The notes beneath the pieces are model-generated. The model was not told the origin of the DNA and did not search any database. It saw nothing but the letters and a program-made list of their open reading frames with translations. A DNA stretch of 64,000 bases from Candidatus Bathyarchaeota archaeon (GTDB taxonomy: Archaea; Thermoproteota; Bathyarchaeia; Bathyarchaeales; Bathycorpusculaceae), in the NCBI GenBank assembly GCA_026014735.1, contig JAOZHT010000003.1:62001-126000 (forward strand). Reading direction: 5' to 3'. The position numbers were made by a program, and so were the translations under genes. Positions 1-64,000 of the stretch are shown in pieces. Within the stretch, counting starts at the first letter, position 1. The number at the start of each line of letters is the position of its first letter.

Positions 1-1
1 G

Positions 2-1363
2 GTGCCCTCATATGAAAGTGACATTTTACGTGTGGAACTGGAAGGCGCGGTCATTCATAAAATCCGGGAAGTCAGTCTCCTCAACGGAGACATAAAAAAC
101 ACGGTGGATAAACTCACGCTTTACCCGGCGCGGCAGTACGTGGTGCCTGAGGAGAAGCATGCCCTGGCCCTTGAGCATATCAAGCAGGAACTCGAAACAA
201 GGCTCCCTGATTTGCCGCCGCTGGAGGCACACAGGCTTAAGCAACGCACCAACTACGATTTGGAGATGATTAAGGAAATCGGGTTTTGCCCCGGAATGGA
301 GAATTACAGCCGCCACTTCGACGGACGCCGAACCGGCGCGCCCCCCTTCACCCTCATCGATTACTTCCCCAAGGATTTCCTGCTCATCATCGACGAGAGC
401 CATCAGACCATCCCTCAGGCCCGCGCCATGTACAACGGCGACTTCAGCCGCAAAAAAACGCTGGTGGACTTCGGTTTCCGCCTACCCAGCGCGCTGGATA
501 ATCGCCCCCTCAAATTCGACGAGTTCGAGGGCAAAATGGGCAAGGTGCTCTTTGTCTCCGCTACCCCCGCCGAGTACGAGCTGGATAAGAGCGGCTCGCC
601 TGTGGAGCTTATCACGCGTCCCACGGGGCTTTTGGATCCCGAGGTGGAGATGCAGCCCATCGAGGGGCAGATGCAGCATCTGATGGCGGAAGCCAAGAAA
701 ACCATCGGGCGGGGCGACCGCGTGCTAGTCACCACGTTGACTAAGCGTATGGCGGAGGACCTTGCCGATTACCTCTCCAAGGAGGGCTTCCGCGTCCGCT
801 ACATGCACAGCGAAATCGAGAGCCTCGACCGTATCGAGCTGGTGCGGCAGCTCCGCGTAGGCGACTTCGACATCCTGGTGGGCATCAACCTGCTCCGCGA
901 AGGCCTTGACATCCCCGAGGTCGCCACCATCTTCATCCTCGACGCTGACAAAGAGGGCTTTCTGCGTGATGAACGCAGCCTCATCCAGACCATCGGACGC
1001 GCCGCACGCAACGTCAACGGCAGAGTCATCCTCTACGCCGACGTGCAAACCAGATCAATCAAGCGCGCGATGGAAATCACCTATTACCGCCGCAGCTTCC
1101 AGAAACGCTACAACCACCAGCATTGCATCACGCCTAGAAGCATCATCAAGGGCGTCTCGCAGAAGGAAGGCGTGATTAGGGGCACCAAGCATCTGCCCAA
1201 GTCGGATATCCGCCGCCAAATCATCGAGATGGATGCTAAGATGCGGGAAGCCGCTGAGAAATTGGACTTTGAGAAAGCCATCCAGTACCGCGACGCAATA
1301 GCTGAGCTGCAGCGTACATTGGATCGCAAGGCGGAAACCGAGGCGGCGACACCCGAAATTTAG
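2..1363 (+). CDS. uvrB: UvrB excinuclease subunit B (5' truncated)
   Basis: C-terminal two thirds (453 residues) of UvrB, the subunit that verifies damage and opens DNA in UvrABC nucleotide excision repair. The true start lies before the window, so the first codon here is internal. Visible are the NYSRHF segment near residue 101, the Walker-B-like DESHQ box near 132, ATPAEYE near 187, helicase motifs LLREGLDIPEV and QTIGRAARN, and a C-terminal UVR motif (about 408-443) of the type that pairs with UvrC. uvrA follows after 81 bases on the same strand, so co-transcription is likely. UvrABC in archaea is generally regarded as acquired from bacteria. Identity is certain; only the 5' end is missing. 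Confidence 0.97.
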   Translation: MPSYESDILRVELEGAVIHKIREVSLLNGDIKNTVDKLTLYPARQYVVPEEKHALALEHIKQELETRLPDLPPLEAHRLKQRTNYDLEMIKEIGFCPGMENYSRHFDGRRTGAPPFTLIDYFPKDFLLIIDESHQTIPQARAMYNGDFSRKKTLVDFGFRLPSALDNRPLKFDEFEGKMGKVLFVSATPAEYELDKSGSPVELITRPTGLLDPEVEMQPIEGQMQHLMAEAKKTIGRGDRVLVTTLTKRMAEDLADYLSKEGFRVRYMHSEIESLDRIELVRQLRVGDFDILVGINLLREGLDIPEVATIFILDADKEGFLRDERSLIQTIGRAARNVNGRVILYADVQTRSIKRAMEITYYRRSFQKRYNHQHCITPRSIIKGVSQKEGVIRGTKHLPKSDIRRQIIEMDAKMREAAEKLDFEKAIQYRDAIAELQRTLDRKAETEAATPEI

Positions 1364-1444
1364 GGGTTTATGGCAATAAAGTTCTAATCTGCGAGGGTAA
1401 ACACAGCTAGAATCCGCGTGTAAAGAGAAGGGAACAGTTCAGTA

Positions 1445-4342
1445 ATGCGTGACAACATATCCATCAAGGGTGCACGGGAGCATAACCTCAAAAACATCGA
1501 TTTAGAGTTGCCCCGAAACAAACTTATAGTGATAACTGGGCTGTCGGGCAGCGGCAAATCCACCTTGGCCTTTGACACCATCTACGCCGAGGGGCAACGC
1601 CGCTACGTCGAGAGCCTATCCGCCTACGCAAGGCAATTCTTGGGCTTGATGGATAAACCCGACGTGGACAGCATCGAGGGGCTCTCCCCCGCCATATCTA
1701 TCGAGCAGAAGAGCACCAGCAAAAACCCCCGCAGCACCGTGGGCACCGTCACCGAAATCTACGATTACCTCAGATTACTTTTTGCCCGCATCGGCACCCA
1801 TCACTGCCCCAAATGCGGCAGCAGCATCCACCCTCAAAGCGCCGAGAACATCACCAGCCTGATTATGTCTGAGAAGGGCAGAACTCTGGTTTTTCTTGCG
1901 CCAATTATCCGCGGAATGAAGGGCACCCACGAATCCATCTTCGACGACCTCAAACGTGAGGGCTACACCAAAATCCGCGTGGACCAGAAAATCTATGAGA
2001 CCGATCACGTCAAGGAAGAAGTCAAGCTGGTCAGATACGAGAAGCACTGGATAGAAGCCGTCATCGACACGGTGGAAATCAGCGACGAGGAACGCAGCCG
2101 CATAGCTGAAGCCGTGGAAGCCGCACTTAAAACCGGCAAGGGCACCATGGTGGTAATCGACGCCGCCAACTCGGATGCGGGCGAAAAGAAGGAGCTTGAA
2201 CGCTTCGAGGGCGAAACCATGTACAGCACCTTCGGCGCCTGCCCCAACCACCCCGAAATCGTGTTCGAGAGCCTTGAACCCCGCATGTTCAGCTTCAACT
2301 CGCCGTTTGGCGCCTGCCCCGTCTGCCACGGTTTGGGCGAAATCACCGAGGTTACCGCCGACAAAGTCATCCCTGACCATAACCTATCCATCATGGACGG
2401 CGCGTTGGCGGTTTACAAGGGTACAATGGATTTAAGTTGGCGCGCCCAGCAGTTGGCCGCCGTGGGCAAAAAACACGGCTTTGACGTTTTCACCCCGATT
2501 AAGGACTTCACCGAGGACCAGGTGAAGGTGCTGCTTTACGGCGACCGTGAACCCATAAACGCGAATTGGAGCAACGGCGCGAACATGTGGATGCGTGACG
2601 GCTGGGAAGGCGTGATTCCGCAGACGATGCGGCTGTATCGGCAAACCGAAAGTGAATGGCGCAAAGAAGACATCGAGAAATTCATGACGGCTCGTCCCTG
2701 CAACGCCTGCCATGGCAGAAAACTCCAGCCCGTCGTGCTCGCCGTGCAGATATTGGGAAAAAGCATCATAGACGTAACTGACCTCTCCATCGAGGAATCG
2801 GTGGATTTCTTCCATGACTTACCCCCACAGCTTAACGAGAAGGAACTGATGATTGCCAAGCAGGTGCTCAAAGAAATTAACGAGCGATTGGGCTTCCTTA
2901 AAAACGTGGGGTTGGGTTATCTCTCGCTGTCCCGCGCGGCAAAAACATTGTCGGGCGGCGAAGCCCAGCGTATCCGGTTGGCAACGCAGATTGGCAGCAA
3001 CCTCATGGGTGTCCTCTATATCCTCGACGAACCCAGTATCGGATTGCATCAGCGCGACAACGCCAAGCTCATCGCTACATTGGCGCGGCTACGGGACCTC
3101 GGTAACACGTTGATTGTGGTGGAGCATGATGAGGACACGATGCGCCACGCAGACTACATCGTTGATATGGGTCCAGGCGCTGGCGTGCATGGCGGCCACA
3201 TCGTCGCGGAGGGCTCACCAACCGAGGTTATGGCGAACAGCCGCAGCCTCACAGGCAAATACCTCAGCGGCGAACTAAAAATCGAGGTGCCCACAGAACG
3301 CCGCAGCCCCGTAGGCTACATCAGCGTGAAGGGCGTCACAGAAAACAACCTCAAAAACCTCAACGTGCAGCTTCCGCTCGGCGTCCTCTGCGGCGTCACC
3401 GGCGTCTCCGGCTCGGGCAAAAGCACCCTTATGAACCTCACCACCATCCCCGCATTGCGGCAGATGTTCGGCGAACAAGTCGACAAAGTTGGTAAACACG
3501 AGAAGATAGAAGTGCCCGAAGTGGTCCGCAACGTCATAGTCATCGACCAAGACCCCATCGGACGCACCCCCCGCAGCAACCCAGCCACCTACACCAAGCT
3601 CTTCGACGAAATCCGCCGCATCTTCGCATCCACCAAAGAAGCTAAAGCCCGCGGCTACAAAGAGGGCCGCTTCAGCTTCAACGTGAAAGGCGGCAGATGC
3701 GAGAACTGCCAGGGCGACGGCGTCATCCGCATCGAAATGAATTTCCTCCCCGACGTGTACGTGCAGTGCAGCGAATGCAAGGGCAAACGCTACAACAAAG
3801 AAACCCTCAGTGTGCAGTATAAGGGCAAAAACATCGCTGACGTGCTGGATATGACGGTGGAGGAGGCTGCGAAGTTCTTTGAGAACACGCCGCGGGTGGC
3901 GCGCAAGCTGCAGACGCTGCTTGATGTGGGTTTAGGTTACATTAAGCTGGGGCAGAGTAGCACCACTTTGTCGGGCGGGGAGAGCCAGCGCATCAAAATC
4001 ACCCGCGAACTCAGCAAACACAAGAGCGGCCACGTCGTGTACATGCTTGACGAGCCCACCACGGGCTTGCACTTCGACGACACCAAACGTCTCATCCGCG
4101 TCCTCAATCGGCTGGTGGACAACGGCAACACCGTCTACATCATCGAACACAACCTCGACGTCATCAAAAGCTGCGACTACCTCATCGACCTCGGACCCGA
4201 AGGCGGCGCAGCAGGCGGACAACTCCTCGCGCAGGGCACACCCGAAGAAGTTGCAAAAGTACCGCAGAGCTACACAGGCAAATTTCTAGAAAAGATACTG
4301 AACCATAAGCTGGAAGAGGCAGTAGCGGCTACCAAGAATTAA
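1445..4342 (+). CDS. uvrA: UvrA excinuclease ATPase subunit A
   Basis: Full-length UvrA (965 residues, normal for the family), the damage-sensing dimeric ABC ATPase that loads UvrB. The first Walker A (GLSGSGKS) is at residues 32-39. A CPKC zinc module lies near 114, the first signature (LSGGEAQRIRLA) near 504 and the second Walker A (VSGSGKS) near 654. The long zinc finger starts with CENC and ends with CSEC near 755-780, and the second signature (LSGGESQRIKI) is near 845. Both ABC modules look intact. It begins with ATG shortly after uvrB. Its last 14 bases overlap the 3' end of the convergent gene on the minus strand, leaving no room for a separate terminator. Confidence 0.98.
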   Translation: MRDNISIKGAREHNLKNIDLELPRNKLIVITGLSGSGKSTLAFDTIYAEGQRRYVESLSAYARQFLGLMDKPDVDSIEGLSPAISIEQKSTSKNPRSTVGTVTEIYDYLRLLFARIGTHHCPKCGSSIHPQSAENITSLIMSEKGRTLVFLAPIIRGMKGTHESIFDDLKREGYTKIRVDQKIYETDHVKEEVKLVRYEKHWIEAVIDTVEISDEERSRIAEAVEAALKTGKGTMVVIDAANSDAGEKKELERFEGETMYSTFGACPNHPEIVFESLEPRMFSFNSPFGACPVCHGLGEITEVTADKVIPDHNLSIMDGALAVYKGTMDLSWRAQQLAAVGKKHGFDVFTPIKDFTEDQVKVLLYGDREPINANWSNGANMWMRDGWEGVIPQTMRLYRQTESEWRKEDIEKFMTARPCNACHGRKLQPVVLAVQILGKSIIDVTDLSIEESVDFFHDLPPQLNEKELMIAKQVLKEINERLGFLKNVGLGYLSLSRAAKTLSGGEAQRIRLATQIGSNLMGVLYILDEPSIGLHQRDNAKLIATLARLRDLGNTLIVVEHDEDTMRHADYIVDMGPGAGVHGGHIVAEGSPTEVMANSRSLTGKYLSGELKIEVPTERRSPVGYISVKGVTENNLKNLNVQLPLGVLCGVTGVSGSGKSTLMNLTTIPALRQMFGEQVDKVGKHEKIEVPEVVRNVIVIDQDPIGRTPRSNPATYTKLFDEIRRIFASTKEAKARGYKEGRFSFNVKGGRCENCQGDGVIRIEMNFLPDVYVQCSECKGKRYNKETLSVQYKGKNIADVLDMTVEEAAKFFENTPRVARKLQTLLDVGLGYIKLGQSSTTLSGGESQRIKITRELSKHKSGHVVYMLDEPTTGLHFDDTKRLIRVLNRLVDNGNTVYIIEHNLDVIKSCDYLIDLGPEGGAAGGQLLAQGTPEEVAKVPQSYTGKFLEKILNHKLEEAVAATKN

Positions 4343-5291
4343 CCAACTTTCTTTTGTGTAAAACTACCGCTGCTATACTTGCATTAACCATCAAGAATAT
4401 TACAAGAGATATCACCGTAAATTCGGGTATGATACATGGCGGACGCGCGACGAGTCGGTACAGTAAGCAAATTGAGGTTGTTTCGACATTGGTATCGGTA
4501 TTCGAGCTAATGTTTCCTAAAGTCGAGGTATAGCCTGTGTGAATGCCGCCGTCGGTGGGGTCTTGAAGGTTCCAGATTATAGTTTGCATTTCTGCATAGT
4601 TAGCGTCAGTGAAAATTGTTTGTTGGGTTAAGGTCCCGTTTGTAGTGCAATTCAGTGATTTTGCTATCCAGAGGGCTAACCCGATTTTGTATGTTTGAAA
4701 TTCTGTCGGGTTAGCATTGAAAGGTTTGTCTATGAATCCTGTGCCGTTCCACATAGACATGCCTTGGTTAAAATATGTAATTGCCCCCGCGATGTCATTT
4801 TTCAAGAGGAGATTCTGAGACCACCAAAAACAAAGATCTGCATACTGAGTGAAGTCTTGCATTACATCGCCGTCACGGATGTCTTCCTTGATTATGTACT
4901 CCCCGACAGAAATATTGTAGCTGTTTGAAGCCCTAATTGGTTCAATTGTTTTGTTTAAGGTTAATTCGACTAATCCGTTTCCGCTCACGCCATATTCAGC
5001 AAGGCTCTGGTTCAAAGTCTCAGACAGAGAGTGATTATACCCTGACAGTACTGCGTAAGCTAGAAGATTATCGTTAGTTAGCCATATCGTGTTAGGCTCT
5101 GCTATAGGGGCAGCTTTAAGCAACCCAACACTGGGAACGTACATTACGTTAGTTAAATAATTGACGGCTTTTTCTGCCTGGGTATGGTAGGTGCCTCCAA
5201 GTGCTAGCAACGGATACTGGGTTACGCTTATGCTTGTAAATAGAGCTAAAATTGAGATAACCGCAGCCACCAAAACGGAATGCTTCCTCAT
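4329..5291 (-). CDS. Secreted protein of unknown function with PEF-type C-terminal sorting signal
   Basis: A 320-residue exported protein whose function I do not recognise. It has an N-terminal signal peptide (MRKHSVLV followed by a hydrophobic core) and a body rich in N-x-S/T sites and aromatic residues, possibly an all-alpha toroid-like fold. The C-terminus has a Pro-Glu-Phe motif, then a hydrophobic helix and a basic tail (HKRK). This tripartite end is the known architecture of PEF-CTERM proteins processed by archaeosortases, and an archaeosortase gene lies at 36.1-38.2 kb. ATG at 5291 is chosen because GAGAGG sits just upstream; a TTG at 5306 is possible. It converges on uvrA with a 14-base overlap. 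Confidence 0.8.
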   Translation of the reverse strand: MRKHSVLVAAVISILALFTSISVTQYPLLALGGTYHTQAEKAVNYLTNVMYVPSVGLLKAAPIAEPNTIWLTNDNLLAYAVLSGYNHSLSETLNQSLAEYGVSGNGLVELTLNKTIEPIRASNSYNISVGEYIIKEDIRDGDVMQDFTQYADLCFWWSQNLLLKNDIAGAITYFNQGMSMWNGTGFIDKPFNANPTEFQTYKIGLALWIAKSLNCTTNGTLTQQTIFTDANYAEMQTIIWNLQDPTDGGIHTGYTSTLGNISSNTDTNVETTSICLLYRLVARPPCIIPEFTVISLVIFLMVNASIAAVVLHKRKLVNSW

Positions 5292-5407
5292 ACCAGCCTC
5301 TCTCAACAGTTTACAAGTCGGCCTTAACAGGTATATAAAACCTAGGTGGGCCCTGTGTCCTGCAACTTTGCGAATGCCAGAAGTTTAGCCGCCGCTTGGT
5401 TTGCTGT

Positions 5408-7258
5408 CTACAGTGCGCCGGGTATGGGTTTATCCTCCGAGAGCAGGTAAGCTATGTTTATGAGGGGGAAATGGCTGAATGCCTGCGGGAAGTTACCAAG
5501 CTGCCGCTTTCCCTTGGGGTCATATTCCTCGGCGAGCAACCCCACATCGTTAGCCAACGAGATAACCCGCTCAAACAGCCTCCGCGCATCCGCATCTCGT
5601 CCCTGCATATGGTAAACCGCCGCCAGCCAGAACGAGCAGGCAAGAAAAACGCCTTCGTCGCCGGAGAGCCCATCCACATCGCCTTCGGGTTTAAAGCGCA
5701 GCACCAATCCGTCCTGGAGCAATTCGCGTTCAAGCGCTGCTACGGTTCCAAGAACCCGGGGATCGGAGGCGGGCAGGAAACCTGAGATGGGGATAAGCAG
5801 AAGGCTGGCGTCTAGTCCTTTGCCTCCGTAATACTGTGTGAAGCTGTTCTTTTCCTGGTTGAATCCATTGCGGATTACATCCTCAAATATTGCTGTACGT
5901 TCCGCCCGTAGATCATCTATCGGCTCGGCCAGCTTGTTTTCCTCGGCGTATCGAATCGCGCGGTCAAGCGAGGCCCAGGCTGAAACCTTCGAAGCGGTAA
6001 ACGACCGTTCGGGTCCACGCATTTCCCAGATGCCTCTGTCCGGTCGCCGCCAAGAGTCTGAGACGAAGCGTGCGATGTTGAAGAGGGCCCGCTCAGATTC
6101 GGGTCTGAGGGAACCGCGGATTTGAGGCATCCTGCTTACGTCATAAATGACAACTGAGAGTTCGCCGAGTACGTCAAGCTGGAATTGCTCGTATGCGGCG
6201 TTTCCGACCCGTACAGGCTTTGCGTTGCCGTAGCCTTCAAGCCAGTTTAGCTGGACCTCTGAGAGCCGCCGCTCCCCCCGGATGCCATACATGATCTGGA
6301 CTTGGGCGGGGTCACCGGCGACTGCGCGTAGTACCCAGCGGAAGAACAAGATTGCTTCCTCCGCAAGCCCAGACCGTGTTAGGGCGTTCACGGTTAGCAC
6401 TGCGTCGCGTAGCCAGCAGAAGCGGTAGTCCCAGTTTCGTACGCCGCCGGGGGTTTCAGGCAGCGATGTAGTTGGAGCCGCCACGATTCCGCCAGTCGGC
6501 TCATAGGTGCATGCTTTAAGCGTGATTAATGAGCGATAGACCTCGTCGCGCCATCGGGAGGGAGGCTGGATTTTGGAGCACCAGAGCCTCCAGTACTCCT
6601 CGGTTTCACGCTCTGCCCTATCATAGTTTGATGGATGCGGAGGAGACTCCCAGGAACGGGCGTCACAAAGCACGTATGACACCCGCTCGCCTTTGGAAAG
6701 CATAAAATCCGCGGAGAGCAAAGGGACGTCGGGTGTGGGTCCGCCAAACAGGTAGAGCGAATCAGGACCCGCCAGCGTCTGCGTCGCCCCTTCATAGTGG
6801 GCAACTCGTGGAATAGCGCGTCCGAAGGCAAATCTGGGGGTAAGTTCGGATCGCATGGGGACTTCTCCGCTGAGGCCCTCGACGCTTCGGCAGATCTCGG
6901 AGTGGTCTCGTGTTCCCCACGGCGGCATGAAATCGGTCAGGCGGACGGCGCCGGCTTCGGTGGTGAAATCCGTTTCTAAAATCAGCGTATCTTTGCGGTA
7001 TCGGCGGGTGGACTTGGCTTCGTCGCGGGGGGCGATTCGCCAGTACCCGTTTTCAGCAGACCCCAGAAGGGCTGCGAAGCATGCGTCGGAGTCGAATGCG
7101 GGTAGGCAGAGCCAATCGATGGTGCCCCCTTTGGTTATGAGCGCCGCGGTGTGCATGTCCCCAACTAGGGCGTGGTCTTCGATTCGGGGGAGCGGCTCTT
7201 TTTTTGCCCAATCAGAAACTGGCGTGGATCGGGAGTCAGACTGAATATAATTAGCCAT
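5408..7258 (-). CDS. Glycoside hydrolase family 15 protein (glucoamylase/trehalase-like)
   Basis: A 616-residue cytoplasmic GH15-like hydrolase with no signal peptide. Such proteins act as trehalases or glucoamylases by inversion on alpha-glucosides; the substrate cannot be told from sequence. An N-terminal beta-sandwich domain begins with GDMHTAALIT at residues 33-42 and IDWLCLP at 47-53. The (alpha/alpha)6 catalytic domain shows RNWDYRFCWLRDA at 274-286 and a LNWLEGYGNAKPVRVGNAA block near 338-355, which contains the expected first catalytic Glu. A DEGVFLACSFWL motif near the end carries the likely second acid. Length is normal. It is monocistronic, with a long AT-rich upstream region. Confidence 0.93.
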   Translation of the reverse strand: MANYIQSDSRSTPVSDWAKKEPLPRIEDHALVGDMHTAALITKGGTIDWLCLPAFDSDACFAALLGSAENGYWRIAPRDEAKSTRRYRKDTLILETDFTTEAGAVRLTDFMPPWGTRDHSEICRSVEGLSGEVPMRSELTPRFAFGRAIPRVAHYEGATQTLAGPDSLYLFGGPTPDVPLLSADFMLSKGERVSYVLCDARSWESPPHPSNYDRAERETEEYWRLWCSKIQPPSRWRDEVYRSLITLKACTYEPTGGIVAAPTTSLPETPGGVRNWDYRFCWLRDAVLTVNALTRSGLAEEAILFFRWVLRAVAGDPAQVQIMYGIRGERRLSEVQLNWLEGYGNAKPVRVGNAAYEQFQLDVLGELSVVIYDVSRMPQIRGSLRPESERALFNIARFVSDSWRRPDRGIWEMRGPERSFTASKVSAWASLDRAIRYAEENKLAEPIDDLRAERTAIFEDVIRNGFNQEKNSFTQYYGGKGLDASLLLIPISGFLPASDPRVLGTVAALERELLQDGLVLRFKPEGDVDGLSGDEGVFLACSFWLAAVYHMQGRDADARRLFERVISLANDVGLLAEEYDPKGKRQLGNFPQAFSHFPLINIAYLLSEDKPIPGAL

Positions 7259-7406
7259 TTCACTAAAACCCCATTATGACCCCCACGGGCTCCGAGGATA
7301 TAACCGTATGTGGCTACATCGACGAATACAGCAATGTTAAATTAAACATTTTTTGAGCCCAAAATCAACCCGCCGGGCTATTCAGCAGCCCATTCGGGTA
7401 TGTTGC

Positions 7407-7443
7407 TATATATAGAGGGGGGTCTATCTGGGCAGAGCAGCAG
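7407..7443 (+). promoter_or_regulatory. Promoter-like element, copy 2 (TATA, G6, GAGCAGCAG)
   Basis: A TATA-like CTATATATAG is followed by a six-G run at 7417-7422, exactly 12 bases, then GAGCAGCAG at 7435-7443. The same arrangement and spacing recurs at 53.23 kb and, on the minus strand, at 60.5 kb. TATA to GAGCA is about 25 bases, the usual archaeal TATA-to-start distance, so the last block would sit at the transcription start. On this strand no gene follows: the element points into the 3' end of a convergent gene. Reading it as a promoter is inference. Confidence 0.5.
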
Positions 7444-7480
7444 AGAGGTGTTTTGTCGTTAAAATATGCTGTAGATACCG

Positions 7481-8548
7481 CTAATTACGCTGAGTCGCCT
7501 TGAGTTTTCCATGCGCTTTTAGGGCTGTGGCGCCTCCGATTAGCAGCGCGGGGCCAAGCAGGCTGGCTGCGGCTGCTGCGGCGGGGGCTTGGGGGGCCTG
7601 TTCATGTTTTGGCCCGATGTACTGGGTGGAGGCGATGGCGCTGGTGCAGTACCAGCAGACGGCTTGGTTTGCTGTTACGCCGCCTCCGACGGAGACGTGG
7701 TCGATGCCTGCGTTGTTGCAGTTGACTAGGCCCGTTGCGTTTAGGGTTTCTTTGTCGTTGAGGTAGAAGTGGACTTCGCCTGTTCCGTTCCCCCGGACGG
7801 CTTTTAGCTCCACAAGATACCATGTGCCCGCTTGCGCCGTCAAAGACGAGTTGAGGCTGTACACTTGGTTTTGGTCGACGTATGCTAGGTTCCAGTGCCA
7901 ACTTCCGTTTTGCCGCACCACGTTTACCGCGCAGACGCCGTTGGCGGCGGTGAAGTTGCCCTCTATCGCTGAATTATACATCCCGCCTGCACCGATGATG
8001 TTGCCGTCGGATGTGGGGAGGTTGCCGAAGAATAGGTACCAGCGCCAATTCAGCGCCTGATAAGTCTGGTTTAGCCACTTGTAGACGTATCCCCAGTGCC
8101 CCGACGTGTTGGTGTTGGTTTCGCATTTAAGCATACTGTTCTCGACGGATAAGGCGACGCCGCTGGTGTCGGTGCTTGTCCACAGGCTTAGGTTCCCTGA
8201 TTGGAAGCTATCTGAGAACACCACTGAGGCGGGGTCGGGTGTGGGGTAGGGGCTCGGTGAGGGTATGGGGGTGACTGTTGGGGCTGGCGTGGGCGCTTGG
8301 GTGGGGCTGGCGGTGGCTGAGGGTTTTTGGGTGGGTTGAGCTGTGGCTTTGGGATGTGTGGTTGGGGGGGCGGTGGGCTGGGGTGTTGTGGATGCGTCTG
8401 GGGTGTCTGTGGGCGGCGGCGTTGGCGAGGGGGTTGTTATGCTGTTGGGGGATGATTGGGGGTTTAGTAGCACGGCAGCGATGCTCACCGATAGAATAAG
8501 CAAAACGATGAAGCCCGCCGTAAATGCAACCTGCTTGTTTGGTTCCAT
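7481..8548 (-). CDS. Secreted/anchored concanavalin-A-like lectin domain protein
   Basis: A 355-residue surface protein. A short basic start and one hydrophobic segment (about 8-28) form a signal anchor. Residues about 30-105 are a Pro/Thr/Ser-rich linker with many PT/PTP steps. A beta-sandwich domain (about 108-310) then opens with a VVFSDSFQSGNLSLW segment and contains WYLVELKAVRGN, typical of concanavalin-A-like lectin/glucanase domains. An Ala-rich hydrophobic stretch and a basic tail end the protein, so it may be held at both ends. No glycosidase catalytic motif is evident, so binding is more likely than cleavage. ATG at 8548 is used; no partner gene is adjacent. Confidence 0.8.
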   Translation of the reverse strand: MEPNKQVAFTAGFIVLLILSVSIAAVLLNPQSSPNSITTPSPTPPPTDTPDASTTPQPTAPPTTHPKATAQPTQKPSATASPTQAPTPAPTVTPIPSPSPYPTPDPASVVFSDSFQSGNLSLWTSTDTSGVALSVENSMLKCETNTNTSGHWGYVYKWLNQTYQALNWRWYLFFGNLPTSDGNIIGAGGMYNSAIEGNFTAANGVCAVNVVRQNGSWHWNLAYVDQNQVYSLNSSLTAQAGTWYLVELKAVRGNGTGEVHFYLNDKETLNATGLVNCNNAGIDHVSVGGGVTANQAVCWYCTSAIASTQYIGPKHEQAPQAPAAAAAASLLGPALLIGGATALKAHGKLKATQRN

Positions 8549-9062
8549 ACAAAATACCTCTTAAAAATACGTGGAAGATTTAATTAGAAGCTAAATAGTG
8601 CTTGTCTGAAAGTAATATCAGCAACACATTGCTTATTACTCTATGTGACTGTCACATGCAACTAGCAACCACAAACCCGCTTAGTATGTTCGTTTGCCTG
8701 CAGACCCGCTTAATGCCGAATTCCCCTTTTAGCCATAAGCCTCTTAGAAAACATCGGATGACGAGTTCGGTTTGAGGCGCTGGGCACATGAGCACTTCTG
8801 AGGGAATATATAGCGTATTATGGCTAACGGAAGAAGAATTGGTCAATATAGGTGTATAGAAAGCATGTCGAGCGTTTTGATATAATCTGCCTGCTTCATC
8901 TCCATTCGAGAAGGCATTCGTTACAGTAGGAAAGGAGAGAAGACAAAATGGGGAGACGGGAATCGCACCATTCGCGGCTGGCTCAAGTTACGAGCGAATT
9001 AGAAAACAGGACCCTAACTTGTTCGTTTCTTAGCTTTAGTCGCTATTCTGGGGTCAACTAGT
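8549..9062. other. Intergenic region before the glycan island, no gene seen
   Basis: About 510 bases between divergently transcribed genes. I see no tRNA-like fold, repeat array or convincing reading frame. A TATA-like AATATATAG lies near 8814 and TGATATAATC near 8877, either of which could serve the downstream glycosyltransferase with a long leader, but neither is at the expected distance. A short minus-strand frame (8652-8846) has no family features and is not called. Confidence 0.5.
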
Positions 9063-9863
9063 ATGACCACCAGTCTTTCTGCTTCAAAAGAATCAGATGA
9101 TAGCCTGTTCAATCCATTGCCCGCTGCCGATTCATTACTTTTGGACGATTCTTTGATTCAATTTCTTGAGTTTCCCCAACTTTTAGATTTAAACATAGGA
9201 GTAGCCATCCCAGCATACAATGAAGAAAAGAATATCGGCGATGTCCTTACTCAACTCAATCAATTAGGCTTCACAAAGATACTGGTTATCGATGGATTAT
9301 CCAGCGATGGCACTCTAAAAGTGGCTGAACGTAATGGAGCAAAAATTGTCCTGCAAGATGGACGTGGCAAGGGTCAAGCGATAAGGCAAGTTTTGAGCAA
9401 CAATTACTTAAATACAGATGCTTTGGTGCTTATGGATGCTGATGGTTCTATGTCTCCTTTGGAGGTTCCAAGGTACATTGAAGCCCTTCGTGGGGGCGCC
9501 GATGTCGTCAAGGGGTCAAGATTTATGAGCAGCGGCGGAAGCCAAGACCTCACTGCCATAAGACGATTAGGCAACACTATCATGACTGCTTCAGTCAATT
9601 TGTTATGTGGCTGCCAGTACAGTGATCTTTGCTATGGCTTTGTTGCTATGAATAGGAAAGCAGTAACGGTTTTAGGTCCCATTTTGGAAGCCAACGACTT
9701 TGAGATTGAAACTGAGGTTTTTGTGAAAGCGCATAAGCTTGGGTTGAAAGTTGTTGAGGTTCCAAGTTTTGAGTATAAGCGTAAAAGCGGCAAATCTAAC
9801 CTTAAGACATTCAGGGACGGTTATCGGATAATAAGAACTATCCTTCAATTATCTTTAATCTGA
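9063..9863 (+). CDS. Family 2 glycosyltransferase, polyprenyl-phosphate sugar synthase type (copy 1)
   Basis: A 266-residue soluble GT2 enzyme resembling archaeal dolichyl-phosphate mannose/glucose synthases, which move a hexose from a nucleotide sugar to a lipid phosphate. After about 43 variable residues the fold starts with IGVAIPAYNEEKNIG. VIDGLSSDG lies at 76-84, the metal-binding DADGS at 125-129, and VVKGSRF in the middle. There is no C-terminal membrane domain, unlike longer DPM synthases, so it would associate peripherally with the membrane. A close paralogue with a frameshift lies 1 kb downstream, and a winged-helix gene sits between them. The start is uncertain because the first 40 residues are not conserved in the paralogue. 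Confidence 0.9.
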   Translation: MTTSLSASKESDDSLFNPLPAADSLLLDDSLIQFLEFPQLLDLNIGVAIPAYNEEKNIGDVLTQLNQLGFTKILVIDGLSSDGTLKVAERNGAKIVLQDGRGKGQAIRQVLSNNYLNTDALVLMDADGSMSPLEVPRYIEALRGGADVVKGSRFMSSGGSQDLTAIRRLGNTIMTASVNLLCGCQYSDLCYGFVAMNRKAVTVLGPILEANDFEIETEVFVKAHKLGLKVVEVPSFEYKRKSGKSNLKTFRDGYRIIRTILQLSLI

Positions 9864-10316
9864 AAAGACATAATGTAATAACTTGTTTTTTTATTCTTCA
9901 TAAAAACTCGCATCTACTCGGTTAAGACACACGAAAAAGTATATGGCTAAGTTGCTTAATACTGCTACTGGTAATGCTGGAGATGGGAGGGAGGAGAAGG
10001 AAAAAACAGCATTAGTAGCTTCTTTTCTATCCGCTTCCATTAGGAAGGGACAGAAAAGGGTACCCCCCAAATGCTATCCCCCATTAGTTTTGCTCATATA
10101 TATTCAAACAAAAACTATATTGCAAATCCTTAAGAGCGCTTAAGAGAAAAGGGCATGTCTTTCAAGGAGCAAGGCGATTATAGCAAAAAATCCCAAGTAA
10201 ACTACACTGTTCAGACCCACTTCTGCCAGGAAGGGATTCGATAGTCTTAGTTACCGGTATTTCTCTTTGAGTTCTATTACCTGATAATGACTTGATTGGA
10301 TTGTGAGGTTGTTATT
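9864..10316. other. Intergenic region, no gene supported
   Basis: About 450 bases. A frame at 9943-10143 lacks a ribosome binding site and any family-like composition, so it is not called. A TATA-like CATATATATTC lies near 10096. C-runs at 10074-10079 and 10086-10090 read as G-runs on the minus strand but do not match the spacing of the promoter-like element found elsewhere. Confidence 0.4.
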
Positions 10317-10670
10317 TTGGGCAAGAATAGAGATCGCCTGAGCATAATAGCTGCAATTCTGGATGCGGCAAGCTCTGGAGCTAGCAAGACAAAAATAATG
10401 AGTGAGGCCAACCTGAGCTTCAGCTTGCTGGAAAAATATCTTTCAGTTGTGGCTAAGTCCGGGTTCATTCGGCTCGATGACCAGAAATATCAACTCACCG
10501 AGCGAGGCCACGAATTCCTCAGAGCCTACAATCAATTATATGACCGCTATTTTCAAACCAACAGAGTGCTGGAGACCTTGGATTATGAGCGGGAACGCCT
10601 AAGCAAGCTTTGTTATGGATTTCAATTTCAAGAATCAATAAAATCAGAACGCTTGCGTGACAGTTTTTGA
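10317..10670 (+). CDS. Winged-helix DNA-binding protein
   Basis: A small (117-residue) cytoplasmic winged-helix protein of the kind common in archaea as transcription regulators. An RDRLSIIAAILDAAS helix is followed by a KTKIMSEANLSF recognition-helix region, KYLSVVAKSGFI, and a wing ending in YQLTERGHEFL. A coiled C-terminal helix (about 70-110) may mediate dimers. I prefer the TTG at 10317, which has GAGGT seven bases upstream and gives the family-typical start; an earlier in-frame TTG at 10296 would add seven residues. It lies between two paralogous glycosyltransferases and could regulate them, which is positional inference only. Confidence 0.75.
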   Translation: MGKNRDRLSIIAAILDAASSGASKTKIMSEANLSFSLLEKYLSVVAKSGFIRLDDQKYQLTERGHEFLRAYNQLYDRYFQTNRVLETLDYERERLSKLCYGFQFQESIKSERLRDSF

Positions 10671-10862
10671 TTTAGGATATAGAATTTCATTACATCTTTT
10701 CTATAATGACTTAAATATTTTGTATTAACAAAGCAGGTCATCACAGGAAAGGGAGTTCAAGAATGGGCAGTGCAGTTTGTCGATGCAAGCGATTAGCTTT
10801 CTGGAGGCAAAAGCATTACGGTTACTAATTCCATTGCCATTGGAACGCTACCAACCCAGAAA

Positions 10863-11572
10863 TTGCTACATACTCCCCATCTTAGTTCAACCACGAAAAC
10901 GAAAATTGGTATAGCTATCCCTGCGTTTAACGAGGAGCAAAATATCGGTCAAATCCTCAATGAGCTAAACGGCATAGGCTATGACAACATCTTGGTTATA
11001 GATGGCTTATCAAACGATGGTACGCTCAAAGTTGCGGCGGAAAACGGCGCTAAGATCATACTTCAAGATGGACGAGGCAAGGGGCAAGCAGTAAGACAAG
11101 TTTTAAGCAATGACTACTTGAATTCAGATGTTTTGGTTCTCATGGACGCCGATGGCTCCATGTCCCCCGAGGAGGTTCCTCGTTTTGTTGCTGAGTTAAG
11201 CAAAGGTGCAGATGTCGTTAAGGGGTCGCGGTTTCTTAATGGCGGAGGCAGCCATGACATGACTGCTGTACGTAAGATCGGTAATTCAATCATGACTTCA
11301 ACAGTCAACGCCTTAAGCGGTTCGCACTACACTGACCTATGCTACGGGTTTGTTGCGTTTAAAAAAAAGCAATCAACGCTTTAGCTCCGGTTTTAGAAGC
11401 CAACAACTTTGAAATCGAAACAGAACTCTTCATAAAAGCCCAAAAACTCGGCCTCAATGTAGTTGAGGTTCCCAGTTTTGAGCATAGACGCAGAAGTGGA
11501 AAATCTCACCTTAAGACTTTCCGTGACGGATGCAAAATCCTGAAAACAATAGCGGCTGCCTCGCTAAGTTAA
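10863..11572 (+). pseudogene. Family 2 glycosyltransferase copy 2, frameshifted at an A8 run
   Basis: A close paralogue of the glycosyltransferase at 9063, with the same IGIAIPAFNEE, VIDGLSNDG, DADGS and VVKGSRF blocks. The first frame ends at 11384, just after GFVAFKKK. The missing C-terminal 60 residues (ALAPVLEANNFEIETELF and onward to HLKTFRDG) are intact in another frame and end at 11572. The break lies in an eight-A run (11361-11368); nine or six A's would restore the frame. This may be a true pseudogene, a homopolymer sequencing error, or transcriptional slippage. The start is unclear: TTG at 10863 is the first recognisable start, and the frame is open upstream to 10797. Confidence 0.85.
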
Positions 11573-11761
11573 TCTCTCCGAGTACAAAAGTTGCTTATCT
11601 CATTCCTTTGAATTGCAGGTAAGTCCAATTTAGTATGCGCTTCTACAGCTTAATCTATTTTCTATCCGTTAGAGTTCATACATCCATTAAATTCCCATTC
11701 CACGGATGATAATTACAAGCCTTTCCCAAGATACATCCACTTTTACGAGGGAGTAACAAAA

Positions 11762-12271
11762 ATGCATACTATCAGCCGGCAACTCGCTGTAACGCTACTG
11801 GTTTTGTCTGTTGTTGCAGCGGCCTTCTTCATACCTTCTTCGTTCTCTCAAGTTACCTCCCCATCACCGAGCATTCAAGAAGCATCCCTTGTATTTGATG
11901 AGGCATTCACCGCTGTCTTGTCAGCCGAAAAAGCAGGAGCTAACGTTACCGCTCTGCTATCCCAGCTTAATGTTGCTGCGGCGGGTTTGGCTTCTGCAGA
12001 AAACTCATATCTTTCTGAAGACTACACCATGGCTATCACTCAGGCGAATAGTGTACTCTCAGTTGCACAGCAAGTGAAAACCGATGCCTTAAGCTATGAA
12101 CAGGCAGCTTCAGCCAATCATAATAACGCCTTCTGGTTCAGTGTTGCTTTCGCAATAGCTATTGCGTTTGTTTTCAATTTGCTCTTATTTTTACTGTGGC
12201 GAAACATAAAGCAGAAGCATATCTGTAAATTATTAAAATCAAAGCCTAAGGTGGCTGAAACTGAAGCTTAA
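11762..12271 (+). CDS. Exported, membrane-anchored protein of unknown function
   Basis: A 169-residue protein I cannot assign. A signal peptide (about 1-30) is followed by an Ala/Ser-rich, probably all-helical extracellular part (about 35-118) with a ASLVFDEAFTAVLSAEKAGA helix. A single membrane helix (about 124-146) and a Lys-rich cytoplasmic tail follow. This outside-helix-inside layout suggests a membrane-anchored helical bundle. The next gene starts within or just after its stop codon, so the two are probably translated together. GGGAG lies eight bases before the ATG. Anything beyond surface location is speculation. Confidence 0.7.
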   Translation: MHTISRQLAVTLLVLSVVAAAFFIPSSFSQVTSPSPSIQEASLVFDEAFTAVLSAEKAGANVTALLSQLNVAAAGLASAENSYLSEDYTMAITQANSVLSVAQQVKTDALSYEQAASANHNNAFWFSVAFAIAIAFVFNLLLFLLWRNIKQKHICKLLKSKPKVAETEA

Positions 12272-12869
12272 AGAATATAAAATATTTTTCTTGGCTGTCG
12301 GCCTGATTGGCACTTTGTTAATCGCTGCTCTCCCTGTCATTAGCGTTATTAGCTTTCCCAACGGGGAATCTTTTTCAGAATTATATCTGCTGGGCCCTGA
12401 ACAGCTAGCCCAGAATTACCCTTCGAACATAACTATAGGTCAAAACTATATGATTTACGCCAATGTAGTCAATCATCTGAAATCAGCAGGATACTATGTT
12501 TTGTACGTGAAATTTCAAAACGGAACAGCCCTGCTGCCTGATATTGTTAACAAGACTCCTAGTCAAGTTGCACCGGTTTTGGAGTACCGGTTTCTTATTC
12601 CTGACGGCGGCAAATGGAGTAGTCCCTTTACGTTTTCGGTCTCAAATGCATCAATAGCTGGCAATCAATCGATTGTCAATCGCTTAACCATCAATGGCTT
12701 AACCTTCAATGTTGATGTACCATCTGTCTGGGACACAAACAGCACCTCATTTCCCCATAGGCTAATTTTTGAGCTTTGGCTATACAATTCTTCCTCCGGA
12801 TATGTTCAATATCACAACCGATATGTCGATTTGAAACTGAATTTAATCAAAGAATTGGCCGAGACTTGA
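12261..12869 (+). CDS. Exported protein resembling the extracellular half of DUF1616
   Basis: A single-membrane-segment protein of about 200 residues. After a hydrophobic N-terminus it shows FSELYLLGPEQLAQNYPSN and then IGQNYMIYANVVNH, resembling the C-terminal extracellular part of DUF1616 proteins, here without the usual N-terminal membrane half. That membrane half appears separately at 26.9-27.5 kb. The first standard start is TTG at 12291, but the frame runs upstream through KLKEYKIFF, a typical signal-peptide n-region. I therefore give the CTG at 12261, which overlaps the previous gene's end, as the more sensible start; this is uncertain. Function unknown, probably surface-associated. 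Confidence 0.65.
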   Translation: MKLKEYKIFFLAVGLIGTLLIAALPVISVISFPNGESFSELYLLGPEQLAQNYPSNITIGQNYMIYANVVNHLKSAGYYVLYVKFQNGTALLPDIVNKTPSQVAPVLEYRFLIPDGGKWSSPFTFSVSNASIAGNQSIVNRLTINGLTFNVDVPSVWDTNSTSFPHRLIFELWLYNSSSGYVQYHNRYVDLKLNLIKELAET

Positions 12870-12965
12870 TTTGACCTGTTTGCCGAATACCTTCATGGTT
12901 GGAAAAACCTGTAATTGTTTTTCTTAAGAATCAATGCCCTCCAACAATAATATGGTGTGTACAAA

Positions 12966-13961
12966 ATGTCTGACTCAAGATTGAAAATAGCGATAGTTGG
13001 ATTGGGAAAAATGGGTTTGCTGCATGCAAGCCTTCTAAGTACCCTACCTGAAACACAAATAGTTGCCGTATGCGACAAGAGCGCTTTAATGAATATGGTA
13101 TTCAAGAAAGTTTTCTCTAAAAAAGACATAAAAGTCCTTAACAATACTGACAAGCTATCTGGGCTCGATCTAGATGCAGTTTATGTAACAACTCCGATTT
13201 CATCACATTATCCAATAATTAAAGAACTCTTAACAACTCAAATTACTCGTAACATATTTGTTGAGAAAACACTTGCCTCAAATTATGATCAATCAAAAGA
13301 ATTATGTGAGCTTGCTAAGAAAAATGGCAGTTTAACCATGGTTGGTTACATGAAGCGGTATTCTGCTGTTTTTGGGAAGGCAAAGCAGTTACTAAGAGAA
13401 GGAAAATTGGGGGAACCGCAATCCTTTAAATCTTATGCTTTCTCATCTGATTTTCTTGGTTTAACTAAAGAATCTCAAACATCAGCAGCTCGCGGTGGCG
13501 CCATTAAGGATATCGGTTGCCACATAATAGACTTGACGTTATGGTTACTGGGCGATTTTAAGGTAACTGGTATCTTATCTTGTACAAAGAGCGGGGAGGC
13601 TGAGACTTCTGTTTCATTTAACGTTTTAAATCCCGATGGTGTGCCTGGCCAGTTCGATATTTCACAATGCGTTCCAAATTATAGACTGCCTGAATTCGGC
13701 TGCTCCATTAAGGGGCCAAAGGGAGCAATTGATGTGAACGATGACCGTGTTTTCCTTACTTTGAAGGACGGGACCAAACAAAGTTGGTATCGGCAAAACC
13801 TCGATGACAGTGTCCAATTTGCACTGGGCGAAACAGAGTATTTCCGAGAAAACCAGGAATATATTAACGCGTTAAAGATGGGTCGTGGGGCCGAACCGCC
13901 GTTCGAATCGGCGTCAAAGGTCGATTATATTATCGGCGAAGTGAAAAGGGAGTTGCTTTAA
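12966..13961 (+). CDS. Gfo/Idh/MocA-family NAD(P)-dependent oxidoreductase
   Basis: A 331-residue cytoplasmic sugar oxidoreductase-like protein. The Rossmann motif is VGLGKMG near residues 12-18. A VEKTLASN segment, corresponding to the catalytic EKP-type lysine motif, is near 100, and a GGAIKDIGCHIIDL segment near 180 matches the HxxD region of the second domain. Family members oxidise or reduce hydroxyls of sugars, inositols or nucleotide sugars; the substrate is not predictable. It is followed after one base by an unknown gene and then by a glycosyltransferase, so it probably supplies or modifies a glycan precursor. ATG at 12966 is chosen; a GTG three codons earlier is possible. Confidence 0.88.
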   Translation: MSDSRLKIAIVGLGKMGLLHASLLSTLPETQIVAVCDKSALMNMVFKKVFSKKDIKVLNNTDKLSGLDLDAVYVTTPISSHYPIIKELLTTQITRNIFVEKTLASNYDQSKELCELAKKNGSLTMVGYMKRYSAVFGKAKQLLREGKLGEPQSFKSYAFSSDFLGLTKESQTSAARGGAIKDIGCHIIDLTLWLLGDFKVTGILSCTKSGEAETSVSFNVLNPDGVPGQFDISQCVPNYRLPEFGCSIKGPKGAIDVNDDRVFLTLKDGTKQSWYRQNLDDSVQFALGETEYFRENQEYINALKMGRGAEPPFESASKVDYIIGEVKRELL

Positions 13962-13962
13962 A

Positions 13963-14889
13963 ATGGATAGGTTGCTACTTGTCGGTGATAATCCCTTCCA
14001 GGGAATTAGCCATCTTTCTCAAGAACGGGCTAGAAGTCGTGGCGAAGTTATCCAATCCCCGGCTGACCGCGCGGCTGAGGTTGTTTTGGCTGCTCTAAAG
14101 AATGGTGCTAATGGTTTTTCGTTTTCAGTTAGTGATCTAACCTTATCGATACTACGCTCTTTACGTGAGAAAAACGATATTGATATAGAAATCTACCCGA
14201 TGGTGCCTTACGCTTTTGAATATGTGAGAATAGCAACCCAGACTGGCACTCCTGGATTAGTGAAGAGGTTTGCCAAGCAAGTTGCTGTCTCTGGTGATGT
14301 TGGAGCCGTTTTAGCGGGATTTTGGTCGGTTGCCCGAGTCGATCCTGAAGGTTTCATGAACACATACCTTGCCTACGAGTTATCTAGAATTAAGTCTGCT
14401 GCTGGCAGAAAAGCAAAGATGGTCTCTGTCATGCTCAACGAAGTAATAGGTGACATGGGTTTAGCACTCGATCTTGACTGGCTATTTTTATCTTTCATAA
14501 AGTATCTGTCTACCCGGGGAATAACACCTGGATTCAATACGAGAAATTTCCCCTTCCTTGTAAGAAAGTTTACTGAGTGGGGGATAAACTTGGATAAAAT
14601 CCTGATTGTTACGCCTTTAAATGAAGCTGGCTTCCAGATGAATCCATCCAGACAGGCCTGTGAAGACACCTTGAATTCGCTCAAGTCCCCCAACGTCATT
14701 GCCATAAGCGTTTTTGCGGCTGGCTACATTAAACCCCCTCAAACGTTGGCTTATCTTAATACTCTGAGGAATCTTAGAGGTGTCCTTGCTGGAGTGTCGA
14801 GTCAGAAGCAAGCGGTTGAAACCTTTGGGCTTTTCAAGAACAATCTGGTTTACAATAAAGGTAAACTGCAAAAGCCCTTAATAGTTTAG
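13963..14889 (+). CDS. Conserved protein of unknown function, possible TIM-barrel fold
   Basis: A 308-residue soluble protein starting one base after the oxidoreductase stop, so translation is probably coupled. It opens with LLLVGDNPFQGISHLSQERA. It alternates predicted strands and helices through ANGFSFSVSD, EIYPMVPYAFEY, GITPGFNTRNFP, ILIVTPLNEAGF and NVIAISVFAAGYIKPPQ, a rhythm compatible with a (beta/alpha)8 barrel. I do not recognise the family and see no diagnostic catalytic set. Its position in a glycan operon between an oxidoreductase and a glycosyltransferase suggests a role in sugar metabolism, which remains inference. Confidence 0.75.
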   Translation: MDRLLLVGDNPFQGISHLSQERARSRGEVIQSPADRAAEVVLAALKNGANGFSFSVSDLTLSILRSLREKNDIDIEIYPMVPYAFEYVRIATQTGTPGLVKRFAKQVAVSGDVGAVLAGFWSVARVDPEGFMNTYLAYELSRIKSAAGRKAKMVSVMLNEVIGDMGLALDLDWLFLSFIKYLSTRGITPGFNTRNFPFLVRKFTEWGINLDKILIVTPLNEAGFQMNPSRQACEDTLNSLKSPNVIAISVFAAGYIKPPQTLAYLNTLRNLRGVLAGVSSQKQAVETFGLFKNNLVYNKGKLQKPLIV

Positions 14890-14909
14890 CGTTTAGGTGT
14901 GTTTTAGAT

Positions 14910-16058
14910 ATGCTAGATATTGCTTCAACTGTTTTTTATATTTTAACATTTGTTCCTATCGGGCTTTTAATAAGTTACGGTTCAATCATCGTTTATTATG
15001 GAAGGAAAAACCTAGTTTTGCTAAAACCCCCGAATCAAGTTTATGAGCCTTCCGTGTCAGTTGTAGTGGCAACCCATAATGAATCAAAGATTATCTCAAA
15101 AAAAATTGAGAATCTTCTATCCAGTTCATATCCACAAGCCAAACTCGAAATTCTATTTGCCGACGATTCGAATGACGCTACCCCACAAATTATCTCTAAG
15201 TATGCGGAAAAGTCGCCTAACATCCGATTGATGCATTTTGAGAAGAGGATGGGGTATAGTCCATCGATGCTTGCCGGTTGTCAGGCAGCTAAGGGTGAGA
15301 TTATAATCTTAAACGATGCTGCTTCATTTCTTGAGCCATCCTCTATATCGATTATGGTGGAGCGCTTCAAGGATCCAAAGATTGGCGTTGTTAGCGGACG
15401 CGACGTTATCTTAAATACTGACGAAGATGCGGGCAAGTCAGAGAGTATCTATCAGAGGCTCTATAATTTCTTGAGAGTTGCTGAAACTAACATGGATTCA
15501 ACCTTCTACATTAAGGGAGAAGCAGCTGCTGTTAGAAAGAGTGCTCTAGATAACTTGCAGGCGTCAACTGAAACATTTGATACGACTGTGGGGTTAGCGG
15601 CAAGACGCGAAGGTTTCAAGGTTATTTATGATCCTACTGTTAGCTTTCATGAGTATGCGCCTGCTACTCATTCAGGCAGGGTTCAGCAAAAGACGATTAG
15701 AGCCGCTCACTTGATGAGGGTTCTCTGGCGATACAAGGATATGATGTTTAAACCAGGATACGGCAAATATGGTTCCTTGATTTTGCCTTTCAATTTTGCG
15801 CTATTGACTCTTTTACCTGTTTTTATTTTAGTTTGGTCCTGTTCACTTGTTGTTCTGACTTTCTTGAATTTGAGTGCGGCTGTTTACTTTTGGTCTTTAA
15901 TTGGTATTGCAGTTTTGCTGTTGTTAGTTTTTTCTCGACGGATTTTGGTTACTTTCGTCGAATTCGAATATTCTTTGCTTAAGGCTATCTATCAAATCAT
16001 TTTTGTCAAAAAAGTGCACGACAAAATTGATACGGTTGCATCGACTCGAAGAGTCTAG
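14910..16058 (+). CDS. Membrane-bound family 2 glycosyltransferase
   Basis: A 382-residue GT2 enzyme anchored by an N-terminal membrane helix (about 5-28) and two C-terminal helices (about 290-345). The catalytic domain starts at [18 protein letters not shown], with FADDSNDAT near 85 and a [15 protein letters not shown] segment where the DxD motif would be. There it reads N-D-A, so the metal-binding site is atypical. FHEYAPAT and the later [14 protein letters not shown] segment replace the QxxRW of processive enzymes with a related H-x-x-R-V-L-W. It likely extends a lipid- or protein-linked glycan at the inner membrane face. It follows the unknown gene by 20 bases. Confidence 0.88.
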
Positions 16059-16108
16059 GCTTGGTTTATTTAGTTAAAATGGCAAGAGAAGAATCGAGGG
16101 TTTTTGGT

Positions 16109-17167
16109 ATGGAAAAGATGGAAACGAAGAAGGCGTTAATAACTGGGATAACTGGTCAAGACGGTTCTTACTTAGCTGAGTTCTTACTCTCGAAGGGCTA
16201 CGAGGTGCATGGAATTATCCGGAGGGCCAGCACTTTTAACACGGGTAGAATTGACCACATTTATTCAGATCCTCATGAACGTGGAGCACGACTCTTCCTG
16301 CACTACGGTGATGTTTCCGATTCGGAGCAGACTTCAACTGTTCTCAGTGATGTGGCGCCGGGTGAGATTTATCATCTGGGCGCTCAGAGCCATGTGAAAG
16401 TTAGTTTTAGTATGCCTGAGTATACTGGGAACGTTACGGGGTTGGGGACTGTAAGGTTGCTTGAGTCTATTAGGCGTAGTTGTGTTAAGTCAAAGTTTTA
16501 TCAGGCTTCAAGCAGCGAAATGTTTGGGCGGTCGCCCTCGCCGCAGAATGAAGAGACCCCTTTCAGCCCCACAAGCCCGTATGCGGTGGCTAAGGTTTAT
16601 GCTTTTTGGATGGCTAAGAATTACCGATTGGGGTACAATATGTTTGCCTGTAACGGTATCCTTTTTAATCATGAGTCTCCGAGGAGGGGTGAAGTGTTTG
16701 TTACCCGAAAGATAACTATGGCTATCGCTAGCATACTGGCGAAGAAACAAGAGTTTCTCTATCTAGGTAACATGGAACCCAAACGTGATTGGGGTTACGC
16801 TCCAGAATACGTGGAGGTTATGTGGAAGATTCTACAGCAAGAGGTTCCTGATGATTTTGTTGTCGGAACTGGTGAGCAACATTCAGTAAAGGAATTTGTC
16901 AATGAAGCCTTCGCGTATGTTGGACTAGATTCAGAAAGGCATACTAAAACAGACTCAAGGTATTTCCGACCGACCGAAACTGATGATTTAGCCGCTGATG
17001 CTAAGAAGATTAAAAAAGTTACCAAATGGGAAGCTAAAGTGAGGTTTAAGGATTTGGTTAAGATAATGATTGATGCTGACATGCGTAGAGCCGGATTAAA
17101 GCCAATAGGTGAGGGCGATGCTATTCTACAGAGAAAGTTTCCTGATAAATGGTGGAGTGACGATTGA
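16109..17167 (+). CDS. gmd: GDP-mannose 4,6-dehydratase
   Basis: A 352-residue extended short-chain dehydrogenase that converts GDP-mannose to GDP-4-keto-6-deoxymannose. The NADP-binding [14 protein letters not shown] near the start, [20 protein letters not shown], the SSSEMFG block and the [13 protein letters not shown] catalytic Tyr-Lys motif are diagnostic, as is [16 protein letters not shown]. Length matches the family. ATG at 16109 is favoured because GAGGG lies eight bases upstream; an in-frame ATG 16 codons earlier is less likely. Its TGA overlaps the ATG of the next gene by one base, so the two steps of GDP-deoxysugar synthesis are coupled. Confidence 0.96.
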
Positions 17168-18108
17168 TGTCGTTTTGGGCTGATAAGCGTATTCTCTTAA
17201 CCGGTGGAGCTGGCTTTTTGGGCTCTGCTGTTTTTCAGAATCTAACTACGCGGAGAGGCGTTTTGCAGAATCAGATTGTTATTCCTCGGAGTAGCACGGT
17301 AGATTTGAGAGTTTGGGAAGATTGCAGGAAAGCAGTAAAAGACATAGACGTCGTTATCCATCTTGCCGCGAGGGTTGGCGGTATAGGTTTCAACCAAAAG
17401 AATCCTGGAACTTTATTTTACGATAACATTCTTATGGGTGCTCAGCTTATGGAGGCTTCTCGGCGTGAAGGGGTTGAAAAATTTGTTCAGGTGGGGACAG
17501 TCTGTTCTTACCCAAAATTCACTCTCGTCCCATTCAAAGAAGACGATTTATGGAATGGATATCCTGAAGAAACCAACGCTCCCTATGGTGTAGCCAAGAA
17601 GTCCCTGCTTGTCATGGCTAATGCTTATCGACAGCAGTATGGCATGAACATAATTTATCTGTTGCCAGTCAACTTGTATGGTCCAAAGGATAATTTTGAT
17701 TTGGCTTCTTCCCATGTTATTCCAGCACTAATCCGAAAATTCGTAGAAGCTGTTGAGCGAAATGATAAAGAAGTACCTGTTTGGGGATCTGGTTCTGCTT
17801 CGCGTGAGTTCTTGTTTGTCGATGACGCGGCTGAAGGCATCATGCTTGCCACTGAAAAATATGATAAAGCCGACCCCGTTAATTTGGGGACAGGGCATGA
17901 AATTAAAATTAAAGATCTCGTTGAGCTAATTTCGATATTAACTGGTTTTGAGGGTGAAATAGTTTGGGAATCTTCGAAACCTGATGGTCAACCGAGAAGA
18001 CGCTTAGATGTGAGCAGGGCAAAGTCTGAGTTTGGTTTTGAAGCTAAAACAGATTTTGTTGAAGGACTAAAAAAGACCATTGAATGGTATAAAGTAAACA
18101 AGGTCTAA
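17167..18108 (+). CDS. fcl: GDP-L-fucose synthase-like epimerase/reductase
   Basis: A 313-residue NAD(P)-dependent epimerase/reductase that would complete GDP-L-fucose (or a related GDP-deoxyhexose) from the product of the preceding dehydratase. [10 protein letters not shown] is the nucleotide-binding motif. [12 protein letters not shown] is characteristic of GDP-fucose synthases, GTVCSYP carries the active Ser/Cys region, and PYGVAKKS holds the catalytic Tyr and Lys. YGPKDNFD and [14 protein letters not shown] follow as expected. It starts at an ATG overlapping the gmd stop. A decayed relative lies at 19.95-20.45 kb. The exact final sugar cannot be decided from sequence. Confidence 0.93.
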
Positions 18109-18120
18109 GAGGCTTTAAGG

Positions 18121-18582
18121 ATGATTTCTAAGAGAAAATGTGGCTTTATTCCAGAGCCCCTGTTTAGCCAGATAGTAGATTGGATGCCGATTGCTTCAGT
18201 GGAAGCTGTTACAGTGCTTGATGGTTCTTTGCTTTTCCTAAAGAGGAAGAACCCACCCGCCGCGGGGTTATGGTGGTTTGCGGGTGGAAGAATCCATAAG
18301 GGCGAATCTTTCGAAGATGCCCTTCATAGGGAAGTGAAGGAGGAAACCGGGCTTGAAATCGAGTCTCTTCAATTAATAAACGTGTATTCAAGAGTTTTTT
18401 CAGAGCGGCATGATATTACGATACTTTATTTATGCAAATGTAAGGGAAAAGTTGTCCTTGACAATGAGCACTTGGAATACATGCTGTTAAAGGAACCGCC
18501 TGCAGATTTGCACCCTTACCTTCAAGAAGTGATTATTGACTGCGCAGAGAATTTGAAGGGCTTTATAGAATGCAAAGAATGA
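18121..18582 (+). CDS. Nudix hydrolase, GDP-mannose mannosyl hydrolase-like
   Basis: A 153-residue Nudix protein with a perfect box: G56, E62, then R70-E-V-K-E-E-T-G-L78. The N-terminal part (IPEPLFSQIVDWMPI, SVEAVTVLDGSLLFLKR, GLWWFAGGRIHKGES) resembles the GDP-mannose mannosyl hydrolases found beside gmd/fcl in bacterial polysaccharide clusters, which split GDP-sugars to GDP and sugar. Here it lies directly downstream of gmd and fcl, which supports a GDP-sugar substrate and a role in controlling precursor levels. Its stop overlaps the start of the next glycosyltransferase. Confidence 0.88.
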   Translation: MISKRKCGFIPEPLFSQIVDWMPIASVEAVTVLDGSLLFLKRKNPPAAGLWWFAGGRIHKGESFEDALHREVKEETGLEIESLQLINVYSRVFSERHDITILYLCKCKGKVVLDNEHLEYMLLKEPPADLHPYLQEVIIDCAENLKGFIECKE

Positions 18583-19697
18583 AAATCCTTATGGTTGGTC
18601 CGTTCCCACCTACGGTAGGTGGCATTACTTCGTGCATGTTAAATATAATGAATTCTTTGAAGGAGAGTTATTATTTTTTGCCTTTTACAACGGGCAGACC
18701 GACAGTTGGAATGAGAAAAGACGCAACAGATTACTCAATTATTTTGAAAATGAAGCCTGCTTTTCTATTTAAATCAGCTATGGTGACTTTTTATCATGTT
18801 TTTAGCTATCCTTTCACCTTATTAACAGAATCGCCTTCAATCGTGCATATAAATGCGACAGATTACCTTAACTTTTTTGAGAATTCTGTCTATTTGTTCG
18901 TAGCAAAGATGCTTAGAAAAAAATCTATTATGCACATCCACGCTACCTATTTTGAAGCTTTTTATGATGGCAGCAATGCCATTTTTAAAGCAGTAATTAG
19001 AAAAACCTTGAATGCGGCTGATAGACTGATTGTTTTATCCCCGAACACTCAGGCTTTCTTTACGAAGATAGCCCCGTCAAGTAAGATTTCAGTGATACCT
19101 AACACGGCAGAAATTCCTGCTAAACTGGTTAATGAAAAATTTAGCGAACGAGATGCTAAAGTACGCGTCCTTTTTCTTGGAAGTGAAGAAGCAAAAAGAA
19201 AGGGTTTTTTTGATGTTATAAAAGCTATACCCATTGTACTTGAAAAGTCTAAAGTGCCGGTTGTTTTCCTCTTTGCAGGAATATATGACAGTGATAAACT
19301 GCGTGCCATAAACGAAACCAAAGCACAATGCAAGTGTGTTGAATGCTTGGGTTACCTTGATAATAGCGAAATGTTGCTGGTTCGCCAGAGTTCCGACATC
19401 TATACGCTGCCAAGTTATGCAGAAGGTTTACCTTGTGCTTTGCTTGAGGCAATGGCTGCAGGGTTGCCTGTTGTCACCACTACTGTAGGGTCGATTCCGG
19501 AAGTTGTCGAGGACAATATTAATGGGTTCTTAATTGAACCCGGTGATGTTACTTTATTAGCTGAAAAGATTGTTGTTTTAGCAAATGATTCTGCACTTAG
19601 ACAAATCATCGGCGTCAGAAATATCGATAAGATTAAAAAACTTTTTTCACCTGAAAGTATTATGCGAGAATTAAACGAGGTTTATCGGGATTTATAA
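18579..19697 (+). CDS. Family 4 (GT-B) glycosyltransferase
   Basis: A 372-residue GT-B enzyme. The N-terminal KILMVGPFPPTVGGITSCM is the usual acceptor-domain glycine loop. The C-terminal domain carries IPNTAEIP, VRVLFLGSEEAKRKGFFDVI, DIYTLPSYAEGLPCALLEAM (the EGLPxxxLE sugar-nucleotide signature) and GLPVVTTTVGSIPEVV. It is soluble, retaining type. ATG at 18579 overlaps the preceding TGA (ATGA), indicating coupled translation; an ATG at 18570 is an alternative. It is the last intact gene of this operon: decayed genes follow directly. Confidence 0.94.
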   Translation: MKILMVGPFPPTVGGITSCMLNIMNSLKESYYFLPFTTGRPTVGMRKDATDYSIILKMKPAFLFKSAMVTFYHVFSYPFTLLTESPSIVHINATDYLNFFENSVYLFVAKMLRKKSIMHIHATYFEAFYDGSNAIFKAVIRKTLNAADRLIVLSPNTQAFFTKIAPSSKISVIPNTAEIPAKLVNEKFSERDAKVRVLFLGSEEAKRKGFFDVIKAIPIVLEKSKVPVVFLFAGIYDSDKLRAINETKAQCKCVECLGYLDNSEMLLVRQSSDIYTLPSYAEGLPCALLEAMAAGLPVVTTTVGSIPEVVEDNINGFLIEPGDVTLLAEKIVVLANDSALRQIIGVRNIDKIKKLFSPESIMRELNEVYRDL

Positions 19698-19718
19698 ACT
19701 TTCAGAGGGCTGAATTGA

Positions 19719-19943
19719 ATGCGAGGCACCAACTTCGAATAGGAGTGGGCGAGTTTAAGGCAGGTTAACTTGAAAAGGACATTATAAACGAGGTATTAAA
19801 TTACGGGCAGATTTCTAAAGGCAGGATGGTTAAGGATTTTTAAAATCATTTTTCCGAATATGTCGGGGTAAACTACAGTTGCTAAATTCTGGGACATCCG
19901 CTTTGATTGCTGGGTTAAAAGCCATAAAGCACAAGTTTGAATA
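19719..19943 (+). pseudogene. Remnant of a DegT/DnrJ/EryC1 sugar aminotransferase (N-terminal part)
   Basis: Reading through stops and shifts, the segment translates as RIGVGEFKAG, stop, LEKDIINEVLNYGQISKG, RMVKDF, stop, then HFSEYVGVNY. After a shift it reads LNSGTSALIAGLKAIKHKFE and stop. The VGVNY-x-x-x-LNSGTSAL motif is typical of the N-terminal region of PLP-dependent DegT-family sugar aminotransferases. At least two TAA codons replace likely GAA codons and one indel is present. The PLP lysine region and the rest are gone. It probably belonged to an amino-deoxysugar pathway using the product of gmd. It is not expressed as a functional protein. Confidence 0.75.
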
Positions 19944-20448
19944 AAAGCCAAAGCCAGAACAATATGGTTTTAACGTTATCCACCTGTTGCTTGCAATCCT
20001 CTACGGTCCACATGATAACTTTGAACCCGAAGACTCCCATGTGATTCCTGGGTTAATTACAAAGGTGGTATGGGCCCACGCAAAAGGTGATTCGCCGGTA
20101 GAAGTTTGGGGTTCAGTAAGGCTTCCCGCGAATTCTCTTTGTGGATGACGCAAGCGAAGCCATAATATTGGCTGCCGAGAAGTACAAAAACTCTGAACCG
20201 GTAAACATCGGTACCGGCAGCGAAATAACCATTAAAGATTTGGTCAATTTGGTTGCTGAGTTGACGGGGTTTAAAGGCGAAATCATCTGGAACAAAGATA
20301 CGCCTGGCGGGCAACCGAAAAGACATTTGGATACAGTAAGGCGCTGAAGGATTTTGGTTTTCAAGCTAAAACTGGTCTTTTTGATGGTTTGCAAAAGACT
20401 ATTCTGTGGTACAATCAGAATAGACGCAAACAAGGTTGTAGGTGTTAA
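19944..20448 (+). pseudogene. Remnant of a GDP-fucose-synthase-like epimerase (C-terminal half)
   Basis: This is the C-terminal half of an epimerase related to the intact gene at 17167. It reads EQYGFNVIHLL, YGPHDNFEPEDSHVIPGLI and VEVWGS. After a shift it continues with [58 protein letters not shown], and after another shift LKDFGFQAKTGLFDGLQKT. The aligned blocks of the intact gene are in the same order. The N-terminal Rossmann half is missing and the piece is joined to an aminotransferase remnant, so a deletion removed the middle of a two-gene stretch. Confidence 0.85.
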
Positions 20449-20572
20449 CTCGGCGTATGCCAGTAAAATATAATTTGGCACTGTAGTAAACAATCATCGT
20501 AGCATCATTTTTTCAAGCATCAGCTGTAATATTCTGTGGATTTAATTATCCCTGTTACCTTGGAGCAATTGC

Positions 20573-22306
20573 ATGTTAAAAGACAAAATCACTCTGCGCT
20601 CTCTCTCCTGGATACTATTCGTCTTTGCGATAGCGTATCTAATTATTAGCGCCTTGATGATGCGCAGAGACTACCAGGACAGTTGGGTCCTTGAAGGCAT
20701 CGAAATTCCCTTCATACTGTTCCTGCTAACGTTCTGCTTAGTCTTCTTCACCGAGAAAAAAATAACTCACATTCTATGCATTGCTGTTGCCAGCAGAATC
20801 ATTTTTTCTCTGGTTCCAGCTTTAAAATACATGTGGTTCCCAGGCGGCTACATCGACCAGCAACAACAATTCAACTTAGCTTCAACCGTAATTTGGACCG
20901 GTCACATCGCCTCCTCATCCGACATATCCTTCCAATACTACATTAGTGCGCCCTTAGAGCACATACTTTTTTCAGCTACTTCGATTTTTCCAAACATCCA
21001 GCTAGCAACGGTGCTGCAATTCCTTCCAGTCTTACTTGGAGCCCTCTATCCCCTATTGACCTATGCAATTGTTAGGAACATAGGTTTGGCTAGAAATAAT
21101 ACATACACAAAATTCGTGATATTTGTCTCCTCTGTTCCTCTAGCGCTCTATAGCTATTTTGTTACCGGTACATTGCTCGGGATGTTACTTTCCCTGATTA
21201 TTTTGTATCTCTTGGTTTCAATAATTACCAAAAAAGATCGTCGGTATTGGATGTTGTGTATTTTTTTTGTGTTAGGGTTGGCAATCGCTCACACGATTTC
21301 CTCTGTTTTTCTTGCGGTATTTCTTGTCGTAATTGCTGCTCTACAGAAAATGCCTGTATTGCAGAGAATACGGCTAATAAAGTCAAAAGGAGTGCTGTTG
21401 CCTGCTGCTTTATCGATAGCAATAATTGGTCTAACTTGGCTTATGTATAACGCTTCCGCCACTCTAAATCAGATGTCAATTTATTTTTTTTCAGTTTTTT
21501 ACGGTGGATCAGGCCCAAAAGCCGAAGCGGTGCCCTCCGTCTTATTTTCTTTAGCAAGTGCTGACCCTTTGGCCGCTTTTACAACAGTCATGGTGTATTA
21601 TGGGGCTGAGCTTTTTGCTCTATTACTGGCAGCTTCGGGGATTTTTGTCATAATTTTCAAAAAACAGAAGTTGACTGGGGTTGATCATTTTCTTTTAATT
21701 TTTTTTGGTCTTTCAATATTTGGTTCTTTAATAGGATTAGCGCTTGGTCTGGGTGCCGCTCGTTTCCTGACTTTTGCAAATATATTAGCTCCTTTCTTTG
21801 TTGGTTACGCATTATACTATTTTAGTAAAAAATTAAGATGGGTACTACCTTTGCTTGTTGTAGGCTTGCTTTTTTTTTCAACCATAGAGGTTTACTGTGC
21901 TGAACCTCTTATTCCACAAGCTAACATATTGTATCCGGAATTACCTGATGATGTTCCTATTGCTAACGTATTTACTTATAACTCAATTTATCAAAGAACG
22001 CTGACTGGATTCCTCACAAGTTATGCATCTTATGGCATTATAGCCTCAGATTTAGTTACGAGAAATCAAATAGTTGGCTTAGCTAATGAGAGTTATGTCC
22101 GCGAACATATGCCTGTTTATTATTACCCTCTAGGCGGTGAACCATTGCAGAGTTACAATATATTTGTAACTCATCTTCCTGGAAAAGCTGGAGTTTTTGC
22201 TGAACCTGCACAATTTAGGTCTCCTTCCGAAATAGCAAAAACTGTTCAGGGTGATAGTGTCGTATATAACAATGGCGAATCTTATGTTTTGTTTAATCAG
22301 CCTTGA
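20573..22306 (+). CDS. Polytopic membrane protein, putative GT-C-type glycosyltransferase
   Basis: A 577-residue protein with about 12 predicted membrane helices up to residue 445 and an extracellular C-terminal portion. A hydrophilic loop after the second to third helices contains YMWFPGGYIDQQQQFNLAST, resembling the acidic first loops of GT-C enzymes that use lipid-phosphate sugars. No family signature can be named with certainty. Given the lipid-phosphate sugar synthase-like enzymes at 9-11.5 kb and the surrounding operon, transfer of a sugar on the outer face is a reasonable guess. GGAG lies nine bases before the ATG. Confidence 0.75.
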   Translation: MLKDKITLRSLSWILFVFAIAYLIISALMMRRDYQDSWVLEGIEIPFILFLLTFCLVFFTEKKITHILCIAVASRIIFSLVPALKYMWFPGGYIDQQQQFNLASTVIWTGHIASSSDISFQYYISAPLEHILFSATSIFPNIQLATVLQFLPVLLGALYPLLTYAIVRNIGLARNNTYTKFVIFVSSVPLALYSYFVTGTLLGMLLSLIILYLLVSIITKKDRRYWMLCIFFVLGLAIAHTISSVFLAVFLVVIAALQKMPVLQRIRLIKSKGVLLPAALSIAIIGLTWLMYNASATLNQMSIYFFSVFYGGSGPKAEAVPSVLFSLASADPLAAFTTVMVYYGAELFALLLAASGIFVIIFKKQKLTGVDHFLLIFFGLSIFGSLIGLALGLGAARFLTFANILAPFFVGYALYYFSKKLRWVLPLLVVGLLFFSTIEVYCAEPLIPQANILYPELPDDVPIANVFTYNSIYQRTLTGFLTSYASYGIIASDLVTRNQIVGLANESYVREHMPVYYYPLGGEPLQSYNIFVTHLPGKAGVFAEPAQFRSPSEIAKTVQGDSVVYNNGESYVLFNQP

Positions 22307-22355
22307 TATTTAATTTTGTTATAATTCAAATGTCGCATATTATCGGTGAAAAAAA

Positions 22356-23012
22356 TTGATATCTATGTATGATGTGAAGAGAACAAAACAAGTGGCCAGT
22401 CTTATTCCAAAAAGTTCTTCAACCAAACTTGCTCTTGATATAGGTTGCAATACCGGTATAATGGCTGAGGCTATTGAAAGTAGCGGGTATACATACATAG
22501 GCTTGGATATCTCCAAAGATGCTATTTCAACTTGTCATGATTGCAATCTATACAGGCACCTTATGCTAGCTGATGCCACTTCACCTCCATTTAGGTCTTG
22601 TTTCAGCCTAATTACTGCATTAGAAATCATTGAGCACTTAGATAACCCTGAAATCTTTCTTGACAGACTGGCTAATTTGCTCGTTGACAACGGCTATCTC
22701 CTTATTTCCACTCCAAACAGGTTGTCTTTAGAAGGCGCTAAAGGTAAACTTGAAAAGTATGTTGTTAAAAAGGAATGGAACGCTTGGAACGATGCGCACA
22801 AACACATTTTTACCTCTTGTGAATTTCTTTCTTATTTTCAGAAGCGTTTTAAAGTGGAAACATTAGTCGGTTACTACTTTTTACCACATATCTTTTCAGA
22901 GCATATCGACAGAAAATGGTGGTTTGGAAGTCATGTTAGGTTTTCCAGTTCAACACGATTCCCGTTAAATCGGTTCGGATTCCAAGTGATGCTGCTTCTC
23001 AAAAAGAAGTAG
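22356..23012 (+). CDS. Class I SAM-dependent methyltransferase
   Basis: A 218-residue methyltransferase with motif I LALDIGCNTGIMAEAI near residue 26-41, an acidic GLDISKDAI at strand 2, ADATSPPF, and ALEIIEHLDNPEIFL as motif IV-like, followed by NLLVDNGYLLISTPN. This is the pattern of methyltransferase_11/23 enzymes found in O-antigen-type clusters. Its substrate may be a sugar or lipid-linked intermediate. TTG at 22356 with GGTGA upstream is used; an ATG three codons later is possible. It lies 49 bases after the GT-C-like gene. Confidence 0.9.
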   Translation: MISMYDVKRTKQVASLIPKSSSTKLALDIGCNTGIMAEAIESSGYTYIGLDISKDAISTCHDCNLYRHLMLADATSPPFRSCFSLITALEIIEHLDNPEIFLDRLANLLVDNGYLLISTPNRLSLEGAKGKLEKYVVKKEWNAWNDAHKHIFTSCEFLSYFQKRFKVETLVGYYFLPHIFSEHIDRKWWFGSHVRFSSSTRFPLNRFGFQVMLLLKKK

Positions 23013-23076
23013 TCTCTCAGGTATTTTATTATTGTTTAGTAAGCGGCTATTGCCTAATGGTTTGGTGGACAAAAAA

Positions 23077-24045
23077 ATGTCTCATCCTTTGGTAAGTGTT
23101 ATTATCCCCACAAAAAATAGGCCTAGTTATGCTACTTTAGCCGTTCAAAGCGCTTTGAACCAGACTTTTAATGATTTAGAAATAATTCTGGTCGATGGCA
23201 GCTCAAATCGTATTTTTGGGGAAATGGTGGGTAAATTGGAGGATAAGCGAATCCGTTATTACCTCCAGGAAGGTGGCCGAGGGGTATCTGCGGCCAGAAA
23301 TTTCGGCATTGGACGAGCTAAGGGTAGATTTCTCGCTTTTTTAGATGATGATGACGTTTGGCTACCGCATCACGTTGAAAAACAAGTATCTGTCTTGAAA
23401 AATGATGGAGTTCGATGCGTTTATAGTTCTTCTTGTTATTTGGTCAACGAAGATGGTGTGATTCTGGGGTCTAAATTTTTCGAGCCGAATAACAATAACA
23501 ACGATATGTATCATAAACTACTAAAAAGCAACGTAACTGGAAATTGTTCTGGATTTATGGCAAGTAAAGACTGTTTCACAGAAGTTGGTTTTTTTGATGA
23601 GCAGCTTTTTGCCTCTGAGGATTGGGATATGTGGATTAGACTTGCCAAAAAAAATAATTTTGTAAGCGTAGATGGCCCAACCTACATGTATCGTCTTCAC
23701 CGAAAAAGATTGAGTAACGACTATACCCCAATAATAAAAGCTCAACAATTGCTTTTCCGGAAAGTGTTAACGGATATTGCCTCAGCTCCTAATAAAAACG
23801 AGGCATTAAGGTGTTGGCGCGTGCTCTTGGGCACTGATTACCTTCAATATGGAGCTAATTCAAGGGCAAGGCATGAGTACTCCCAGGCGATACAGCTGGA
23901 CAAGCGCTCAATAAGTCTGTATCTTCGTTATTTATCCGCGTGTTTTCCCGCTCAAGTATATAACTGGGGACATTCAAAGCTTGAACCTGTGATTATTCAA
24001 ATTAAGAATGGGGAACGAAAAGGTTTGCTGTATAACTTTCTTTAG
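23077..24045 (+). CDS. Family 2 glycosyltransferase (GT-A, soluble)
   Basis: A 322-residue GT2 enzyme beginning VSVIIPTKNRPSYATLAVQS, with LVDGSSN, a GRGVSAARNFGIGRAKG segment and FLAFLDDDDVWLP (DxD-type metal site). FFDEQLFASEDWDMWIRLAK is the ED-type catalytic base region. No membrane segments are present. ATG at 23077 has GGTGG eight bases upstream and gives the usual start immediately before the GT-A fold; a TTG 15 codons earlier would add a basic extension. It closes the run of glycan-assembly enzymes before the secreted hydrolase gene. Confidence 0.93.
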   Translation: MSHPLVSVIIPTKNRPSYATLAVQSALNQTFNDLEIILVDGSSNRIFGEMVGKLEDKRIRYYLQEGGRGVSAARNFGIGRAKGRFLAFLDDDDVWLPHHVEKQVSVLKNDGVRCVYSSSCYLVNEDGVILGSKFFEPNNNNNDMYHKLLKSNVTGNCSGFMASKDCFTEVGFFDEQLFASEDWDMWIRLAKKNNFVSVDGPTYMYRLHRKRLSNDYTPIIKAQQLLFRKVLTDIASAPNKNEALRCWRVLLGTDYLQYGANSRARHEYSQAIQLDKRSISLYLRYLSACFPAQVYNWGHSKLEPVIIQIKNGERKGLLYNFL

Positions 24046-24205
24046 TTGGGTTCTTGTCGATGTTTTTGTCTTTTGGTGTTAAATTTGCTTAAAATCTTAA
24101 ATTTCTTCCTGTTGGGAATATTTTTTCTTATAATTTTGGTTTCATGTCTGTTGGCGGCGCGGTGGCATACACAACATATATTAAATCGTAACCCATACGA
24201 TATTT

Positions 24206-25576
24206 ATGGGTTTAGGAACAAAAACTGTCATATCTTTTCTAGTAGTGATTTTATGTCTCTCAATGTTGTTACCTCTAGGCCAAGTCCTTGCTACAGGCGA
24301 TATCACTATTTCTATCTCTACCAGTGGCACTATTAAAAAAACTCACGAAAACACCGGTTCCCTTAAAATAAGGATTTATGAATCGTCATGGAATTTCAAT
24401 GAATACAATGAAACCACATTATCCAATACATTTGGTATGTCTCAGTCCTGGTGGATTGACCCGAGCAGTCCCTATAACCATTATGACTCAAAAATGACTC
24501 AGGTTTTAGAGACGAACCCTGACTTTAAGTTTTTAGTCTACAGGAACGTGATGACAATTTACAGTTATTGGTCTGATGAGTGGAATTACGCGAACAGTCA
24601 AGGCTGGCTTCTTAAGGATTCACAGGGAAATTATGTTACTGAATCCTCGTATTCGGATAATTATATGGTTGACATCACCAATGCCTCTTATCAGCAATGG
24701 GTAGCCAATAGATGTGCACTATGGCTTGAGCAGCACCCTCAATTTGCCGGTGTCATGGCTGATAATGGTCTAAAATATAGTGCTTCTGAATGGGCTGGCG
24801 CTGCCAACTCAACACCCATCGACCAATCGACAGGCCTGCCGTTTACTACCCAAAAAATCCTCGATGGTTGCGCAGGAACCCTAAACGCGATAATCAATGC
24901 CCTTGGCCCAGATAAAATGGTGACAGCTAACGGGATATGGACAGGCTTTTGTTTCGACCTAGCAAGCACCGAAGTTCCTATGGCGGGACAAAACTACCGA
25001 TATATTCTATCTCAAGTCCCCGGCTTAAAGGGCATTATGAGTGAAGGTCCATTCTACCAATCGTATTCCACACATTACTATTCCGTGACGGAATGGCAAC
25101 AGTCAATCAACATGGTGAAGTGGATTCAAGATAATTTCCTATCCAACCCAGAAAATCAGTTCATCGCGCTTGTGCCCGCTGCAGCCTCCATCATTCCTGA
25201 AGGCACCTCAAAACTTGATTTAGCAATGTTTGGATACTGTTCTCTACTCTTAGCGGCTGAGAAATCCGATCAGAACAACATAGGCTTCGGTGGAACCCCT
25301 AGCACAATGAGCCAAGACACAGAGTTGTTATCGTTTGCTCAGCAAATCAGAAACCTAGACATTGGATTACCGATTGGTAACTACTACCAAGCCTCTGGGT
25401 CCTCTTTGTTTGCCCGAACCTTCACGGGGGGGTTAGTGCTGGTTAATCCATCCGATAATGCAGTTACGTACCCGCTTGGTCATAACTATTATCTGATGGA
25501 TGGCAGCGCTACGCCGCAGTCTTTGGTGATAAATCCACATCAGGGTGTTATCCTGCTTAACCAAAAGCAGCCTTGA
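24206..25576 (+). CDS. Secreted putative glycosyl hydrolase (GHL15-like)
   Basis: A 456-residue exported protein: signal peptide (about 1-30), then a probable TIM-barrel. Blocks such as FKFLVYRNVMTIYS, QGWLLKDSQGNY, YMVDITNASYQQW, FAGVMADNGLKY and MVTANGIWTG resemble the hypothetical glycosyl hydrolase family GHL15, in which an Asp on MADNG and a later Glu (IMSEGPFY) would be catalytic. The C-terminus (ARTFTGGLVLVNPSD and onward) looks like the small beta-domain that ends many such hydrolases. A TATA-like ACATATATTAAA about 26 bases before the ATG suggests a leaderless transcript. It may trim the glycan built by this island. Confidence 0.72.
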   Translation: MGLGTKTVISFLVVILCLSMLLPLGQVLATGDITISISTSGTIKKTHENTGSLKIRIYESSWNFNEYNETTLSNTFGMSQSWWIDPSSPYNHYDSKMTQVLETNPDFKFLVYRNVMTIYSYWSDEWNYANSQGWLLKDSQGNYVTESSYSDNYMVDITNASYQQWVANRCALWLEQHPQFAGVMADNGLKYSASEWAGAANSTPIDQSTGLPFTTQKILDGCAGTLNAIINALGPDKMVTANGIWTGFCFDLASTEVPMAGQNYRYILSQVPGLKGIMSEGPFYQSYSTHYYSVTEWQQSINMVKWIQDNFLSNPENQFIALVPAAASIIPEGTSKLDLAMFGYCSLLLAAEKSDQNNIGFGGTPSTMSQDTELLSFAQQIRNLDIGLPIGNYYQASGSSLFARTFTGGLVLVNPSDNAVTYPLGHNYYLMDGSATPQSLVINPHQGVILLNQKQP

Positions 25577-25701
25577 GATGCAATCCACAGACCCCTCCGC
25601 ATCTCTCCGCCAACAAGATGACGTGAACAGGTGGCGCCAGACTAGCAAAACAAGGCAGCAGACAAAGTTGCCGCCGAAAAATGATAAAAAGAGTGATTGG
25701 T

Positions 25702-25908
25702 ATGCAGATGCCCCCCTTAATGGTTGGAGACTTAGCCTTTTTGATCGCTATCACAGCTATTGTTTTGCTTATAACCGCAGAATTTGTTTCCCACCATTAT
25801 GGCTCCATAAATTTTGTAGTGAATAAGAGGAAGCTTCTGGGGTTGTCGTATGTCTTTGCCGTCTTGTTTTTCTTGACCTTTGCCCTGCGTTTCTTTAACG
25901 TACTATGA
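25702..25908 (+). CDS. Small two-helix membrane protein
   Basis: A 68-residue protein of unknown function with two hydrophobic segments (about 8-30 and 44-66) joined by a short loop with a basic stretch (NKRKLLG). Both ends appear to face the same side. The composition and clean membrane topology favour a real gene, although it has no recognised motif. ATG at 25702 (MQMPPL) is chosen; an in-frame ATG seven codons upstream would add a Lys/Arg-rich start. It follows the secreted hydrolase by 125 bases on the same strand. Confidence 0.6.
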   Translation: MQMPPLMVGDLAFLIAITAIVLLITAEFVSHHYGSINFVVNKRKLLGLSYVFAVLFFLTFALRFFNVL

Positions 25909-26019
25909 GATTATAACTTGCGAGGCGCCCACCTGAAGGGTATGCTTTTTTGGCTGTAGGTTATAAAATTTTAAAGCTTTAATTGTAATTCTACAAAGAA
26001 TAAACGGGTGCCGACCAGA

Positions 26020-26790
26020 ATGTCAAATAAAAAAATGGGCTTTAACCGACTTCTTAGCTTAATTATGTTTATTGCCGGACTGAGCCTAGTGGCTGTTTCA
26101 GCAATTAACGCTTCTTCCTACATAGCTATACTTGGCACAGCCGCATTTTTTTGGGGCGCAATCCTACTCTATTTAACCCCCACAAAACACGTGCCCCTAT
26201 CTTACCTTGAAGCTTCAACAAACTTCCAACTTGACAATATCGAGCGTATACTTACTGAATTCAACCTAAACGAAAAAGGCATTTATCTCCCACCGAAAAA
26301 CCTAACAGACGTGGAATCAAGCCTAATTTTTATCCCAAAATCCCCACAAACCCTTATACCTACCACAAAAAGCGACGAAAACCTGCGTCTAAGACAAAAC
26401 GATGGCTTATTCCTCACGCCACCCGGTAAAGGACTACTGAAGGTCATGGAAAAAGTGGGCAAAGTCTCGTTTACCAAACTTGATATCCGAGAATTGGAAC
26501 CGACACTTAAAAAGATCCTAATCGAAGACTTTGAATCAGCAGAAAAAATAGAAACCAACGTTAAACAGAACCTTACAACAATCGTGATCTCCGGAAGTCT
26601 CTTTAGCGAAATTTGCAATCAGGCAAGCCAATCCCCCCGCGCCCACAATCAAGTCGGGTGCCTTTTCTCCAGCGCATTGGCCTGTGCATTGGTAAAAGTT
26701 ATTGGAAACCCCATCATAATCGAAAGCGAAACCACAGATCCAAATACAAAAACCACAACAATTCAATTTAAGTCGATAGTCGAAAAATAG
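26020..26790 (+). CDS. Membrane-associated protein of unknown function
   Basis: A 256-residue protein with two N-terminal membrane helices (about 7-55) and a cytoplasmic alpha/beta domain of about 200 residues. That domain includes KGIYLPPKNLTDVESSLIFI, LFLTPPGKGLLKVMEK and a VGCLFSSALACALVKVIG segment near the end. I recognise no catalytic motif or family. The first codons are Lys/Arg-rich before the first helix, consistent with the ATG at 26020; a GTG four codons earlier is possible. It is followed by the DUF1616 membrane-half gene, and the two may share a role in glycan or envelope processes; this is positional inference. Confidence 0.68.
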   Translation: MSNKKMGFNRLLSLIMFIAGLSLVAVSAINASSYIAILGTAAFFWGAILLYLTPTKHVPLSYLEASTNFQLDNIERILTEFNLNEKGIYLPPKNLTDVESSLIFIPKSPQTLIPTTKSDENLRLRQNDGLFLTPPGKGLLKVMEKVGKVSFTKLDIRELEPTLKKILIEDFESAEKIETNVKQNLTTIVISGSLFSEICNQASQSPRAHNQVGCLFSSALACALVKVIGNPIIIESETTDPNTKTTTIQFKSIVEK

Positions 26791-26896
26791 AAATGCGCGC
26801 GGTATAGGCGGCTAGTGAGCAAGCTAATGGCTATCTTCTCGATTTATTGATTCTTATAAGCATAATAAACAAATCTAGCTGGGCAAGGTAAAGTTA

Positions 26897-27520
26897 ATGA
26901 CCCAAGGATTAAACCAAACAAGAGGTCAAATTAAACAACTTATACTTGATACGATAGAAAAACAGGCGCCAGAAACTACTGATCAGTTAATTGCTGCCGT
27001 AAAAGATAAAACCGACGCCTTAGACACTGAATCCATCCTCAACTTGATCGTTGAACTTGAAAACGAAGGCAACCTGATTTTTACTGACCGCTCTTCAACT
27101 TCAAATTTTAGAAGCTATATTTTTTCAAAGAAAGCCTCTTGGTTCTGGGTGGTCATTATCCTGTCAATCGGAAGTTGTCTGTCTACATTTATCATTTCAG
27201 ATAGTGCGTCACCTATTCGTTTAGTTTTCAGTTCTATTTTCGTCTTGTTTCTACCGGGTTACGCAATCATAAGATTGCTTTTTCCCATAAAAGTTCCGAT
27301 AACAACCCAAAGCCAAAACATGGATGACATAGAACGTATAGCTATGAGCTTTGGAACCAGTATAGTGCTCGTGCCCATGGTGGGTTTAATCTTGAACTAT
27401 ACTCCCTGGGGTATACGTTTGATTCCCCTCACCACCTGTTTACTTTTATTAACGGTTTTTTTCGCAATTTTAGCAGTTTGGCGTTCAAGCAAACAATTTG
27501 TGCTTCACGAGCAGCATTAA
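26897..27520 (+). CDS. Winged-helix-like domain fused to DUF1616 membrane half
   Basis: A 207-residue protein. Residues 1-70 form a helical domain (TRGQIKQLILDTI, LIVELENEGNLIF) resembling a winged helix. Four membrane helices follow and include FVLFLPGYAIIRLLFP, DIERIAMSFGTSIVLVPMVG and NYTPWGIRL. These blocks are the hallmark of the N-terminal membrane part of DUF1616. The extracellular half usual in that family is missing here, but a protein resembling it is encoded at 12.26-12.87 kb. A membrane-bound regulator is conceivable. Its start ATG at 26897 follows a weak GGTAA. Confidence 0.78.
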   Translation: MTQGLNQTRGQIKQLILDTIEKQAPETTDQLIAAVKDKTDALDTESILNLIVELENEGNLIFTDRSSTSNFRSYIFSKKASWFWVVIILSIGSCLSTFIISDSASPIRLVFSSIFVLFLPGYAIIRLLFPIKVPITTQSQNMDDIERIAMSFGTSIVLVPMVGLILNYTPWGIRLIPLTTCLLLLTVFFAILAVWRSSKQFVLHEQH

Positions 27521-28013
27521 CTACAAACCTGCCTTTTATTGGAGTCTTTTCTGTTTACTATCGATTCTGTAGTGGTGAATAGGTGGATAATCCTGCTTAT
27601 GACAGGCTTGGGATAACAAGCAAAAGGCAGAATTAATTGGCTGCTTTTTTTGTGGCCTTAAAATCAGATGGTGAAATATGAGTTGAGATAGTGATCTGAA
27701 CAAAATAGGGCTTGCTAATTTTTCAAGCGCACTTGTTAGGTGAATGAAAAATACGTGGCCTGAATGTTTAGCATCAGTTTAATTTTTCGCTCTATAATCT
27801 TATTAAATGCATATTACAATCTCCAGAATATTTTAAAAGCAAATTATATCAGCCCAACTATTAAAATTTATAAATGACCAGAAAGTTACACTTGAAGAAG
27901 AGGGCAAGGTAAAGAGGAGAAGGCTTCAGTGAAAACAATTCAGTCAATTATAGGGTACAGTTTCTTTCCCAAGCACCTCCACTGGATAAGCAACAATTCA
28001 GGTTTGAGGTAAC
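27521..28013. other. Intergenic region upstream of the repeat-rich surface protein
   Basis: About 490 AT-rich bases with no supported gene. CTGCCTTTT near 27531 and AAAAGGCAG near 27624 form a 9-bp inverted repeat about 90 bases apart, possibly the end of the upstream transcript. A TATA-like ATTTATAAATG near 27868 is the best promoter candidate for the surface-protein gene and implies a leader over 100 bases long. GAGGT at 28006-28010 is its ribosome binding site. Confidence 0.45.
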
Positions 28014-31000
28014 TTGAAAAAATCAAGTTTCTGCACTCTTATCGTTTTTTCATTAATAATCATTCAATTGTGTGTCTCTGCAAGTTTAATCAAAGGCGAC
28101 TTGACCCCAGCAGCCATCTTGAATGAAAACCCCCAAAACCAAAGCTTCTTCCCCTACGCCCCAAACACCTTGATGCAAGATTTATCCTGCTCATATAACC
28201 CAAACCATAACCCCTTCGACCAATGTTTCTGCGATAAGTGCACAGTAGTTCACCACATCACCGTTACTCCAAAAAACGCAACAATCAAAGCTAATGAATC
28301 CCAAACTTACCAAGCCACAGCATACGACTCATGTGGCCACGGATGGGACATTACCACATCGAAAGACATCGTTTGGAGCATCAACAGTGGTGAAGGCACG
28401 TATGTTTGGACGGCTAATTCTGTTCAAGTAACCAAACCCGGTACCTGGGTAGTTACGGCCAGCTACTGCGACAAAAATGGCACCGCAACTTTAGTGGTGA
28501 AGGATACAAACGTCCAAAAGCTGGACCACATAACTGCCTCCATTAACCCCACAACTGTTGAGGCACCCGGCAACGCAGTCGGTACAGCAACAGCATATGA
28601 TATTCATGGTAAAAGCTGGGACGTAAGTGCCTTGGCAACATGGATAATCCTCTCTGGCGGCGACGGCGGCGTCTGGCAACAGAACGTTTACACCTCAAAC
28701 ACCGCAGGAGTCTACACTGTACAAGCCACCTATCAGGGAAAAACAGCCACAGCCAACCTAACCGTAACACATGCCACTAACCCCTCATACATAGACCACA
28801 TCACCGCCCAAGTCAACCCAACCGCCATAGCTGCACCCAACACGGCAACGGGCTCGGCGACAGCATACGACAAATTCGGCAACAGTTGGGATATAAGCAC
28901 ACTGGCAGCTTGGAGCATACCCGCCGGAGGCGACGGGGGAACATGGTCGAATAATGTTTACGCCTCAAAGAATGCTGGAGCCTACACGGTGCAGGCATCA
29001 TATAGCGGTAAAACCGCCACTGCTTCTCTAACAGTTACCCATGCAACAGACATCGCTTATCTTGATCACATAACTGCCTCCTTGAGCCCGACAACGGTGG
29101 CAGCGCCAAATACTGTCACAGGTACCGCAACGGCATATGATACCTTTGGTAACAGCTGGGACATCAGCACCCAGGCGGCATGGAGCCTACCTAAGGGAGG
29201 CGACGGAGGCTCCTGGAGCAGCAACATCTACACATCCCATACAGCCGGCAGCTACCTCGTACAAGCATCATATAACGGCAAAACCGCAACCGCCGACCTG
29301 ACAGTAACACATGCAACCGACCAAGCCCACCTAGCCTACATAACCGCCCGAGTGAACCCGACCACCGTAGCCGCTCCAGGCAAAGTCACGGGCGCGGCAA
29401 GGGCTTTTGATACCTTCGGTAACAGTTGGGACGTGAGCACATCGGCAACGTGGGGTATAGCTGCAGGGAACGATGGGGGCTCATGGCAACAAAATATCTA
29501 CACTTCCAGCAAAGCTGGGAACTATACCGTGCAAGCCGCTTATTTGGGCAAGACTGCAACCGCTGAGTTGAAGGTAACACACGCAACTGACTTTGCCTAT
29601 TTGGATCGTATCGTGGCATCGGTCAGTCCATCAACTGTAGCCGCGCCAAACCAAGCTACAGGAAAAGCCATAGCCACCGACCAATTCGGCAACAGTTGGG
29701 ATGTAAGTGCAGTGGCAACTTGGAGCATTCCAGCTGGAGGCGACGGCGGCTCATGGAACAGCAACGTTTACACCTCCCACACGGCAGGCAACTATGTCAT
29801 ACAAGCCGCCTACGGAGGAAAAACCGCCACCGCGGCCTTAACAGTCACCCATGCAACCGATCCCGTGTATCTCGACCACATAACGGTTTCTTTAAACCCG
29901 ACAACCGTGTCTGCACCAAACACCGTTACCGGCACAGCCACGGCATATGACACATTCGGCAACAGCTGGGACATAAGCACCCAAGCAGCATGGAGTATAC
30001 CTGCGGGCAATGACGGCGGCAGTTGGCTAAAGAACATTTACACATCTAACAAAGCAGGGACATACACTGCACAGGCTACTTACGGGGGCAAATCAGCTTC
30101 TGCAAGCCTGACTGTTACTCACGCGACGGATATAGCATATTTAGCTTTCATCACCGCCTCAGTGAATCCGACTAAAGTGGCTGCCCCCAACACGGTTACT
30201 GGAACAGCCACAGCAACCGACATTTACGGTAACAGCTGGGACATAAGCACCGCAGCTATCTGGAGTATTCCTTCTGGAGGCGACGGGGGCGTCTGGCAAC
30301 AGAACGTTTACACCTCAAACACAGCAGGGGTCTACACTGTACAGGCGTCTTATGGAGGCAAGAGCGCAAACGCCGATTTGACGGTGACACATGCCTCTGA
30401 CGTCTCATACTTAGATCATATAGTTGCATCAATCAACCCAACAACCGTAGCTGCACCAGACCATGCCACCGGAAAAGCCACGGCACACGACAAATTCGGT
30501 AATAGCTGGGACATCAGCACACTGGCAGCTTGGAGCATACCCGTAGGAAACGACGGCGGCGTCTGGGCTAAGAATGTTTACACCTCAAAAACCGCTGGCA
30601 ACTACACCGTTGAAGCTTCATACAGCGGCAAAACCGCAACAACCACTCTAACAGTCACTCATGCAACCGACACAGCATACCTCGACCACATCGCTGCGTC
30701 CTTAAGCCCTGCAACTGTTGCTGCACCAAACAAAGTCACAGGCAAAGCAACGGCATACGACACCTTTGGTAACAGCTGGGATATAAGCTCACAGGCAACA
30801 TGGAGTATACCTAAGGGTGGGGACGGAGGCTCTTGGGACGCAAACGTCTACACATCCCACACAGCCGGAAACTACACCATACAGGCAGCATACAGCGGCA
30901 AAACCGCCAGCGTCGCCCTGGAAGTCACCCACGCCGTCGACGGAGCATATCTTGACCGAATCGTGATTGCACCCAAGGAGTCAACTGTTGATAGAGGAGT

Positions 31001-31901
31001 TGCACAGTATTATAGTGCCACTGCCTTTGATAACTTCGGCAACAGCTGGGCCGTTGAGGCCGCCTACAGCTGCCCCAACTCCAACGTCGTCGTTTCGGGG
31101 AACTCTGCACGTTCAAGCATCAACGGCCAATACACCATCACAGGGGTGTATAGTGGAAAATCGGATTCTGCCATCCTCAATGTAGTCGGGCAGTCTTCGT
31201 CTTCGGACTCTGGCTCTGGCTCCTCGAGTGGTGTAGGGACAATTAAATCGATAGTGGTGTTACCTGCATCGTCATCGGTTGCAGCGGGCGGGTCCATGAC
31301 GTTTGTGGCTTTAGCCTCCGATGGCCATACCAGCTGGAGCGTTACTGGCAAAGTCACATGGAGCATCGATGCATCTGCAGGGGGCTCTTGGAACCAGGCA
31401 ACTGGAACCTACACTTCATCTAAAGCAGGCAACTGGACAGTGAAGGCAACCTTAGGCAGCGTCTATGGAAATGCCCGTTTGATGGTGAATTCCAGCTCAG
31501 CTGTGGTTGACCACATCGCAATCAGCCCCAAGAAAGCATCAGTTGCGGCTGGCGTTGCCCAGAACTATACGGTTACAGCTTACGACAAAGAGGGCAACAG
31601 TTTAGGTGACGTTACGGCGCTGTCAAATTTCAGTGCAGCGGGCGCTTTAGTGGAGGGCAATTCTGTTAGGGCAAGCAGTGCAGGCTCCTACAATGTAACC
31701 GCAGCCTACGAGGGGCTGGTTGACGTGGCAGTGTTAACGGTGACTGAGCAAAGCGTGAACTTGTACCTATATTTGGAGGCAGTGTTGTTGGCGCTGGCTG
31801 GTCTGCTGGCTGGGCTGGGAGCGTTTAGGTACTATGGGGTTAGGCGTCGCCGCAGGCTAAATCGCAGTGAACCCGCCGTGGATGCTGCCGGACAAATTTA
31901 G
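28014..31901 (+). CDS. Giant surface protein with tandem Ig-like repeats
   Basis: A 1,295-residue exported protein. A signal peptide (about 3-25) is followed by a Cys-containing segment (CFCDKC near residue 70). Next come an Ig-like domain, nine tandem 90-residue Ig-like units (residues 170-979), three diverged units, and a C-terminal membrane helix with a strongly basic tail (VRRRRRLNR). Each unit has the same layout: HITAS-x-x-PTTVAAP, TATAYDTFGNSWD, GGDGGSW, YTS-x-TAG-Y-x-V-x-ASY and TLTVTHAT. This resembles the BIG/invasin-type beta-sandwich used as a stalk. It is probably an adhesin or cell-wall stalk. TTG start with GAGGT four bases upstream. No PEF/PGF sorting motif is seen. Confidence 0.9.
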   Translation: MKKSSFCTLIVFSLIIIQLCVSASLIKGDLTPAAILNENPQNQSFFPYAPNTLMQDLSCSYNPNHNPFDQCFCDKCTVVHHITVTPKNATIKANESQTYQATAYDSCGHGWDITTSKDIVWSINSGEGTYVWTANSVQVTKPGTWVVTASYCDKNGTATLVVKDTNVQKLDHITASINPTTVEAPGNAVGTATAYDIHGKSWDVSALATWIILSGGDGGVWQQNVYTSNTAGVYTVQATYQGKTATANLTVTHATNPSYIDHITAQVNPTAIAAPNTATGSATAYDKFGNSWDISTLAAWSIPAGGDGGTWSNNVYASKNAGAYTVQASYSGKTATASLTVTHATDIAYLDHITASLSPTTVAAPNTVTGTATAYDTFGNSWDISTQAAWSLPKGGDGGSWSSNIYTSHTAGSYLVQASYNGKTATADLTVTHATDQAHLAYITARVNPTTVAAPGKVTGAARAFDTFGNSWDVSTSATWGIAAGNDGGSWQQNIYTSSKAGNYTVQAAYLGKTATAELKVTHATDFAYLDRIVASVSPSTVAAPNQATGKAIATDQFGNSWDVSAVATWSIPAGGDGGSWNSNVYTSHTAGNYVIQAAYGGKTATAALTVTHATDPVYLDHITVSLNPTTVSAPNTVTGTATAYDTFGNSWDISTQAAWSIPAGNDGGSWLKNIYTSNKAGTYTAQATYGGKSASASLTVTHATDIAYLAFITASVNPTKVAAPNTVTGTATATDIYGNSWDISTAAIWSIPSGGDGGVWQQNVYTSNTAGVYTVQASYGGKSANADLTVTHASDVSYLDHIVASINPTTVAAPDHATGKATAHDKFGNSWDISTLAAWSIPVGNDGGVWAKNVYTSKTAGNYTVEASYSGKTATTTLTVTHATDTAYLDHIAASLSPATVAAPNKVTGKATAYDTFGNSWDISSQATWSIPKGGDGGSWDANVYTSHTAGNYTIQAAYSGKTASVALEVTHAVDGAYLDRIVIAPKESTVDRGVAQYYSATAFDNFGNSWAVEAAYSCPNSNVVVSGNSARSSINGQYTITGVYSGKSDSAILNVVGQSSSSDSGSGSSSGVGTIKSIVVLPASSSVAAGGSMTFVALASDGHTSWSVTGKVTWSIDASAGGSWNQATGTYTSSKAGNWTVKATLGSVYGNARLMVNSSSAVVDHIAISPKKASVAAGVAQNYTVTAYDKEGNSLGDVTALSNFSAAGALVEGNSVRASSAGSYNVTAAYEGLVDVAVLTVTEQSVNLYLYLEAVLLALAGLLAGLGAFRYYGVRRRRRLNRSEPAVDAAGQI
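28521..30950 (+). repeat. Nine tandem 270-bp repeats inside the surface-protein gene
   Basis: Units begin at 28521, 28791, 29061, 29331, 29601, 29871, 30141, 30411 and 30681; the tenth, diverged unit begins at 30951. Every unit is exactly 270 bases, with no indel in 2.4 kb. Units 1 and 7 share a nearly identical stretch of about 50 bases (28671 and 30291). Units 2 and 8 share an identical stretch of about 28 bases, and units 3 and 9 are alike at protein level. The relationship at a distance of six units suggests block duplication or gene conversion. Confidence 0.95.
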
Positions 31902-31945
31902 CTGCTGCGGCCGGCAATGATTAATCCAAAGGTGATTTCCGAGTG

Positions 31946-32215
31946 CTAAGCCAGATTCATGCGCTTAATGAAATCTAAGACTTTCTCGTACTCCTTTAGG
32001 TACTGCCGTCCCTTCTCCGTTAGCCTAGGCGAAGCCGCATCCTCAATCAAGCCGAGATCTTCAAGCTTATTCACGTACTTCTTTAAGCGATCAAAGGACA
32101 CGTTGAGTTTAACCTGTACATGAGTTAACAGAATCTTCTCGTTCTTTGACTCCTCGTTCAGCAAAGCCAGTAAATCACCGTATATGATGACTTTGTCTCT
32201 GCGTGCATTCTTCAT
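31946..32215 (-). CDS. Small winged-helix transcription regulator
   Basis: An 89-residue protein with KVIIYGDLLALLNEE, a VQVKLNVSFDRLKKYVNKLE helix-turn-helix and a wing ending in SPRLTEKGRQYLKEY: a classic archaeal PadR/ArsR-like small winged helix. Its ATG directly follows the TAA of the membrane-protein gene upstream on the same strand (TAAATG), so the two are co-translated. A regulator paired with a polytopic membrane protein suggests a simple sensor-regulator module; the signal is unknown. Confidence 0.82.
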   Translation of the reverse strand: MKNARRDKVIIYGDLLALLNEESKNEKILLTHVQVKLNVSFDRLKKYVNKLEDLGLIEDAASPRLTEKGRQYLKEYEKVLDFIKRMNLA

Positions 32216-32905
32216 TTAATCGGTGTCCTTTTTAGGTGATCGATAAAATGTTATGTATGCAACGAATAGGAAAATCGCTATACCGCCGCCCCGGATTAGC
32301 TGTGAGCCCCACCACGCCAGCATACTCGAATCTGCAGCCCAGATAATTATCAAGAACTGGCTAATTGCAAAGAACATGTAGCCTATAGGAGTCAATACAT
32401 TGGCAGGCTGGGGGTTTGCTACCTGATTTTTTAACGCCATAACGATAATGTAACTTAAGCTTATGATTATGAAAATGCGAACGTACTGCGAAGCTACTCT
32501 GTAGTTTGCGAAATTAAGTTGAGGCAGAAAAATCGCCGATATAACGGAGGCTATAATCGCAACCAAGATTACGCTGAAGGTGATATTCCAGATAAGCTGG
32601 TTAGTCTCGCTTTGCTTGCTTTGCTCTCGGGAAAAATGGTAAGTTGCCGCAAGAAAGACAAAGGCGAAGGTTCTGGCTACCAGTTGAATCCACAGAAATG
32701 TATCTTTTTGAAGAAAACTGGGTTCGGTATAAATAACTGCTGAGAAAACGTGCGATGCGGCAAGTAAACCGAAAGCAAGGGGCAAACCGACGTACTGCCC
32801 CTTTTTTGTGAAGCGGTACGGTTTCATCATAAACCATACCAGGACAAAAAAGAGTACGGCTGAAACTACCTCAAAGGCTATCCTGAACTCCTGGAAATCA
32901 GACAT
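32216..32905 (-). CDS. Seven-helix membrane protein of unknown function
   Basis: A 229-residue protein with about seven hydrophobic helices separated by short loops, beginning FRIAFEVVSAVLFFVLVWFM and ending with a basic YRSPKKDTD tail. The layout resembles 7TM sensor modules (7TMR or MASE-like), but no signature can be named. It is directly followed by a winged-helix gene with no spacing, which suggests the membrane protein provides a signal to that regulator or is regulated by it. ATG at 32905 is clear, followed by an acidic first loop. Confidence 0.72.
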   Translation of the reverse strand: MSDFQEFRIAFEVVSAVLFFVLVWFMMKPYRFTKKGQYVGLPLAFGLLAASHVFSAVIYTEPSFLQKDTFLWIQLVARTFAFVFLAATYHFSREQSKQSETNQLIWNITFSVILVAIIASVISAIFLPQLNFANYRVASQYVRIFIIISLSYIIVMALKNQVANPQPANVLTPIGYMFFAISQFLIIIWAADSSMLAWWGSQLIRGGGIAIFLFVAYITFYRSPKKDTD

Positions 32906-33134
32906 AGAACAGTATTCACTTTGGTACTTTATGGGCTTTTCCTTTTAACAACATAATAAAAAAGGCCTTGACGTTAATACAACCCCACCCCATTTGACAG
33001 AAAAACAAAAATTTTATCGTAAATAAAAATGTGCTGCGCCTTAGTATTGACATGTTTTTACGTTCATCAAAGAGGAGTGAGTATTATAACTAACAAGCGA
33101 CGAATTGGGGTTCACAAAAAATGGAGAATATAGA

Positions 33135-35645
33135 ATGAAAATTAAAACTAAATCTTTAGCCACATTATTCGCAGTTCTTATGATTATCTCAACCGCTATC
33201 CCCCTTGCCACATTGCCAACAGCTAGCGCCGCTGACGCTTCAGTCAAAACTTTTCCATTCGTCGGCGCAACACCAAACCCAGTGGGCGTCAACCAACAAG
33301 TGCTCATCCACGTAGGCATATCCGCACAGCTTTCCACCGCAAACCTCGGCTGGAAAGATATGAGCGTTACAATCATTGATCCCGACGGCAAAATAGAAAC
33401 AATAACCGGCATCAACACAGACTCCACAGGCGGAACAGGCACAGTCTATACCCCAACAAAAGTTGGCAACTACACAATCCAATCACATTTCCCCGAGCAG
33501 AAAATGCCCACCACTGCAGGCGGCATCGCAGCTAACACAACCATGCTTGCAAGCGACAGCGAAAATCTGACTCTTGTCGTAAGGTCTGACCCCATAGCAA
33601 TATACCCCGGTAACCCGTTGCCAGGTGAATATTGGACTCGCCCCATTAACTCGCAACTCAGAGAATGGTATTCAATATCCGGCAGTTCTTGGATGTCGGG
33701 CAACTTCAACGATGGACCAACCACCCCCCACGTGCTTTGGGCAACTGAACTCACTAACGCGGGCCTATTCGGCGGCGAGTTGGGTCTTGTCGGTTCAGGC
33801 GGTACTTCGGTTTCGTTTGAGAACGGTGACGCATATGAAGGCAAATGGATTAACAGCTTTATCCTCGCAGGCAGACTATACTATCAAGATGCCCCCGGCA
33901 CACTCCGAGCAGTCGCCAGTAACATGCCTGTAGTCTATCACTGTGTAGATTTACGAACCGGTGAAGAATACTGGGCAAAGACGTTCCTTAACAACAAAAC
34001 CATAACCTTCTGCCAAGCACTCTACTGGGAATCCTACAACTCTCAAGGTGTATTCGCGTACCTTTGGGTAGTCGATGGTACAACTTGGACTGCATTTGAC
34101 CCCTACACCGGTGACTGGCGTGGAACAATCACAAACGTACCCACAGGCACAAGAATCACCGATGAAAAAGGCAACGTCTTCCTCTACAACGTCAACCTAA
34201 ACGCTGGCTACATGACACTCTGGAACATGACTGCCCTCATCTCGATGGAAGGCAGCTTTGGCAGATCATTCGTCAGCACTACAATCAATGCATCAGCAAC
34301 AACTGGCACTGCAAGAACGGCAGCTCAACGTGCATGGGCATGGAACATTACCATACCTAAAGGCTTACCTGGTGCTGTCAATGGAGTTGCACTCGGCGAG
34401 AAAGTTGTCGGTTCCAGCCAAAACACCACACACGTAGTCACTTGGGCATTCAGCATCGACGACTCTAACGGCGCCCCCTCTGGAGCATTACTGTACAAGA
34501 ATGTTTGGTCTACACCCTCTGAATGGACTGAAGGAAGCCTACAGTTCGTAACCTACGGAAGCAGCTGGTGCTTAACTGACCTCAATGAGAACATCGGCTT
34601 AATCTGGATGAAGGAACTTAGGAAGTACTACGCTTTCGACTTGGAAAACGGCAAATTCTTATGGGCCACTGAACCGGAACATTACCTTAACATGTATGGG
34701 CCGGGCAGACAAATCATCGATGGCCAACTCGTTTCCTACGGCTATGCAGGCATCGTTAACGGCTATGATTTATCCAACGGCGATCTATTATGGACCTACA
34801 ATAACCGTGACCAATACACTGAAATTCTCTGGAGCAGCGACTGGCCATTATTCTGCTACGGAACAAGCAACGAATTAGCGTACTTCTTCTTCATGGAGCA
34901 CTCTGGCAACCAGCCCCTATCACGAGGCGCACCCACAGTCTGTCTTAACACCACTGACGGCAGCGTAGTCTGGAGAGCAGATGGACTCTTCCGAACAACC
35001 AACTGGGGTGGAACTCCAATCATGGGCGACAGCGTCATCTCACTGTTCAACACCTATGACCAGCAGGTCTATGCAATCGGCAAAGGCCCCAGCGCACTCA
35101 CTGTTACCGCACCTGATGTTGGAATATCCTTAGGCAATTCCGTTGTCATTAAAGGCGCTGTCACAGACATTTCGCCAGGCTTAGTCGATAACTACGCAAT
35201 TACGGCGCGATTCCCCAACGGTGTCCCCGCAGTTTCTGACGACAGCCAAGCGGCATGGATGCAATACGTCTACCAGCAGTTTGCTCGTCCCAGCAACGCA
35301 ACCGGCGTCGATGTTTCCTTGATGGTACTTGACTCCAACAACAACGTCTACAGCATCGGAACAGCCACCGCTGATGCAAGCGGCACCTTTGGCTTCTCAT
35401 GGACACCTGAAATACCCGGCCAATACACGATCTACGCGGTCTTTGAAGGTTCAGGAGCATACTATCCATCCACTGCACAAACCTACATCAACGTTGAAGA
35501 ACCAGTTGAGCCAACCCCAACGGTTACAGCGCAGCCCATTTCATCTGTTGTAGACACCTACTTCCTCCCCTCAGTCGTAGCCATAGTCATCGCAATCGCC
35601 ATAGTCGGCGCAGTCCTATTGCTTGCAATCAAAAAGCGACCATAA
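33135..35645 (+). CDS. Large secreted beta-propeller surface protein (PQQ-like), possible S-layer component
   Basis: An 836-residue exported protein: signal peptide ending in TASAAD, an Ig-like N-terminal domain (to about 150), a long central region with recurring W-x-F/Y and DLENGKFLW, DLSNGDLLWTYN and NTTDGSVVWRADG segments typical of PQQ/BamB-like propeller blades, an Ig-like domain (TAPDVGISLGNSVVIKG and on), a Pro/Thr linker and a C-terminal membrane helix ending KKRP. Codons favour C-ending synonyms more strongly than in neighbours, hinting at high expression. An S-layer or major envelope role is inference. ATG at 33135 is preferred over an upstream ATG because it begins the KIKTK signal-peptide start. 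Confidence 0.83.
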   Translation: MKIKTKSLATLFAVLMIISTAIPLATLPTASAADASVKTFPFVGATPNPVGVNQQVLIHVGISAQLSTANLGWKDMSVTIIDPDGKIETITGINTDSTGGTGTVYTPTKVGNYTIQSHFPEQKMPTTAGGIAANTTMLASDSENLTLVVRSDPIAIYPGNPLPGEYWTRPINSQLREWYSISGSSWMSGNFNDGPTTPHVLWATELTNAGLFGGELGLVGSGGTSVSFENGDAYEGKWINSFILAGRLYYQDAPGTLRAVASNMPVVYHCVDLRTGEEYWAKTFLNNKTITFCQALYWESYNSQGVFAYLWVVDGTTWTAFDPYTGDWRGTITNVPTGTRITDEKGNVFLYNVNLNAGYMTLWNMTALISMEGSFGRSFVSTTINASATTGTARTAAQRAWAWNITIPKGLPGAVNGVALGEKVVGSSQNTTHVVTWAFSIDDSNGAPSGALLYKNVWSTPSEWTEGSLQFVTYGSSWCLTDLNENIGLIWMKELRKYYAFDLENGKFLWATEPEHYLNMYGPGRQIIDGQLVSYGYAGIVNGYDLSNGDLLWTYNNRDQYTEILWSSDWPLFCYGTSNELAYFFFMEHSGNQPLSRGAPTVCLNTTDGSVVWRADGLFRTTNWGGTPIMGDSVISLFNTYDQQVYAIGKGPSALTVTAPDVGISLGNSVVIKGAVTDISPGLVDNYAITARFPNGVPAVSDDSQAAWMQYVYQQFARPSNATGVDVSLMVLDSNNNVYSIGTATADASGTFGFSWTPEIPGQYTIYAVFEGSGAYYPSTAQTYINVEEPVEPTPTVTAQPISSVVDTYFLPSVVAIVIAIAIVGAVLLLAIKKRP

Positions 35646-36114
35646 AACCAAACCTAAACAAATTTCCCCTTCTCTTTTTTGTTTTAAAACAGTATTGTTT
35701 TAGCCTTAACGTCAGAGTCTATTCGGGTCGTTTGTGGGCACCATGGGACTTGGGTATATTTGGTTTGTTGGGCGGTTGCTTTTGGGTTAGTGCAATTTGA
35801 GTGATCCTGTTGGGTTGTGATGAGCTTTTTGTTTGGTCCCTATTGGTTTTTTGGTTGATGTTAGGAACTGTAAATTCGTTTTGGTCGGGTGCTTGCGGTG
35901 GCGGTGGCATGTGGCAAGTTTAGCGCTGAAGCTAAGGCCTAGAGAAATGCGCAAAAGCTTATCCTACGGGGGCAACTACCAGGTAGGGCGCGGCGCCATA
36001 TCTGCAGTGCGTAAATCGCGAGTCCACATGGAAAAGAAGCAAGGTTTACACAATCAACCGGGTAAAAGTTAGCAACAGGGCAATGAACAGAGAATCCCAA
36101 AAAGAAAGGCACCG
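35646..36114. other. Convergent intergenic region with T-rich terminators, no gene seen
   Basis: About 470 bases between two convergent genes. CCCCTTCTCTTTTTTGTTTT at 35668-35687 is a plausible archaeal T-run terminator for the surface-protein gene. The middle (35700-35900) is unusually G/T-rich on this strand with no conserved frame. I see no tRNA or repeat. Confidence 0.5.
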
Positions 36115-38202
36115 CTAAAAAGAAAGTAAAGAAAAAAAGCCGCCGCGCTTAGGCAACTGGCTTTTCCAAACAAGCACCGGATTATCACGCTCATTTCTCA
36201 TCGACTTCTTAACTAAGCCGACATGTTCTGCTTCGTCCAGCCTCTGTTGGATATCGTTTTCCGATATGGGCGTTGAAGACAGCTTTTGGTATTCACTGGT
36301 TATTGCCTGCAACGTTTTTGAGCGGGCACAATCGATTGCGCGCATAAGGAGTTGGTCTTGCGCTGAAAGTTTATTGTATAGGATTAAAAGAGACCGCTTC
36401 TCCTTGCAGTTCAAGTACAAAGCAAAAAGGGCAATTAACAAAAATAATGCAATTGCCCCTAACGAAAGCGCAAGACCATTCTGGCTAATTATCAACGAGA
36501 TGCTTGTCCAAGTTTTTATCGGTTGCCAGTGATCGTTCACTGCCTGCGCGACCACCAAAACTTGCTCCTCACAAGCCGAGACATCTTGAGGCGAATCCGG
36601 ATACATAATAACGCTCATCATTACGCTTTTTGTCTGGGCAGTTCCATTGATGTTAAACATCGCCGTCTGATACCAGTAGAGAACAACCTCTGTCTGGCTA
36701 GTTTTTGTGTATTGGAAAGCAAAATACCTCGCCATCACAGGAGGATTGTCCTGCAATTGAATATCACGCAGATCAAGCTGCTTTACCGTTGGCTCCTCAC
36801 CTGCACTGAGGGGAACATTGATCAGGCAGGTTTCCCAGCGGTGCTGCCCAGAGGAACTGGAACCGATTTGTATCGCCACCGAAACAGATAAACCGGTTCC
36901 ACTAGTTGGGCGATAAGCATAAGCGATGGCGGCGTCGTTTCCAGTCAATTGCTCATACGACGTATCACGGTATGAATAAGCCAAATTGTAGCCTGATATT
37001 TCAGGTAACGTTGAAGTTGACTTGCTGATCTCAACGCCCGAAGGAGTCTGAACTAAAACCTCTGGCGGACCCTGAGTTAACGCAAAAACAGGGGCTTGAA
37101 TAGAAAGCAGCATAACCGTAGCTAATAGAATCCCCGCTACTTTTGCTATGTCAGCTCTGCGGAGTTTCATTTTCGGGTATGCGAAGAGTTTCCCACAGCT
37201 TACACAGCAGGGAATGGCGGGGGACTTTGATGTGGTGCTGCAGGTTGGGCATGGCGTGGGTAAGGCGGGTTTCTTGAGGATTTTTTCTGTCACGCCAAGC
37301 AAGATTACTGTTCCAATAAACATAAGCACGGTTGCACCGAAATTATGGAAAACCTCAAGAGCCAAGTCTTCGCCCCAAGCATAGCCTATCCCCAGAATTG
37401 CAGTTATTCGAATAATATTTAGAGCGATGATTAATGGGATACCCAAAATGAGGATAACAAGCTTATTGAATATCTTCCCCTGGGTAATGTAAGCGATGGT
37501 TACTGCAAATATCATAAACCCGATTATGCTATAGATACCTGAGCAAGCCACGCTGACATTAAACGGTAAAACAGAAGCATCTGGCCTAATTATTGTGATG
37601 ACTGGGCCGGCGTTACTAGAAGTTAGGGTTGCATTCAACCCAAAAATGTTTGCTAATCCATTGGATGCTACTGCGCTTAAGTTAGCCAGCGCTGAACCGA
37701 CCGTGTAGAGTATTTCTGATGGTGGAGGCGCAAGGAAAATCAGGAAGGCAATAGGGAATATTAATTGCCTCAGCGTCTGCACGTTAAAAAGAATAAGCAC
37801 TAAGCTTGCGGTTAAGAAAGGCAAGGTCAAGACATGAAATTCTAATGGAGTGAATGAATAACTCCCATACCAGTAAATCAGTATAGATATTGCAAAAAGA
37901 GTTATGCCTAATATTGTCCCAAGGTTTTTTTGGAAAACCGATTGATTGTTAACATCCGATTCCAAGGACGCTTTTACCATTTTACGTTTTCGAAAAACCA
38001 AATATGCAAAGATGAAGGGAATAGCGAGTATATGGAAAGATGATTCATCAACTAAGGCCCCTTGAAAAATTAGGCTTAAGTCCTGAAAATACAGTGCAAT
38101 CACGGCTGCTGCAATTACAGCGCACTTTATGGCTAATGTCAGCCTATGTTGATTAAGATATACTCCCGTTTTTTCTTTAGAAGAAACATTTAGACCGTGC
38201 AT
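36115..38202 (-). CDS. Archaeosortase/exosortase fused to zinc ribbon, EpsI-like ectodomain and winged-helix-like tail
   Basis: A 695-residue fusion. Residues 20-305 are the multi-helix exosortase/archaeosortase domain with the catalytic triad in the expected contexts: Cys220 (VACSGIYS), Arg265 (NIIRITAIL) and His286 (EVFHNFGA). Residues 318-337 hold two C-x-x-C pairs (CPTC, CVSC), a cytoplasmic zinc ribbon. A further membrane helix (352-374) is followed by an extracellular domain (about 375-565). This resembles the EpsI partner of exosortases (AYAYRP, then HRWETCLI). A helix (578-598) and a cytoplasmic winged-helix-like region (605-680) end the protein. It would cleave C-terminal tripartite signals and attach the protein to a lipid or glycan. 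Confidence 0.88.
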   Translation of the reverse strand: MHGLNVSSKEKTGVYLNQHRLTLAIKCAVIAAAVIALYFQDLSLIFQGALVDESSFHILAIPFIFAYLVFRKRKMVKASLESDVNNQSVFQKNLGTILGITLFAISILIYWYGSYSFTPLEFHVLTLPFLTASLVLILFNVQTLRQLIFPIAFLIFLAPPPSEILYTVGSALANLSAVASNGLANIFGLNATLTSSNAGPVITIIRPDASVLPFNVSVACSGIYSIIGFMIFAVTIAYITQGKIFNKLVILILGIPLIIALNIIRITAILGIGYAWGEDLALEVFHNFGATVLMFIGTVILLGVTEKILKKPALPTPCPTCSTTSKSPAIPCCVSCGKLFAYPKMKLRRADIAKVAGILLATVMLLSIQAPVFALTQGPPEVLVQTPSGVEISKSTSTLPEISGYNLAYSYRDTSYEQLTGNDAAIAYAYRPTSGTGLSVSVAIQIGSSSSGQHRWETCLINVPLSAGEEPTVKQLDLRDIQLQDNPPVMARYFAFQYTKTSQTEVVLYWYQTAMFNINGTAQTKSVMMSVIMYPDSPQDVSACEEQVLVVAQAVNDHWQPIKTWTSISLIISQNGLALSLGAIALFLLIALFALYLNCKEKRSLLILYNKLSAQDQLLMRAIDCARSKTLQAITSEYQKLSSTPISENDIQQRLDEAEHVGLVKKSMRNERDNPVLVWKSQLPKRGGFFSLLSF

Positions 38203-38611
38203 GAGGCAACCATCGAATATTAAGCGGTTGGTATTTAAAATTTAAGTATTGTCAATAGCTTCTTTATAACATATATAAGATATTTACCGGTCAGTAGCTT
38301 AATTGAGGCTAGATATCCACCACTGACGACCTGGCGAAGTATTATTGGTTTCCCCTTTGACCGGTGTGTCCTTTTCTTTTTCAGTAATAATTTTGACGGT
38401 ATACTGTTGCTTACTTCTAATATTGCGCCAAAAAGGGAACGTTATGTTTGCGATTGGCACTTACCTTTAGGATAATTGCCTGGGAAAGACGCAGCAAAAC
38501 TTACCTAAGGTCCCTTGAGGTGTCTACTTTTTTGGAAACTGCAGGCAGCCTTTTTTACATAAATTTTAAGTGCTAAGAGTGTTATCTCTATGCTAAGAGG
38601 AGAAGAGAGGG
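38203..38611. other. Intergenic region with archaeosortase promoter and an inverted repeat
   Basis: About 400 bases. On the minus strand CTTATATATG near 38270 is a good TATA box for the archaeosortase gene, giving a leader of about 45 bases. ACCGGTCA near 38287 and TGACCGGT near 38358 are an 8-bp inverted repeat enclosing about 60 bases with a further CAGT/ACTG pair; this could be an operator or structured RNA, but the evidence is thin. No gene is seen. Confidence 0.4.
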
Positions 38612-38836
38612 TTGAGTAGTTTAAAGGAGACAGTTGATAGGCTAAAGGGCTTGGAAGCTGAGAAGCTTAGCCTCTTAGCGCAAGTCGAGGACCTTAAAAA
38701 AATCGTTGAAGCCAAAGCCGCCTCTTTAGAGGCTGATATTGCATCTCTTAAGGAGGAGTTATCCTCACTGCAATCCTTGGTTAAGACAGAAAAAAGCCAA
38801 TCGCTTTCTGAAACCGCGAAATCAAGGGAACGCTAA
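38612..38836 (+). CDS. Small coiled-coil protein
   Basis: A 74-residue protein that is almost entirely heptad-patterned helix (LKETVDRLKGLEAEKLSLLA, then VEDLKKIVEAKAASLEADIA), ending in a Ser/Lys-rich tail. There is no membrane segment. Such short coiled coils often serve as oligomerisation or scaffold partners. TTG at 38612 is supported by AGGAGAAGAGAGG just upstream. The nucleotide-cyclase-like gene follows 72 bases downstream, and the two could form a unit. Function unknown. Confidence 0.72.
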   Translation: MSSLKETVDRLKGLEAEKLSLLAQVEDLKKIVEAKAASLEADIASLKEELSSLQSLVKTEKSQSLSETAKSRER

Positions 38837-38908
38837 CTCAAACAGCCTTAACGGGGAAGCGACGGTATATAGAATGCATGTCAGCATAGACGAGCATGAG
38901 GTGGAGCC

Positions 38909-39622
38909 ATGAAAAGCAACTATGCAGAATACGACCCTAAACGCGGCATCGAGCGAATCAATCAGATAAGCCAAAGCTCTGACTCCAATTTTGAAAAACA
39001 TGACGAAATCCCCGCTCGCAACTTGCTAACCAACACCAACGGCTTCCACGTTAAATGCGCTGTCCTCTCCGCGAAAATATGCCAACCTGCTGAACTGTGC
39101 TTTAATGAAAACAACCCCCTCGCCAGGCAGTACAAAGCCTACCTTTCCGAAGTCACCGCCGTCATGAACGGCAACCCAAAATGTGTAGAAATAACCGTCG
39201 CAGGCAACTCCGTTTCAGGCATCTTTGATGCTCCATGGCAAGATGACATCAACGAGGTTTTTGCTGTTGCTGGAAAAATTTCCGCGGTTGTTCGATTGAT
39301 TAATCAAAAGTTTATGGCTAATCCGATTAAGATCGGAATTGGCCTTTCATACGGAAAAGCCCTGATGATTAAATTGAGCCAAAAACTCAACGATGCCGGC
39401 GAGGTTATTTGGGCTGGTGAAGTGTTGAATGAAGCTTTAAGGCTTGCAAGTTATGGAAACAAGGAATCCGCCGATAAAGAGACGATGGTTTCGGAGATTG
39501 TCTACCATAACCTCGATGATGAAAACAAAAAGCTATTGCTTTTTAATTCAGCCAGAGACTGCTATCACGGAAGCATAGTTAATTCACATTTGACTAAATG
39601 GTACAAACAGAACTGCCCTTGA
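38909..39622 (+). CDS. Degenerate class III nucleotide cyclase-like protein
   Basis: A 237-residue soluble protein whose middle (about 47-190) follows the order of the class III adenylate/guanylate cyclase domain: FHVKCAVLSAKI in place of the first strand, VEITVAGNSVSGIFDAPW in place of the GDG-containing hairpin, IKIGIGLSYGKALMI, and GEVIWAGEVLNEALRLA in place of the IxGxxVNxAARL helix. The metal-binding Asp of the first strand and the Gly-Asp turn are not conserved, so it is probably catalytically inactive and may bind nucleotide or protein. The first 45 residues look disordered. Strong ribosome binding site GAGGTGGAG. Assignment rests on motif order only. Confidence 0.6.
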   Translation: MKSNYAEYDPKRGIERINQISQSSDSNFEKHDEIPARNLLTNTNGFHVKCAVLSAKICQPAELCFNENNPLARQYKAYLSEVTAVMNGNPKCVEITVAGNSVSGIFDAPWQDDINEVFAVAGKISAVVRLINQKFMANPIKIGIGLSYGKALMIKLSQKLNDAGEVIWAGEVLNEALRLASYGNKESADKETMVSEIVYHNLDDENKKLLLFNSARDCYHGSIVNSHLTKWYKQNCP

Positions 39623-39875
39623 TTTTGTCGAGCGCTTGCCAATCAAGCTGCAATTATTATGGTTTTTTTGCAAAATAAAAATGCACATGTCCAGATATAT
39701 CGGGTCTCATAAAACAGCATCAAATGAAAAAAATCCCCCTTTGAAAACAGCACAAAAAATCAAAAAAGGTTCATTCGTCTAAGAGTGGTGCAGAAAACAA
39801 AAAACCGCTTAGGCAATAGCTATTTATCTTAACTTAAATATAATAGATGGCAAACTCGGGTGGCAGGAAAGGAAA

Positions 39876-40712
39876 GTGAAAGTATGCATCATGGGTCTCG
39901 GCAACATAGGCTTGCCCGTTGCAAAGTACACACAGCAATTCTTTAACGTCATCGGTTATGACATCAATGAATGCGCTGTAACTAAGGCTCTTACACATGG
40001 GGTTAAAGCCACAACAAAGCCGCCGCTGGCCGACACTTACATTATCTGTGTAAATACCTATTACCGCAACAACACCGCCGACATGACTGCCATCGAAAGC
40101 TGCTGCAGCCATATTGGCAGTTTAAATAAAAATGCGCTTGTCTGCTTTGAATCGACACTTCAGGTTGGTACCGCACGGAAAATGCGGCTTAAATATGACC
40201 TGGGAAAAGTGGCTGTTTGCCCCCATAGGTGGTGGGAGGAAGATCAAGAAAGCCACGGGGTTAAGCAACTCCGAGTTATAGGCGCTTATGATCCCCAAAG
40301 CATGCAGCAGGCACACGATTTCTATAGTAAACTCAAAATTCCGCTTCATCAGGTATCAAGTTTAGAGGTTGCTGAAGCTACAAAGATAGCAGAAAACGCT
40401 CACAGGTATATCCAGATCGCTTTTGTTGAGGAATTAAAACTAATTGCCGACAAAAACGACATAGACTTCGATGAATGGCGAGAGGCCATAAACACGAAAT
40501 GGAACGTGAGTCTTCTGGAGGCGCGTGATGGAATCGGTAAAGAGTGTCTTCCTAAAGACACTGCGTTTCTGGCAAGTCTTTGCCCATCTGCGGGGCTCTT
40601 AACCGGCGCCATGCAGACAAACGAGAACTACATCCAAAACTGCGTGAAACCTCAAACGGCGCCTCTTCGCAAGGAAACCTTGCTGCCTTTGGCAAAGCAG
40701 CGTTCGTCCTAA
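39876..40712 (+). CDS. Short UDP-glucose/GDP-mannose dehydrogenase family protein
   Basis: A 278-residue member of the four-electron nucleotide-sugar dehydrogenases. The Rossmann motif GLGNIGLP is at 7-14, FESTLQVGT at 91-99, the central-domain K170-IAEN motif within EVAEATKIAENAHRYIQIAF, and the catalytic Cys224 in GKECLPKD. The C-terminal nucleotide-sugar-binding domain (about 130 residues in the usual 420-440-residue enzyme) is missing, although the stop is clean. A truncated but conserved subfamily or an enzyme with another substrate are both possible. GTG start with AGGAAAGG upstream. It precedes a processive glycosyltransferase by 12 bases, so it may supply its sugar. Confidence 0.82.
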   Translation: MKVCIMGLGNIGLPVAKYTQQFFNVIGYDINECAVTKALTHGVKATTKPPLADTYIICVNTYYRNNTADMTAIESCCSHIGSLNKNALVCFESTLQVGTARKMRLKYDLGKVAVCPHRWWEEDQESHGVKQLRVIGAYDPQSMQQAHDFYSKLKIPLHQVSSLEVAEATKIAENAHRYIQIAFVEELKLIADKNDIDFDEWREAINTKWNVSLLEARDGIGKECLPKDTAFLASLCPSAGLLTGAMQTNENYIQNCVKPQTAPLRKETLLPLAKQRSS

Positions 40713-40724
40713 GCGGGTACTGCT

Positions 40725-41957
40725 ATGCAACATAAAAAAGTGCTGATTGCAACCATAATAATCGGGATAGCCCTTGTGCTTTCTTATCGGCTTTCACACA
40801 TTTACAACCCCGCCCTCTTCGTGTATGCCATCGGCACCTCAACGGTTCTAGGCATAGTTCTAACATTATCCGTGAAATACAAGACAGTGCCCGTTGACCC
40901 AAGCTATCAACCTAAAGTCAGCTTGGTTCTGGCTGTTTTTAACGAGCCCCTCGATGTCCTCAAAAAGGTAATTGACTCTACCTTAAACGCAAAGTATCCT
41001 GAAGGCAAAAAAGAAATAATCGTCGTGGACGACGGAAGCGCCAACGACTCCGTAAAGCAGCTAAGCAAACTCGTTGACCCCGAAAAAGTAAAAATTATTT
41101 TCTTCGAGAAGAACCGCGGAAACAAATATGCGCGGATGGAGGGTATAAGAGCTGCAACAGGCGAAATCCTGGTGTTTCTGGATTCAGACACCACCCTCGA
41201 CGAGAACGCATTGCTCAATGTGGTTGCACCCTTCAAAAACCCCAAGGTGGGCTCGGTCAGCGGCCACTTAACTGTTGAGAACTGGAGCAAGAACATCTTA
41301 ACTAAATTCCAGGAGGTCTGGTACTTCATTGGCTTCCGTGTTTACCGTGGCGCCGAATCTGAAATCGGCATGGTTTCCTGCTGTGCAGGCGCTTTTTCGG
41401 CGCATCGCCGCGCAGCAATCACTCCGCAGGTGGAGTACGAGTGGCTCTACGGGAAGTTTTTAGGTTTAGAAGTCACCGCCGGCGTTGACCGAGCGATAAC
41501 CAACCTAATCATCCGAGAGGGATACGAAGCGGTTTATCAGATGGATGCGGTAGCCCAAACCGAGGTGCCTGAAACCACCAAGAAATTCCTCAAGCAGCAG
41601 GTCCGCTGGACCAAAAGCTGGATACGCGAAACCCTCTACATGATGACGTTTGCTTACAAGCGGCGATCTAAAAGCATATTTTTCTACCTGAGCACGCTTG
41701 TGCATTTTGTTAATTATGGTTTTCTGGTGTTTATGCTCTACCTCTGTCCCTTCCTTATCCAGGACGGATGGATAGGCACAGTGTTTTATCTCTTCAGCTT
41801 ATCCCTGCTGGGTCTGCTCTATGCCCTCTACGCACGCAAGCACACGCATGCATGGACTTCACGTGTGACTTTCCAGTTGATTTTCTCCATCATAAGCGTT
41901 CCCATATTTGTCTATAGCTTGTTTACTTTGAAAGACAAAAAATGGGGCACAAGATAA
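40725..41957 (+). CDS. Processive membrane family 2 glycosyltransferase
   Basis: A 410-residue synthase of the cellulose/hyaluronan type. Two N-terminal membrane helices lead to the GT-A domain with VSLVLAVFNEPLDVL, IVVDDGS, LVFLDSDT (DxD), CCAGAFSAHR, a TAGVDRAITN acceptor segment (ED-like) and the QQVRW motif (QxxRW) that marks processive polymerases. Three C-terminal helices probably form the translocation channel. It follows the nucleotide-sugar dehydrogenase by 12 bases, a pairing seen in uronic-acid polysaccharide operons. The polymer is not predictable. Confidence 0.92.
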   Translation: MQHKKVLIATIIIGIALVLSYRLSHIYNPALFVYAIGTSTVLGIVLTLSVKYKTVPVDPSYQPKVSLVLAVFNEPLDVLKKVIDSTLNAKYPEGKKEIIVVDDGSANDSVKQLSKLVDPEKVKIIFFEKNRGNKYARMEGIRAATGEILVFLDSDTTLDENALLNVVAPFKNPKVGSVSGHLTVENWSKNILTKFQEVWYFIGFRVYRGAESEIGMVSCCAGAFSAHRRAAITPQVEYEWLYGKFLGLEVTAGVDRAITNLIIREGYEAVYQMDAVAQTEVPETTKKFLKQQVRWTKSWIRETLYMMTFAYKRRSKSIFFYLSTLVHFVNYGFLVFMLYLCPFLIQDGWIGTVFYLFSLSLLGLLYALYARKHTHAWTSRVTFQLIFSIISVPIFVYSLFTLKDKKWGTR

Positions 41958-42042
41958 CATCCCCACCCATTTTTATGGGAATAAACTTTTCGTCTTTAAG
42001 CGGGCAAATCAGGCATTACTCACGGATACAAAACTTTTCTCC

Positions 42043-42052
42043 TCTCATATAT
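42043..42052 (+). promoter_or_regulatory. TATA box for the flippase gene
   Basis: CTCATATATA ends about 25 bases before position 42077. This places transcription start downstream of the GTG at 42060 and supports the ATG at 42108 as the true start of the flippase. Confidence 0.5.
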
Positions 42053-42107
42053 ACCACAAGTGATAAACGCCTCTTTGACCCAACTCTTAAGTTACAACGA
42101 TAACCGA

Positions 42108-43703
42108 ATGGATGCGCAAGCTATGAGTAAGGCTACCGAGATGGCGAAGGTTTCGGCGAAGGGCAGCTTCCATGTTCTATGGGGCCTCGTAGTCTCCACG
42201 CTTATCTCAGCCGTCGGCACCATCCTCATCGCCAAGTTTCTAGGCGAAGACAACATGGGCCTCTACACCATTGCTTTAGCTGCACCAGCCCTCATCGCCA
42301 CTTTCCGGGATTGGGGCTTAACCACCGCGATGGTCAAGTATTCTGCGCAGTACAACAGCCAAAACGACATAGCAAAAATAAGAAGCATATTTGTGTCGGG
42401 GCTTGCCTTCGAAATCATCGTCGGGGTCCTGCTGACTGTTGTGTCGATTTCTCTTTCGGGGTTTTTAGCTAACGTGTTTTCTAGGCCGGCTATAGCTCAA
42501 CTTATCCAGATCTCTTCGCTGATTATTCTAACAAGCGCTTTAACCACCACCGCCACTTCTGCCTTCACCGGCATGGAACGCATGCACCTCAACAGTATCA
42601 TGATGATTATTCAGTCCGTTGTTAAAACGGGTTTGATAATTGCGCTTGTCCTGTTGGGATTCGGGACATTCGGAGCCGTCGTCGGTAACATAATTGCCCT
42701 CTTAATCGCGGGGATAACGGGGGTGCTGCTTATGTTCACGATTTATCGGTCCCTGCCAAAGTCTAATGGCGGCAGCTTAGAATTATTAGGCACCATCAAA
42801 ACGATGCTTAAGTATGGCTTGCCCCTCTCGATCGGCGTTATAGCTGCGGGATTTCTAAGCACCTACTACAACTATATCATGGCGTATTTCGTGACGGATA
42901 ACGCTTTAATCGGCAACTACTCTGTGGCCCAAAACTTTGTTGTCTTAATCACGTTTTTTGCGACGCCAGTAACCACGATGCTTCTGCCCGCCTTCTCCAA
43001 GTTAGATTTCACTCGGCAGCCTGATATCCTCAAAAACGTTTTTCAGTACTCTGTTAAGTATGCGGCGCTCATCGTCATGCCCATAACCGCTATGGTTATG
43101 GCTCTCTCTCAGCCTGCAATCAGCACAATCTTTCAGGAAAGCTACACGCAAGCTCCCCTGTACCTGTCTTTGCTGTCGGTGATTTACCTTTTCTCCGCAG
43201 CTGGAAACCTAAGCATGGGAAACCTGATTAACAGCCAAGGCGACACCCGATACAACCTTAAACTAACGCTACTTACTGTCTCCATTGGTTTCCCGCTTGC
43301 TTTCATACTGATTTCTCAGCTTGGCATAATTGGTTTGATTATGACAACCATTTTTGCGGGTATCCCGAGTATGCTGCTGGGTTTGCGCTACATAAAAAAT
43401 CGGTATGGCGTATCGGTTGATTGGAAATCCTCAACCAAAATCACTGTTTCCTCCGCGGTAGCGGGGATCTTGACTTTTCTTTTCGTTGAGGCTTTGCCTT
43501 TCAGTAGCCCCGTACGGCTGGTGCTGGGGGTCCTTGTGTTCGCTGTCCTATTCCTGTTTGCAGCTCTGGCAACTCGAAGCATCGAAAAGTCTGACATGCG
43601 TAACATCCGGGAAATCATCGGCGGCTTGGGGCCCCTTAAGAAACCCCTAAATGCAGTGTTTGATGTCATTGAGAAGTTGATGCCTAAAGAGAAGGCCGCC
43701 TAG
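42108..43703 (+). CDS. Polysaccharide flippase (Wzx/MOP superfamily)
   Basis: A 531-residue polytopic protein with about 14 membrane helices, the layout of Wzx-type oligosaccharide-lipid flippases of the MOP superfamily. FHVLWGLVVSTLISAVGTIL starts helix 1. FLGEDNMGLYTIALAAPALI and the later FSKLDFTRQPDILK and GNLSMGNLINSQGDTRYN segments are typical. It would move lipid-linked glycans to the outer face. The TATA box position favours ATG 42108 (or 42123) over a GTG at 42060. It lies between the processive glycosyltransferase and the rhamnose operon. Confidence 0.92.
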   Translation: MDAQAMSKATEMAKVSAKGSFHVLWGLVVSTLISAVGTILIAKFLGEDNMGLYTIALAAPALIATFRDWGLTTAMVKYSAQYNSQNDIAKIRSIFVSGLAFEIIVGVLLTVVSISLSGFLANVFSRPAIAQLIQISSLIILTSALTTTATSAFTGMERMHLNSIMMIIQSVVKTGLIIALVLLGFGTFGAVVGNIIALLIAGITGVLLMFTIYRSLPKSNGGSLELLGTIKTMLKYGLPLSIGVIAAGFLSTYYNYIMAYFVTDNALIGNYSVAQNFVVLITFFATPVTTMLLPAFSKLDFTRQPDILKNVFQYSVKYAALIVMPITAMVMALSQPAISTIFQESYTQAPLYLSLLSVIYLFSAAGNLSMGNLINSQGDTRYNLKLTLLTVSIGFPLAFILISQLGIIGLIMTTIFAGIPSMLLGLRYIKNRYGVSVDWKSSTKITVSSAVAGILTFLFVEALPFSSPVRLVLGVLVFAVLFLFAALATRSIEKSDMRNIREIIGGLGPLKKPLNAVFDVIEKLMPKEKAA

Positions 43704-43722
43704 ATTGGGCAGTAACTTGGTG

Positions 43723-43923
43723 CTACTGGGATGTTTGGGTTAAGTAGCCGTTTCCGAATTCTGGTCCAGCCTTTAATTCATCGTTGAGTCTACGGTATCT
43801 CCCGCAGTAGTTACCGCCGGTATGCATGCAGGTGTGGCTGGTCTGCGAGAACAATTCACAAGTTGTGCTGAATTTGCATTTGGCTCTCCGTGTTTGTGGA
43901 TTCTCTAAAATGAAGGGTTTTTT
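43723..43923 (-). CDS. Small Cys-rich protein, probable metal-binding
   Basis: A 66-residue minus-strand protein with four regularly placed cysteines: C-x5-C (KCKFSTTCELF), then CMHTGGNYCGRY. The arrangement C, C, C, C followed by GRYRRL is compatible with a zinc- or Fe-S-binding knuckle. It has no signal peptide. The frame is clean and the Cys/His pattern would be unlikely by chance, so I call it real but with caution. ATG at 43923 (MKKPFILENPQ) is chosen over one four codons upstream. It lies alone between the flippase and the rhamnose operon, convergent with the flippase. Function unknown. Confidence 0.5.
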   Translation of the reverse strand, partial: KKPFILENPQTRRAKCKFSTTCELFSQTSHTCMHTGGNYCGRYRRLNDELKAGPEFGNGYLTQTSQ

Positions 43924-44069
43924 CATAAAAAACAACTGCCGAAAAAGCGCTAATTACTACTATCTTTCTGAAGCTTATAAGTATATATTGCTGTCACGTA
44001 GCAATCACAGAACAGAAATTTTTAGTAGGAGCAAAGATGCATATAGGTATGGTTGCTTAGGTGACTGGT

Positions 44070-45128
44070 ATGAAAGCGCTTGTACTCAGCGGCGGCAAAG
44101 GAACCCGCCTTCGACCCTTAACGTTCACATGTGCAAAACAGCTTATTCCAGTGGCAAACAAACCCATCTTGGGCTACGTGCTCGATCAGGTTGCCGCCAC
44201 CAGCATAAGAAAAGTCGGCATCATCACTGCCCCCGAAACTGGACACCACGTTGAAGCATACGTCGGGGACGGCGCAGACTGGAAGCTAGATGTCTGCTAT
44301 ATCCCGCAGCAGCCGCTGGGGCTGGCGCATGCCGTTAAGACTGCCCGGCGTTTTCTGGGGCAGGATTCCTTTGTTATGTGTCTGGGCGACAACGTGACGG
44401 GGCAGGGCTTAACGCCGTTTGTTAAGAAATTCCAAAAAGAGCATCTAGATGCCCTTATAATCCTTAAGGAAGTTGAGAACCCCTCCAGCTTTGGCATCGC
44501 ACAGCTTGATTCTCAGGGCAACATCATAAAGCTGGTGGAGAAACCTAAAACGCCGATGGGAAACCTCGCCATCATAGGCACTTATCTGTTCTCCAGCAAA
44601 GTCCATCAGGCTATCGAGCGGATAAAGCCGTCTTGGCGTGGAGAACTCGAAATCACCGATGCCATCCAGGAAATGATAAACATGGGCTTCTCGGTTAAAG
44701 CTGAGATTCTGCATTCCTGGTGGCTTGATACAGGCAAAAAAGACGATATACTTTCAGCCAACGCGAAAATCCTTGATGAATACATCCAATATGACGTCAA
44801 GGGCTCAGTCATCGGCAGCGTTGTGGATGGCCGCGTTAAGGTTGATGCGGATGCTAAAATCGTCAACAGCACCATCCGTGGTCCCTGCGTCATCGGCAAG
44901 AACGTTTTGGTTGAGAATTCCTTTGTGGGTCCCTACACGAGCGTCGGTGATGGCTCAACGATTTGTAACTCAAACATCGAGTACTGTGTGGTGCAGGACT
45001 GCGTGTTGATTAAGGACATCGAGCGGCTGGAGGACAGCTTAATCGGCAAGAATGCGAAGGTAACCCGCAACCAGCGGAACCGAACCTTGAAGTTGCATGT
45101 TGGCGAATACTCGGAGCTTGAAGTTTAG
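44070..45128 (+). CDS. rmlA: Glucose-1-phosphate thymidylyltransferase (long archaeal type)
   Basis: A 352-residue nucleotidyltransferase making dTDP-glucose, the first step of dTDP-rhamnose synthesis. The N-terminal LSGGKGTRLRPLT signature, KQLIPVANKPI, LGDN and EKPKTP are followed by a C-terminal left-handed beta-helix of hexapeptide repeats (GSVIGSVVDGRVKVDADAKI and on). This is the long form common in archaea and actinobacteria. ATG at 44070 has GGTGA six bases upstream; a TATA-like CTTATAAGTATATATT lies near 43974-43989. It heads the rmlA-C-B-D operon. Confidence 0.95.
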   Translation: MKALVLSGGKGTRLRPLTFTCAKQLIPVANKPILGYVLDQVAATSIRKVGIITAPETGHHVEAYVGDGADWKLDVCYIPQQPLGLAHAVKTARRFLGQDSFVMCLGDNVTGQGLTPFVKKFQKEHLDALIILKEVENPSSFGIAQLDSQGNIIKLVEKPKTPMGNLAIIGTYLFSSKVHQAIERIKPSWRGELEITDAIQEMINMGFSVKAEILHSWWLDTGKKDDILSANAKILDEYIQYDVKGSVIGSVVDGRVKVDADAKIVNSTIRGPCVIGKNVLVENSFVGPYTSVGDGSTICNSNIEYCVVQDCVLIKDIERLEDSLIGKNAKVTRNQRNRTLKLHVGEYSELEV

Positions 45129-45194
45129 CAAAGATTTGGGGAATGTTATATTAATATTTTCAAACGATATATTTGATGGTGGGTAAGAAAGTCA

Positions 45195-45698
45195 ATGTTG
45201 GACGGCATAAGAATAAAACCGATAAAACGTTTTCCTGACGAAAGAGGCTTCTTCTGCGAAATCATGCGCAGCGACTGGAGGGACCTATTTGGCGAAGACA
45301 ACATAGCGCAGGCAAATTTCTCCTACACTTACCCCGACGTCATCCGTGCCTGGCACCGTCACCTCCGCGGGCAAGTGGATTACTTCTTGGTGCTGCGAGG
45401 TACAATAAAGATTTGTGCCTTTGACGAGGTAACATCCGAGGTTAACGAGGTGGTTTCAAGCGGCACCGATTTGCAGTTGGTCCGTATGCCGGGGCATTAC
45501 TGGCATGGCTTTAAAGCGGTGGGCAACGAGCCGGCTATGCTGGTGTACTTCACCACTAACCTCTATGACGTTAAAGCCCCCGATGAGGAACGCCGTGACT
45601 GGAATGATCCAACACTCATCCCGAAAATCGTCAACGGCAAAGCATCTGACATCCGTGTTGGTAAAAGCTGGGACTGGAATTATCCCCCGCATAAGTAG
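45195..45698 (+). CDS. rmlC: dTDP-4-dehydrorhamnose 3,5-epimerase
   Basis: A 167-residue cupin-fold RmlC, third enzyme of dTDP-rhamnose synthesis. FPDERGFFCEIMR, QANFSYTYPDVIRAWHRH (with the catalytic His), GQVDYFLVLRGTIKI and MPGHYWHGFKAVG (second His and the Tyr region) are characteristic. Length is slightly short of bacterial RmlC but complete. GGTGGGTAAG precedes the ATG, and a TATA-like GATATATTT lies at about 45167, so it could have its own promoter. It is followed after nine bases by rmlB. Confidence 0.95.
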   Translation: MLDGIRIKPIKRFPDERGFFCEIMRSDWRDLFGEDNIAQANFSYTYPDVIRAWHRHLRGQVDYFLVLRGTIKICAFDEVTSEVNEVVSSGTDLQLVRMPGHYWHGFKAVGNEPAMLVYFTTNLYDVKAPDEERRDWNDPTLIPKIVNGKASDIRVGKSWDWNYPPHK

Positions 45699-45707
45699 GT
45701 GATAGAT

Positions 45708-46715
45708 ATGAAAGTGTTAGTTACAGGCGGTTTAGGATTTATCGGCAGCAACTTCATTCGATATATGCTTGCAGCCTTCCCCGACTATGAAATCATAAAC
45801 GTCGACAAAGTCGGCATAGGCGCGAACCCCGCGAACCTACATGACGTCGAAAACAACAAGAACTATACCTTCATAAAAGGCGACATCTGCAACCCACAGC
45901 TGATTAATCGCCTAGTCCACCAGGTTGACGCCGTTGTTAACATAGCCGCGGAGACCCATGTGGACCGCAGCATAGCTGACCCAAACGTCTTTTTGCAGAA
46001 CAACACGTTGGGCACCTTCACGGTTCTGGAAGCCATCCGCCGCCACAACCACAAGGCGCGGTTCGTGCAGGTTTCCACCGACGAGGTCTACGGGGAAGCC
46101 TTGGAGGGCTCCTTTACAGAGAACACGCCGCCACGCCCCTCGAATCCCTATTCGGCGTCAAAGGCAGCCGCCGACATGTTCGTGCTCTCCTACCATAAAA
46201 CCTTCGGCTTAAACGTTTCAATCACTCGGTGCACCAACAATTTTGGCTCCTACCAGTTGCCCGAGAAGCTGATTCCCAAAACCATCATCCGTGGGCTACG
46301 TGACCTGCCCATACCCATATACGGTAAAGGCACCAACATCCGCGACTGGATATATGTGGGTGACCACTGCAAAGCCATCAGCGTTGTCCTTGAGAAGGGC
46401 AAACCCGGCGAAATCTACAATGTTTCAGCAAGCAACGAGTTAGCTAACCTTGACATCGTCAAGCGTATCCTTTCGCAGCTCAAGAAGCCCGAAGCCCTCA
46501 TCACCTACGTGGAGGATCGACCCGGCCATGATGTCCGCTACAGCCTTGATTCCTCTAAACTTCGCAGTGAATTAGGCTGGAAGCCAAGCGCGAGCTTTGA
46601 TGAGGCGCTGCGGTCTACTGTGGAGTGGTATCTGGCTAATGAGCGCTGGTGGACGCCCTTTGCAACCGACGTAATTCTGCATCCGACACCTTGGAAGCTG
46701 GGTGGTCTGCGTTGA
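45708..46715 (+). CDS. rmlB: dTDP-glucose 4,6-dehydratase
   Basis: A 335-residue extended SDR, second enzyme of dTDP-rhamnose synthesis. The NAD motif TGGLGFIGSNFIRYML is at the start. ETHVDRSIADP, VSTDEVYGE (Thr-Asp-Glu catalytic set), PYSASKAAADM (Tyr/Lys) and TRCTNNFGSYQLPEKLIP match RmlB precisely. ATG at 45708 with GGTGA upstream gives the standard KVLVTGGLGF start; a GTG three codons earlier is less likely. The stop overlaps the start of rmlD. Confidence 0.97.
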   Translation: MKVLVTGGLGFIGSNFIRYMLAAFPDYEIINVDKVGIGANPANLHDVENNKNYTFIKGDICNPQLINRLVHQVDAVVNIAAETHVDRSIADPNVFLQNNTLGTFTVLEAIRRHNHKARFVQVSTDEVYGEALEGSFTENTPPRPSNPYSASKAAADMFVLSYHKTFGLNVSITRCTNNFGSYQLPEKLIPKTIIRGLRDLPIPIYGKGTNIRDWIYVGDHCKAISVVLEKGKPGEIYNVSASNELANLDIVKRILSQLKKPEALITYVEDRPGHDVRYSLDSSKLRSELGWKPSASFDEALRSTVEWYLANERWWTPFATDVILHPTPWKLGGLR

Positions 46716-47608
46716 AGCTGCTCATCACAGGCGCCAGCGGCCTATATGGCTCCAAACTGGCGCAGCTTGCATTGGCGCGGGGTTTTGAGGTTTACTCCTC
46801 AGACATCCAGGAACTATCGGTTTATGGAAACTTTGTGCGGTTAAACGTGGCTGATAGAGAACAAGTTCTCGAGACGATAAAAAAGCTGAAGCCGGATGTT
46901 GTTGTTCATGCTGCCTCGTTGACTGATGTTGATAAATGCGAGGTGGATAAGGCTCTTGCATGGAAAGTCAACGTGGAGGGCACCAAAAACGTAGCTGACG
47001 CCTGCGAGGAAACCGAGTCCTTCCTGTTCTATGTGTCCACGGACTACGTGTTTAGCGGCGAAAAAGGCTGCTACGTTGAATCCGATTCGCCTGAGCCCCT
47101 CAACTACTATGGTTTAACGAAGCTTGAAGCGGAAATAATCGTTTATTATCTGCCTAACTCCTGTGTCGTTCGGCCCAGCGTCATATATGGCGCTACCCCC
47201 GCCGCTGGCAAAGTCAACTTTGCGCTATGGCTAATAGAATCCCTCCGCAAAGGCAACCGCGTCAAAATCGTCAAAGACCAATGGATCACCCCTACATTAA
47301 ACACTAACCTCGCAGAGATGACTCTTGAAGTGGTCGACCGCCGCCTAACCGGGGTTTACCATCTCTGCGGAGCAACCAGAGTCAGCCGCCTAGAGTTCGC
47401 CCAGCAAATCGCCGAAGTCTTCGGCCTCGACAAATCCCTGATCGACAAGGTAACCACCTCACAGTTCAACTGGATGGCACAGCGCCCCACCGACTCCTCC
47501 CTTGACACCTCTAAAGCGCAGCGCCAACTCAAATGCAAGCCTCTTCCGCTGGCAGCGGCGCTAAAGCAGCTAAAACATGAACTATCCCCCGAACCCCACC
47601 CAGAATAG
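46712..47608 (+). CDS. rmlD: dTDP-4-dehydrorhamnose reductase
   Basis: A 298-residue RmlD that reduces dTDP-4-keto-rhamnose, the last step. KLLITGASGLYGSKLAQLAL at the N-terminus, AASLTDVDKCEVDKALAWKV, STDYVFSGEKGCYVESD, and YYGLTKLEAE with the Tyr/Lys pair are diagnostic. The TTG at 46712 overlaps the rmlB TGA (TTGA) and gives the family start; a longer frame upstream lies within rmlB and is spurious. Ends the operon. Confidence 0.94.
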   Translation: MKLLITGASGLYGSKLAQLALARGFEVYSSDIQELSVYGNFVRLNVADREQVLETIKKLKPDVVVHAASLTDVDKCEVDKALAWKVNVEGTKNVADACEETESFLFYVSTDYVFSGEKGCYVESDSPEPLNYYGLTKLEAEIIVYYLPNSCVVRPSVIYGATPAAGKVNFALWLIESLRKGNRVKIVKDQWITPTLNTNLAEMTLEVVDRRLTGVYHLCGATRVSRLEFAQQIAEVFGLDKSLIDKVTTSQFNWMAQRPTDSSLDTSKAQRQLKCKPLPLAAALKQLKHELSPEPHPE

Positions 47609-47711
47609 CGGCTTCACCCCTTAATTGTTCGTTTTCCGAGGGTTGTTGAGCGGCGCGGTTTTGGTTTAGCAATGTTCAGATAAATTTATCGTTATTTCGA
47701 TTTTCAAGTTT

Positions 47712-48059
47712 TTATTTTTGAGCAACTGATTTTTGTGTGAACTTAGAGTAACCAACGTACAGGTTGGGCATCTGTAATCCAATGATCATAAGCAGATCTA
47801 AGGTAACGATTAAGTCATTGAAACCGCTCATCGCTAAAGCATCAATAAAGGCAATAACCCCAATATTTATGGCCAATCCAAGTCCACCCAAAAAAAGCCC
47901 CATTGCGCCAACGGTATGTGCGGAGACAGATTTGTTGTTTCTTAATAGCAACACTGCGCTTAGGCTCAAAATAGGAAATAAAAACCACAGAATGAATAAC
48001 AATGGTATAAATGGGTTAGGGGGCGGCAAAAAATCGACAATTGGAGTTGCAAATGACAT
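47712..48059 (-). CDS. Small membrane protein of unknown function
   Basis: A 115-residue protein with three hydrophobic helices (about 17-38, 48-72 and 83-103), a Pro-rich start (FLPPPNPFIP) and a Lys/Gln tail. No known motif. The arrangement of helices and loops supports a genuine gene, oriented opposite to the rhamnose operon and ending about 100 bases from it. Not assigned to any pathway. Confidence 0.62.
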   Translation of the reverse strand: MSFATPIVDFLPPPNPFIPLLFILWFLFPILSLSAVLLLRNNKSVSAHTVGAMGLFLGGLGLAINIGVIAFIDALAMSGFNDLIVTLDLLMIIGLQMPNLYVGYSKFTQKSVAQK

Positions 48060-48426
48060 AACATCAAACTATAAATAAGCCATATATCTGCATTTCGCAG
48101 CCCTTAATTTTCGCAATTTCAATGTTTGTTATTTGGTTTGTCTATCAGTAATGCCACCTTTATTATATGGGGGCGGGAGGTATAGGCTGAGCAACAACTC
48201 TATGCTTGGGTGTTGATGTGCTTGTGGAAAACGCCACAACCCGCCTGCAATATGCCACAACGTCTGACGCAAAAAAGGATTGTTTACTGCAACCCGCGGG
48301 TTGTTGTTGTGTAAAAGGGGTCCTCTGCAGCAACAACTATAGAAAAGAATTAGCAGCAGACCCAGAACTTTCCTTGTTAGGCGCAATTGTTATGTAACAC
48401 CTCTGCGCCTTTGCATTTGTTAGGCC
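48060..48426. other. Intergenic region holding repeat element A
   Basis: About 370 bases between divergent genes. It holds element A (48218-48342, minus orientation), with the perfect palindrome AACCCGCGGGTT at 48291-48302 inside it. Just before it, TTATATGGGGGCGGGAGG and GAGCAACAAC (48188-48197) look like a diverged version of the promoter-like element seen elsewhere. No coding sequence is supported: overlapping frames on both strands are products of the repeat. Confidence 0.6.
48218..48342 (-). repeat. Hairpin repeat element, copy A
   Basis: Read on the minus strand, the 125 bases begin CTATAGTTGTTG and end CCACAAGCA, as does copy B at 54956-55080 on the plus strand. I judge the two to be about 70 percent identical by eye. 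Two hairpins are kept: GTTGTTG pairing with CAACAAC near the start, and TTGTGG pairing with CCACAA at the end with a different six-base loop in each copy. AGCAACAACT occurs as a direct repeat at both edges (48189 and 48329). Either a small mobile element or a structured RNA. Confidence 0.7.
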
Positions 48427-48783
48427 ATGATGAAGCAGACCAGCATCAAGCAGATCGCGCATCAACGCATCGCAATCCTCTATGAGCAAGCTCAGAAGCT
48501 GCGGCGAAGCAACCCCAAACTTGCATTGGAGTATGTGGGTTTAGCTAGGCGAATCGCCATGGCAGCACGGATTCGCATGCCACAGGAGTATCGCCGCCAA
48601 ACCTGCAAACAATGCAACAGCTTCTTTGTGCATGGCATCAACTGCCGTGTTAGGGTAAAGCAGAAAAGGGAGCCTCATGTGGTAGTAACATGTTTAAACT
48701 GCGGGAACCAAACCCGTTATAGAACCAGAAAAAAGGTGCATAGTAGTGAGCAAGATAACCACAAGGATGAAACGTCACGTTAA
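48427..48783 (+). CDS. rnp4: RNase P protein component 4 (Rpr2/Rpp21)
   Basis: A 118-residue subunit of archaeal RNase P, which trims tRNA 5' ends. N-terminal helices (IAHQRIAILYEQAQKLRRSN, YVGLARRIAMAARI) are followed by the zinc ribbon TCKQC and, about 27 residues later, TCLNCG, with the RYRTRKK tail. This is the exact Rpr2 plan. ATG at 48427 or the next codon. The CRM-domain gene starts inside its 3' end (38-base overlap), a linkage seen in other archaea. Confidence 0.94.
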   Translation: MMKQTSIKQIAHQRIAILYEQAQKLRRSNPKLALEYVGLARRIAMAARIRMPQEYRRQTCKQCNSFFVHGINCRVRVKQKREPHVVVTCLNCGNQTRYRTRKKVHSSEQDNHKDETSR

Positions 48784-49057
48784 GCATGTCCTCAAAGACG
48801 AGAACCCCACCATATGGGTGGGCAAAGACGGCTTAACCGAGCAGTCAGTGGCGGAAATCGAAAAGCAACTTCAAAGAAACAAGATGGTGAAAGTGCGGGT
48901 ATTGCCCGCGGCGCTTCGTGAACTCGTCACAGCCGAGGAAATCGCCAAGAAAGCAGCGGCGGCAACGGAGTCGGCGCTTGTTGAGGTGCGGGGGCACGTG
49001 TTTATACTGTTTAGGAAACGGCGTTCGCCCGAGCCAGAGGCGGAGCCTACAAGTTAG
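48746..49057 (+). CDS. CRM-domain (YhbY-like) RNA-binding protein
   Basis: A 103-residue protein consisting of a single CRM/YhbY domain, an RNA-binding fold linked to ribosome assembly. VKHVLKDENPTIWVGKDGLT contains the G-K-x-G-L loop typical of the family; KMVKVRVL and VEVRGHVFILFRKR form the later strands. GTG at 48746 has AGGTG upstream and overlaps rnp4 by 38 bases. The C-terminal SPEPEAEPTS tail is disordered. It probably acts on rRNA or tRNA with the neighbouring RNase P subunit. Confidence 0.9.
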   Translation: MSKITTRMKRHVKHVLKDENPTIWVGKDGLTEQSVAEIEKQLQRNKMVKVRVLPAALRELVTAEEIAKKAAAATESALVEVRGHVFILFRKRRSPEPEAEPTS

Positions 49058-49212
49058 GCTTTGAAGCTTCCTGCCAGAAAGCAACCGATGCCCTGACTGC
49101 CCCGCTTATGAGTTGGCTTTGTATTTCTGTTCAACACAGGGCTTTGGCTTGGATGATAGGGACAAACCTTAAAACTAAATCGCAACATAAACTCTAGTTT
49201 AGGGATGTTTGC

Positions 49213-49809
49213 ATGCAGATAATTAGTGTCTTATTAACATTAATCAGCATAGGCTTAGTGGTTGGGCCAGTGGGCGCAGTCGTCGTTATGTACCAGGATG
49301 ATTTAACTGGGCTAGTCATTCCCTCCGAGGTTGAGGGCTTAATGAATGGCGATACCAGCTTCTTCTTAAACCAAACCGTAACCGGAGGCAGCCAAAACCC
49401 CAGTGAACTCCTCAACAGCTTTGTTATGCCCCAGCTAGTCAGCGCAGACGTTGACTACACAAGCCGAACCTTCCGTGTGACCGTGAACTTCACCAACCCC
49501 CTCAACTACGACTTAACCCTCAACTCACTAAACGCTGACGTGCAAACCCAGGATGGACAGGCACTTGCCACCGTCAGCCTAAGCGCTCCCTTAACCATCG
49601 TGTCGGGCCAAACCGCCGACGTCACCGTTGTGGGTTCATGGACCCAAAGCGGCGAAACCTACATCCTCAACAACTACCAGCAGAGCGGCTCAGTCACAAT
49701 ATCAGTCGTGAACTTCCATATCGACGTGAACGGCATAAAAGTTGATTTAAGCGGACCCTACACCGCCACGGTTCCCCTCTCCGCCTCCGGAGTCAACTTC
49801 ACAGGGTAG
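49213..49809 (+). CDS. Membrane-anchored LEA14-like beta-sandwich protein
   Basis: A 198-residue protein with one N-terminal hydrophobic segment (about 1-26) and an extracellular domain. DVDYTSRTFRVTVNFTNPLN, LNSLNADVQTQDGQALATV and VVGSWTQSGETYIL fit the water-stress/LEA14 beta-sandwich common in archaea, although the assignment is by pattern only. Its stop is seven bases before the next membrane-protein gene, forming a likely two-gene unit. Function unknown, probably envelope-related. Confidence 0.72.
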   Translation: MQIISVLLTLISIGLVVGPVGAVVVMYQDDLTGLVIPSEVEGLMNGDTSFFLNQTVTGGSQNPSELLNSFVMPQLVSADVDYTSRTFRVTVNFTNPLNYDLTLNSLNADVQTQDGQALATVSLSAPLTIVSGQTADVTVVGSWTQSGETYILNNYQQSGSVTISVVNFHIDVNGIKVDLSGPYTATVPLSASGVNFTG

Positions 49810-49815
49810 ACAACT

Positions 49816-50460
49816 ATGCCGCGAGCCATCAACTACATAGCTTTAACCGCCGGCATCCTCACCGTTGTGCTGGTTGCCGTCTCAGCGTATGTTCCCTGGT
49901 GGCAATTCAACGTAGGCAACCCCTCCTTTGCCACCGTCAACTTTTCCCCCGTTAACTTCAACTTCTCCCTCTTCGGCAGCATCCTAACAGTCCCCCTCAT
50001 CTGGGCTCTAAACCTAGCCGCGCTGCTTACCTTGCTCTCCGGCGGCATCACCCTTCTGATCTACTCAGTTATCCCAACCAAATCCTACGCCAAAACACTC
50101 CTGAGTTTCGGCTACAAAAAACCCCTCTACGCACTCATCCTCTTTGTAGTCTCGTTGCTCATCATGTACTTCTCCGTTACCCTGCTCTCAGGCTTTAATT
50201 TCCCCCTGATGGGCGCAGGCGAAGTTGGGCTCCCCGCCGGGCTTGCCCCCGGAGGCGTAAACATACGGGTTGAAGTTAGCTCTGCATTTCTCTTTCCCTT
50301 CTACTTGGCTATCGTGGTGGCGGCGCTCTGCATCATCGCAAGGGTTTACCACCGAAAAGTGGTGCCTCCAGCGGCCCCTGCTGCCCCCGCATCCAGCCCC
50401 CAAACCCCCGCTCCGACACCCGCTCCTGCTCCGGCAGCCCCCGCAGTGCCCCAGCCCTAA
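49816..50460 (+). CDS. Four-helix membrane protein with Pro/Ala-rich tail
   Basis: A 214-residue protein with four membrane helices (about 7-28, 56-80, 95-118 and 155-178), an extracellular loop between helices 1 and 2, and a cytoplasmic tail of about 30 residues composed almost only of Ala, Pro and Ser (PAAPAAPASS and onward). No family is recognised. Six bases separate it from the preceding LEA14-like gene, suggesting a shared role. Such tails often serve as flexible tethers. Confidence 0.7.
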   Translation: MPRAINYIALTAGILTVVLVAVSAYVPWWQFNVGNPSFATVNFSPVNFNFSLFGSILTVPLIWALNLAALLTLLSGGITLLIYSVIPTKSYAKTLLSFGYKKPLYALILFVVSLLIMYFSVTLLSGFNFPLMGAGEVGLPAGLAPGGVNIRVEVSSAFLFPFYLAIVVAALCIIARVYHRKVVPPAAPAAPASSPQTPAPTPAPAPAAPAVPQP

Positions 50461-50555
50461 TCTTCCGGCTTTTCTTGTGTAACTTGCGTATGTAACGATG
50501 TTTCGTGCCCGTTTATATTCAAAGTCAACCCTAACTGTGCCTGGTGAAACATTAC

Positions 50556-51188
50556 ATGTCAACGGATACGGCGCATAAACTTCAGAATGAACTCAGCAGC
50601 CTACAGGGCTTAGTCATAATTAACTTGATGTGCAGCGCCTTTGGGTTTGCCTTCGGCGCCTACTTCCTGATGCCTAACCTGGTTTTGGCAGCGACAACTT
50701 TGACTTTTCCCCCCCTTGACCAACTGGGGCTGATGGTGCTGGGCGGCTTGGCCTTCGCGGTTGCCTTCAAATGGATTTTCTCCACCATCCAAATAATGGA
50801 GCCCGCCTTCGATTTAGGCAACAGCCTCAAGCAGCACCGAAAAGACAACACCCTCGACGAGGAAGCCTTAACGGGTATAATCATTGATTTATTGGCTGCT
50901 TACCGAGAAAACAAGCCAACCCTAAAACTGATGGTGACCATCAGCAAAGTCGCCTGCGCCGCCTTCGCGCTTATGGCTTCGCTGCAGCTTATCTCGCTGG
51001 CGTTCTCAGGAATAGGGGGCATGCAACTTTGGCTCTCGCTGCTAAGCATCGCCATCTGCTATGGGGTCGCCGCTGCCTGCTATCTGCTTCCCCACTTCTT
51101 TAGCAGGTACTCCGCGGTTTGGGATAAGCGGCTAACCCAAACCGAGAAAGCCCAAGCGGCGCTGCAAAAAGTTCTGGGTGAGCCGTAA
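50556..51188 (+). CDS. Four-helix membrane protein of unknown function
   Basis: A 210-residue protein with two N-terminal helices (about 18-42 and 57-75), a cytoplasmic helical segment of about 60 residues (NSLKQHRKDNTLDEEALTGI and on) and two C-terminal helices. The fold is unassigned. ATG at 50556 has GGTGA upstream; a GTG at 50544 is a leaderless alternative, with a TATA-like TTTATATTC near 50512. Its stop overlaps the ATG of a winged-helix gene by one base, another membrane-protein/regulator pair like that at 31.9-32.9 kb. Confidence 0.72.
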   Translation: MSTDTAHKLQNELSSLQGLVIINLMCSAFGFAFGAYFLMPNLVLAATTLTFPPLDQLGLMVLGGLAFAVAFKWIFSTIQIMEPAFDLGNSLKQHRKDNTLDEEALTGIIIDLLAAYRENKPTLKLMVTISKVACAAFALMASLQLISLAFSGIGGMQLWLSLLSIAICYGVAAACYLLPHFFSRYSAVWDKRLTQTEKAQAALQKVLGEP

Positions 51189-51457
51189 TGAAGCGGACGC
51201 ATTATGAGATCTTCTGGGAGATCCTCACGTTCTGCCGCACGCCCCGCAGCTTCACCAGCATAATCAACCGCTGTAATTTGAACTCGAAGATTGGGCAAAC
51301 CCACATAGACTTCCTAAAACAGCGGAACTTTCTTGTGGAAGTAGAAAACGGCGATTTGACCCTGCTCAAATCCACCGAGCAAGCCAGCGAATACATCGCC
51401 CTCTTTAACAAGACATACCGTCACCTCTTTGATGATACCCCTGAGTTTAGACTATAA
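51188..51457 (+). CDS. Winged-helix regulator paired with membrane protein
   Basis: An 89-residue winged-helix protein: KRTHYEIFWEILTFCRTPRS, FTSIINRCNLNSKIGQTHID, LKQRNFLVEVENG, then a C-terminal helix EYIALFNKTYRHLF. This resembles the archaeal small winged-helix regulators that use a C-terminal helix for dimerisation. The TAATG junction with the upstream membrane-protein gene implies coupled translation. The target is not evident; autoregulation of the pair is a reasonable guess. Confidence 0.78.
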   Translation: MKRTHYEIFWEILTFCRTPRSFTSIINRCNLNSKIGQTHIDFLKQRNFLVEVENGDLTLLKSTEQASEYIALFNKTYRHLFDDTPEFRL

Positions 51458-51740
51458 CCGGTAAGTTCGCCTGCTCAAGCAGCGCATTGCGGGTCGAAAC
51501 CTGCAAAGAACTAAAACGTGGAATGTTACAGCCCTTCAAAGACGGCCATTATTTCGACAACAGACTAATAGCAAAATTTCTAGAGGACATCGGTGAATCT
51601 TAGTTTTCGGCATGGTGTTAAGTGTTCTGAGCGATAGCGGCGGTTGTTTATGCGACTGCAGAAATGGGGGCCACAACCGTTCTTTGCAGCAATCTTACGA
51701 GGATAAATCTCTTATTCCAAGGCACCTTAGGCTTTGAACT
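51458..51740. other. Intergenic region with a possible small frame
   Basis: About 280 bases. A short clean frame at 51487-51603 is listed separately. CGGTTGT near 51650 and ACAACCG near 51675 form a 7-bp inverted repeat around CTGCAGAAATGGGGG, vaguely like the hairpin repeats at 48.2 and 55.0 kb but too short to claim. Nothing else is seen. Confidence 0.35.
51487..51603 (+). CDS. Possible 38-residue protein or gene fragment
   Basis: TTG-started frame of 38 codons containing ELKRGMLQPFKDGHYFDNRL and ending KFLEDIGES. The sequence looks protein-like (charged and aromatic residues balanced), unlike random frames nearby, but no ribosome binding site or family is evident. It could be the C-terminal fragment of a lost gene. 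Confidence 0.28.
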   Translation: MRVETCKELKRGMLQPFKDGHYFDNRLIAKFLEDIGES

Positions 51741-51974
51741 ATGCCAGAATCTGTGTTTACCCCCGCAAAGAGTTGGTTCTTGAATGCGCATGGTGAGAGG
51801 TGGGTTAAGAAATATGTGGGTGGGGGCGCACATTTTGTTAATTGGTTGGAGCAGTATAAGGAAATTTATGGGGAAGTTACTGTGGAGGTTGAGGAAGTAG
51901 CTGCATCAGATTTTAGTTGCTATAAGAAAGGTAAGGAAAAAATGTTCAGAATCTGGGTAAAAGAAGAAAGGTAA
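51741..51974 (+). CDS. Small soluble protein of unknown function
   Basis: A 77-residue protein with SWFLNAHGERWVKKYVGGGA, HFVNWLEQYKEIYGEVTVEV and a basic C-terminus (FRIWVKEER). The high Trp content (four) and alternating amphipathic pattern suggest a small alpha/beta domain. No family is recognised. ATG at 51741; upstream DNA has no clear Shine-Dalgarno sequence. Probably real on composition alone. Confidence 0.5.
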   Translation: MPESVFTPAKSWFLNAHGERWVKKYVGGGAHFVNWLEQYKEIYGEVTVEVEEVAASDFSCYKKGKEKMFRIWVKEER

Positions 51975-52067
51975 TCAGCGTGGCACTTTTTAAAATTACA
52001 CATTTGTTACCCACATCTTTAACAGGGAGATGTGTCGCCTATAATGTTCTGGAGAACATGATTTCTT

Positions 52068-52187
52068 ATGTCTAAAGAATTTTTAAATAGTTGTCCTTAT
52101 TGCGGAAGTAGCGCTCTTGAGAGCTCGGAGAAAGAAGTTAAATGTTCGGTTTGTGGAATGGGCAAGTATACCGATGGCAAAAGGTAA
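52068..52187 (+). CDS. 39-residue zinc-ribbon microprotein
   Basis: A very short gene. The product begins MSKEFLNSCPYCGSSALE and continues to KCSVCGMGKYTDGKR. Two C-x-x-C knuckles 16 residues apart form a complete rubredoxin/zinc-ribbon-like module with almost nothing else. A TATA-like CCTATAATG lies near 52039, about 29 bases upstream. Such mini zinc ribbons occur in archaea as stand-alone proteins and often bind nucleic acid or protein; here the role is unknown. The perfect knuckles make it convincing despite its size. Confidence 0.7.
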   Translation: MSKEFLNSCPYCGSSALESSEKEVKCSVCGMGKYTDGKR

Positions 52188-52343
52188 AAGGCATCTGAGC
52201 CAAAGTGACAATGTGTAGATTGTAGATTTCATTTCGTTGGACTACCCAAAACTGCTTATTCACACCGCTCAGATAGTTTTATGGAAACAATGTTTCCCTG
52301 CCCTAATGAAAATAAAATTCAGAAAATTTTAGAGGTTAAGAAA

Positions 52344-52496
52344 ATGACATCGAAAAAAACAAAAAATAATGAATTAACACATAAAACAGACTTCACCAAA
52401 TATAGACCCAAAGAGGCGGTTAAAATGAAAAATCAAAACACCAAAAGAATCGAGACATTTTTGCCCGTTTCAAACGAAGAGGACACCAAAAAATAG
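52344..52496 (+). CDS. Possible small Lys/Thr-rich protein
   Basis: A 50-residue hydrophilic frame (TSKKTKNNELTHKTDFTKYR and on) with a good ribbon of basic residues and no hydrophobic core, so likely disordered. AGAGGTT seven bases before the ATG at 52344 is the main support. The frame is open further upstream to an ATG at 52281, but that segment lacks a ribosome binding site. AT-rich composition makes a chance frame possible. Confidence 0.35.
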   Translation: MTSKKTKNNELTHKTDFTKYRPKEAVKMKNQNTKRIETFLPVSNEEDTKK

Positions 52497-52590
52497 TTAA
52501 TCATAGGTAAATAAGTTGATGTGCCCTTTTCTTCGCACCGTTCTATCGCCATAAAAAAGAAAATAACAGCGATTAAAGTATAGTGTCATT

Positions 52591-53085
52591 ATGAATGTTA
52601 CCCTCATTGGTATGTCTGGTGTTGGGAAGAGTCGTGTAGGGGCGCTTTTGGCTGAGCGGCTGAATTATCGTTTTATCGACGTGGACCGTGTCATTGAGGC
52701 AGTTCATGGGCGGAGGCTTCAGGATTTAGTTGACAGTTTGGGGGATTCCAAGTTTCTGGCGTTGGAGGAGAAAGCCATTTTGGGTTTGGGCGCGGTTGGG
52801 GACTGCGTGGTTTCTCCGGGTGGCAGTTCGATTTATTCGCAGAGGGCTATGGGTTTTCTGAGGGGCATCTCGACGGTGGTGTTTTTGGATGCTTCCCTGG
52901 CGGAGATCAGGCGGCGCACGGGGGATTTTTCTGAGCGGGGCATTGTGGGTTTGCGTGCGAGGGGGTTGGAGGCGGTTTTTTTGGAGCGGCTGCCGCTGTA
53001 TCGGCGCTACGCGGACGTGACCGTGGAGGTGGCTGGCTTAGATGACGGGGCGGTGGTTGAGGGGATTGTCGCGGCAATATTTTAG
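52591..53085 (+). CDS. Shikimate-kinase-like P-loop kinase with altered substrate site
   Basis: A 164-residue P-loop kinase of the AroK/AroL fold. Walker A GMSGVGKS is at 7-14. The FIDVDRVIE segment (28-36) carries the DxD that binds magnesium and shikimate, SPGGSS (75-80) stands at the GGG substrate loop, and LERLPLYRRYADVTVEV near 140 supplies the C-terminal Arg. The Arg that normally contacts shikimate in the G-E-x-x-F-R-x-x-E motif is Leu56 here, and the third Gly of GGG is Ser. Most archaea use an unrelated GHMP-type shikimate kinase, so this looks like a bacterial-type acquisition, perhaps with a different substrate. Third positions are rich in G/T, unlike neighbours. Confidence 0.8.
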   Translation: MNVTLIGMSGVGKSRVGALLAERLNYRFIDVDRVIEAVHGRRLQDLVDSLGDSKFLALEEKAILGLGAVGDCVVSPGGSSIYSQRAMGFLRGISTVVFLDASLAEIRRRTGDFSERGIVGLRARGLEAVFLERLPLYRRYADVTVEVAGLDDGAVVEGIVAAIF

Positions 53086-53228
53086 TCCATCGCTTGCAGC
53101 CCGGGCAGAAACAGGTTTGGCTGCGATTGCCTAGAAAACCATTTAATACCGCCACAAACATTGGATGGCACAAGTGAACTGCCTGCAACTGATGCGTATC
53201 ATCATCAAGCCACCTGCAGGTGTTGAGC

Positions 53229-53276
53229 CTATAAATAGAGGGGGGATAGATGCGGCAGAGCAACAGCGTTTGCTCT
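53229..53276 (+). promoter_or_regulatory. Promoter-like element, copy 1, with leader hairpin, upstream of S19e
   Basis: CTATAAATAG (53229-53238), a six-G run at 53240-53245, 12 bases, then GAGCAACAG at 53258-53266. AGAGCAA (53257-53263) and TTGCTCT (53270-53276) form a seven-pair hairpin with a six-base loop. If the TATA box is used, transcription starts at about 53258, giving a leader of about 90 bases before the S19e TTG. The same layout is seen at 7.4 and 60.5 kb. A second TATA-like ATATTTATATTAGG lies near 53291. Confidence 0.6.
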
Positions 53277-53347
53277 CTGATTCAGAGAATATTTATATTA
53301 GGCTTCACTGTTTTAGTGCAAGGAAAAACCAATAGGATAGAGAATCT

Positions 53348-53812
53348 TTGACGACTCCACATGACGTTCCAGCCCAAAAGTACATCGACCGATTAGCCAA
53401 GTACCTACGGGAAAACGTGGATGAAGTGCAGCCCCCTACATGGGCAACCTTCGCCAAAACCGGCACCCACGTAGAGAAGCAACCCCAAAACCCCAACTGG
53501 TGGTACACACGCAGCGCATCAATCCTGCGCAAGGTCTACGTTCACGGCCCCATCGGCCTAGAAAACCTCCGCAGCGACTATGGCGGACGCAAAAACAACG
53601 GTGTCCACAAGAACCACGCGTGCAAATCAGGCGGAAGCGGCATACGCAAGTCGCTGCAGCAGCTTGAATCCGCAGGTTTTGTACAGGTTACCCGCCCCAA
53701 GGGCAGAGTGGTGACTCCGAAGGGCCGCAAGATGATGCAGGAAGTCGCTGGAGACCTGGCAAAGGAGCTAGTCAAATCTGTCCCTGAGCTTAGGAAGTAT
53801 CAAGGCGAATAA
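53348..53812 (+). CDS. rps19e: 30S ribosomal protein S19e
   Basis: A 154-residue archaeal/eukaryotic S19e, a winged-helix-like component of the small-subunit head. MTTPHDVPAQKYIDRLAKYL, VQPPTWATFAKTGTHVEKQP, NPNWWYTRSASILRKVY, GGRKNNGVHKNHACKSGGSG and a C-terminal GRVVTPKGRKMM wing are characteristic. TTG start. Preceded by a promoter-like element and a hairpin leader; the PDCD5-family gene follows after six bases, so this gene heads the translation operon. Confidence 0.97.
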   Translation: MTTPHDVPAQKYIDRLAKYLRENVDEVQPPTWATFAKTGTHVEKQPQNPNWWYTRSASILRKVYVHGPIGLENLRSDYGGRKNNGVHKNHACKSGGSGIRKSLQQLESAGFVQVTRPKGRVVTPKGRKMMQEVAGDLAKELVKSVPELRKYQGE

Positions 53813-53818
53813 GAGAAC

Positions 53819-54154
53819 ATGTCAGATGATGAGCTTGAGCAGATTCGCAAGAGAAAACTTCTCTCGATGCAGAACCGCGCAAGCGTAAGCGACGAGCAGA
53901 GGCAATCTCAAGCCGAACAGCAACTTGAAGCTCAAAAGCAGGCGTTGCTTGCGAAGATATTGACACCTGAGGCAAGGCAGCGGCTTAATAACCTGAAAAT
54001 GGTGAAGAAGGAGTTCGCTGACCAAATCGAGTTGCAACTCATCGACATGGCGCAAAGCGGCAGGCTGCCGATTCCGCTTTCAGATGCACAGCTCAAATCC
54101 ATCCTAATCCAGCTTCAATCACGGAAGCGAGAGACAACGATAAGAAGGATATAG
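53819..54154 (+). CDS. PDCD5-family DNA-binding protein
   Basis: A 111-residue helical-bundle protein of the archaeal PDCD5 family (DNA-binding in archaea, apoptosis-linked in eukaryotes). [39 protein letters not shown] and [14 protein letters not shown] are the family blocks. It is Gln/Arg/Lys-rich, as expected, and of normal length. It lies between S19e and L39e, its common position in archaeal genomes. Confidence 0.95.
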
Positions 54155-54158
54155 AAAA

Positions 54159-54317
54159 ATGGCGAGAGTAAAACCAACCGCGAAAAAACTCCGATTAGCT
54201 AAAGCTGGCAAAGAATCCCAGTCTGTACCAACATGGGTTATCGCCCGAACAGACGGCAAAGTCAGAGTGAACCCTAAAATGCGGCGCAACTGGCGAACCC
54301 GCAAAATAAAGGCATAG
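54159..54317 (+). CDS. rpl39e: 50S ribosomal protein L39e
   Basis: A 52-residue, highly basic protein starting [20 protein letters not shown], with [14 protein letters not shown] and a WRTRKIKA end, matching L39e of the exit-tunnel region (typically 50-52 residues). It starts four bases after the PDCD5 stop and is followed after 15 bases by L31e. Confidence 0.96.
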
Positions 54318-54332
54318 GAGAAACAGAACATA

Positions 54333-54812
54333 ATGCCCAAGGAAACTAAACCGCAAGAACAAGAAGTCCAAGAGGAAACCATCGAAGAAATAGCTGAGGC
54401 ACCCGAAGAGCAGCAGCTACAGGCAACCGAAGCCGCACAGGAGCAGGCGCCAGAAACCGAGGAAGCCGCAGAAGAGAAGGCAAAGGCTAAACACAAAAAG
54501 AAAGAGGAACAAGAAATCGTTGAAGAACGCTTCTACACTATTCCCCTGCAGAAAGCCCTGATTCGCCCGCCTAAGAAGCGTGCGCCACGCGCCATGCAGC
54601 TCGTTAAAATCTTTGTTACCAAGCACATGAAGCTTGAAATGAAGGTCAGCGAGGAAGAGGAAGAAGAAGAGTTACCTCAGTTGCTTGTTGCCCCTGAAGT
54701 TAACGAGAAAATCTGGGGAAGAGGCATCGAGAAGCCGCCGCGGAAAATCAAAACCCGCGTCACCAAAGACAAAGACGGCAACGTCACCGTTTATCTGGCC
54801 GAAAACCAGTAA
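54333..54812 (+). CDS. rpl31e: 50S ribosomal protein L31e with long acidic N-terminal extension
   Basis: The core from about residue 64 (EERFYTIPLQKALIRPPKKR, AMQLVKIFVTKHMK, VNEKIWGRGIEKPPRKIKT, VTVYLAENQ) is a normal L31e of about 95 residues. In front lies a 60-residue Glu/Ala/Gln-rich, then Lys-rich extension (PKETKPQEQEVQEETIEEIA and on), predicted disordered or helical. Archaeal L31e are usually about 85-95 residues, so the extension is unusual. The ATG at 54333 has GGAGAAAC upstream. No internal ATG before the core exists, so the extension seems genuine. Confidence 0.93.
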   Translation: MPKETKPQEQEVQEETIEEIAEAPEEQQLQATEAAQEQAPETEEAAEEKAKAKHKKKEEQEIVEERFYTIPLQKALIRPPKKRAPRAMQLVKIFVTKHMKLEMKVSEEEEEEELPQLLVAPEVNEKIWGRGIEKPPRKIKTRVTKDKDGNVTVYLAENQ

Positions 54813-54955
54813 ACACCTATTTTCCTTCAGTTTTAACTTTGTAGTTTTTCTTTTTATTTTCAGTCACTTTCTATGATAGCTTAATTTGCGCTTTGCGCTG
54901 TCACCATCCCGCTCCTATATCAGTAGATCAAAATTCTAGCGTTAACTCTTTTTTT

Positions 54956-55080
54956 CTATAGTTGTTGTTGTGGGGGAACCTCCTTTATTCAACAACAACC
55001 TAAGGTTTGCCTAAAACAACGCGTTTTGGCGTCAGGCGTTGTGGCGCATTGCTGGCTGGTTGTGGAGCCCGCCACAAGCA
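54956..55080 (+). repeat. Hairpin repeat element, copy B
   Basis: A 125-base element beginning CTATAGTTGTTGTTG and ending CCACAAGCA, homologous to copy A at 48218-48342 (opposite orientation). TAGTTGTTGTTG pairs with CAACAACAACCTA (one bulge). TTGTGG pairs with CCACAA around a six-base loop whose sequence differs from copy A. A TTTTTTT run precedes it. No protein frame is conserved between the copies except through a shift. Confidence 0.7.
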
Positions 55081-55204
55081 GAACAGGGAATTTGAATTCT
55101 GATAAACGCCCAGGTCACCCAAGCTTCCTTCGCCACCGCTTTTATCTTGCTCAACTGCATAAAACGCACCGTCTGCTGGCTTTCTCCCTAAAGGTTTCTG
55201 CATA

Positions 55205-55416
55205 GTCTTGGTTTCAGTTAAGGATACAGGATCAGGTATACCTGAAGCAGTTAAACCCCCGATTTTAAGCCGCTTTTCACCACAAAAGCCAAAGGACAGG
55301 GGCTAGGTTTAGCAGATGTTAAGCGCCTCACTGAAGCTCTAGGTGGCGGTGTTTACTTTGAAAGCCAAGTCGGTGAAGGCACGAATTTCACTGTTATTCT
55401 TCCATTCAATCCTTAA
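55205..55416 (+). pseudogene. Remnant of a histidine kinase ATPase domain
   Basis: [17 protein letters not shown] (N/G1 box of the HATPase_c domain) is followed after one frameshift by [20 protein letters not shown] (the F and G2 boxes). The last piece, [20 protein letters not shown] and [10 protein letters not shown], ends in TAA. This is the last 70 or so residues of a sensor kinase of the PAS-HK type common in these archaea; everything upstream is gone. The frame break is in the run of residues between IPEA and FKPLF. Confidence 0.85.
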
Positions 55417-55507
55417 CGAGCATGTTTAAAGAATAAGAACACCGCAATCTAAAATAGGCACTGTGCATGACAATTTTCGCTAAGACTGTATTGGAGACCG
55501 AGGTTTC

Positions 55508-56176
55508 TTGACTGTTTACTTATCCAGCATCGTTGGAAGCCCCAGCATCGGCGTGTACTCGCTGGCAACCGAAAAAATAGTGATTATCCCAGTTATGGTG
55601 CCGCAGGAGAAAGCCCAGGAATACGCTGACTGGCTTAAAGCTGAATTGGTCTACACAACCATCAGCGGCTCAGTTCTCGCAGGCGCACTCTCATGCGCCA
55701 ACAGCAACGGCATGCTGCTGCCTAACTCGGTGCGCGAAGAAGAAATCCAACGCATCAAAGCCGTCTACAAAGGCAACCTCACAGTTATGGACACCAAAAA
55801 AACCGCCTACGGCAACCTGGTGCTTGCCAGCGATAAGGGCGCAGTGGTTGATCCACGCTTTAAAGAAAAAGAAATCAAGGCAATCTCCGATGCACTTGGC
55901 GTCGAAGCGGTTCCCACCGAGATCGCTGGGTTGCCCTATGTGGGGTCGCTGGCGACTGCAACCAACAAGGGCGTGCTGGCGCATCCGCTGCTAAAAGAGG
56001 CGGAAAAGAAGATTCTTGAAAGCGTCTTTAAGGTTCCCGTGGAAGTGGGCACCGTCAACTGCGGCATACCCTATGTGGGCACGGGTTTGCTTGCCAACAG
56101 CAACGCGGCAGTGGCGGGTTCCATGACGACTGGGCCTGAAATGTTCATAATCGAGCATGCCCTAAGCACCCTTTAG
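55508..56176 (+). CDS. eif6: Translation initiation factor aIF6
   Basis: A 222-residue anti-association factor that binds the 50S subunit. It shows the five-fold pseudo-repeat of the pentein-like fold: GSPSIGVYSLATEKIVIIP, CANSNGMLLPNSVREEEI, YGNLVLASDKGAVVDPRF, YVGSLATATNKGVLAHPLLK and YVGTGLLANSNAAVAGSMTTGPE. The TTG at 55508 has GAGGT four bases upstream. It belongs to the archaeal L39e-L31e-eIF6-L18a cluster but is separated on both sides by foreign DNA. Confidence 0.97.
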   Translation: MTVYLSSIVGSPSIGVYSLATEKIVIIPVMVPQEKAQEYADWLKAELVYTTISGSVLAGALSCANSNGMLLPNSVREEEIQRIKAVYKGNLTVMDTKKTAYGNLVLASDKGAVVDPRFKEKEIKAISDALGVEAVPTEIAGLPYVGSLATATNKGVLAHPLLKEAEKKILESVFKVPVEVGTVNCGIPYVGTGLLANSNAAVAGSMTTGPEMFIIEHALSTL

Positions 56177-56203
56177 TGCCCTATGAAAATCTAAGGACTC
56201 ATG

Positions 56204-58237
56204 CTATTTCTTTGTTCGTTTGCCCAGCGCCCAAACTGTCACCGCCAACGAAGCAGCAAGAAACGCTGCCGCGGCAATAACAACCACTAACGGGTTGATG
56301 GTCCAATCTTGCGTAGATTCCGCTGTTGAAGCCGTTGGGGTAGGTTGAATCGTGGCATTCGGGGTTGGCGTCGGTGTGGGGGTTGGTGTAGGGCTGGCAG
56401 TTATGGTGGGTTTAGGTGTGGGCTTAATGGTTGTTTGTGCTGGCTTCAAGGTAGGCGGGTTTGCGGTCGGCGTAGGCGTGGGTGGGACGATGGGGGAAGA
56501 CCTATCGGAACTCAAAACTGCAATAGTATGTGGCTCAGTTAGGTTTAGAAATGTGTAGCTTCCCGTAACAACAACAGGCTCGTTATCCACAAGAACCGTG
56601 CTAATTTCGCAGCCGCTTCCCGAGTAAGTGAAGGTGAAGTCTTCACCCTTCTTTACGTTAACAAAACCCGCTGGAGATATGCTGCAGTTGTTATCGCATG
56701 TCGCGTAGATTTGGGTGCAGTTTGACTCTCCTAGATAAAGTCGCGTGCTGGGCAATGGAGAAAGTGGCGTTATTGCGGTTAAGCTGTTCCAATCGCTGTC
56801 AAAGCTAAGTTGCCAGAGCCCAGGGCTTTCTATACTGTACTGGAAGATGTTGGTTCCAAACATCGATAGAAATGTTCCTGGGTCAGCCACGTTTATGGAT
56901 ACCGTGCGGTTGTTTAAATCCATGCTAAAGAGGGCTCCATCGATTATGCTGTTTAAATCCTGGTACATGCAGTCCTGCACAGGCACCGCCAGCGAACCTG
57001 TCACTGGAACAGTCGAGAGTAGCATCAAGAGAACCGCTGCATCCGCGGTTGCCTCATTAGCGGGACCAGCCCAGTCGGAACGCATCTTAAACATGCCTGT
57101 TGCGTTATCGTACAATTTGCTTTTTAGCGTTAAGCTCCATGCGGGTTCATCGGTTGCTGTGCCGTTTAGCAGCATCTGCACTTGCCCCTGCATTGTTGAG
57201 TTCATGCTTCCATAGAGCCCCATTATCGCTGCCCATGAGACTATGGTGTTTTCAAGGCGTTGTTGTCGATTGTTTGATGAATGCACAACAACGTAGTCTG
57301 CCCATTGGGGGCTGCTCCAGTTTTGGCTTAACGCACGGGTTTCCATATCTGTGAAGAGGTTGGTTACGTTAGCGGTTGCTTGGTTGTATGCATAGATTTT
57401 CCAGATTAGCATGTCAAAGGAGCCTGCTTCACACTCGAATTCAGAATTTTTTAAGGCATATTTGTAGTAGCTTTGCCAGGTGGTAGTTGTCCAAAGGTTT
57501 TGGTTTTCCCAGTTCCACCAGTACTGCGCCTGTTTTGCGCCGTCGGGGATGCCCATCAGATAAAACGTAAGGTACATATCGATTGTTTGGGCGCATTCAT
57601 CGTAGTATCTGGGGCCATAGTCGATTCCCCAGCCTTTTCCGTCGGAGCCCACGCAGAGCAGAGGTTTGCCATAGGAACTGACGGTGCTGTTGAAGACGCT
57701 GTATGCTTGGGTTAGGTTCCATTTGGCTGTTTGGTAATCAAGCTGGGCAGCCCATTGGTAAGCGTAAAGGTTGAATCGGTTGTTTATCAGAAACGATGCT
57801 GTTCCACTTCTCTGGTAATTATTGGGTAATCCCCCGACGCTAGGCAGCATAGGCATAGCATCTAACGCCGCTTTTATCGTTGTAGAGTTTATTCCAACGC
57901 CGAGTTTACTTAACTGGAAATACCAGTAAAACACAGCTTCAGCTGAGGAGGCCGAGGTGACGTTGATTGAATCCACGGCTTCTTGAAGCTGAGAAACGGT
58001 TGTTTGACCTAACGCTAAGCCATCATAAATCGTCTGAAGGGTGCTGTTCCAACCAGCGTTGCCGCCGACGTTACCCACTAAATCAGCGATTACCGCTGCG
58101 GAGCCCCGGGGCTGGGTAGTCACGTTTTCGCTTTGAGCTTGGGCTGGTTGGCTTACGCTGGCAAAGCAGCTTAGAAGGAGAAATGCCACTAACATAATCA
58201 CGGTTGCATTGGCTGATTTGAGGTTTCTTTTTGTCAT
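56204..58237 (-). CDS. Large secreted protein with PT-rich stalk and C-terminal anchor
   Basis: A 677-residue exported protein: signal peptide (about 10-35), an all-helical-looking region (about 60-430) rich in W and Y (FNLYAYQWAAQLDYQ, WGIDYGPRYYDECAQTIDMY) that may be an alpha/alpha toroid of the kind found in polysaccharide lyases and terpenoid-cyclase folds, then a beta domain (FVNVKKGEDFTFTYSG and HTIAVLSS) resembling bacterial Ig/InlB-type modules. A Pro/Thr stalk of about 55 residues and a membrane helix with basic tail follow. No catalytic residues can be named. It lies on the opposite strand between aIF6 and L18a, interrupting the translation cluster, and probably arrived by insertion. 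Confidence 0.8.
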   Translation of the reverse strand: MTKRNLKSANATVIMLVAFLLLSCFASVSQPAQAQSENVTTQPRGSAAVIADLVGNVGGNAGWNSTLQTIYDGLALGQTTVSQLQEAVDSINVTSASSAEAVFYWYFQLSKLGVGINSTTIKAALDAMPMLPSVGGLPNNYQRSGTASFLINNRFNLYAYQWAAQLDYQTAKWNLTQAYSVFNSTVSSYGKPLLCVGSDGKGWGIDYGPRYYDECAQTIDMYLTFYLMGIPDGAKQAQYWWNWENQNLWTTTTWQSYYKYALKNSEFECEAGSFDMLIWKIYAYNQATANVTNLFTDMETRALSQNWSSPQWADYVVVHSSNNRQQRLENTIVSWAAIMGLYGSMNSTMQGQVQMLLNGTATDEPAWSLTLKSKLYDNATGMFKMRSDWAGPANEATADAAVLLMLLSTVPVTGSLAVPVQDCMYQDLNSIIDGALFSMDLNNRTVSINVADPGTFLSMFGTNIFQYSIESPGLWQLSFDSDWNSLTAITPLSPLPSTRLYLGESNCTQIYATCDNNCSISPAGFVNVKKGEDFTFTYSGSGCEISTVLVDNEPVVVTGSYTFLNLTEPHTIAVLSSDRSSPIVPPTPTPTANPPTLKPAQTTIKPTPKPTITASPTPTPTPTPTPNATIQPTPTASTAESTQDWTINPLVVVIAAAAFLAASLAVTVWALGKRTKK

Positions 58238-58479
58238 CTGCTTTCAGGCTAACCATGGGTTCAGGTTGGTTTGCTTGTTTTCCCTGTCTTCCACCAGTGG
58301 ATGCCTCATTAAGTTTACGTTTTTATCCCTTTCAAGCGCCACCGGCAAATTTGATTATCCATGCAGGCTTGGCTGTGGGGGTAGACACAAAAGGTTTGTC
58401 CGATAGTCTGATGGCAACGTTTTGGGTGAATATGTTTATAATTGGGAATGCACTGGATGTTGTGCAGGAAAGATTAGTC

Positions 58480-58710
58480 ATGAAAGCTTTCAAAGTAACC
58501 GGTGAAATCAAGAAGCCGAAACTTGCAACTCCATTCACAAAAGAAGTGTTAGCTGACAAAAGCGAACATGCCGTCGAGAAGGTTTACGCCGAAATCGGCA
58601 GCAAACACCGCGTGAAGCGGTTCCAAATCAAAATCGCCGGCGTCCAGGAAATGCAGGTGGACGAAATCGAGGATCCCGTTTTAAAGAAACTTGTAACTGG
58701 AGAAGCATAA
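58480..58710 (+). CDS. rplX: 50S ribosomal protein L18a (LX)
   Basis: A 76-residue protein, MKAFKVTGEIKKP, FTKEVLADKSEHAVEKVYAE, IGSKHRVKRFQIKIAGVQEM and DEIEDPV, matching archaeal L18a/LX (about 75-80 residues). A longer frame upstream (to 58231) is spurious. ATG at 58480 with GGAAAG upstream. One base separates its stop from the prefoldin gene. Confidence 0.96.
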   Translation: MKAFKVTGEIKKPKLATPFTKEVLADKSEHAVEKVYAEIGSKHRVKRFQIKIAGVQEMQVDEIEDPVLKKLVTGEA

Positions 58711-58711
58711 A

Positions 58712-59152
58712 TTGAGTCAAAGAGCCCCTGCTGAAGAGGAACTGCGTAAGCTCAGCGTTGAAATGCGCTATTTAGAGCAGACCGCTGAGGCGCTTCAGCA
58801 GCGCATAAGCATGGTTAACGCCGCCATTACTGACTTAACCTATGCCAGCGCTACACTTGACGGCATCGAGAAGGAGAAGGAGAACGTTGAGATGCTGGTT
58901 CCCATCGGCGGCAGCTCCTATGTGCGAGTTAAGCTTGCGGACCCCGACAAAGTCATCGTCGGTATGGGCTCTGGTGTTTCAGTGGAGAAAAGTCTTGCGG
59001 ATGCCAAGGCAACTCTTCAAGAGCGGCTTGATGAACTCGAGAAAACCATGAATGTGGCGCAGCAGCAGTTCAGCCAAATCGCCGAGCGCATCAACAGCGG
59101 CAGAAGCCGACTTGAATCGATGCTTGCCCACGCAAGACAAGCTCAACAGTAG
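58712..59152 (+). CDS. pfdA: Prefoldin subunit alpha
   Basis: A 146-residue chaperone subunit: long N- and C-terminal coiled coils (EELRKLSVEMRYLEQTAEAL and FSQIAERINSGRSRLESML) flanking two beta hairpins (MLVPIGGSSYVRVKLADPDK and VIVGMGSGVSVEKSLADA). The composition and length are typical of archaeal alpha prefoldin. TTG start one base after the L18a stop, with GGAGA upstream. ftsY follows after 11 bases. Confidence 0.96.
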   Translation: MSQRAPAEEELRKLSVEMRYLEQTAEALQQRISMVNAAITDLTYASATLDGIEKEKENVEMLVPIGGSSYVRVKLADPDKVIVGMGSGVSVEKSLADAKATLQERLDELEKTMNVAQQQFSQIAERINSGRSRLESMLAHARQAQQ

Positions 59153-59163
59153 AGCGATAGGGA

Positions 59164-60069
59164 ATGTTTGAGAAGCTCAAGTCCGGGTTTAAAGGCTTAG
59201 TTAACAAAGTCACCACGACTGAGCTTAAAGAAGAAAACTTAACCCCCATTTTATCCGACTTCAAAATGAGCCTAGCCGAAAACGACGTGGCTTTTCCTGT
59301 TGCCGACAAAATCTGCGACGACCTTGTTTCGCGGCTGTCAGGCGTTTCTGTTAAGCGGCTTGAGGACCGCAAAAAAGTCGTGGATGAAAACCTGCGGCAG
59401 GTCCTCTTGGAAGTCATGTTAACCAATGTCCGCATAGACCTGCTTCAGAAAGCAGAGGAAAAACGCAAACGCAAAGAACCCTTAACGCTTATGTTCGTCG
59501 GCATCAACGGCACAGGCAAAACCACCACCATCGCTAAAGTCGCCAGGTTCTTCCAGGATAAGGGCTACTCGGTGGTTTTGGCGGGTGCAGACACTTACCG
59601 TGCAGGCTCAATCGAGCAGCTCGAAGAGCATGCTAAGCGGCTGGGTGTGCGCGTGATTAAAAGCACCTATGGCGGCGACCCAGCGGCTGTGGCGTATGAC
59701 GCAGTTAGCCATGCGCAGGCTCACGGCATAAACGTGGTTTTAATCGATACAGCTGGGCGTATGCAGACTAACCAGAACCTGATGAATGAACTCATCAAGG
59801 TGAAGCGTGTGGTGAAGCCCGATTTGGTGGTGTTCACGGTTGATTCACTCATCGGCAACGATGCGGTGATGCAGGCGGAGGAATTCAACAAAGCCGTAGG
59901 CATCGACGCAACCATCCTCACTAAGGTAGATGCGGACGTGAAGGGCGGCTCGGCGCTTAGCGTGACGTTTGTGACTCAGAAGCCGATTCTCTTCATCGGC
60001 GTGGGGCAAACCTACAAGGACCTGGAGCTGTTTAACCCAGACAAATTCGTCAACATGGTGCTGCGTTAG
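59164..60069 (+). CDS. ftsY: Signal recognition particle receptor FtsY
   Basis: A 301-residue SRP-receptor GTPase targeting nascent membrane proteins to the translocon. A short N domain (about 1-90) leads to the GTPase domain with G1 GINGTGKTTTIAKVA, DTYRAGSIEQLEEHA, G3 IDTAGRMQTN, G4 TKVDADVKGGSALS and the closing IGVGQTYKDLELFNPDKFV. The acidic A domain of bacterial FtsY is absent, as in many archaea. Last four bases overlap a convergent gene. Confidence 0.97.
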   Translation: MFEKLKSGFKGLVNKVTTTELKEENLTPILSDFKMSLAENDVAFPVADKICDDLVSRLSGVSVKRLEDRKKVVDENLRQVLLEVMLTNVRIDLLQKAEEKRKRKEPLTLMFVGINGTGKTTTIAKVARFFQDKGYSVVLAGADTYRAGSIEQLEEHAKRLGVRVIKSTYGGDPAAVAYDAVSHAQAHGINVVLIDTAGRMQTNQNLMNELIKVKRVVKPDLVVFTVDSLIGNDAVMQAEEFNKAVGIDATILTKVDADVKGGSALSVTFVTQKPILFIGVGQTYKDLELFNPDKFVNMVLR

Positions 60070-60422
60070 GGCTCTGCGGCTTCGACGAGTTCAAAGCGGA
60101 GTTTTGTTGGGTAAAACCGGAATGCCTTAATGAAATCCTCCATTTCCTGGTCAACATCAACTGCCTCGAAGAATCCCAAGAAATCTTCCTTGACGTCGCT
60201 GAGGCGTTTCGAGGTGTACACGTTGACGGTGAAGAGGTACTGCTTTTTGGCCTCAATCCCCTTTATCTCTATGGCGTCTGAGGCATCGGCGGTGAAGAGC
60301 AGCTTTGTTTGGGCGTCCTCAACCGCGATTTTACGTGTTTCTTGGTTTACTGCCTTTACGGTTACAAGCCGGTTTTCAACTATCCGAAAATTCCATTCAC
60401 TATCAACTTCAGAAGCAGACAT
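60066..60422 (-). CDS. Conserved archaeal-style protein of unknown function
   Basis: A 118-residue soluble protein with alternating strands (FRIVENRLVTVKAVNQETRK, IAVEDAQTKLLFTADASDAI, KKQYLFTVNVYTSKRL) and a C-terminal helical part (EDFLGFFEAVDVDQEMEDFI). It could be an OB-like or small beta-barrel domain; no family is named. ATG at 60422 has AGGGA upstream, and a promoter-like element lies about 70 bases further upstream. It overlaps the ftsY stop by four bases in convergent orientation. Confidence 0.75.
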   Translation of the reverse strand: MSASEVDSEWNFRIVENRLVTVKAVNQETRKIAVEDAQTKLLFTADASDAIEIKGIEAKKQYLFTVNVYTSKRLSDVKEDFLGFFEAVDVDQEMEDFIKAFRFYPTKLRFELVEAAEP

Positions 60423-60482
60423 AAACATCCCTAAACAAAAAAGCGGCTTCAACCTTAAAAACCCTCATCGACAGCTGCGGTA

Positions 60483-60527
60483 CTCTGTTGCTCACAAGCT
60501 ATAGACCCCCCTCTTATATACCCTCAA
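60483..60527 (-). promoter_or_regulatory. Promoter-like element, copy 3, upstream of the 60.1-kb gene
   Basis: Read on the minus strand: TTGAGGG, TATATAAGA, a six-G run (complement of 60506-60511), exactly 12 bases, then GAGCAACAGAG (complement of 60483-60493). It matches copies at 7.4 and 53.2 kb in order and spacing. Transcription start would be near 60493, with a leader of about 70 bases before the ATG at 60422. Confidence 0.6.
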
Positions 60528-60626
60528 CATTCATGCAGCAAGCAAACGCATGGCTTAATCTTCATTGAAAATCAGCATGCCAGGCTAGGCGCCTGCTGAC
60601 TGAACAATCAACCCCATAAACGCCTG

Positions 60627-60863
60627 CTAGACAGTCCCACTGGATTTAGCGGGCTTTTTGCGGGCTGAGGCATCCCGCAGGTTCTCCACCGGCGAATCCT
60701 CCCCGTAACCCTGGCTTTCTTGGGCTTTCTGCTTATAGCTTTGCTCGGTGACTTTGGCTTTGCCCTCTTTGCTGCTGAGTTCCACGCTGTTGCCCAGCTT
60801 GTAGATGGTTCTGCCCAACCGGCGTTCACCTATGGTTCGTGTGCATTTTCCCATTTTGCTCAC
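60627..60863 (-). CDS. Small basic protein downstream of the injection-system-like hub
   Basis: A 78-residue hydrophilic protein (MGKCTRTIGERRLGRTIYKL, SVELSSKEGKAKVTEQSYKQ, then a Lys/Ser-rich end AKSSGTV). No family is recognised. The start may be GTG 60863, ATG 60854, or a TTG at 60926 that would overlap the hub gene. It follows that gene directly and may belong to the same mobile unit. Only composition and position support it. Confidence 0.5.
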   Translation of the reverse strand: MSKMGKCTRTIGERRLGRTIYKLGNSVELSSKEGKAKVTEQSYKQKAQESQGYGEDSPVENLRDASARKKPAKSSGTV

Positions 60864-60903
60864 TGCAAATAGTGCTGTTTCTGTGGCATTTAGGCTTTTT
60901 CCG

Positions 60904-61569
60904 TCAAACCCGCGCTTTTGCCTCAAAAAGGGTCATGAACCCAAAGTTGTTATCCCAGCTGTGGATGGCTTTTTCGACGAGGTAGGTTAGGTTAAACTTT
61001 TGTCCCAGTCCAGTTAACGCAACAGCGGCGCTGTCTCTTACTTCGGGTAACCCTATGGATTCGGCTACGCATCGCAGGCTAGCTGCCGTCGCCTTAAGGG
61101 CGGGTACTCTGCTTATAGCGGTTGTTTTAGGCTGGTTCTCTGCGGCGGCTATGGCAGTGAAGTTCAGCAGGGTACTGCCAAAGGCAAGGGTGCAAACAGG
61201 AACCGCGTTAGTTGCCCTGGGGGTCTGCCTAGGATTGGATGCGCCGAGGACTTCTATCTGCGGTCCACGGTCAGCTGAAAAAACCGATTTGACCTCGCTG
61301 ACTTCCCCCTCCATAACCGTTTCAAGAACTGCCCCGTAACCCATTTTCACAAAAACTTTTTGGCCGGGTTCAAATAGCGCCGTGTTTATCCATGCTGACT
61401 GGGGGTCGTTGACGGTGAACCTGAATTTTGGGGCTGATGGGTTCTGCTCCACACTTAGGGTGGATGCTGTGATGCCGTATTTTTGGTGGAGGTCTTCGGA
61501 GTTGACGATGATTTGGTTTTTCGGTGCGTAAAAGTTTGAGTATTTAGCGGTTAAATCAACTTGTGCCAA
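60904..61569 (-). CDS. Compact VgrG/gpD-like spike-hub protein of contractile injection systems
   Basis: A 221-residue protein resembling phage late-control protein D / Pvc8/VgrG hubs. Residues 1-115 match the first beta-barrel: YSNFYAPKNQIIVNSEDLHQ, KFRFTVNDPQSAWINTALFE, EPGQKVFVKMGYGAVLETVM and EGEVSEVKSVFSADRGPQIE. The end (LTGLGQKFNLTYLVEKAIHS, WDNNFGFMTLFEAKARV) matches the last hub strand region. The middle (about 120-185) is far shorter than in usual hubs (350-plus residues), so the gene is either a compact form or internally deleted. No sheath, tube or baseplate genes are nearby, so it is an orphan here. Confidence 0.7.
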   Translation of the reverse strand: MAQVDLTAKYSNFYAPKNQIIVNSEDLHQKYGITASTLSVEQNPSAPKFRFTVNDPQSAWINTALFEPGQKVFVKMGYGAVLETVMEGEVSEVKSVFSADRGPQIEVLGASNPRQTPRATNAVPVCTLAFGSTLLNFTAIAAAENQPKTTAISRVPALKATAASLRCVAESIGLPEVRDSAAVALTGLGQKFNLTYLVEKAIHSWDNNFGFMTLFEAKARV

Positions 61570-61623
61570 TTCAAGTGCCCCTGGCTGCTTATTGATGGGA
61601 CCGTGGGCATTTATTCTTGCTGA

Positions 61624-61833
61624 TTAGGACGATTGCTTTTTGTGTATGACGCCCACGATGCTTTTGATGGGTTCCTGGCAGACCTCGGGTTTCCAGGTGC
61701 AGATGCCCTTGATTATCTCGTCGAGGTAATGTGCCAGCTCATCGCTTGTAACCTCTTTGGCGCAGTCCACCTTGTAGTCTATCTTGCCGTTCCTTCTGCT
61801 GACCCGTATTGTAACTAAATCTTCTTCAGACAT
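61624..61833 (-). CDS. Small acidic protein upstream of the hub
   Basis: A 69-residue protein, SEEDLVTIRVSRRNGKIDYK, VTSDELAHYLDEIIKGICTW, then KSIVGVIHKKQSS. It contains two Cys (VDCAKEV, VCQEP) and a strand-helix pattern. No family is recognised. ATG at 61833; a TATA-like CTTAAATC near 61870 would give an almost leaderless transcript. It reads in the same direction as the hub gene, 54 bases upstream of it, and probably co-transcribed with it. Confidence 0.55.
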   Translation of the reverse strand: MSEEDLVTIRVSRRNGKIDYKVDCAKEVTSDELAHYLDEIIKGICTWKPEVCQEPIKSIVGVIHKKQSS

Positions 61834-62282
61834 AGCAGTCAAGCATCTATCTGGCCGTTTTAGATTTAAGCTTTCGGCTACCGCTCCAGCCTGAATTACG
61901 CCGATGCTGACAGTTGATCACTGCCAAGGGCATGCGTGAGTATCTAGCAACTCAATATACAAGGAAAAATTATTTGTTCACTAATAACATCTATCTTCTT
62001 CATAGTTCAGTTGCCATGTAAGCAGTCGCTATTTCTGTACTAATTTGGGTAAAAATATGTGGTCTTCTGGGTCCAATGTTGAAAAATTGTTTAATAAACG
62101 ATTGGGCATCCTTGGTTTGATGAGGAGGTGCAGCTTAAAAAACGCAATCGCTCGCAGTAAGTCCAAAACGGCTGGTAACAGTTGCCACAGCAATGGGCGC
62201 TATGGCAGCAGCAATGATGACACAAGCAGACCCCAAACCCTCCGCCGGCGACAACGCAGCACCGCTGACACCAAGATCCTAA

Positions 62283-62501
62283 ATCGCACAGCACCAGCAA
62301 TGCATTGCAAATCGCGCATTAGCAAGTGACCAAACGGTAGTGGCAGGCGACAGCCCGTATCCTCATGCAGCACCGTCCAGTCGCAGCCAAACCGGCAACT
62401 CAAAGGATACACATCAAGCAATGCCTACAACACAACCCGCAGGCAACCAAGAACCACAACACAACCAGAACAGCCACGACAACCACCAAATCAAGCTTTA
62501 G
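62283..62501 (+). pseudogene. Possible LysM-domain remnant
   Basis: An open frame following a stop contains DQTVVAGDSPYPHAAP and then GNSKDTHQAMP, which mirrors the LysM pattern T-V-x-x-G-D-S ... G-N-x-K-D-I-Y-x-A-N, after which the sequence dissolves into Gln/His/Asn-rich residues. There is no start codon context. LysM proteins often sit beside hub genes in contractile injection systems, but this one is on the opposite strand. Suggestive only. Confidence 0.22.
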
Positions 62502-62586
62502 AACAATGCAACCCTAAGCCCACTTTCCCTCCCCGTTTCTATCCCATATGGACTGGCTGACTCAGCTCTGGAGGTTTCCCTTCTCA

Positions 62587-62755
62587 TTAGGTGTTTCCTC
62601 TCCTTAGTCCCTGCCTCCGGGGCTCACTCAGCAGTTCCGCATCTTCTTTTAAGTTCCCTTTTGTAGGCTGAAGCCATCCGTAGAAGTGTCAGATTGCCTG
62701 CGTCGCCGCCGACTCATGCCCAAGCTTAGCTGCGATATCAAAGCTTATTCGTAAA
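62587..62755 (-). pseudogene. Possible tyrosine-recombinase C-terminal remnant
   Basis: The frame reads RISFDIAAKLGHESAATQAI, an in-frame TGA at 62689-62691, then HFYGWLQPTKG. L-G-H-x-S-x-x-T followed by a Tyr a few residues on is the C-terminal signature of tyrosine recombinases, where the Tyr is the nucleophile. No other recombinase motif (the R...HxxR boxes) is seen upstream, so this is at best a fragment. Confidence 0.28.
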
Positions 62756-62763
62756 CTCTGCTA

Positions 62764-63531
62764 TCAGCGTCTGCGCAGTCTAGTCACCGCAACCGCCAGC
62801 GCCAACGCCACCGCTATCACGACTATAGCGATCTCCGCCGTCAAAGCCACGTTGGGGTAAGAGGTTTGATTCACAGCGATGCCTGCCAGCGCCCAAATAA
62901 ACACTAAGCTGAAAGCGATGTCCCGGCGGGTCACGATGACAGCTAAATCAATGATTAACGCCAACGCCAAGACGACGATTGCCCAGGTCTGCATGCTTAA
63001 CCCCAATCCATCCCAACCCGACGCAGTCAAAGTCACCGCGATGTTGGCGATGGTGGCGATTGTTACCCAGCCCAGATAGACGCTAAAGGGCACATGCACA
63101 CAGAGCTTCTCTTTTAAGCTAACGTTGGAGCGTCCGATGTGCAGCCTCAGATAAATTGCAATCAGCGATGCCAGGAAACCAAGGATTACCGCTACTGAGA
63201 TGGATAGCAGCTCGTTTTGCCAGAAAAACAGCCAAACGATGTTAAGTATGCTGGTTAGGATGAAGAGGTAGCTGATTTGTTTTTGGAAGGGCCGATTTTT
63301 TTGGCTTGGCAGCGCCTGATAAACCAGGTAGACCCCGAGCAGCACGTAGATGATGCCCCAGATGGAAAACACGTAGCCCGCGGGGGTGATTAGGGTGGGG
63401 TGTCTGTTGGAGACTTCCGCGGTGGTTTGTCCGCCGATGAGGGTGGTGTTGGATAAGCCGTTAACGATTAGGGTTGCTATGAAAGCGGCTATGTTAGCCC
63501 ACCGTAGCCACCCAGGGGTCTTGTTTTCCAT
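62764..63531 (-). CDS. TspO/MBR-like tryptophan-rich membrane protein
   Basis: A 255-residue membrane protein with seven to eight helices. TPAGYVFSIWGIIYVLLGVY corresponds to the P-x-x-x-F/W-I-W TspO signature, NIVWLFFWQNEL follows, and VPFSVYLGWVTIATIANI resembles the later TspO helix. TspO proteins are small porphyrin/steroid-binding sensors of about 160 residues; this longer version carries extra C-terminal helices ending in a basic TRLRRR tail. Such long TspO-like proteins are annotated as tryptophan-rich sensory proteins. Ligand unknown. ATG at 63531. Confidence 0.78.
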   Translation of the reverse strand: MENKTPGWLRWANIAAFIATLIVNGLSNTTLIGGQTTAEVSNRHPTLITPAGYVFSIWGIIYVLLGVYLVYQALPSQKNRPFQKQISYLFILTSILNIVWLFFWQNELLSISVAVILGFLASLIAIYLRLHIGRSNVSLKEKLCVHVPFSVYLGWVTIATIANIAVTLTASGWDGLGLSMQTWAIVVLALALIIDLAVIVTRRDIAFSLVFIWALAGIAVNQTSYPNVALTAEIAIVVIAVALALAVAVTRLRRR

Positions 63532-63667
63532 AAAAATCTCTAAGTAACTTATTTTCGTTTTAATATATAAGATTTTACTGAAAAAACCCTGCTAAAGAAA
63601 AGATTAATCTGACAAGACTGGTTGGTTCTCATTGCAACAAGAAAATAAAGGAAAAAGGGTAGTTTAA

Positions 63668-64000
63668 CTAAACGTATTTTTTGTCGCTGTAGCAGTACCA
63701 TCTCTGGTATTGCGGTATCCAAGTGAGCGGTTTGCCGCAGGTTGGACAAAGATTCTGGCTTTGACTAGTCTGCGCTGGCGCCGCGGCCTGCTGGGTGGCG
63801 AGGGCAGTTCTTAAGAGAATAAAGTCCGCTGCCGCCTGAACCTCATCCCAAGCGATGTTCTGCATTGACCCGTCCTCTTTTTCAACCGCCAAAGTTATGC
63901 TTGCTTTCCCTACAGAAAAAGCAAGGTCCTTGACTTTGCCTACCAGTTTTGCGCTGGCGTCGATAACCTGCATGCCTATCAGGGCGTCTCGCGTTAGGGG
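63668..64000 (-). CDS. PRC-barrel protein with C-terminal zinc ribbon (5' end outside window)
   Basis: The reading frame runs off the window end, so the true start is missing; an internal ATG at 63973 lies within the domain. LTRDALIGMQVIDASAKLVG and KVKDLAFSVGKASITLAVEK are a PRC-barrel domain, a small beta-barrel used in RNA processing and photosynthetic complexes. After an Ala/Gln linker a short zinc knuckle follows (LCPTCGKPLTWIPQYQRWYC, ending SDKKYV). Archaeal PRC-barrel proteins of this size are common, with roles mostly unknown. It is separated from the TspO-like gene by about 140 bases. Confidence 0.85.
   Translation of the reverse strand, partial: PLTRDALIGMQVIDASAKLVGKVKDLAFSVGKASITLAVEKEDGSMQNIAWDEVQAAADFILLRTALATQQAAAPAQTSQSQNLCPTCGKPLTWIPQYQRWYCYSDKKYV

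Follow-up and report, generated by a model that had tools for sequence, protein, structure and literature searches.

A Bathyarchaeota archaeosortase fused to a zinc ribbon, an EpsI-like ectodomain and a winged-helix tail: a probable sorting enzyme for proteins with a VPE-CTERM signal

The window analyzed here, a stretch of 64,000 nucleotides from a Candidatus Bathyarchaeota genome (contig JAOZHT010000003.1, positions 62,001 to 126,000), encodes a protein of 695 amino acids at 36115-38202 on the minus strand, in a single intact open reading frame that begins with ATG and has zero internal stops. From the N-terminus, the protein comprises an exosortase/archaeosortase membrane core, a predicted zinc ribbon, a transmembrane helix, an EpsI-like ectodomain, a further transmembrane region and a winged-helix domain (Table 1). 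An AlphaFold2 model of the full chain, computed from an input alignment of 23 homologs, has a pTM of 0.80 and a mean pLDDT of 79.5. PDB sequence searches with the protein returned no usable match, and a PDB fold search with the full-length model matched the ectodomain only, and weakly (helix-grip/START-like, Apa and SciW-type structures).

Table 1. Features of the fused archaeosortase gene, its conserved neighbors and a candidate substrate, in window coordinates
Feature	Position	Strand	Evidence
Fused archaeosortase gene	36115..38202	(-)	Open frame, ATG; full-length co-linear homologs in many genomes
Exosortase/archaeosortase membrane core, residues 20-308	37279..38145	(-)	PF09721, TIGR04178; multi-helix bundle in model
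Catalytic Cys220 (VACSGIYS), predicted	37543..37545	(-)	Cys in 40/43 homologs, Ser in 3/43
Catalytic Arg265, predicted	37408..37410	(-)	Arg in 43/43 homologs
Catalytic His286, predicted	37345..37347	(-)	His in 42/43 homologs
Cytoplasmic zinc ribbon (predicted), C318xxC321...C333xxC336G	37195..37251	(-)	Cys conservation; DZR/Zn_ribbon_3 matches
Transmembrane helix, residues 349-368	37099..37158	(-)	Helix in model; hydrophobic; preceded by Lys/Arg-rich cytoplasmic stretch
EpsI-like ectodomain, residues 376-565	36508..37077	(-)	Alpha/beta fold; DUF3485 E 0.001; XrtW profile 25-512; invariant residues
C-terminal transmembrane helix region, residues 567-600	36403..36504	(-)	Helices 567-574 and 576-610 in model
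Cytoplasmic winged-helix domain, residues 611-685	36148..36372	(-)	Isolated model, PDB fold matches, Cdc6_C matches
Conserved neighbor: 260-aa membrane protein, GTG start	26008..26790	(+)	Homologs in 18/25 archaeosortase loci
Conserved neighbor: N-terminal HTH-like domain and DUF1616 membrane domain	26897..27520	(+)	PF07760 E 9e-32; homologs in 11/25 loci
Candidate substrate: secreted 325-aa protein, end IIPEF-transmembrane-KRK	4329..5306	(-)	VPE-CTERM profile E 3.4e-9 (tail is a profile member)

In profile searches, residues 32-304 match PF09721 with an E-value of 9.3e-34 (117.4 bits against a cut-off of 25.7), and TIGR04178 is matched at 61.7 bits, against a cut-off of 23. Membership of the exosortase/archaeosortase superfamily is apparent from these above-cut-off profiles, from Cys, Arg and His residues situated in membrane helices and from a co-occurring C-terminal signal. 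A preliminary description of this DNA had placed the catalytic triad at C220, R265 and H286 in an archaeosortase context; the positions are as it gave them, and the residues are near-invariant in 43 homologs. In the AlphaFold2 model, membrane helices extend up to residue 308, and a small extracellular beta insert at 190-215 lies ahead of C220. The top subfamily models for the core are XrtW, XrtD and XrtA, which are of the large 8-TM type, and every one of the XrtW, XrtD, XrtA, ArtA, ArtB, ArtC and ArtF models is either far below its curated cut-off or unmatched. The core is closest to the bacterial 8-TM types XrtW/D/A, nearer to them than to ArtA.

The core is followed by four cysteines, C318, C321, C333 and C336, which had been taken for a ribbon and are conserved as such: three are Cys in all 43 homologs and the fourth in 42, with one Thr. 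The two conserved CxxC knuckles are those of a zinc ribbon, in which metal binding is predicted; DZR/Zn_ribbon_3 profiles match 7-8 of 24 members, and the AlphaFold2 model has a pLDDT of roughly 60-75 in this region. The extra membrane helices proposed around the ectodomain were also recovered, at 349-368 and about 576-610. The ribbon and the C-terminal tail probably face the cytoplasm, because the ribbon linker is rich in Lys and Arg and a KEKR stretch follows the last helix, as the positive-inside rule would have it.

Between these helices the model has an alpha/beta domain at about 383-558, with R412, D423 and H454-x-W-E-x-C459 as invariant residues. Its suggested likeness to EpsI held for position and the XrtW profile: the domain follows a transmembrane helix C-terminal to the core, which is the extracytoplasmic position of EpsI, and the XrtW alignment is continuous over residues 25-512, i.e. 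core and ectodomain. In sequence, the likeness is marginal. DUF3485 (= EpsI; PF11984) matches residues 372-525 at 19.3 bits (E 0.001), under its cut-off of 26.1, and EpsI_fam (TIGR02914) matches 1 of 13 ectodomains (E 0.022). Position supports homology to EpsI; the sequence, which scores below the family cut-offs, does so weakly.

A few homologs have Ser for Cys220 or lack His286. The change from Cys220 to Ser occurs in two separate lineages, namely G105:C9 and five genomes of family f48, in one of which the contig breaks off and leaves only a truncated core. Wherever the ectodomain of a Ser form is readable, Cys459 of the H-x-W-E-x-C motif is likewise Ser, and Ser459 with Cys220 retained was seen in one homolog only. 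Because Cys220 and Cys459 become Ser together in two lineages, cooperation between core and ectodomain is hinted at. One genome with a Ser form still has a VPE-type neighbor (L114; see below for this signal). Variants with Ser for Cys220 lie at L104:6504-8561(-), L112:8779-10950(+), L113:7848-10097(-), L139 and L140. The genome G105 has two paralogs, one with Ser for the catalytic Cys and the other with Glu for the catalytic His and minus one ribbon Cys (L104, L105); they could be decaying or complementing each other.

Polysaccharide genes accompany the fusion. Between 39.9 and 45.1 kb of the window are a UDP-sugar dehydrogenase, a GT2, a flippase and a nucleotidyltransferase, and further sugar genes were read from the sequence at 9-24 kb. 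Across loci, the neighbors of the archaeosortase include a flippase (with homologs in 12 of 25 compared loci), glycosyltransferases and NDP-sugar enzymes. This setting matches that of EpsH, which likewise lies among exopolysaccharide genes (PMC1569441). The membrane protein at 26008-26790 represents a family of ~270 aa, often encoded by the next gene downstream of the archaeosortase, that is present in 23 of 26 fusion genomes and also in 20 of 65 others; it is widespread in Bathyarchaeota and has no good Pfam or NCBIfam match. The N-terminus of the HTH-DUF1616 protein and the archaeosortase winged helix give a profile match with a probability of 78.

Several other genes of these neighborhoods deserve a record. 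In the window, 28014-31901 (+) encodes a 1295-aa secreted protein with ~ten near-identical Ig-like (Big_3) repeats and a C-terminal membrane helix, and of two adjacent genes at 31946-32905 (-), one encodes a winged-helix protein (HTH_45), the other a MASE3-like membrane sensor. A family of small secreted beta-rich proteins of ~150 aa recurs in the same loci (L039, L040, L042, L043, L048, L052, L053, L055, L069 and others).

Among the proteins encoded near the fusion are secreted ones whose C-terminus has three parts, the motif [VI]PE-x-x-x-G, a membrane-spanning segment and an Arg/Lys tail, as in FVIPELGTVLLAASSFAAFALFALRRKRQ and FNVIPEVPIIGTAGASIAMLLGLTYKLKRK. A simple rule finds such tails in 35 of 690 ORFs from 45 archaeosortase neighborhoods, 26 of which have at least one signal-bearing ORF; in a sample of about 0.49 Mb from the fusion's own genome it finds 2 among 480 ORFs (p 1e-6). 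This enrichment is partly circular, as the motif was discovered by inspecting the same neighbors. We also built a VPE-CTERM profile from 30 tails. At E <= 1e-5 it detects the signal in 24 of the 26 family genomes that have the fusion, compared with 4 of the 65 that lack it, counts that ignore genome kinship. A fairer test excludes the source genomes of the profile and gives 11 of 13 genomes with the fusion against 4 of 65 without (p 1e-8), kinship again being ignored. Compared with the NCBIfam CTERM and anchor models, the profile has no convincing match (best E 0.0035).

For the own genome, substrate counts come from the profile search and the sample of about 0.49 Mb. The tail of the protein at 4329-5306 (E 3.4e-9) is one of the 30 profile members, and the second confident match, a 404-aa protein at G000:C3:30024-31238 (E 1.1e-14), is likewise a profile member. 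Going by these tails, VPE-tailed secreted proteins are the probable targets of the fusion. The same genome has two further, shorter archaeosortase-family genes, G000:C2:667961-668746 (+) and G000:C2:473557-474162 (-), in open frames of 377 and 388 aa and without the extra domains; these could process some substrates.

The reading we favor, and hold to be fairly probable, is a one-chain sorting transpeptidase of Bathyarchaeota, set among exopolysaccharide genes, that serves VPE-CTERM proteins and whose cytoplasmic domains have a docking or regulatory role. Secreted proteins with the [VI]PE-x-x-x-G, transmembrane and Arg/Lys tail would pause in the membrane, where, on the outer face, Cys220 would cleave near the VPE motif with the aid of Arg265 and His286; the cleaved protein would be handed to an envelope acceptor, which may be a lipid or be linked to exopolysaccharide. 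The EpsI-like ectodomain, with its invariant His-x-Trp-Glu-x-Cys, may help to handle the substrate or acceptor beside the active site. The zinc ribbon and winged helix, on the cytoplasmic side, would most likely serve for docking a partner or for tuning the enzyme.

Structure prediction bore out the earlier impression that the tail resembles a winged helix. Three helices and two strands (H-H-H-E-E) are present at 614-681 of the full-length model, and the tail modeled alone has the same H-H-H-E-E order, that of the winged-helix fold, with a mean pLDDT of 89.4. A PDB fold search with the tail matched winged helices at probability 1.00, the closest being those of Nur (E 4e-4), Cdc6/Orc1 (TM-score 0.70 on the query), RosR, Fur and MarR. 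In Pfam, Cdc6_C (PF09079) matches 6 of 21 members (best E 0.0047), and MCM4_WHD is matched by some members.

The nearest folds thus include the DNA-binding proteins Nur, Cdc6/Orc1, RosR and Fur, and this, the Cdc6_C and MCM4_WHD matches in some members, the ectodomain-TM-winged helix layout and the conserved membrane HTH-DUF1616 neighbor would suit a membrane-tethered regulator and enzyme in one, whose ectodomain registers sorting, as substrate load or as product, and whose winged helix binds DNA or tethers the replication or division machinery. With DNA binding, sorting would directly control transcription; the tethering variant would run via the Cdc6/MCM-like winged helix. However, the winged helix is among the fastest-changing portions of the chain: between close homologs it is 43% identical and its helix 3 40%, against 63% for the enzyme core. 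Helix 3, the recognition helix, varies between members, most of which have it neutral or acidic, and is devoid of a conserved positive face. Near-invariance in the domain is confined to L655 of that helix and to P675 and W679 of the wing, none of them a DNA-facing basic residue. Because of this rapid change and the lack of a conserved positive face on the recognition helix, sequence-specific DNA binding is not indicated, and the domain looks more like a structural or protein-docking type, though its overall pI is often basic (above 8) and DNA binding keeps some probability. We regard the membrane-tethered regulator as rather unlikely, and as unlikely the related proposal that the transpeptidase has its own sensor and a DNA-binding Cdc6/MCM-like winged helix through which surface anchoring reports to the chromosome or transcription. 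The direct coupling of sorting to regulation put forward in the preliminary description is an inference, to which these features of the winged helix do not point.

A plain exosortase-EpsI fusion, whose ribbon and winged helix regulate nothing and are there as passengers of evolution or to stabilize the structure, is quite improbable. Both modules are highly divergent, metal ligands excepted, and exosortase-EpsI fusions that lack them are known from bacteria (PMC1569441); yet essentially every full-length homolog retains both, down to 26-35% overall identity, and the ribbon cysteines and W679 are invariant or nearly so.

The recurrence asked of related genomes was found, with the full architecture encoded in one gene in 26 of 91 genomes of the own family, nearly all full length, co-linear and 26-65% identical. 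A scan of genome contigs gave 26 loci with an alignment query and none with a single-sequence query. An order-level search yielded the fusion in 40 of 163 genomes, adding families f4, f6, f7 and f9, and a draw across the phylum added two more, f37 and f48. Named records with the fusion are nearly all Candidatus Bathyarchaeota, single-chromosome assemblies among them. The fused architecture is a stable protein family. Misassembly or the chance joining of separate genes has next to no chance of explaining it, because many assemblies made independently, single-contig ones included, have the same domain order, and nothing was found in its favor. In G119, what looked like an ectodomain-winged-helix gene standing alone is broken by a masked N stretch (L102) and does not speak for separate genes. 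A Desulfobacterales MAG contig, binned as bacterial, encodes a 40%-identical archaeosortase core at its end (L054, JABXJW010000182.1); the contig may be archaeal and misbinned, or the gene may have been transferred.

As a probable one-chain sorting transpeptidase, the protein adds a ribbon and a winged helix to the exosortase-EpsI arrangement, and its probable targets bear a VPE signal; these are the new elements, the EpsI fusion itself being known. In NCBIfam, Pfam and the papers searched, we found no match for an exosortase-EpsI protein that also has an internal zinc ribbon and, in the cytoplasm, a Cdc6/MCM-like winged helix, and no paper on an exosortase or archaeosortase whose chain includes a winged helix, incidental mentions being judged from titles. 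To our knowledge, this would be the first sorting enzyme in which zinc-ribbon and winged-helix domains are conserved on the side of the cytoplasm, and we know of almost nothing on envelope construction in Bathyarchaeota. For the Bathyarchaeota envelope, the gain consists of an enzyme that is conserved, conserved neighbor genes, and a set of probable substrates that can be recognized by a new C-terminal signal.

Among known systems, XrtW (NF038142) and XrtD (TIGR04152) share the Cys/Arg/His membrane core and have models longer than that core, the 494 positions of XrtW spanning both core and ectodomain of the window protein. The fusion scores far below both (85 bits against a cut-off of 425 for XrtW, 73 against 400 for XrtD), their profiles stop before the winged helix, and the fusion is archaeal with a different sorting signal. 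Archaeosortase and EpsI had at first been taken as known only as separate families, but EpsH-EpsI fusions of PEP-CTERM systems were described in 2006, with EpsI domains fused or adjacent to EpsH (PMC1569441). In EpsH-EpsI (TIGR02602, TIGR02914), as in the fusion, an EpsI-like domain lies C-terminal to the exosortase, the neighborhood holds exopolysaccharide genes and substrates have a C-terminal tripartite signal (PMC1569441). Unlike EpsH-EpsI, the fusion has a zinc ribbon between these parts and a winged helix after them, and its signal is VPE-xxx-G rather than PEP.

Archaeosortase A (ArtA, TIGR04125) is not known to have an ectodomain, ribbon or winged helix. It uses a PGF motif, and fusion members match the ArtA model weakly (5 of 24). 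As proposed for the fusion, this Haloferax volcanii enzyme is an archaeal Cys/Arg/His sorter of surface proteins that end in a motif, a transmembrane segment and a basic tail. ArtA is a small protein with 7 TMS (PMC4343526); it acts on C-terminal signals, and the proteins that it processes acquire a lipid anchor (PMC7157517, PMC4343526). Unlike Cdc6/Orc1 and MCM, the fusion is membrane-anchored, has no AAA+ domain and does not conserve its recognition helix; what its tail shares with their C-terminal winged helices (PF09079, PF21128) is the fold, together with weak profile matches.

Follow-up and report, generated by a model that had tools for sequence, protein, structure and literature searches.

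The window analyzed here, a 64,000-nucleotide stretch of a contig from a Candidatus Bathyarchaeota archaeon, encodes a 221-aa protein that, judging from profile comparisons, is a homologue of the hubs of contractile injection systems (CIS; gpD/gp27/VgrG). The explanation we favor, and consider fairly probable, is that this is a compact two-barrel hub that belonged to a dispersed set of CIS genes and is now an orphan in its genome (G000), either as a decaying relic or as an exapted ring protein.

A conserved hub gene

The open reading frame named in the preliminary description was found, and its orthologues and codon constraint argue that it is not a chance frame.

60904..61569, minus strand: compact hub CDS, 221 aa, TTG start, with orthologues, codon-position constraint and hub profile matches

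The gene lies in a 99%-complete archaeal MAG that totals 2.9 Mb over 10 contigs. Intact orthologues of equal length are present in G022, of the same genus (41% identity), and in G085, of another genus of the same family (42% identity). Copies of the hub were found in a single archaeal family, three of them intact (G000, G022, G085) and two decayed, that of G009 through a frameshift and stops close to the start together with a short internal deletion, and that of G021 through an internal deletion that fused its N- and C-terminal pieces. Searching 256 genomes from the class and 398 from the phylum with the family alignment gave no further full-length hub, and the same kind of search of genome contigs returned two hub loci that were both already in the set, while a search of the contigs with the single protein returned none. 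Weak profile matches in G011, G347, G382 and G247, which involved ABC transporter, phosphoglycerate-kinase-like or unknown proteins, were dismissed as chance.

In the hub gene, identity is 0.56 at first, 0.63 at second and 0.37 at third codon positions, the last being the background level (saturated), and the G000 and G022 genes differ with a pN of 0.39 and a pS of 0.78. Because the first two positions are kept while the third is at background, and because pN is below pS, the comparison shows purifying selection, and the frame is on this evidence a real conserved protein, selected since its split from the orthologues. The constraint is weaker than that on ftsY (pN/pS 0.5 vs 0.13). The hub has diverged as much inside the genus as between genera, and it lies at differing loci among genomes, with a locus common only to G000 and G022, which together put its vertical inheritance in doubt.

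The NCBIfam model NF033848 (VgrG_rel) matches the window protein with an E-value of 8.9e-7 over residues 129-217, which is the second, split barrel, and both orthologues with E-values of 2.9e-5 and 1.6e-8, so that all three intact copies are recognized by an injection-system hub model. PF05954 (Phage_GPD), the other profile proposed as a check in the preliminary description, matched neither the window protein nor anything else in its genome. We ascribe this failure to a limit of the model because no Pfam model recognized a genuine eCIS hub encoded in a cluster of the same genus either. Single-protein scans with Pfam and PHROG were almost silent for the window copy; the G022 copy matched a PHROG tail family (1.3e-8), a PHROG baseplate-hub family (1.5e-5) and Pfam YQBQ (3.6e-4). 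The family profile, searched against the PDB, found the All3320 CIS hub of Anabaena (5.7e-7), the Algoriphagus CIS hub (5.6e-6) and the VgrG 9rce (6.4e-6) in collinear blocks. As an independent test, CIS contigs were picked by sheath similarity and then scanned with the compact-hub profile (7,933 ORFs), which picked the hub genes lying between the tube, sheath and spike genes of CIS clusters with E-values from 1.3e-25 to 3e-21. The VgrG_rel, PDB and CIS-cluster matches thus agree with the earlier claim that the N- and C-terminal blocks of the protein match hubs.

Anatomy of the compact hub

Aligned with the hub of a CIS cluster (L166) and with T4 gp27, whose tube-like barrels comprise residues 2-111 and residues 207-239 plus 307-368 (PMC3004832), the protein resolves into three blocks.

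61231..61536, minus strand: block 1, approximately residues 12-113 (12-116 in the family profile), first tube-like barrel; aligns with L166 hub residues 17-126, counterpart gp27 residues 2-111
61126..61215, minus strand: block 2, approximately residues 119-148, motif LaFGsTLLNF...AENQ, first part of the second barrel; L166 hub 216-246, gp27 207-239 (bounds approximate)
60916..61104, minus strand: block 3, approximately residues 156-218, motif GLPE...vaLTGLGqKFNltYlVEKaiHS...GF.T.FEA, second part of the second barrel; L166 hub 311-373, gp27 307-368

For the first barrel, the profile blocks match a clustered CIS hub with i-Evalues down to 5.5e-11, and the barrel is also seen in the PDB profile matches; for the second, split barrel, blocks 2 and 3 align, block 3 with an i-Evalue of 3.6e-16. 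The middle of the protein had been described as much shortened, and the alignment bears this out by showing two separate deletions, corresponding to residues ~127-215 and ~247-310 of the L166 hub. Since both fall outside the gp27 barrel bounds, the lost parts correspond to the two domains inserted between and within the barrels. Both inserted domains are missing in all three intact orthologues, and the protein has neither an OB-fold spike domain nor a needle. The compact hub thus appears to be pared to two tube-like β-barrels.

The structure models of the hub were of low confidence (pLDDT 40 and 52), so that the two-barrel fold, and the ring described below, are inferences. When the model of the G085 orthologue (pLDDT 52) was used as a Foldseek query, the 13 best PDB matches were all hubs, with TM-scores of 0.27-0.35; they included 7aef, 7b5h, the R2 pyocin hub and those of Streptomyces CIS, Mu-type systems and T4 (gp27). 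The pseudo-hexameric shape of a hub trimer adapts a threefold spike to a sixfold tube. By analogy, three copies of the compact hub may form a pseudo-hexameric (pseudo-sixfold) ring. Because T4 gp27 reportedly fails to trimerise when its spike gp5 is absent (PMC3004832), ring formation by a hub that has no spike would be informative, and the two-barrel protein shows what a minimal hub might be.

The closest known counterparts are the VgrG-related CIS hubs (NF033848; Algoriphagus 7aef chain q; Anabaena All3320 7b5h; Streptomyces 9gtr), which have the same three collinear two-barrel blocks and share with the compact hub the motif GxPxxxxG...GLGxxFxxxYxVxxxxHS. They are 580-640 aa long, carry two inserted domains and an OB-fold spike and are encoded in clusters, whereas the compact hub has 221 aa, lacks inserts and spike and is solitary. 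T4 gp27 (also Mu gp44, P2 gpD and the R2 pyocin hub) has barrel 1 and the split barrel 2 in the same order, but the compact hub is about 150-160 residues shorter, without a counterpart of gp27 residues 112-206 and 240-306; it has no direct sequence match to gp27, and its genome has no baseplate or tube genes to accompany it. The YqbQ/XkdQ phage tail hubs (PF24032), which match the G022 orthologue weakly over the second barrel, are larger and lie within tail operons, unlike the solitary compact hub.

The genus also has clustered eCIS. That of G001 (L043) encodes a LysM-like protein, a 394-aa hub, a separate Phage_base_V spike, an eCIS_core protein, a sheath and a tube, and similar clusters or parts occur in G027, G015, G019, G020 and G004. 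Complete-looking clusters, with hub and spike separate and an eCIS_core (DUF4157) protein, were seen at L043 (G001 C51), L044 and L050 (G027) and L140 (G004). These eCIS belong to the same class of machine and match the compact hub weakly in the C-terminal barrel. The compact-hub profile reaches an E-value of 0.002 with the eCIS hub of the genus and 1e-25 with other CIS hubs, and both the compact hub and a solitary tube of G007 are nearest to the CIS clusters L156-L171 and not to the eCIS of the genus. Together these comparisons suggest that the compact hub is of a lineage distinct from the clustered eCIS hub, which is full-size, lies within its cluster and is not the source of the compact hub.

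An orphan gene and solitary CIS genes in relatives

The gene was described earlier as an orphan, and this holds for the whole genome as well as for its surroundings, where both flanking genes are core genes.

60627..60854, minus strand: downstream neighbor, 75 aa, core gene of the genus, present whether or not the hub is, outside the system
61624..61842, minus strand: upstream neighbor, 72 aa, core gene of both genus and family, present whether or not the hub is, outside the system

Since these two genes also occur without the hub, they were ruled out as its partners. The interval between them (window 60854-61624, with counterparts at L006, L116 and L115) is a variable slot that holds, depending on the species, the hub, an SRPBCC-like gene with the hub, an SRPBCC-like gene alone or a CBS-like gene; those without the hub are represented by G013 (SRPBCC-like) and G007 (CBS-like). 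Neither phage-like genes nor a spike gene adjoin the hub, and an Rfam search of the region gave no match. A TspO/MBR-family gene lies near the hub (window 62764-63531, minus strand), and a similar-looking protein (L118:4376-5149, minus strand) adjoins a solitary Pvc16 gene of G013; this is probably a coincidence.

Partner searches in G000 took in sheath, tube, Pvc16, gp25 and hub models. Across the whole genome there was no match to PF04984, PF06841 or PF14065, no credible match to PF04965 and none to solitary sheath or tube/Pvc16 queries, and gp25 gave only a chance-level match interrupted by stops. The sheath, tube, Pvc16 and gp25 models do match in relatives and, for most of them, in controls. 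The one nearby match to VgrG_rel residues 371-414 is weak (C3:132080, E 0.22) and belongs to an ORF of 885 aa whose start resembles that of a secreted protein.

Several relatives carry single CIS genes among ordinary genes.

L070:7328-8473 (G085): solitary tail-sheath among housekeeping genes
L051:9922-10995 (G024): solitary tail-sheath among housekeeping genes
L045:10087-11163 (G009): solitary tail-sheath among housekeeping genes
L049:9429-10508 (G013): solitary tail-sheath among housekeeping genes
L046, about 1050-2089 (G021): solitary tail-sheath among housekeeping genes, decayed
L048:9003-10044 (G007, a 3-contig genome): solitary tube with adjacent Pvc16
L117:5286-5762 and L118:5201-5734 (G013): tube and Pvc16 on separate contigs
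L121:5842-6450 (G094): solitary tail-tube (gp19-like) or Pvc16-like gene

The solitary sheaths, 359-381 aa long in G013, G009, G024 and G085, match PF04984 and PF17482 where scanned, and their locus has neighbors (dnaG-like, Nudix, FtsX-like and ABC) that are common to five genomes of two genera; the gene seems to have been passed on vertically and to be strongly constrained by purifying selection. Separate solitary sheaths are present in G007 and in G122. Such tail-tube (gp19-like) and Pvc16-like genes are scattered over several genomes of the class, with further ones at L122, L123, L127 and L128, and solitary Pvc16 genes in G003, G017, G087 and G089; a tube match in G085 (C41) was dismissed as a glycosyltransferase-like ORF. 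By eye, no convincing common motif was seen upstream of the solitary hub, sheath and tube genes.

Among 200 genomes, the hub (in any state) occurs in five, the solitary sheath in six and both in three (hypergeometric 1.5e-4, uncorrected for relatedness). In G085, the intact hub and the solitary sheath are on different contigs, and in G021 decay has affected the hub, the sheath, the tube and Pvc16 alike, with ftsY intact. Sheath, tube and Pvc16 are present in G007 and G013, where no compact hub was detected, whereas G000 and G022 have the hub alone; no genome among those examined has all the solitary parts intact.

Clustered CIS are known in haloarchaea (PMC11566945). The eCIS surveys, which found one archaeal phylum, recognize a system by several neighboring core genes (PMC8213781), a design that overlooks parts standing alone. 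A 321-aa Bathyarchaeota sheath has been modelled, apparently with no comment on its gene context (PMC9230969). No account of CIS parts that stand alone or are dispersed, and none of a two-barrel hub, turned up in the openly available papers searched. The solitary sheath of Bathyarchaeota and the scattered tube, cap and hub raise the question of whether a dispersed CIS assembles or the parts have been recruited singly.

Origin and fate of the orphan hub

The solitary sheath, tube and Pvc16 genes in relatives, their joint decay with the hub in G021 and the co-occurrence of hub and sheath argue for an origin in a dispersed CIS, and the compact hub is probably one part of such a gene set in this archaeal family. 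The gene would then be a gp27/gpD/VgrG-type hub that was reduced to its two tube-like β-barrels, with inserted domains and spike gone, in a CIS whose single genes are scattered over the chromosomes of the family, apart from the eCIS of the genus; three copies would form the pseudo-hexameric ring. In relatives that keep the solitary sheath, such as G085, the hub may still seat the tube and sheath. In G000, the partners have apparently been lost, and the orphaned hub could be either slowly decaying or kept as a ring for another purpose. It had also been suggested that the protein is a compact spike used with structural genes elsewhere. The second half of this suggestion suits some relatives, such as G085 with its separate contigs for hub and sheath, but not G000, in which no structural genes were found, and the protein, lacking an OB fold and a needle, is no spike.

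One possible outcome, which we regard as tentative, is that the gene is purely a relic, all that is left undecayed of a CIS since lost, functionless and disappearing. The decayed hub copies in two relatives, one of them with every other CIS part decaying too, fit this account, as does the failure to find CIS partners in G000. On the other hand, all 221 codons are intact and the motifs conserved in two partner-less genomes, and conservation at the first two codon positions contrasts with saturation at the third; some of this selection may nevertheless date from before the partners were lost.

We hold equally tentatively a broader proposal, namely that the family has a permanently dispersed CIS (two-barrel hub, sheath at the dnaG/Nudix locus, tube and Pvc16 cap) that is inherited or exchanged gene by gene and is unseen by operon-based surveys, with lineages like G000 keeping only a ring-forming hub for a separate role.

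Somewhat less probable is an exapted stand-alone protein, whose two-barrel ring would do a new job in the cell without sheath or tube. The hub is intact in G000 and G022, where no other CIS part was found and where it occupies one slot between core genes, while relatives in the genus retain sheath genes, and the purifying selection between orthologues is consistent with a function. Nevertheless, the gene is rare (three intact copies in the genomes searched, decay in two relatives), its constraint is weak beside that of ftsY, and it has no conserved partner gene besides the core genes. For G000, the 'domesticated hub' suggested in the preliminary description stands as a possible reading alongside a slowly decaying relic.

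It is rather doubtful that the protein is a working hub in G000, either in an injection or tail machine with undetectably divergent genes or in the siphovirus-like tail elements of the same genome, and an injector built around it there is unlikely. The partner searches covered only the models named above, and the genome has at least four siphovirus-like, provirus-like tail-hub genes (C2:824935-825387, at L143; C1:301639; C1:329995; C1:173742), both of which leave some room for such a role. However, the genome is close to complete (99%), and those models do match in relatives and, mostly, in controls. The siphovirus-like elements, moreover, own a large hub: the one that was read encodes 536 aa, matches YQBQ (2.6e-8) and adjoins a tape-measure-like 182-aa gene. 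These elements are likely proviruses or satellites unrelated to the compact hub. VgrG_rel matches in proteins of 530-570 aa were set aside; they were siphovirus-like tail hubs where inspected.

Very improbable is the remaining suggestion of the preliminary description, what is left of an integrated element, taken here as a provirus or mobile element acquired recently: the hub is cleanly present or absent between core genes, with 65 bp between the flanking genes in G013, which lacks it, but no phage genes adjoin it, no relatives of the hub were found in phage records (tblastn) or viral contigs (pattern scans), and an orthologue is found in this slot in a second species of the genus and at a different place in another genus.
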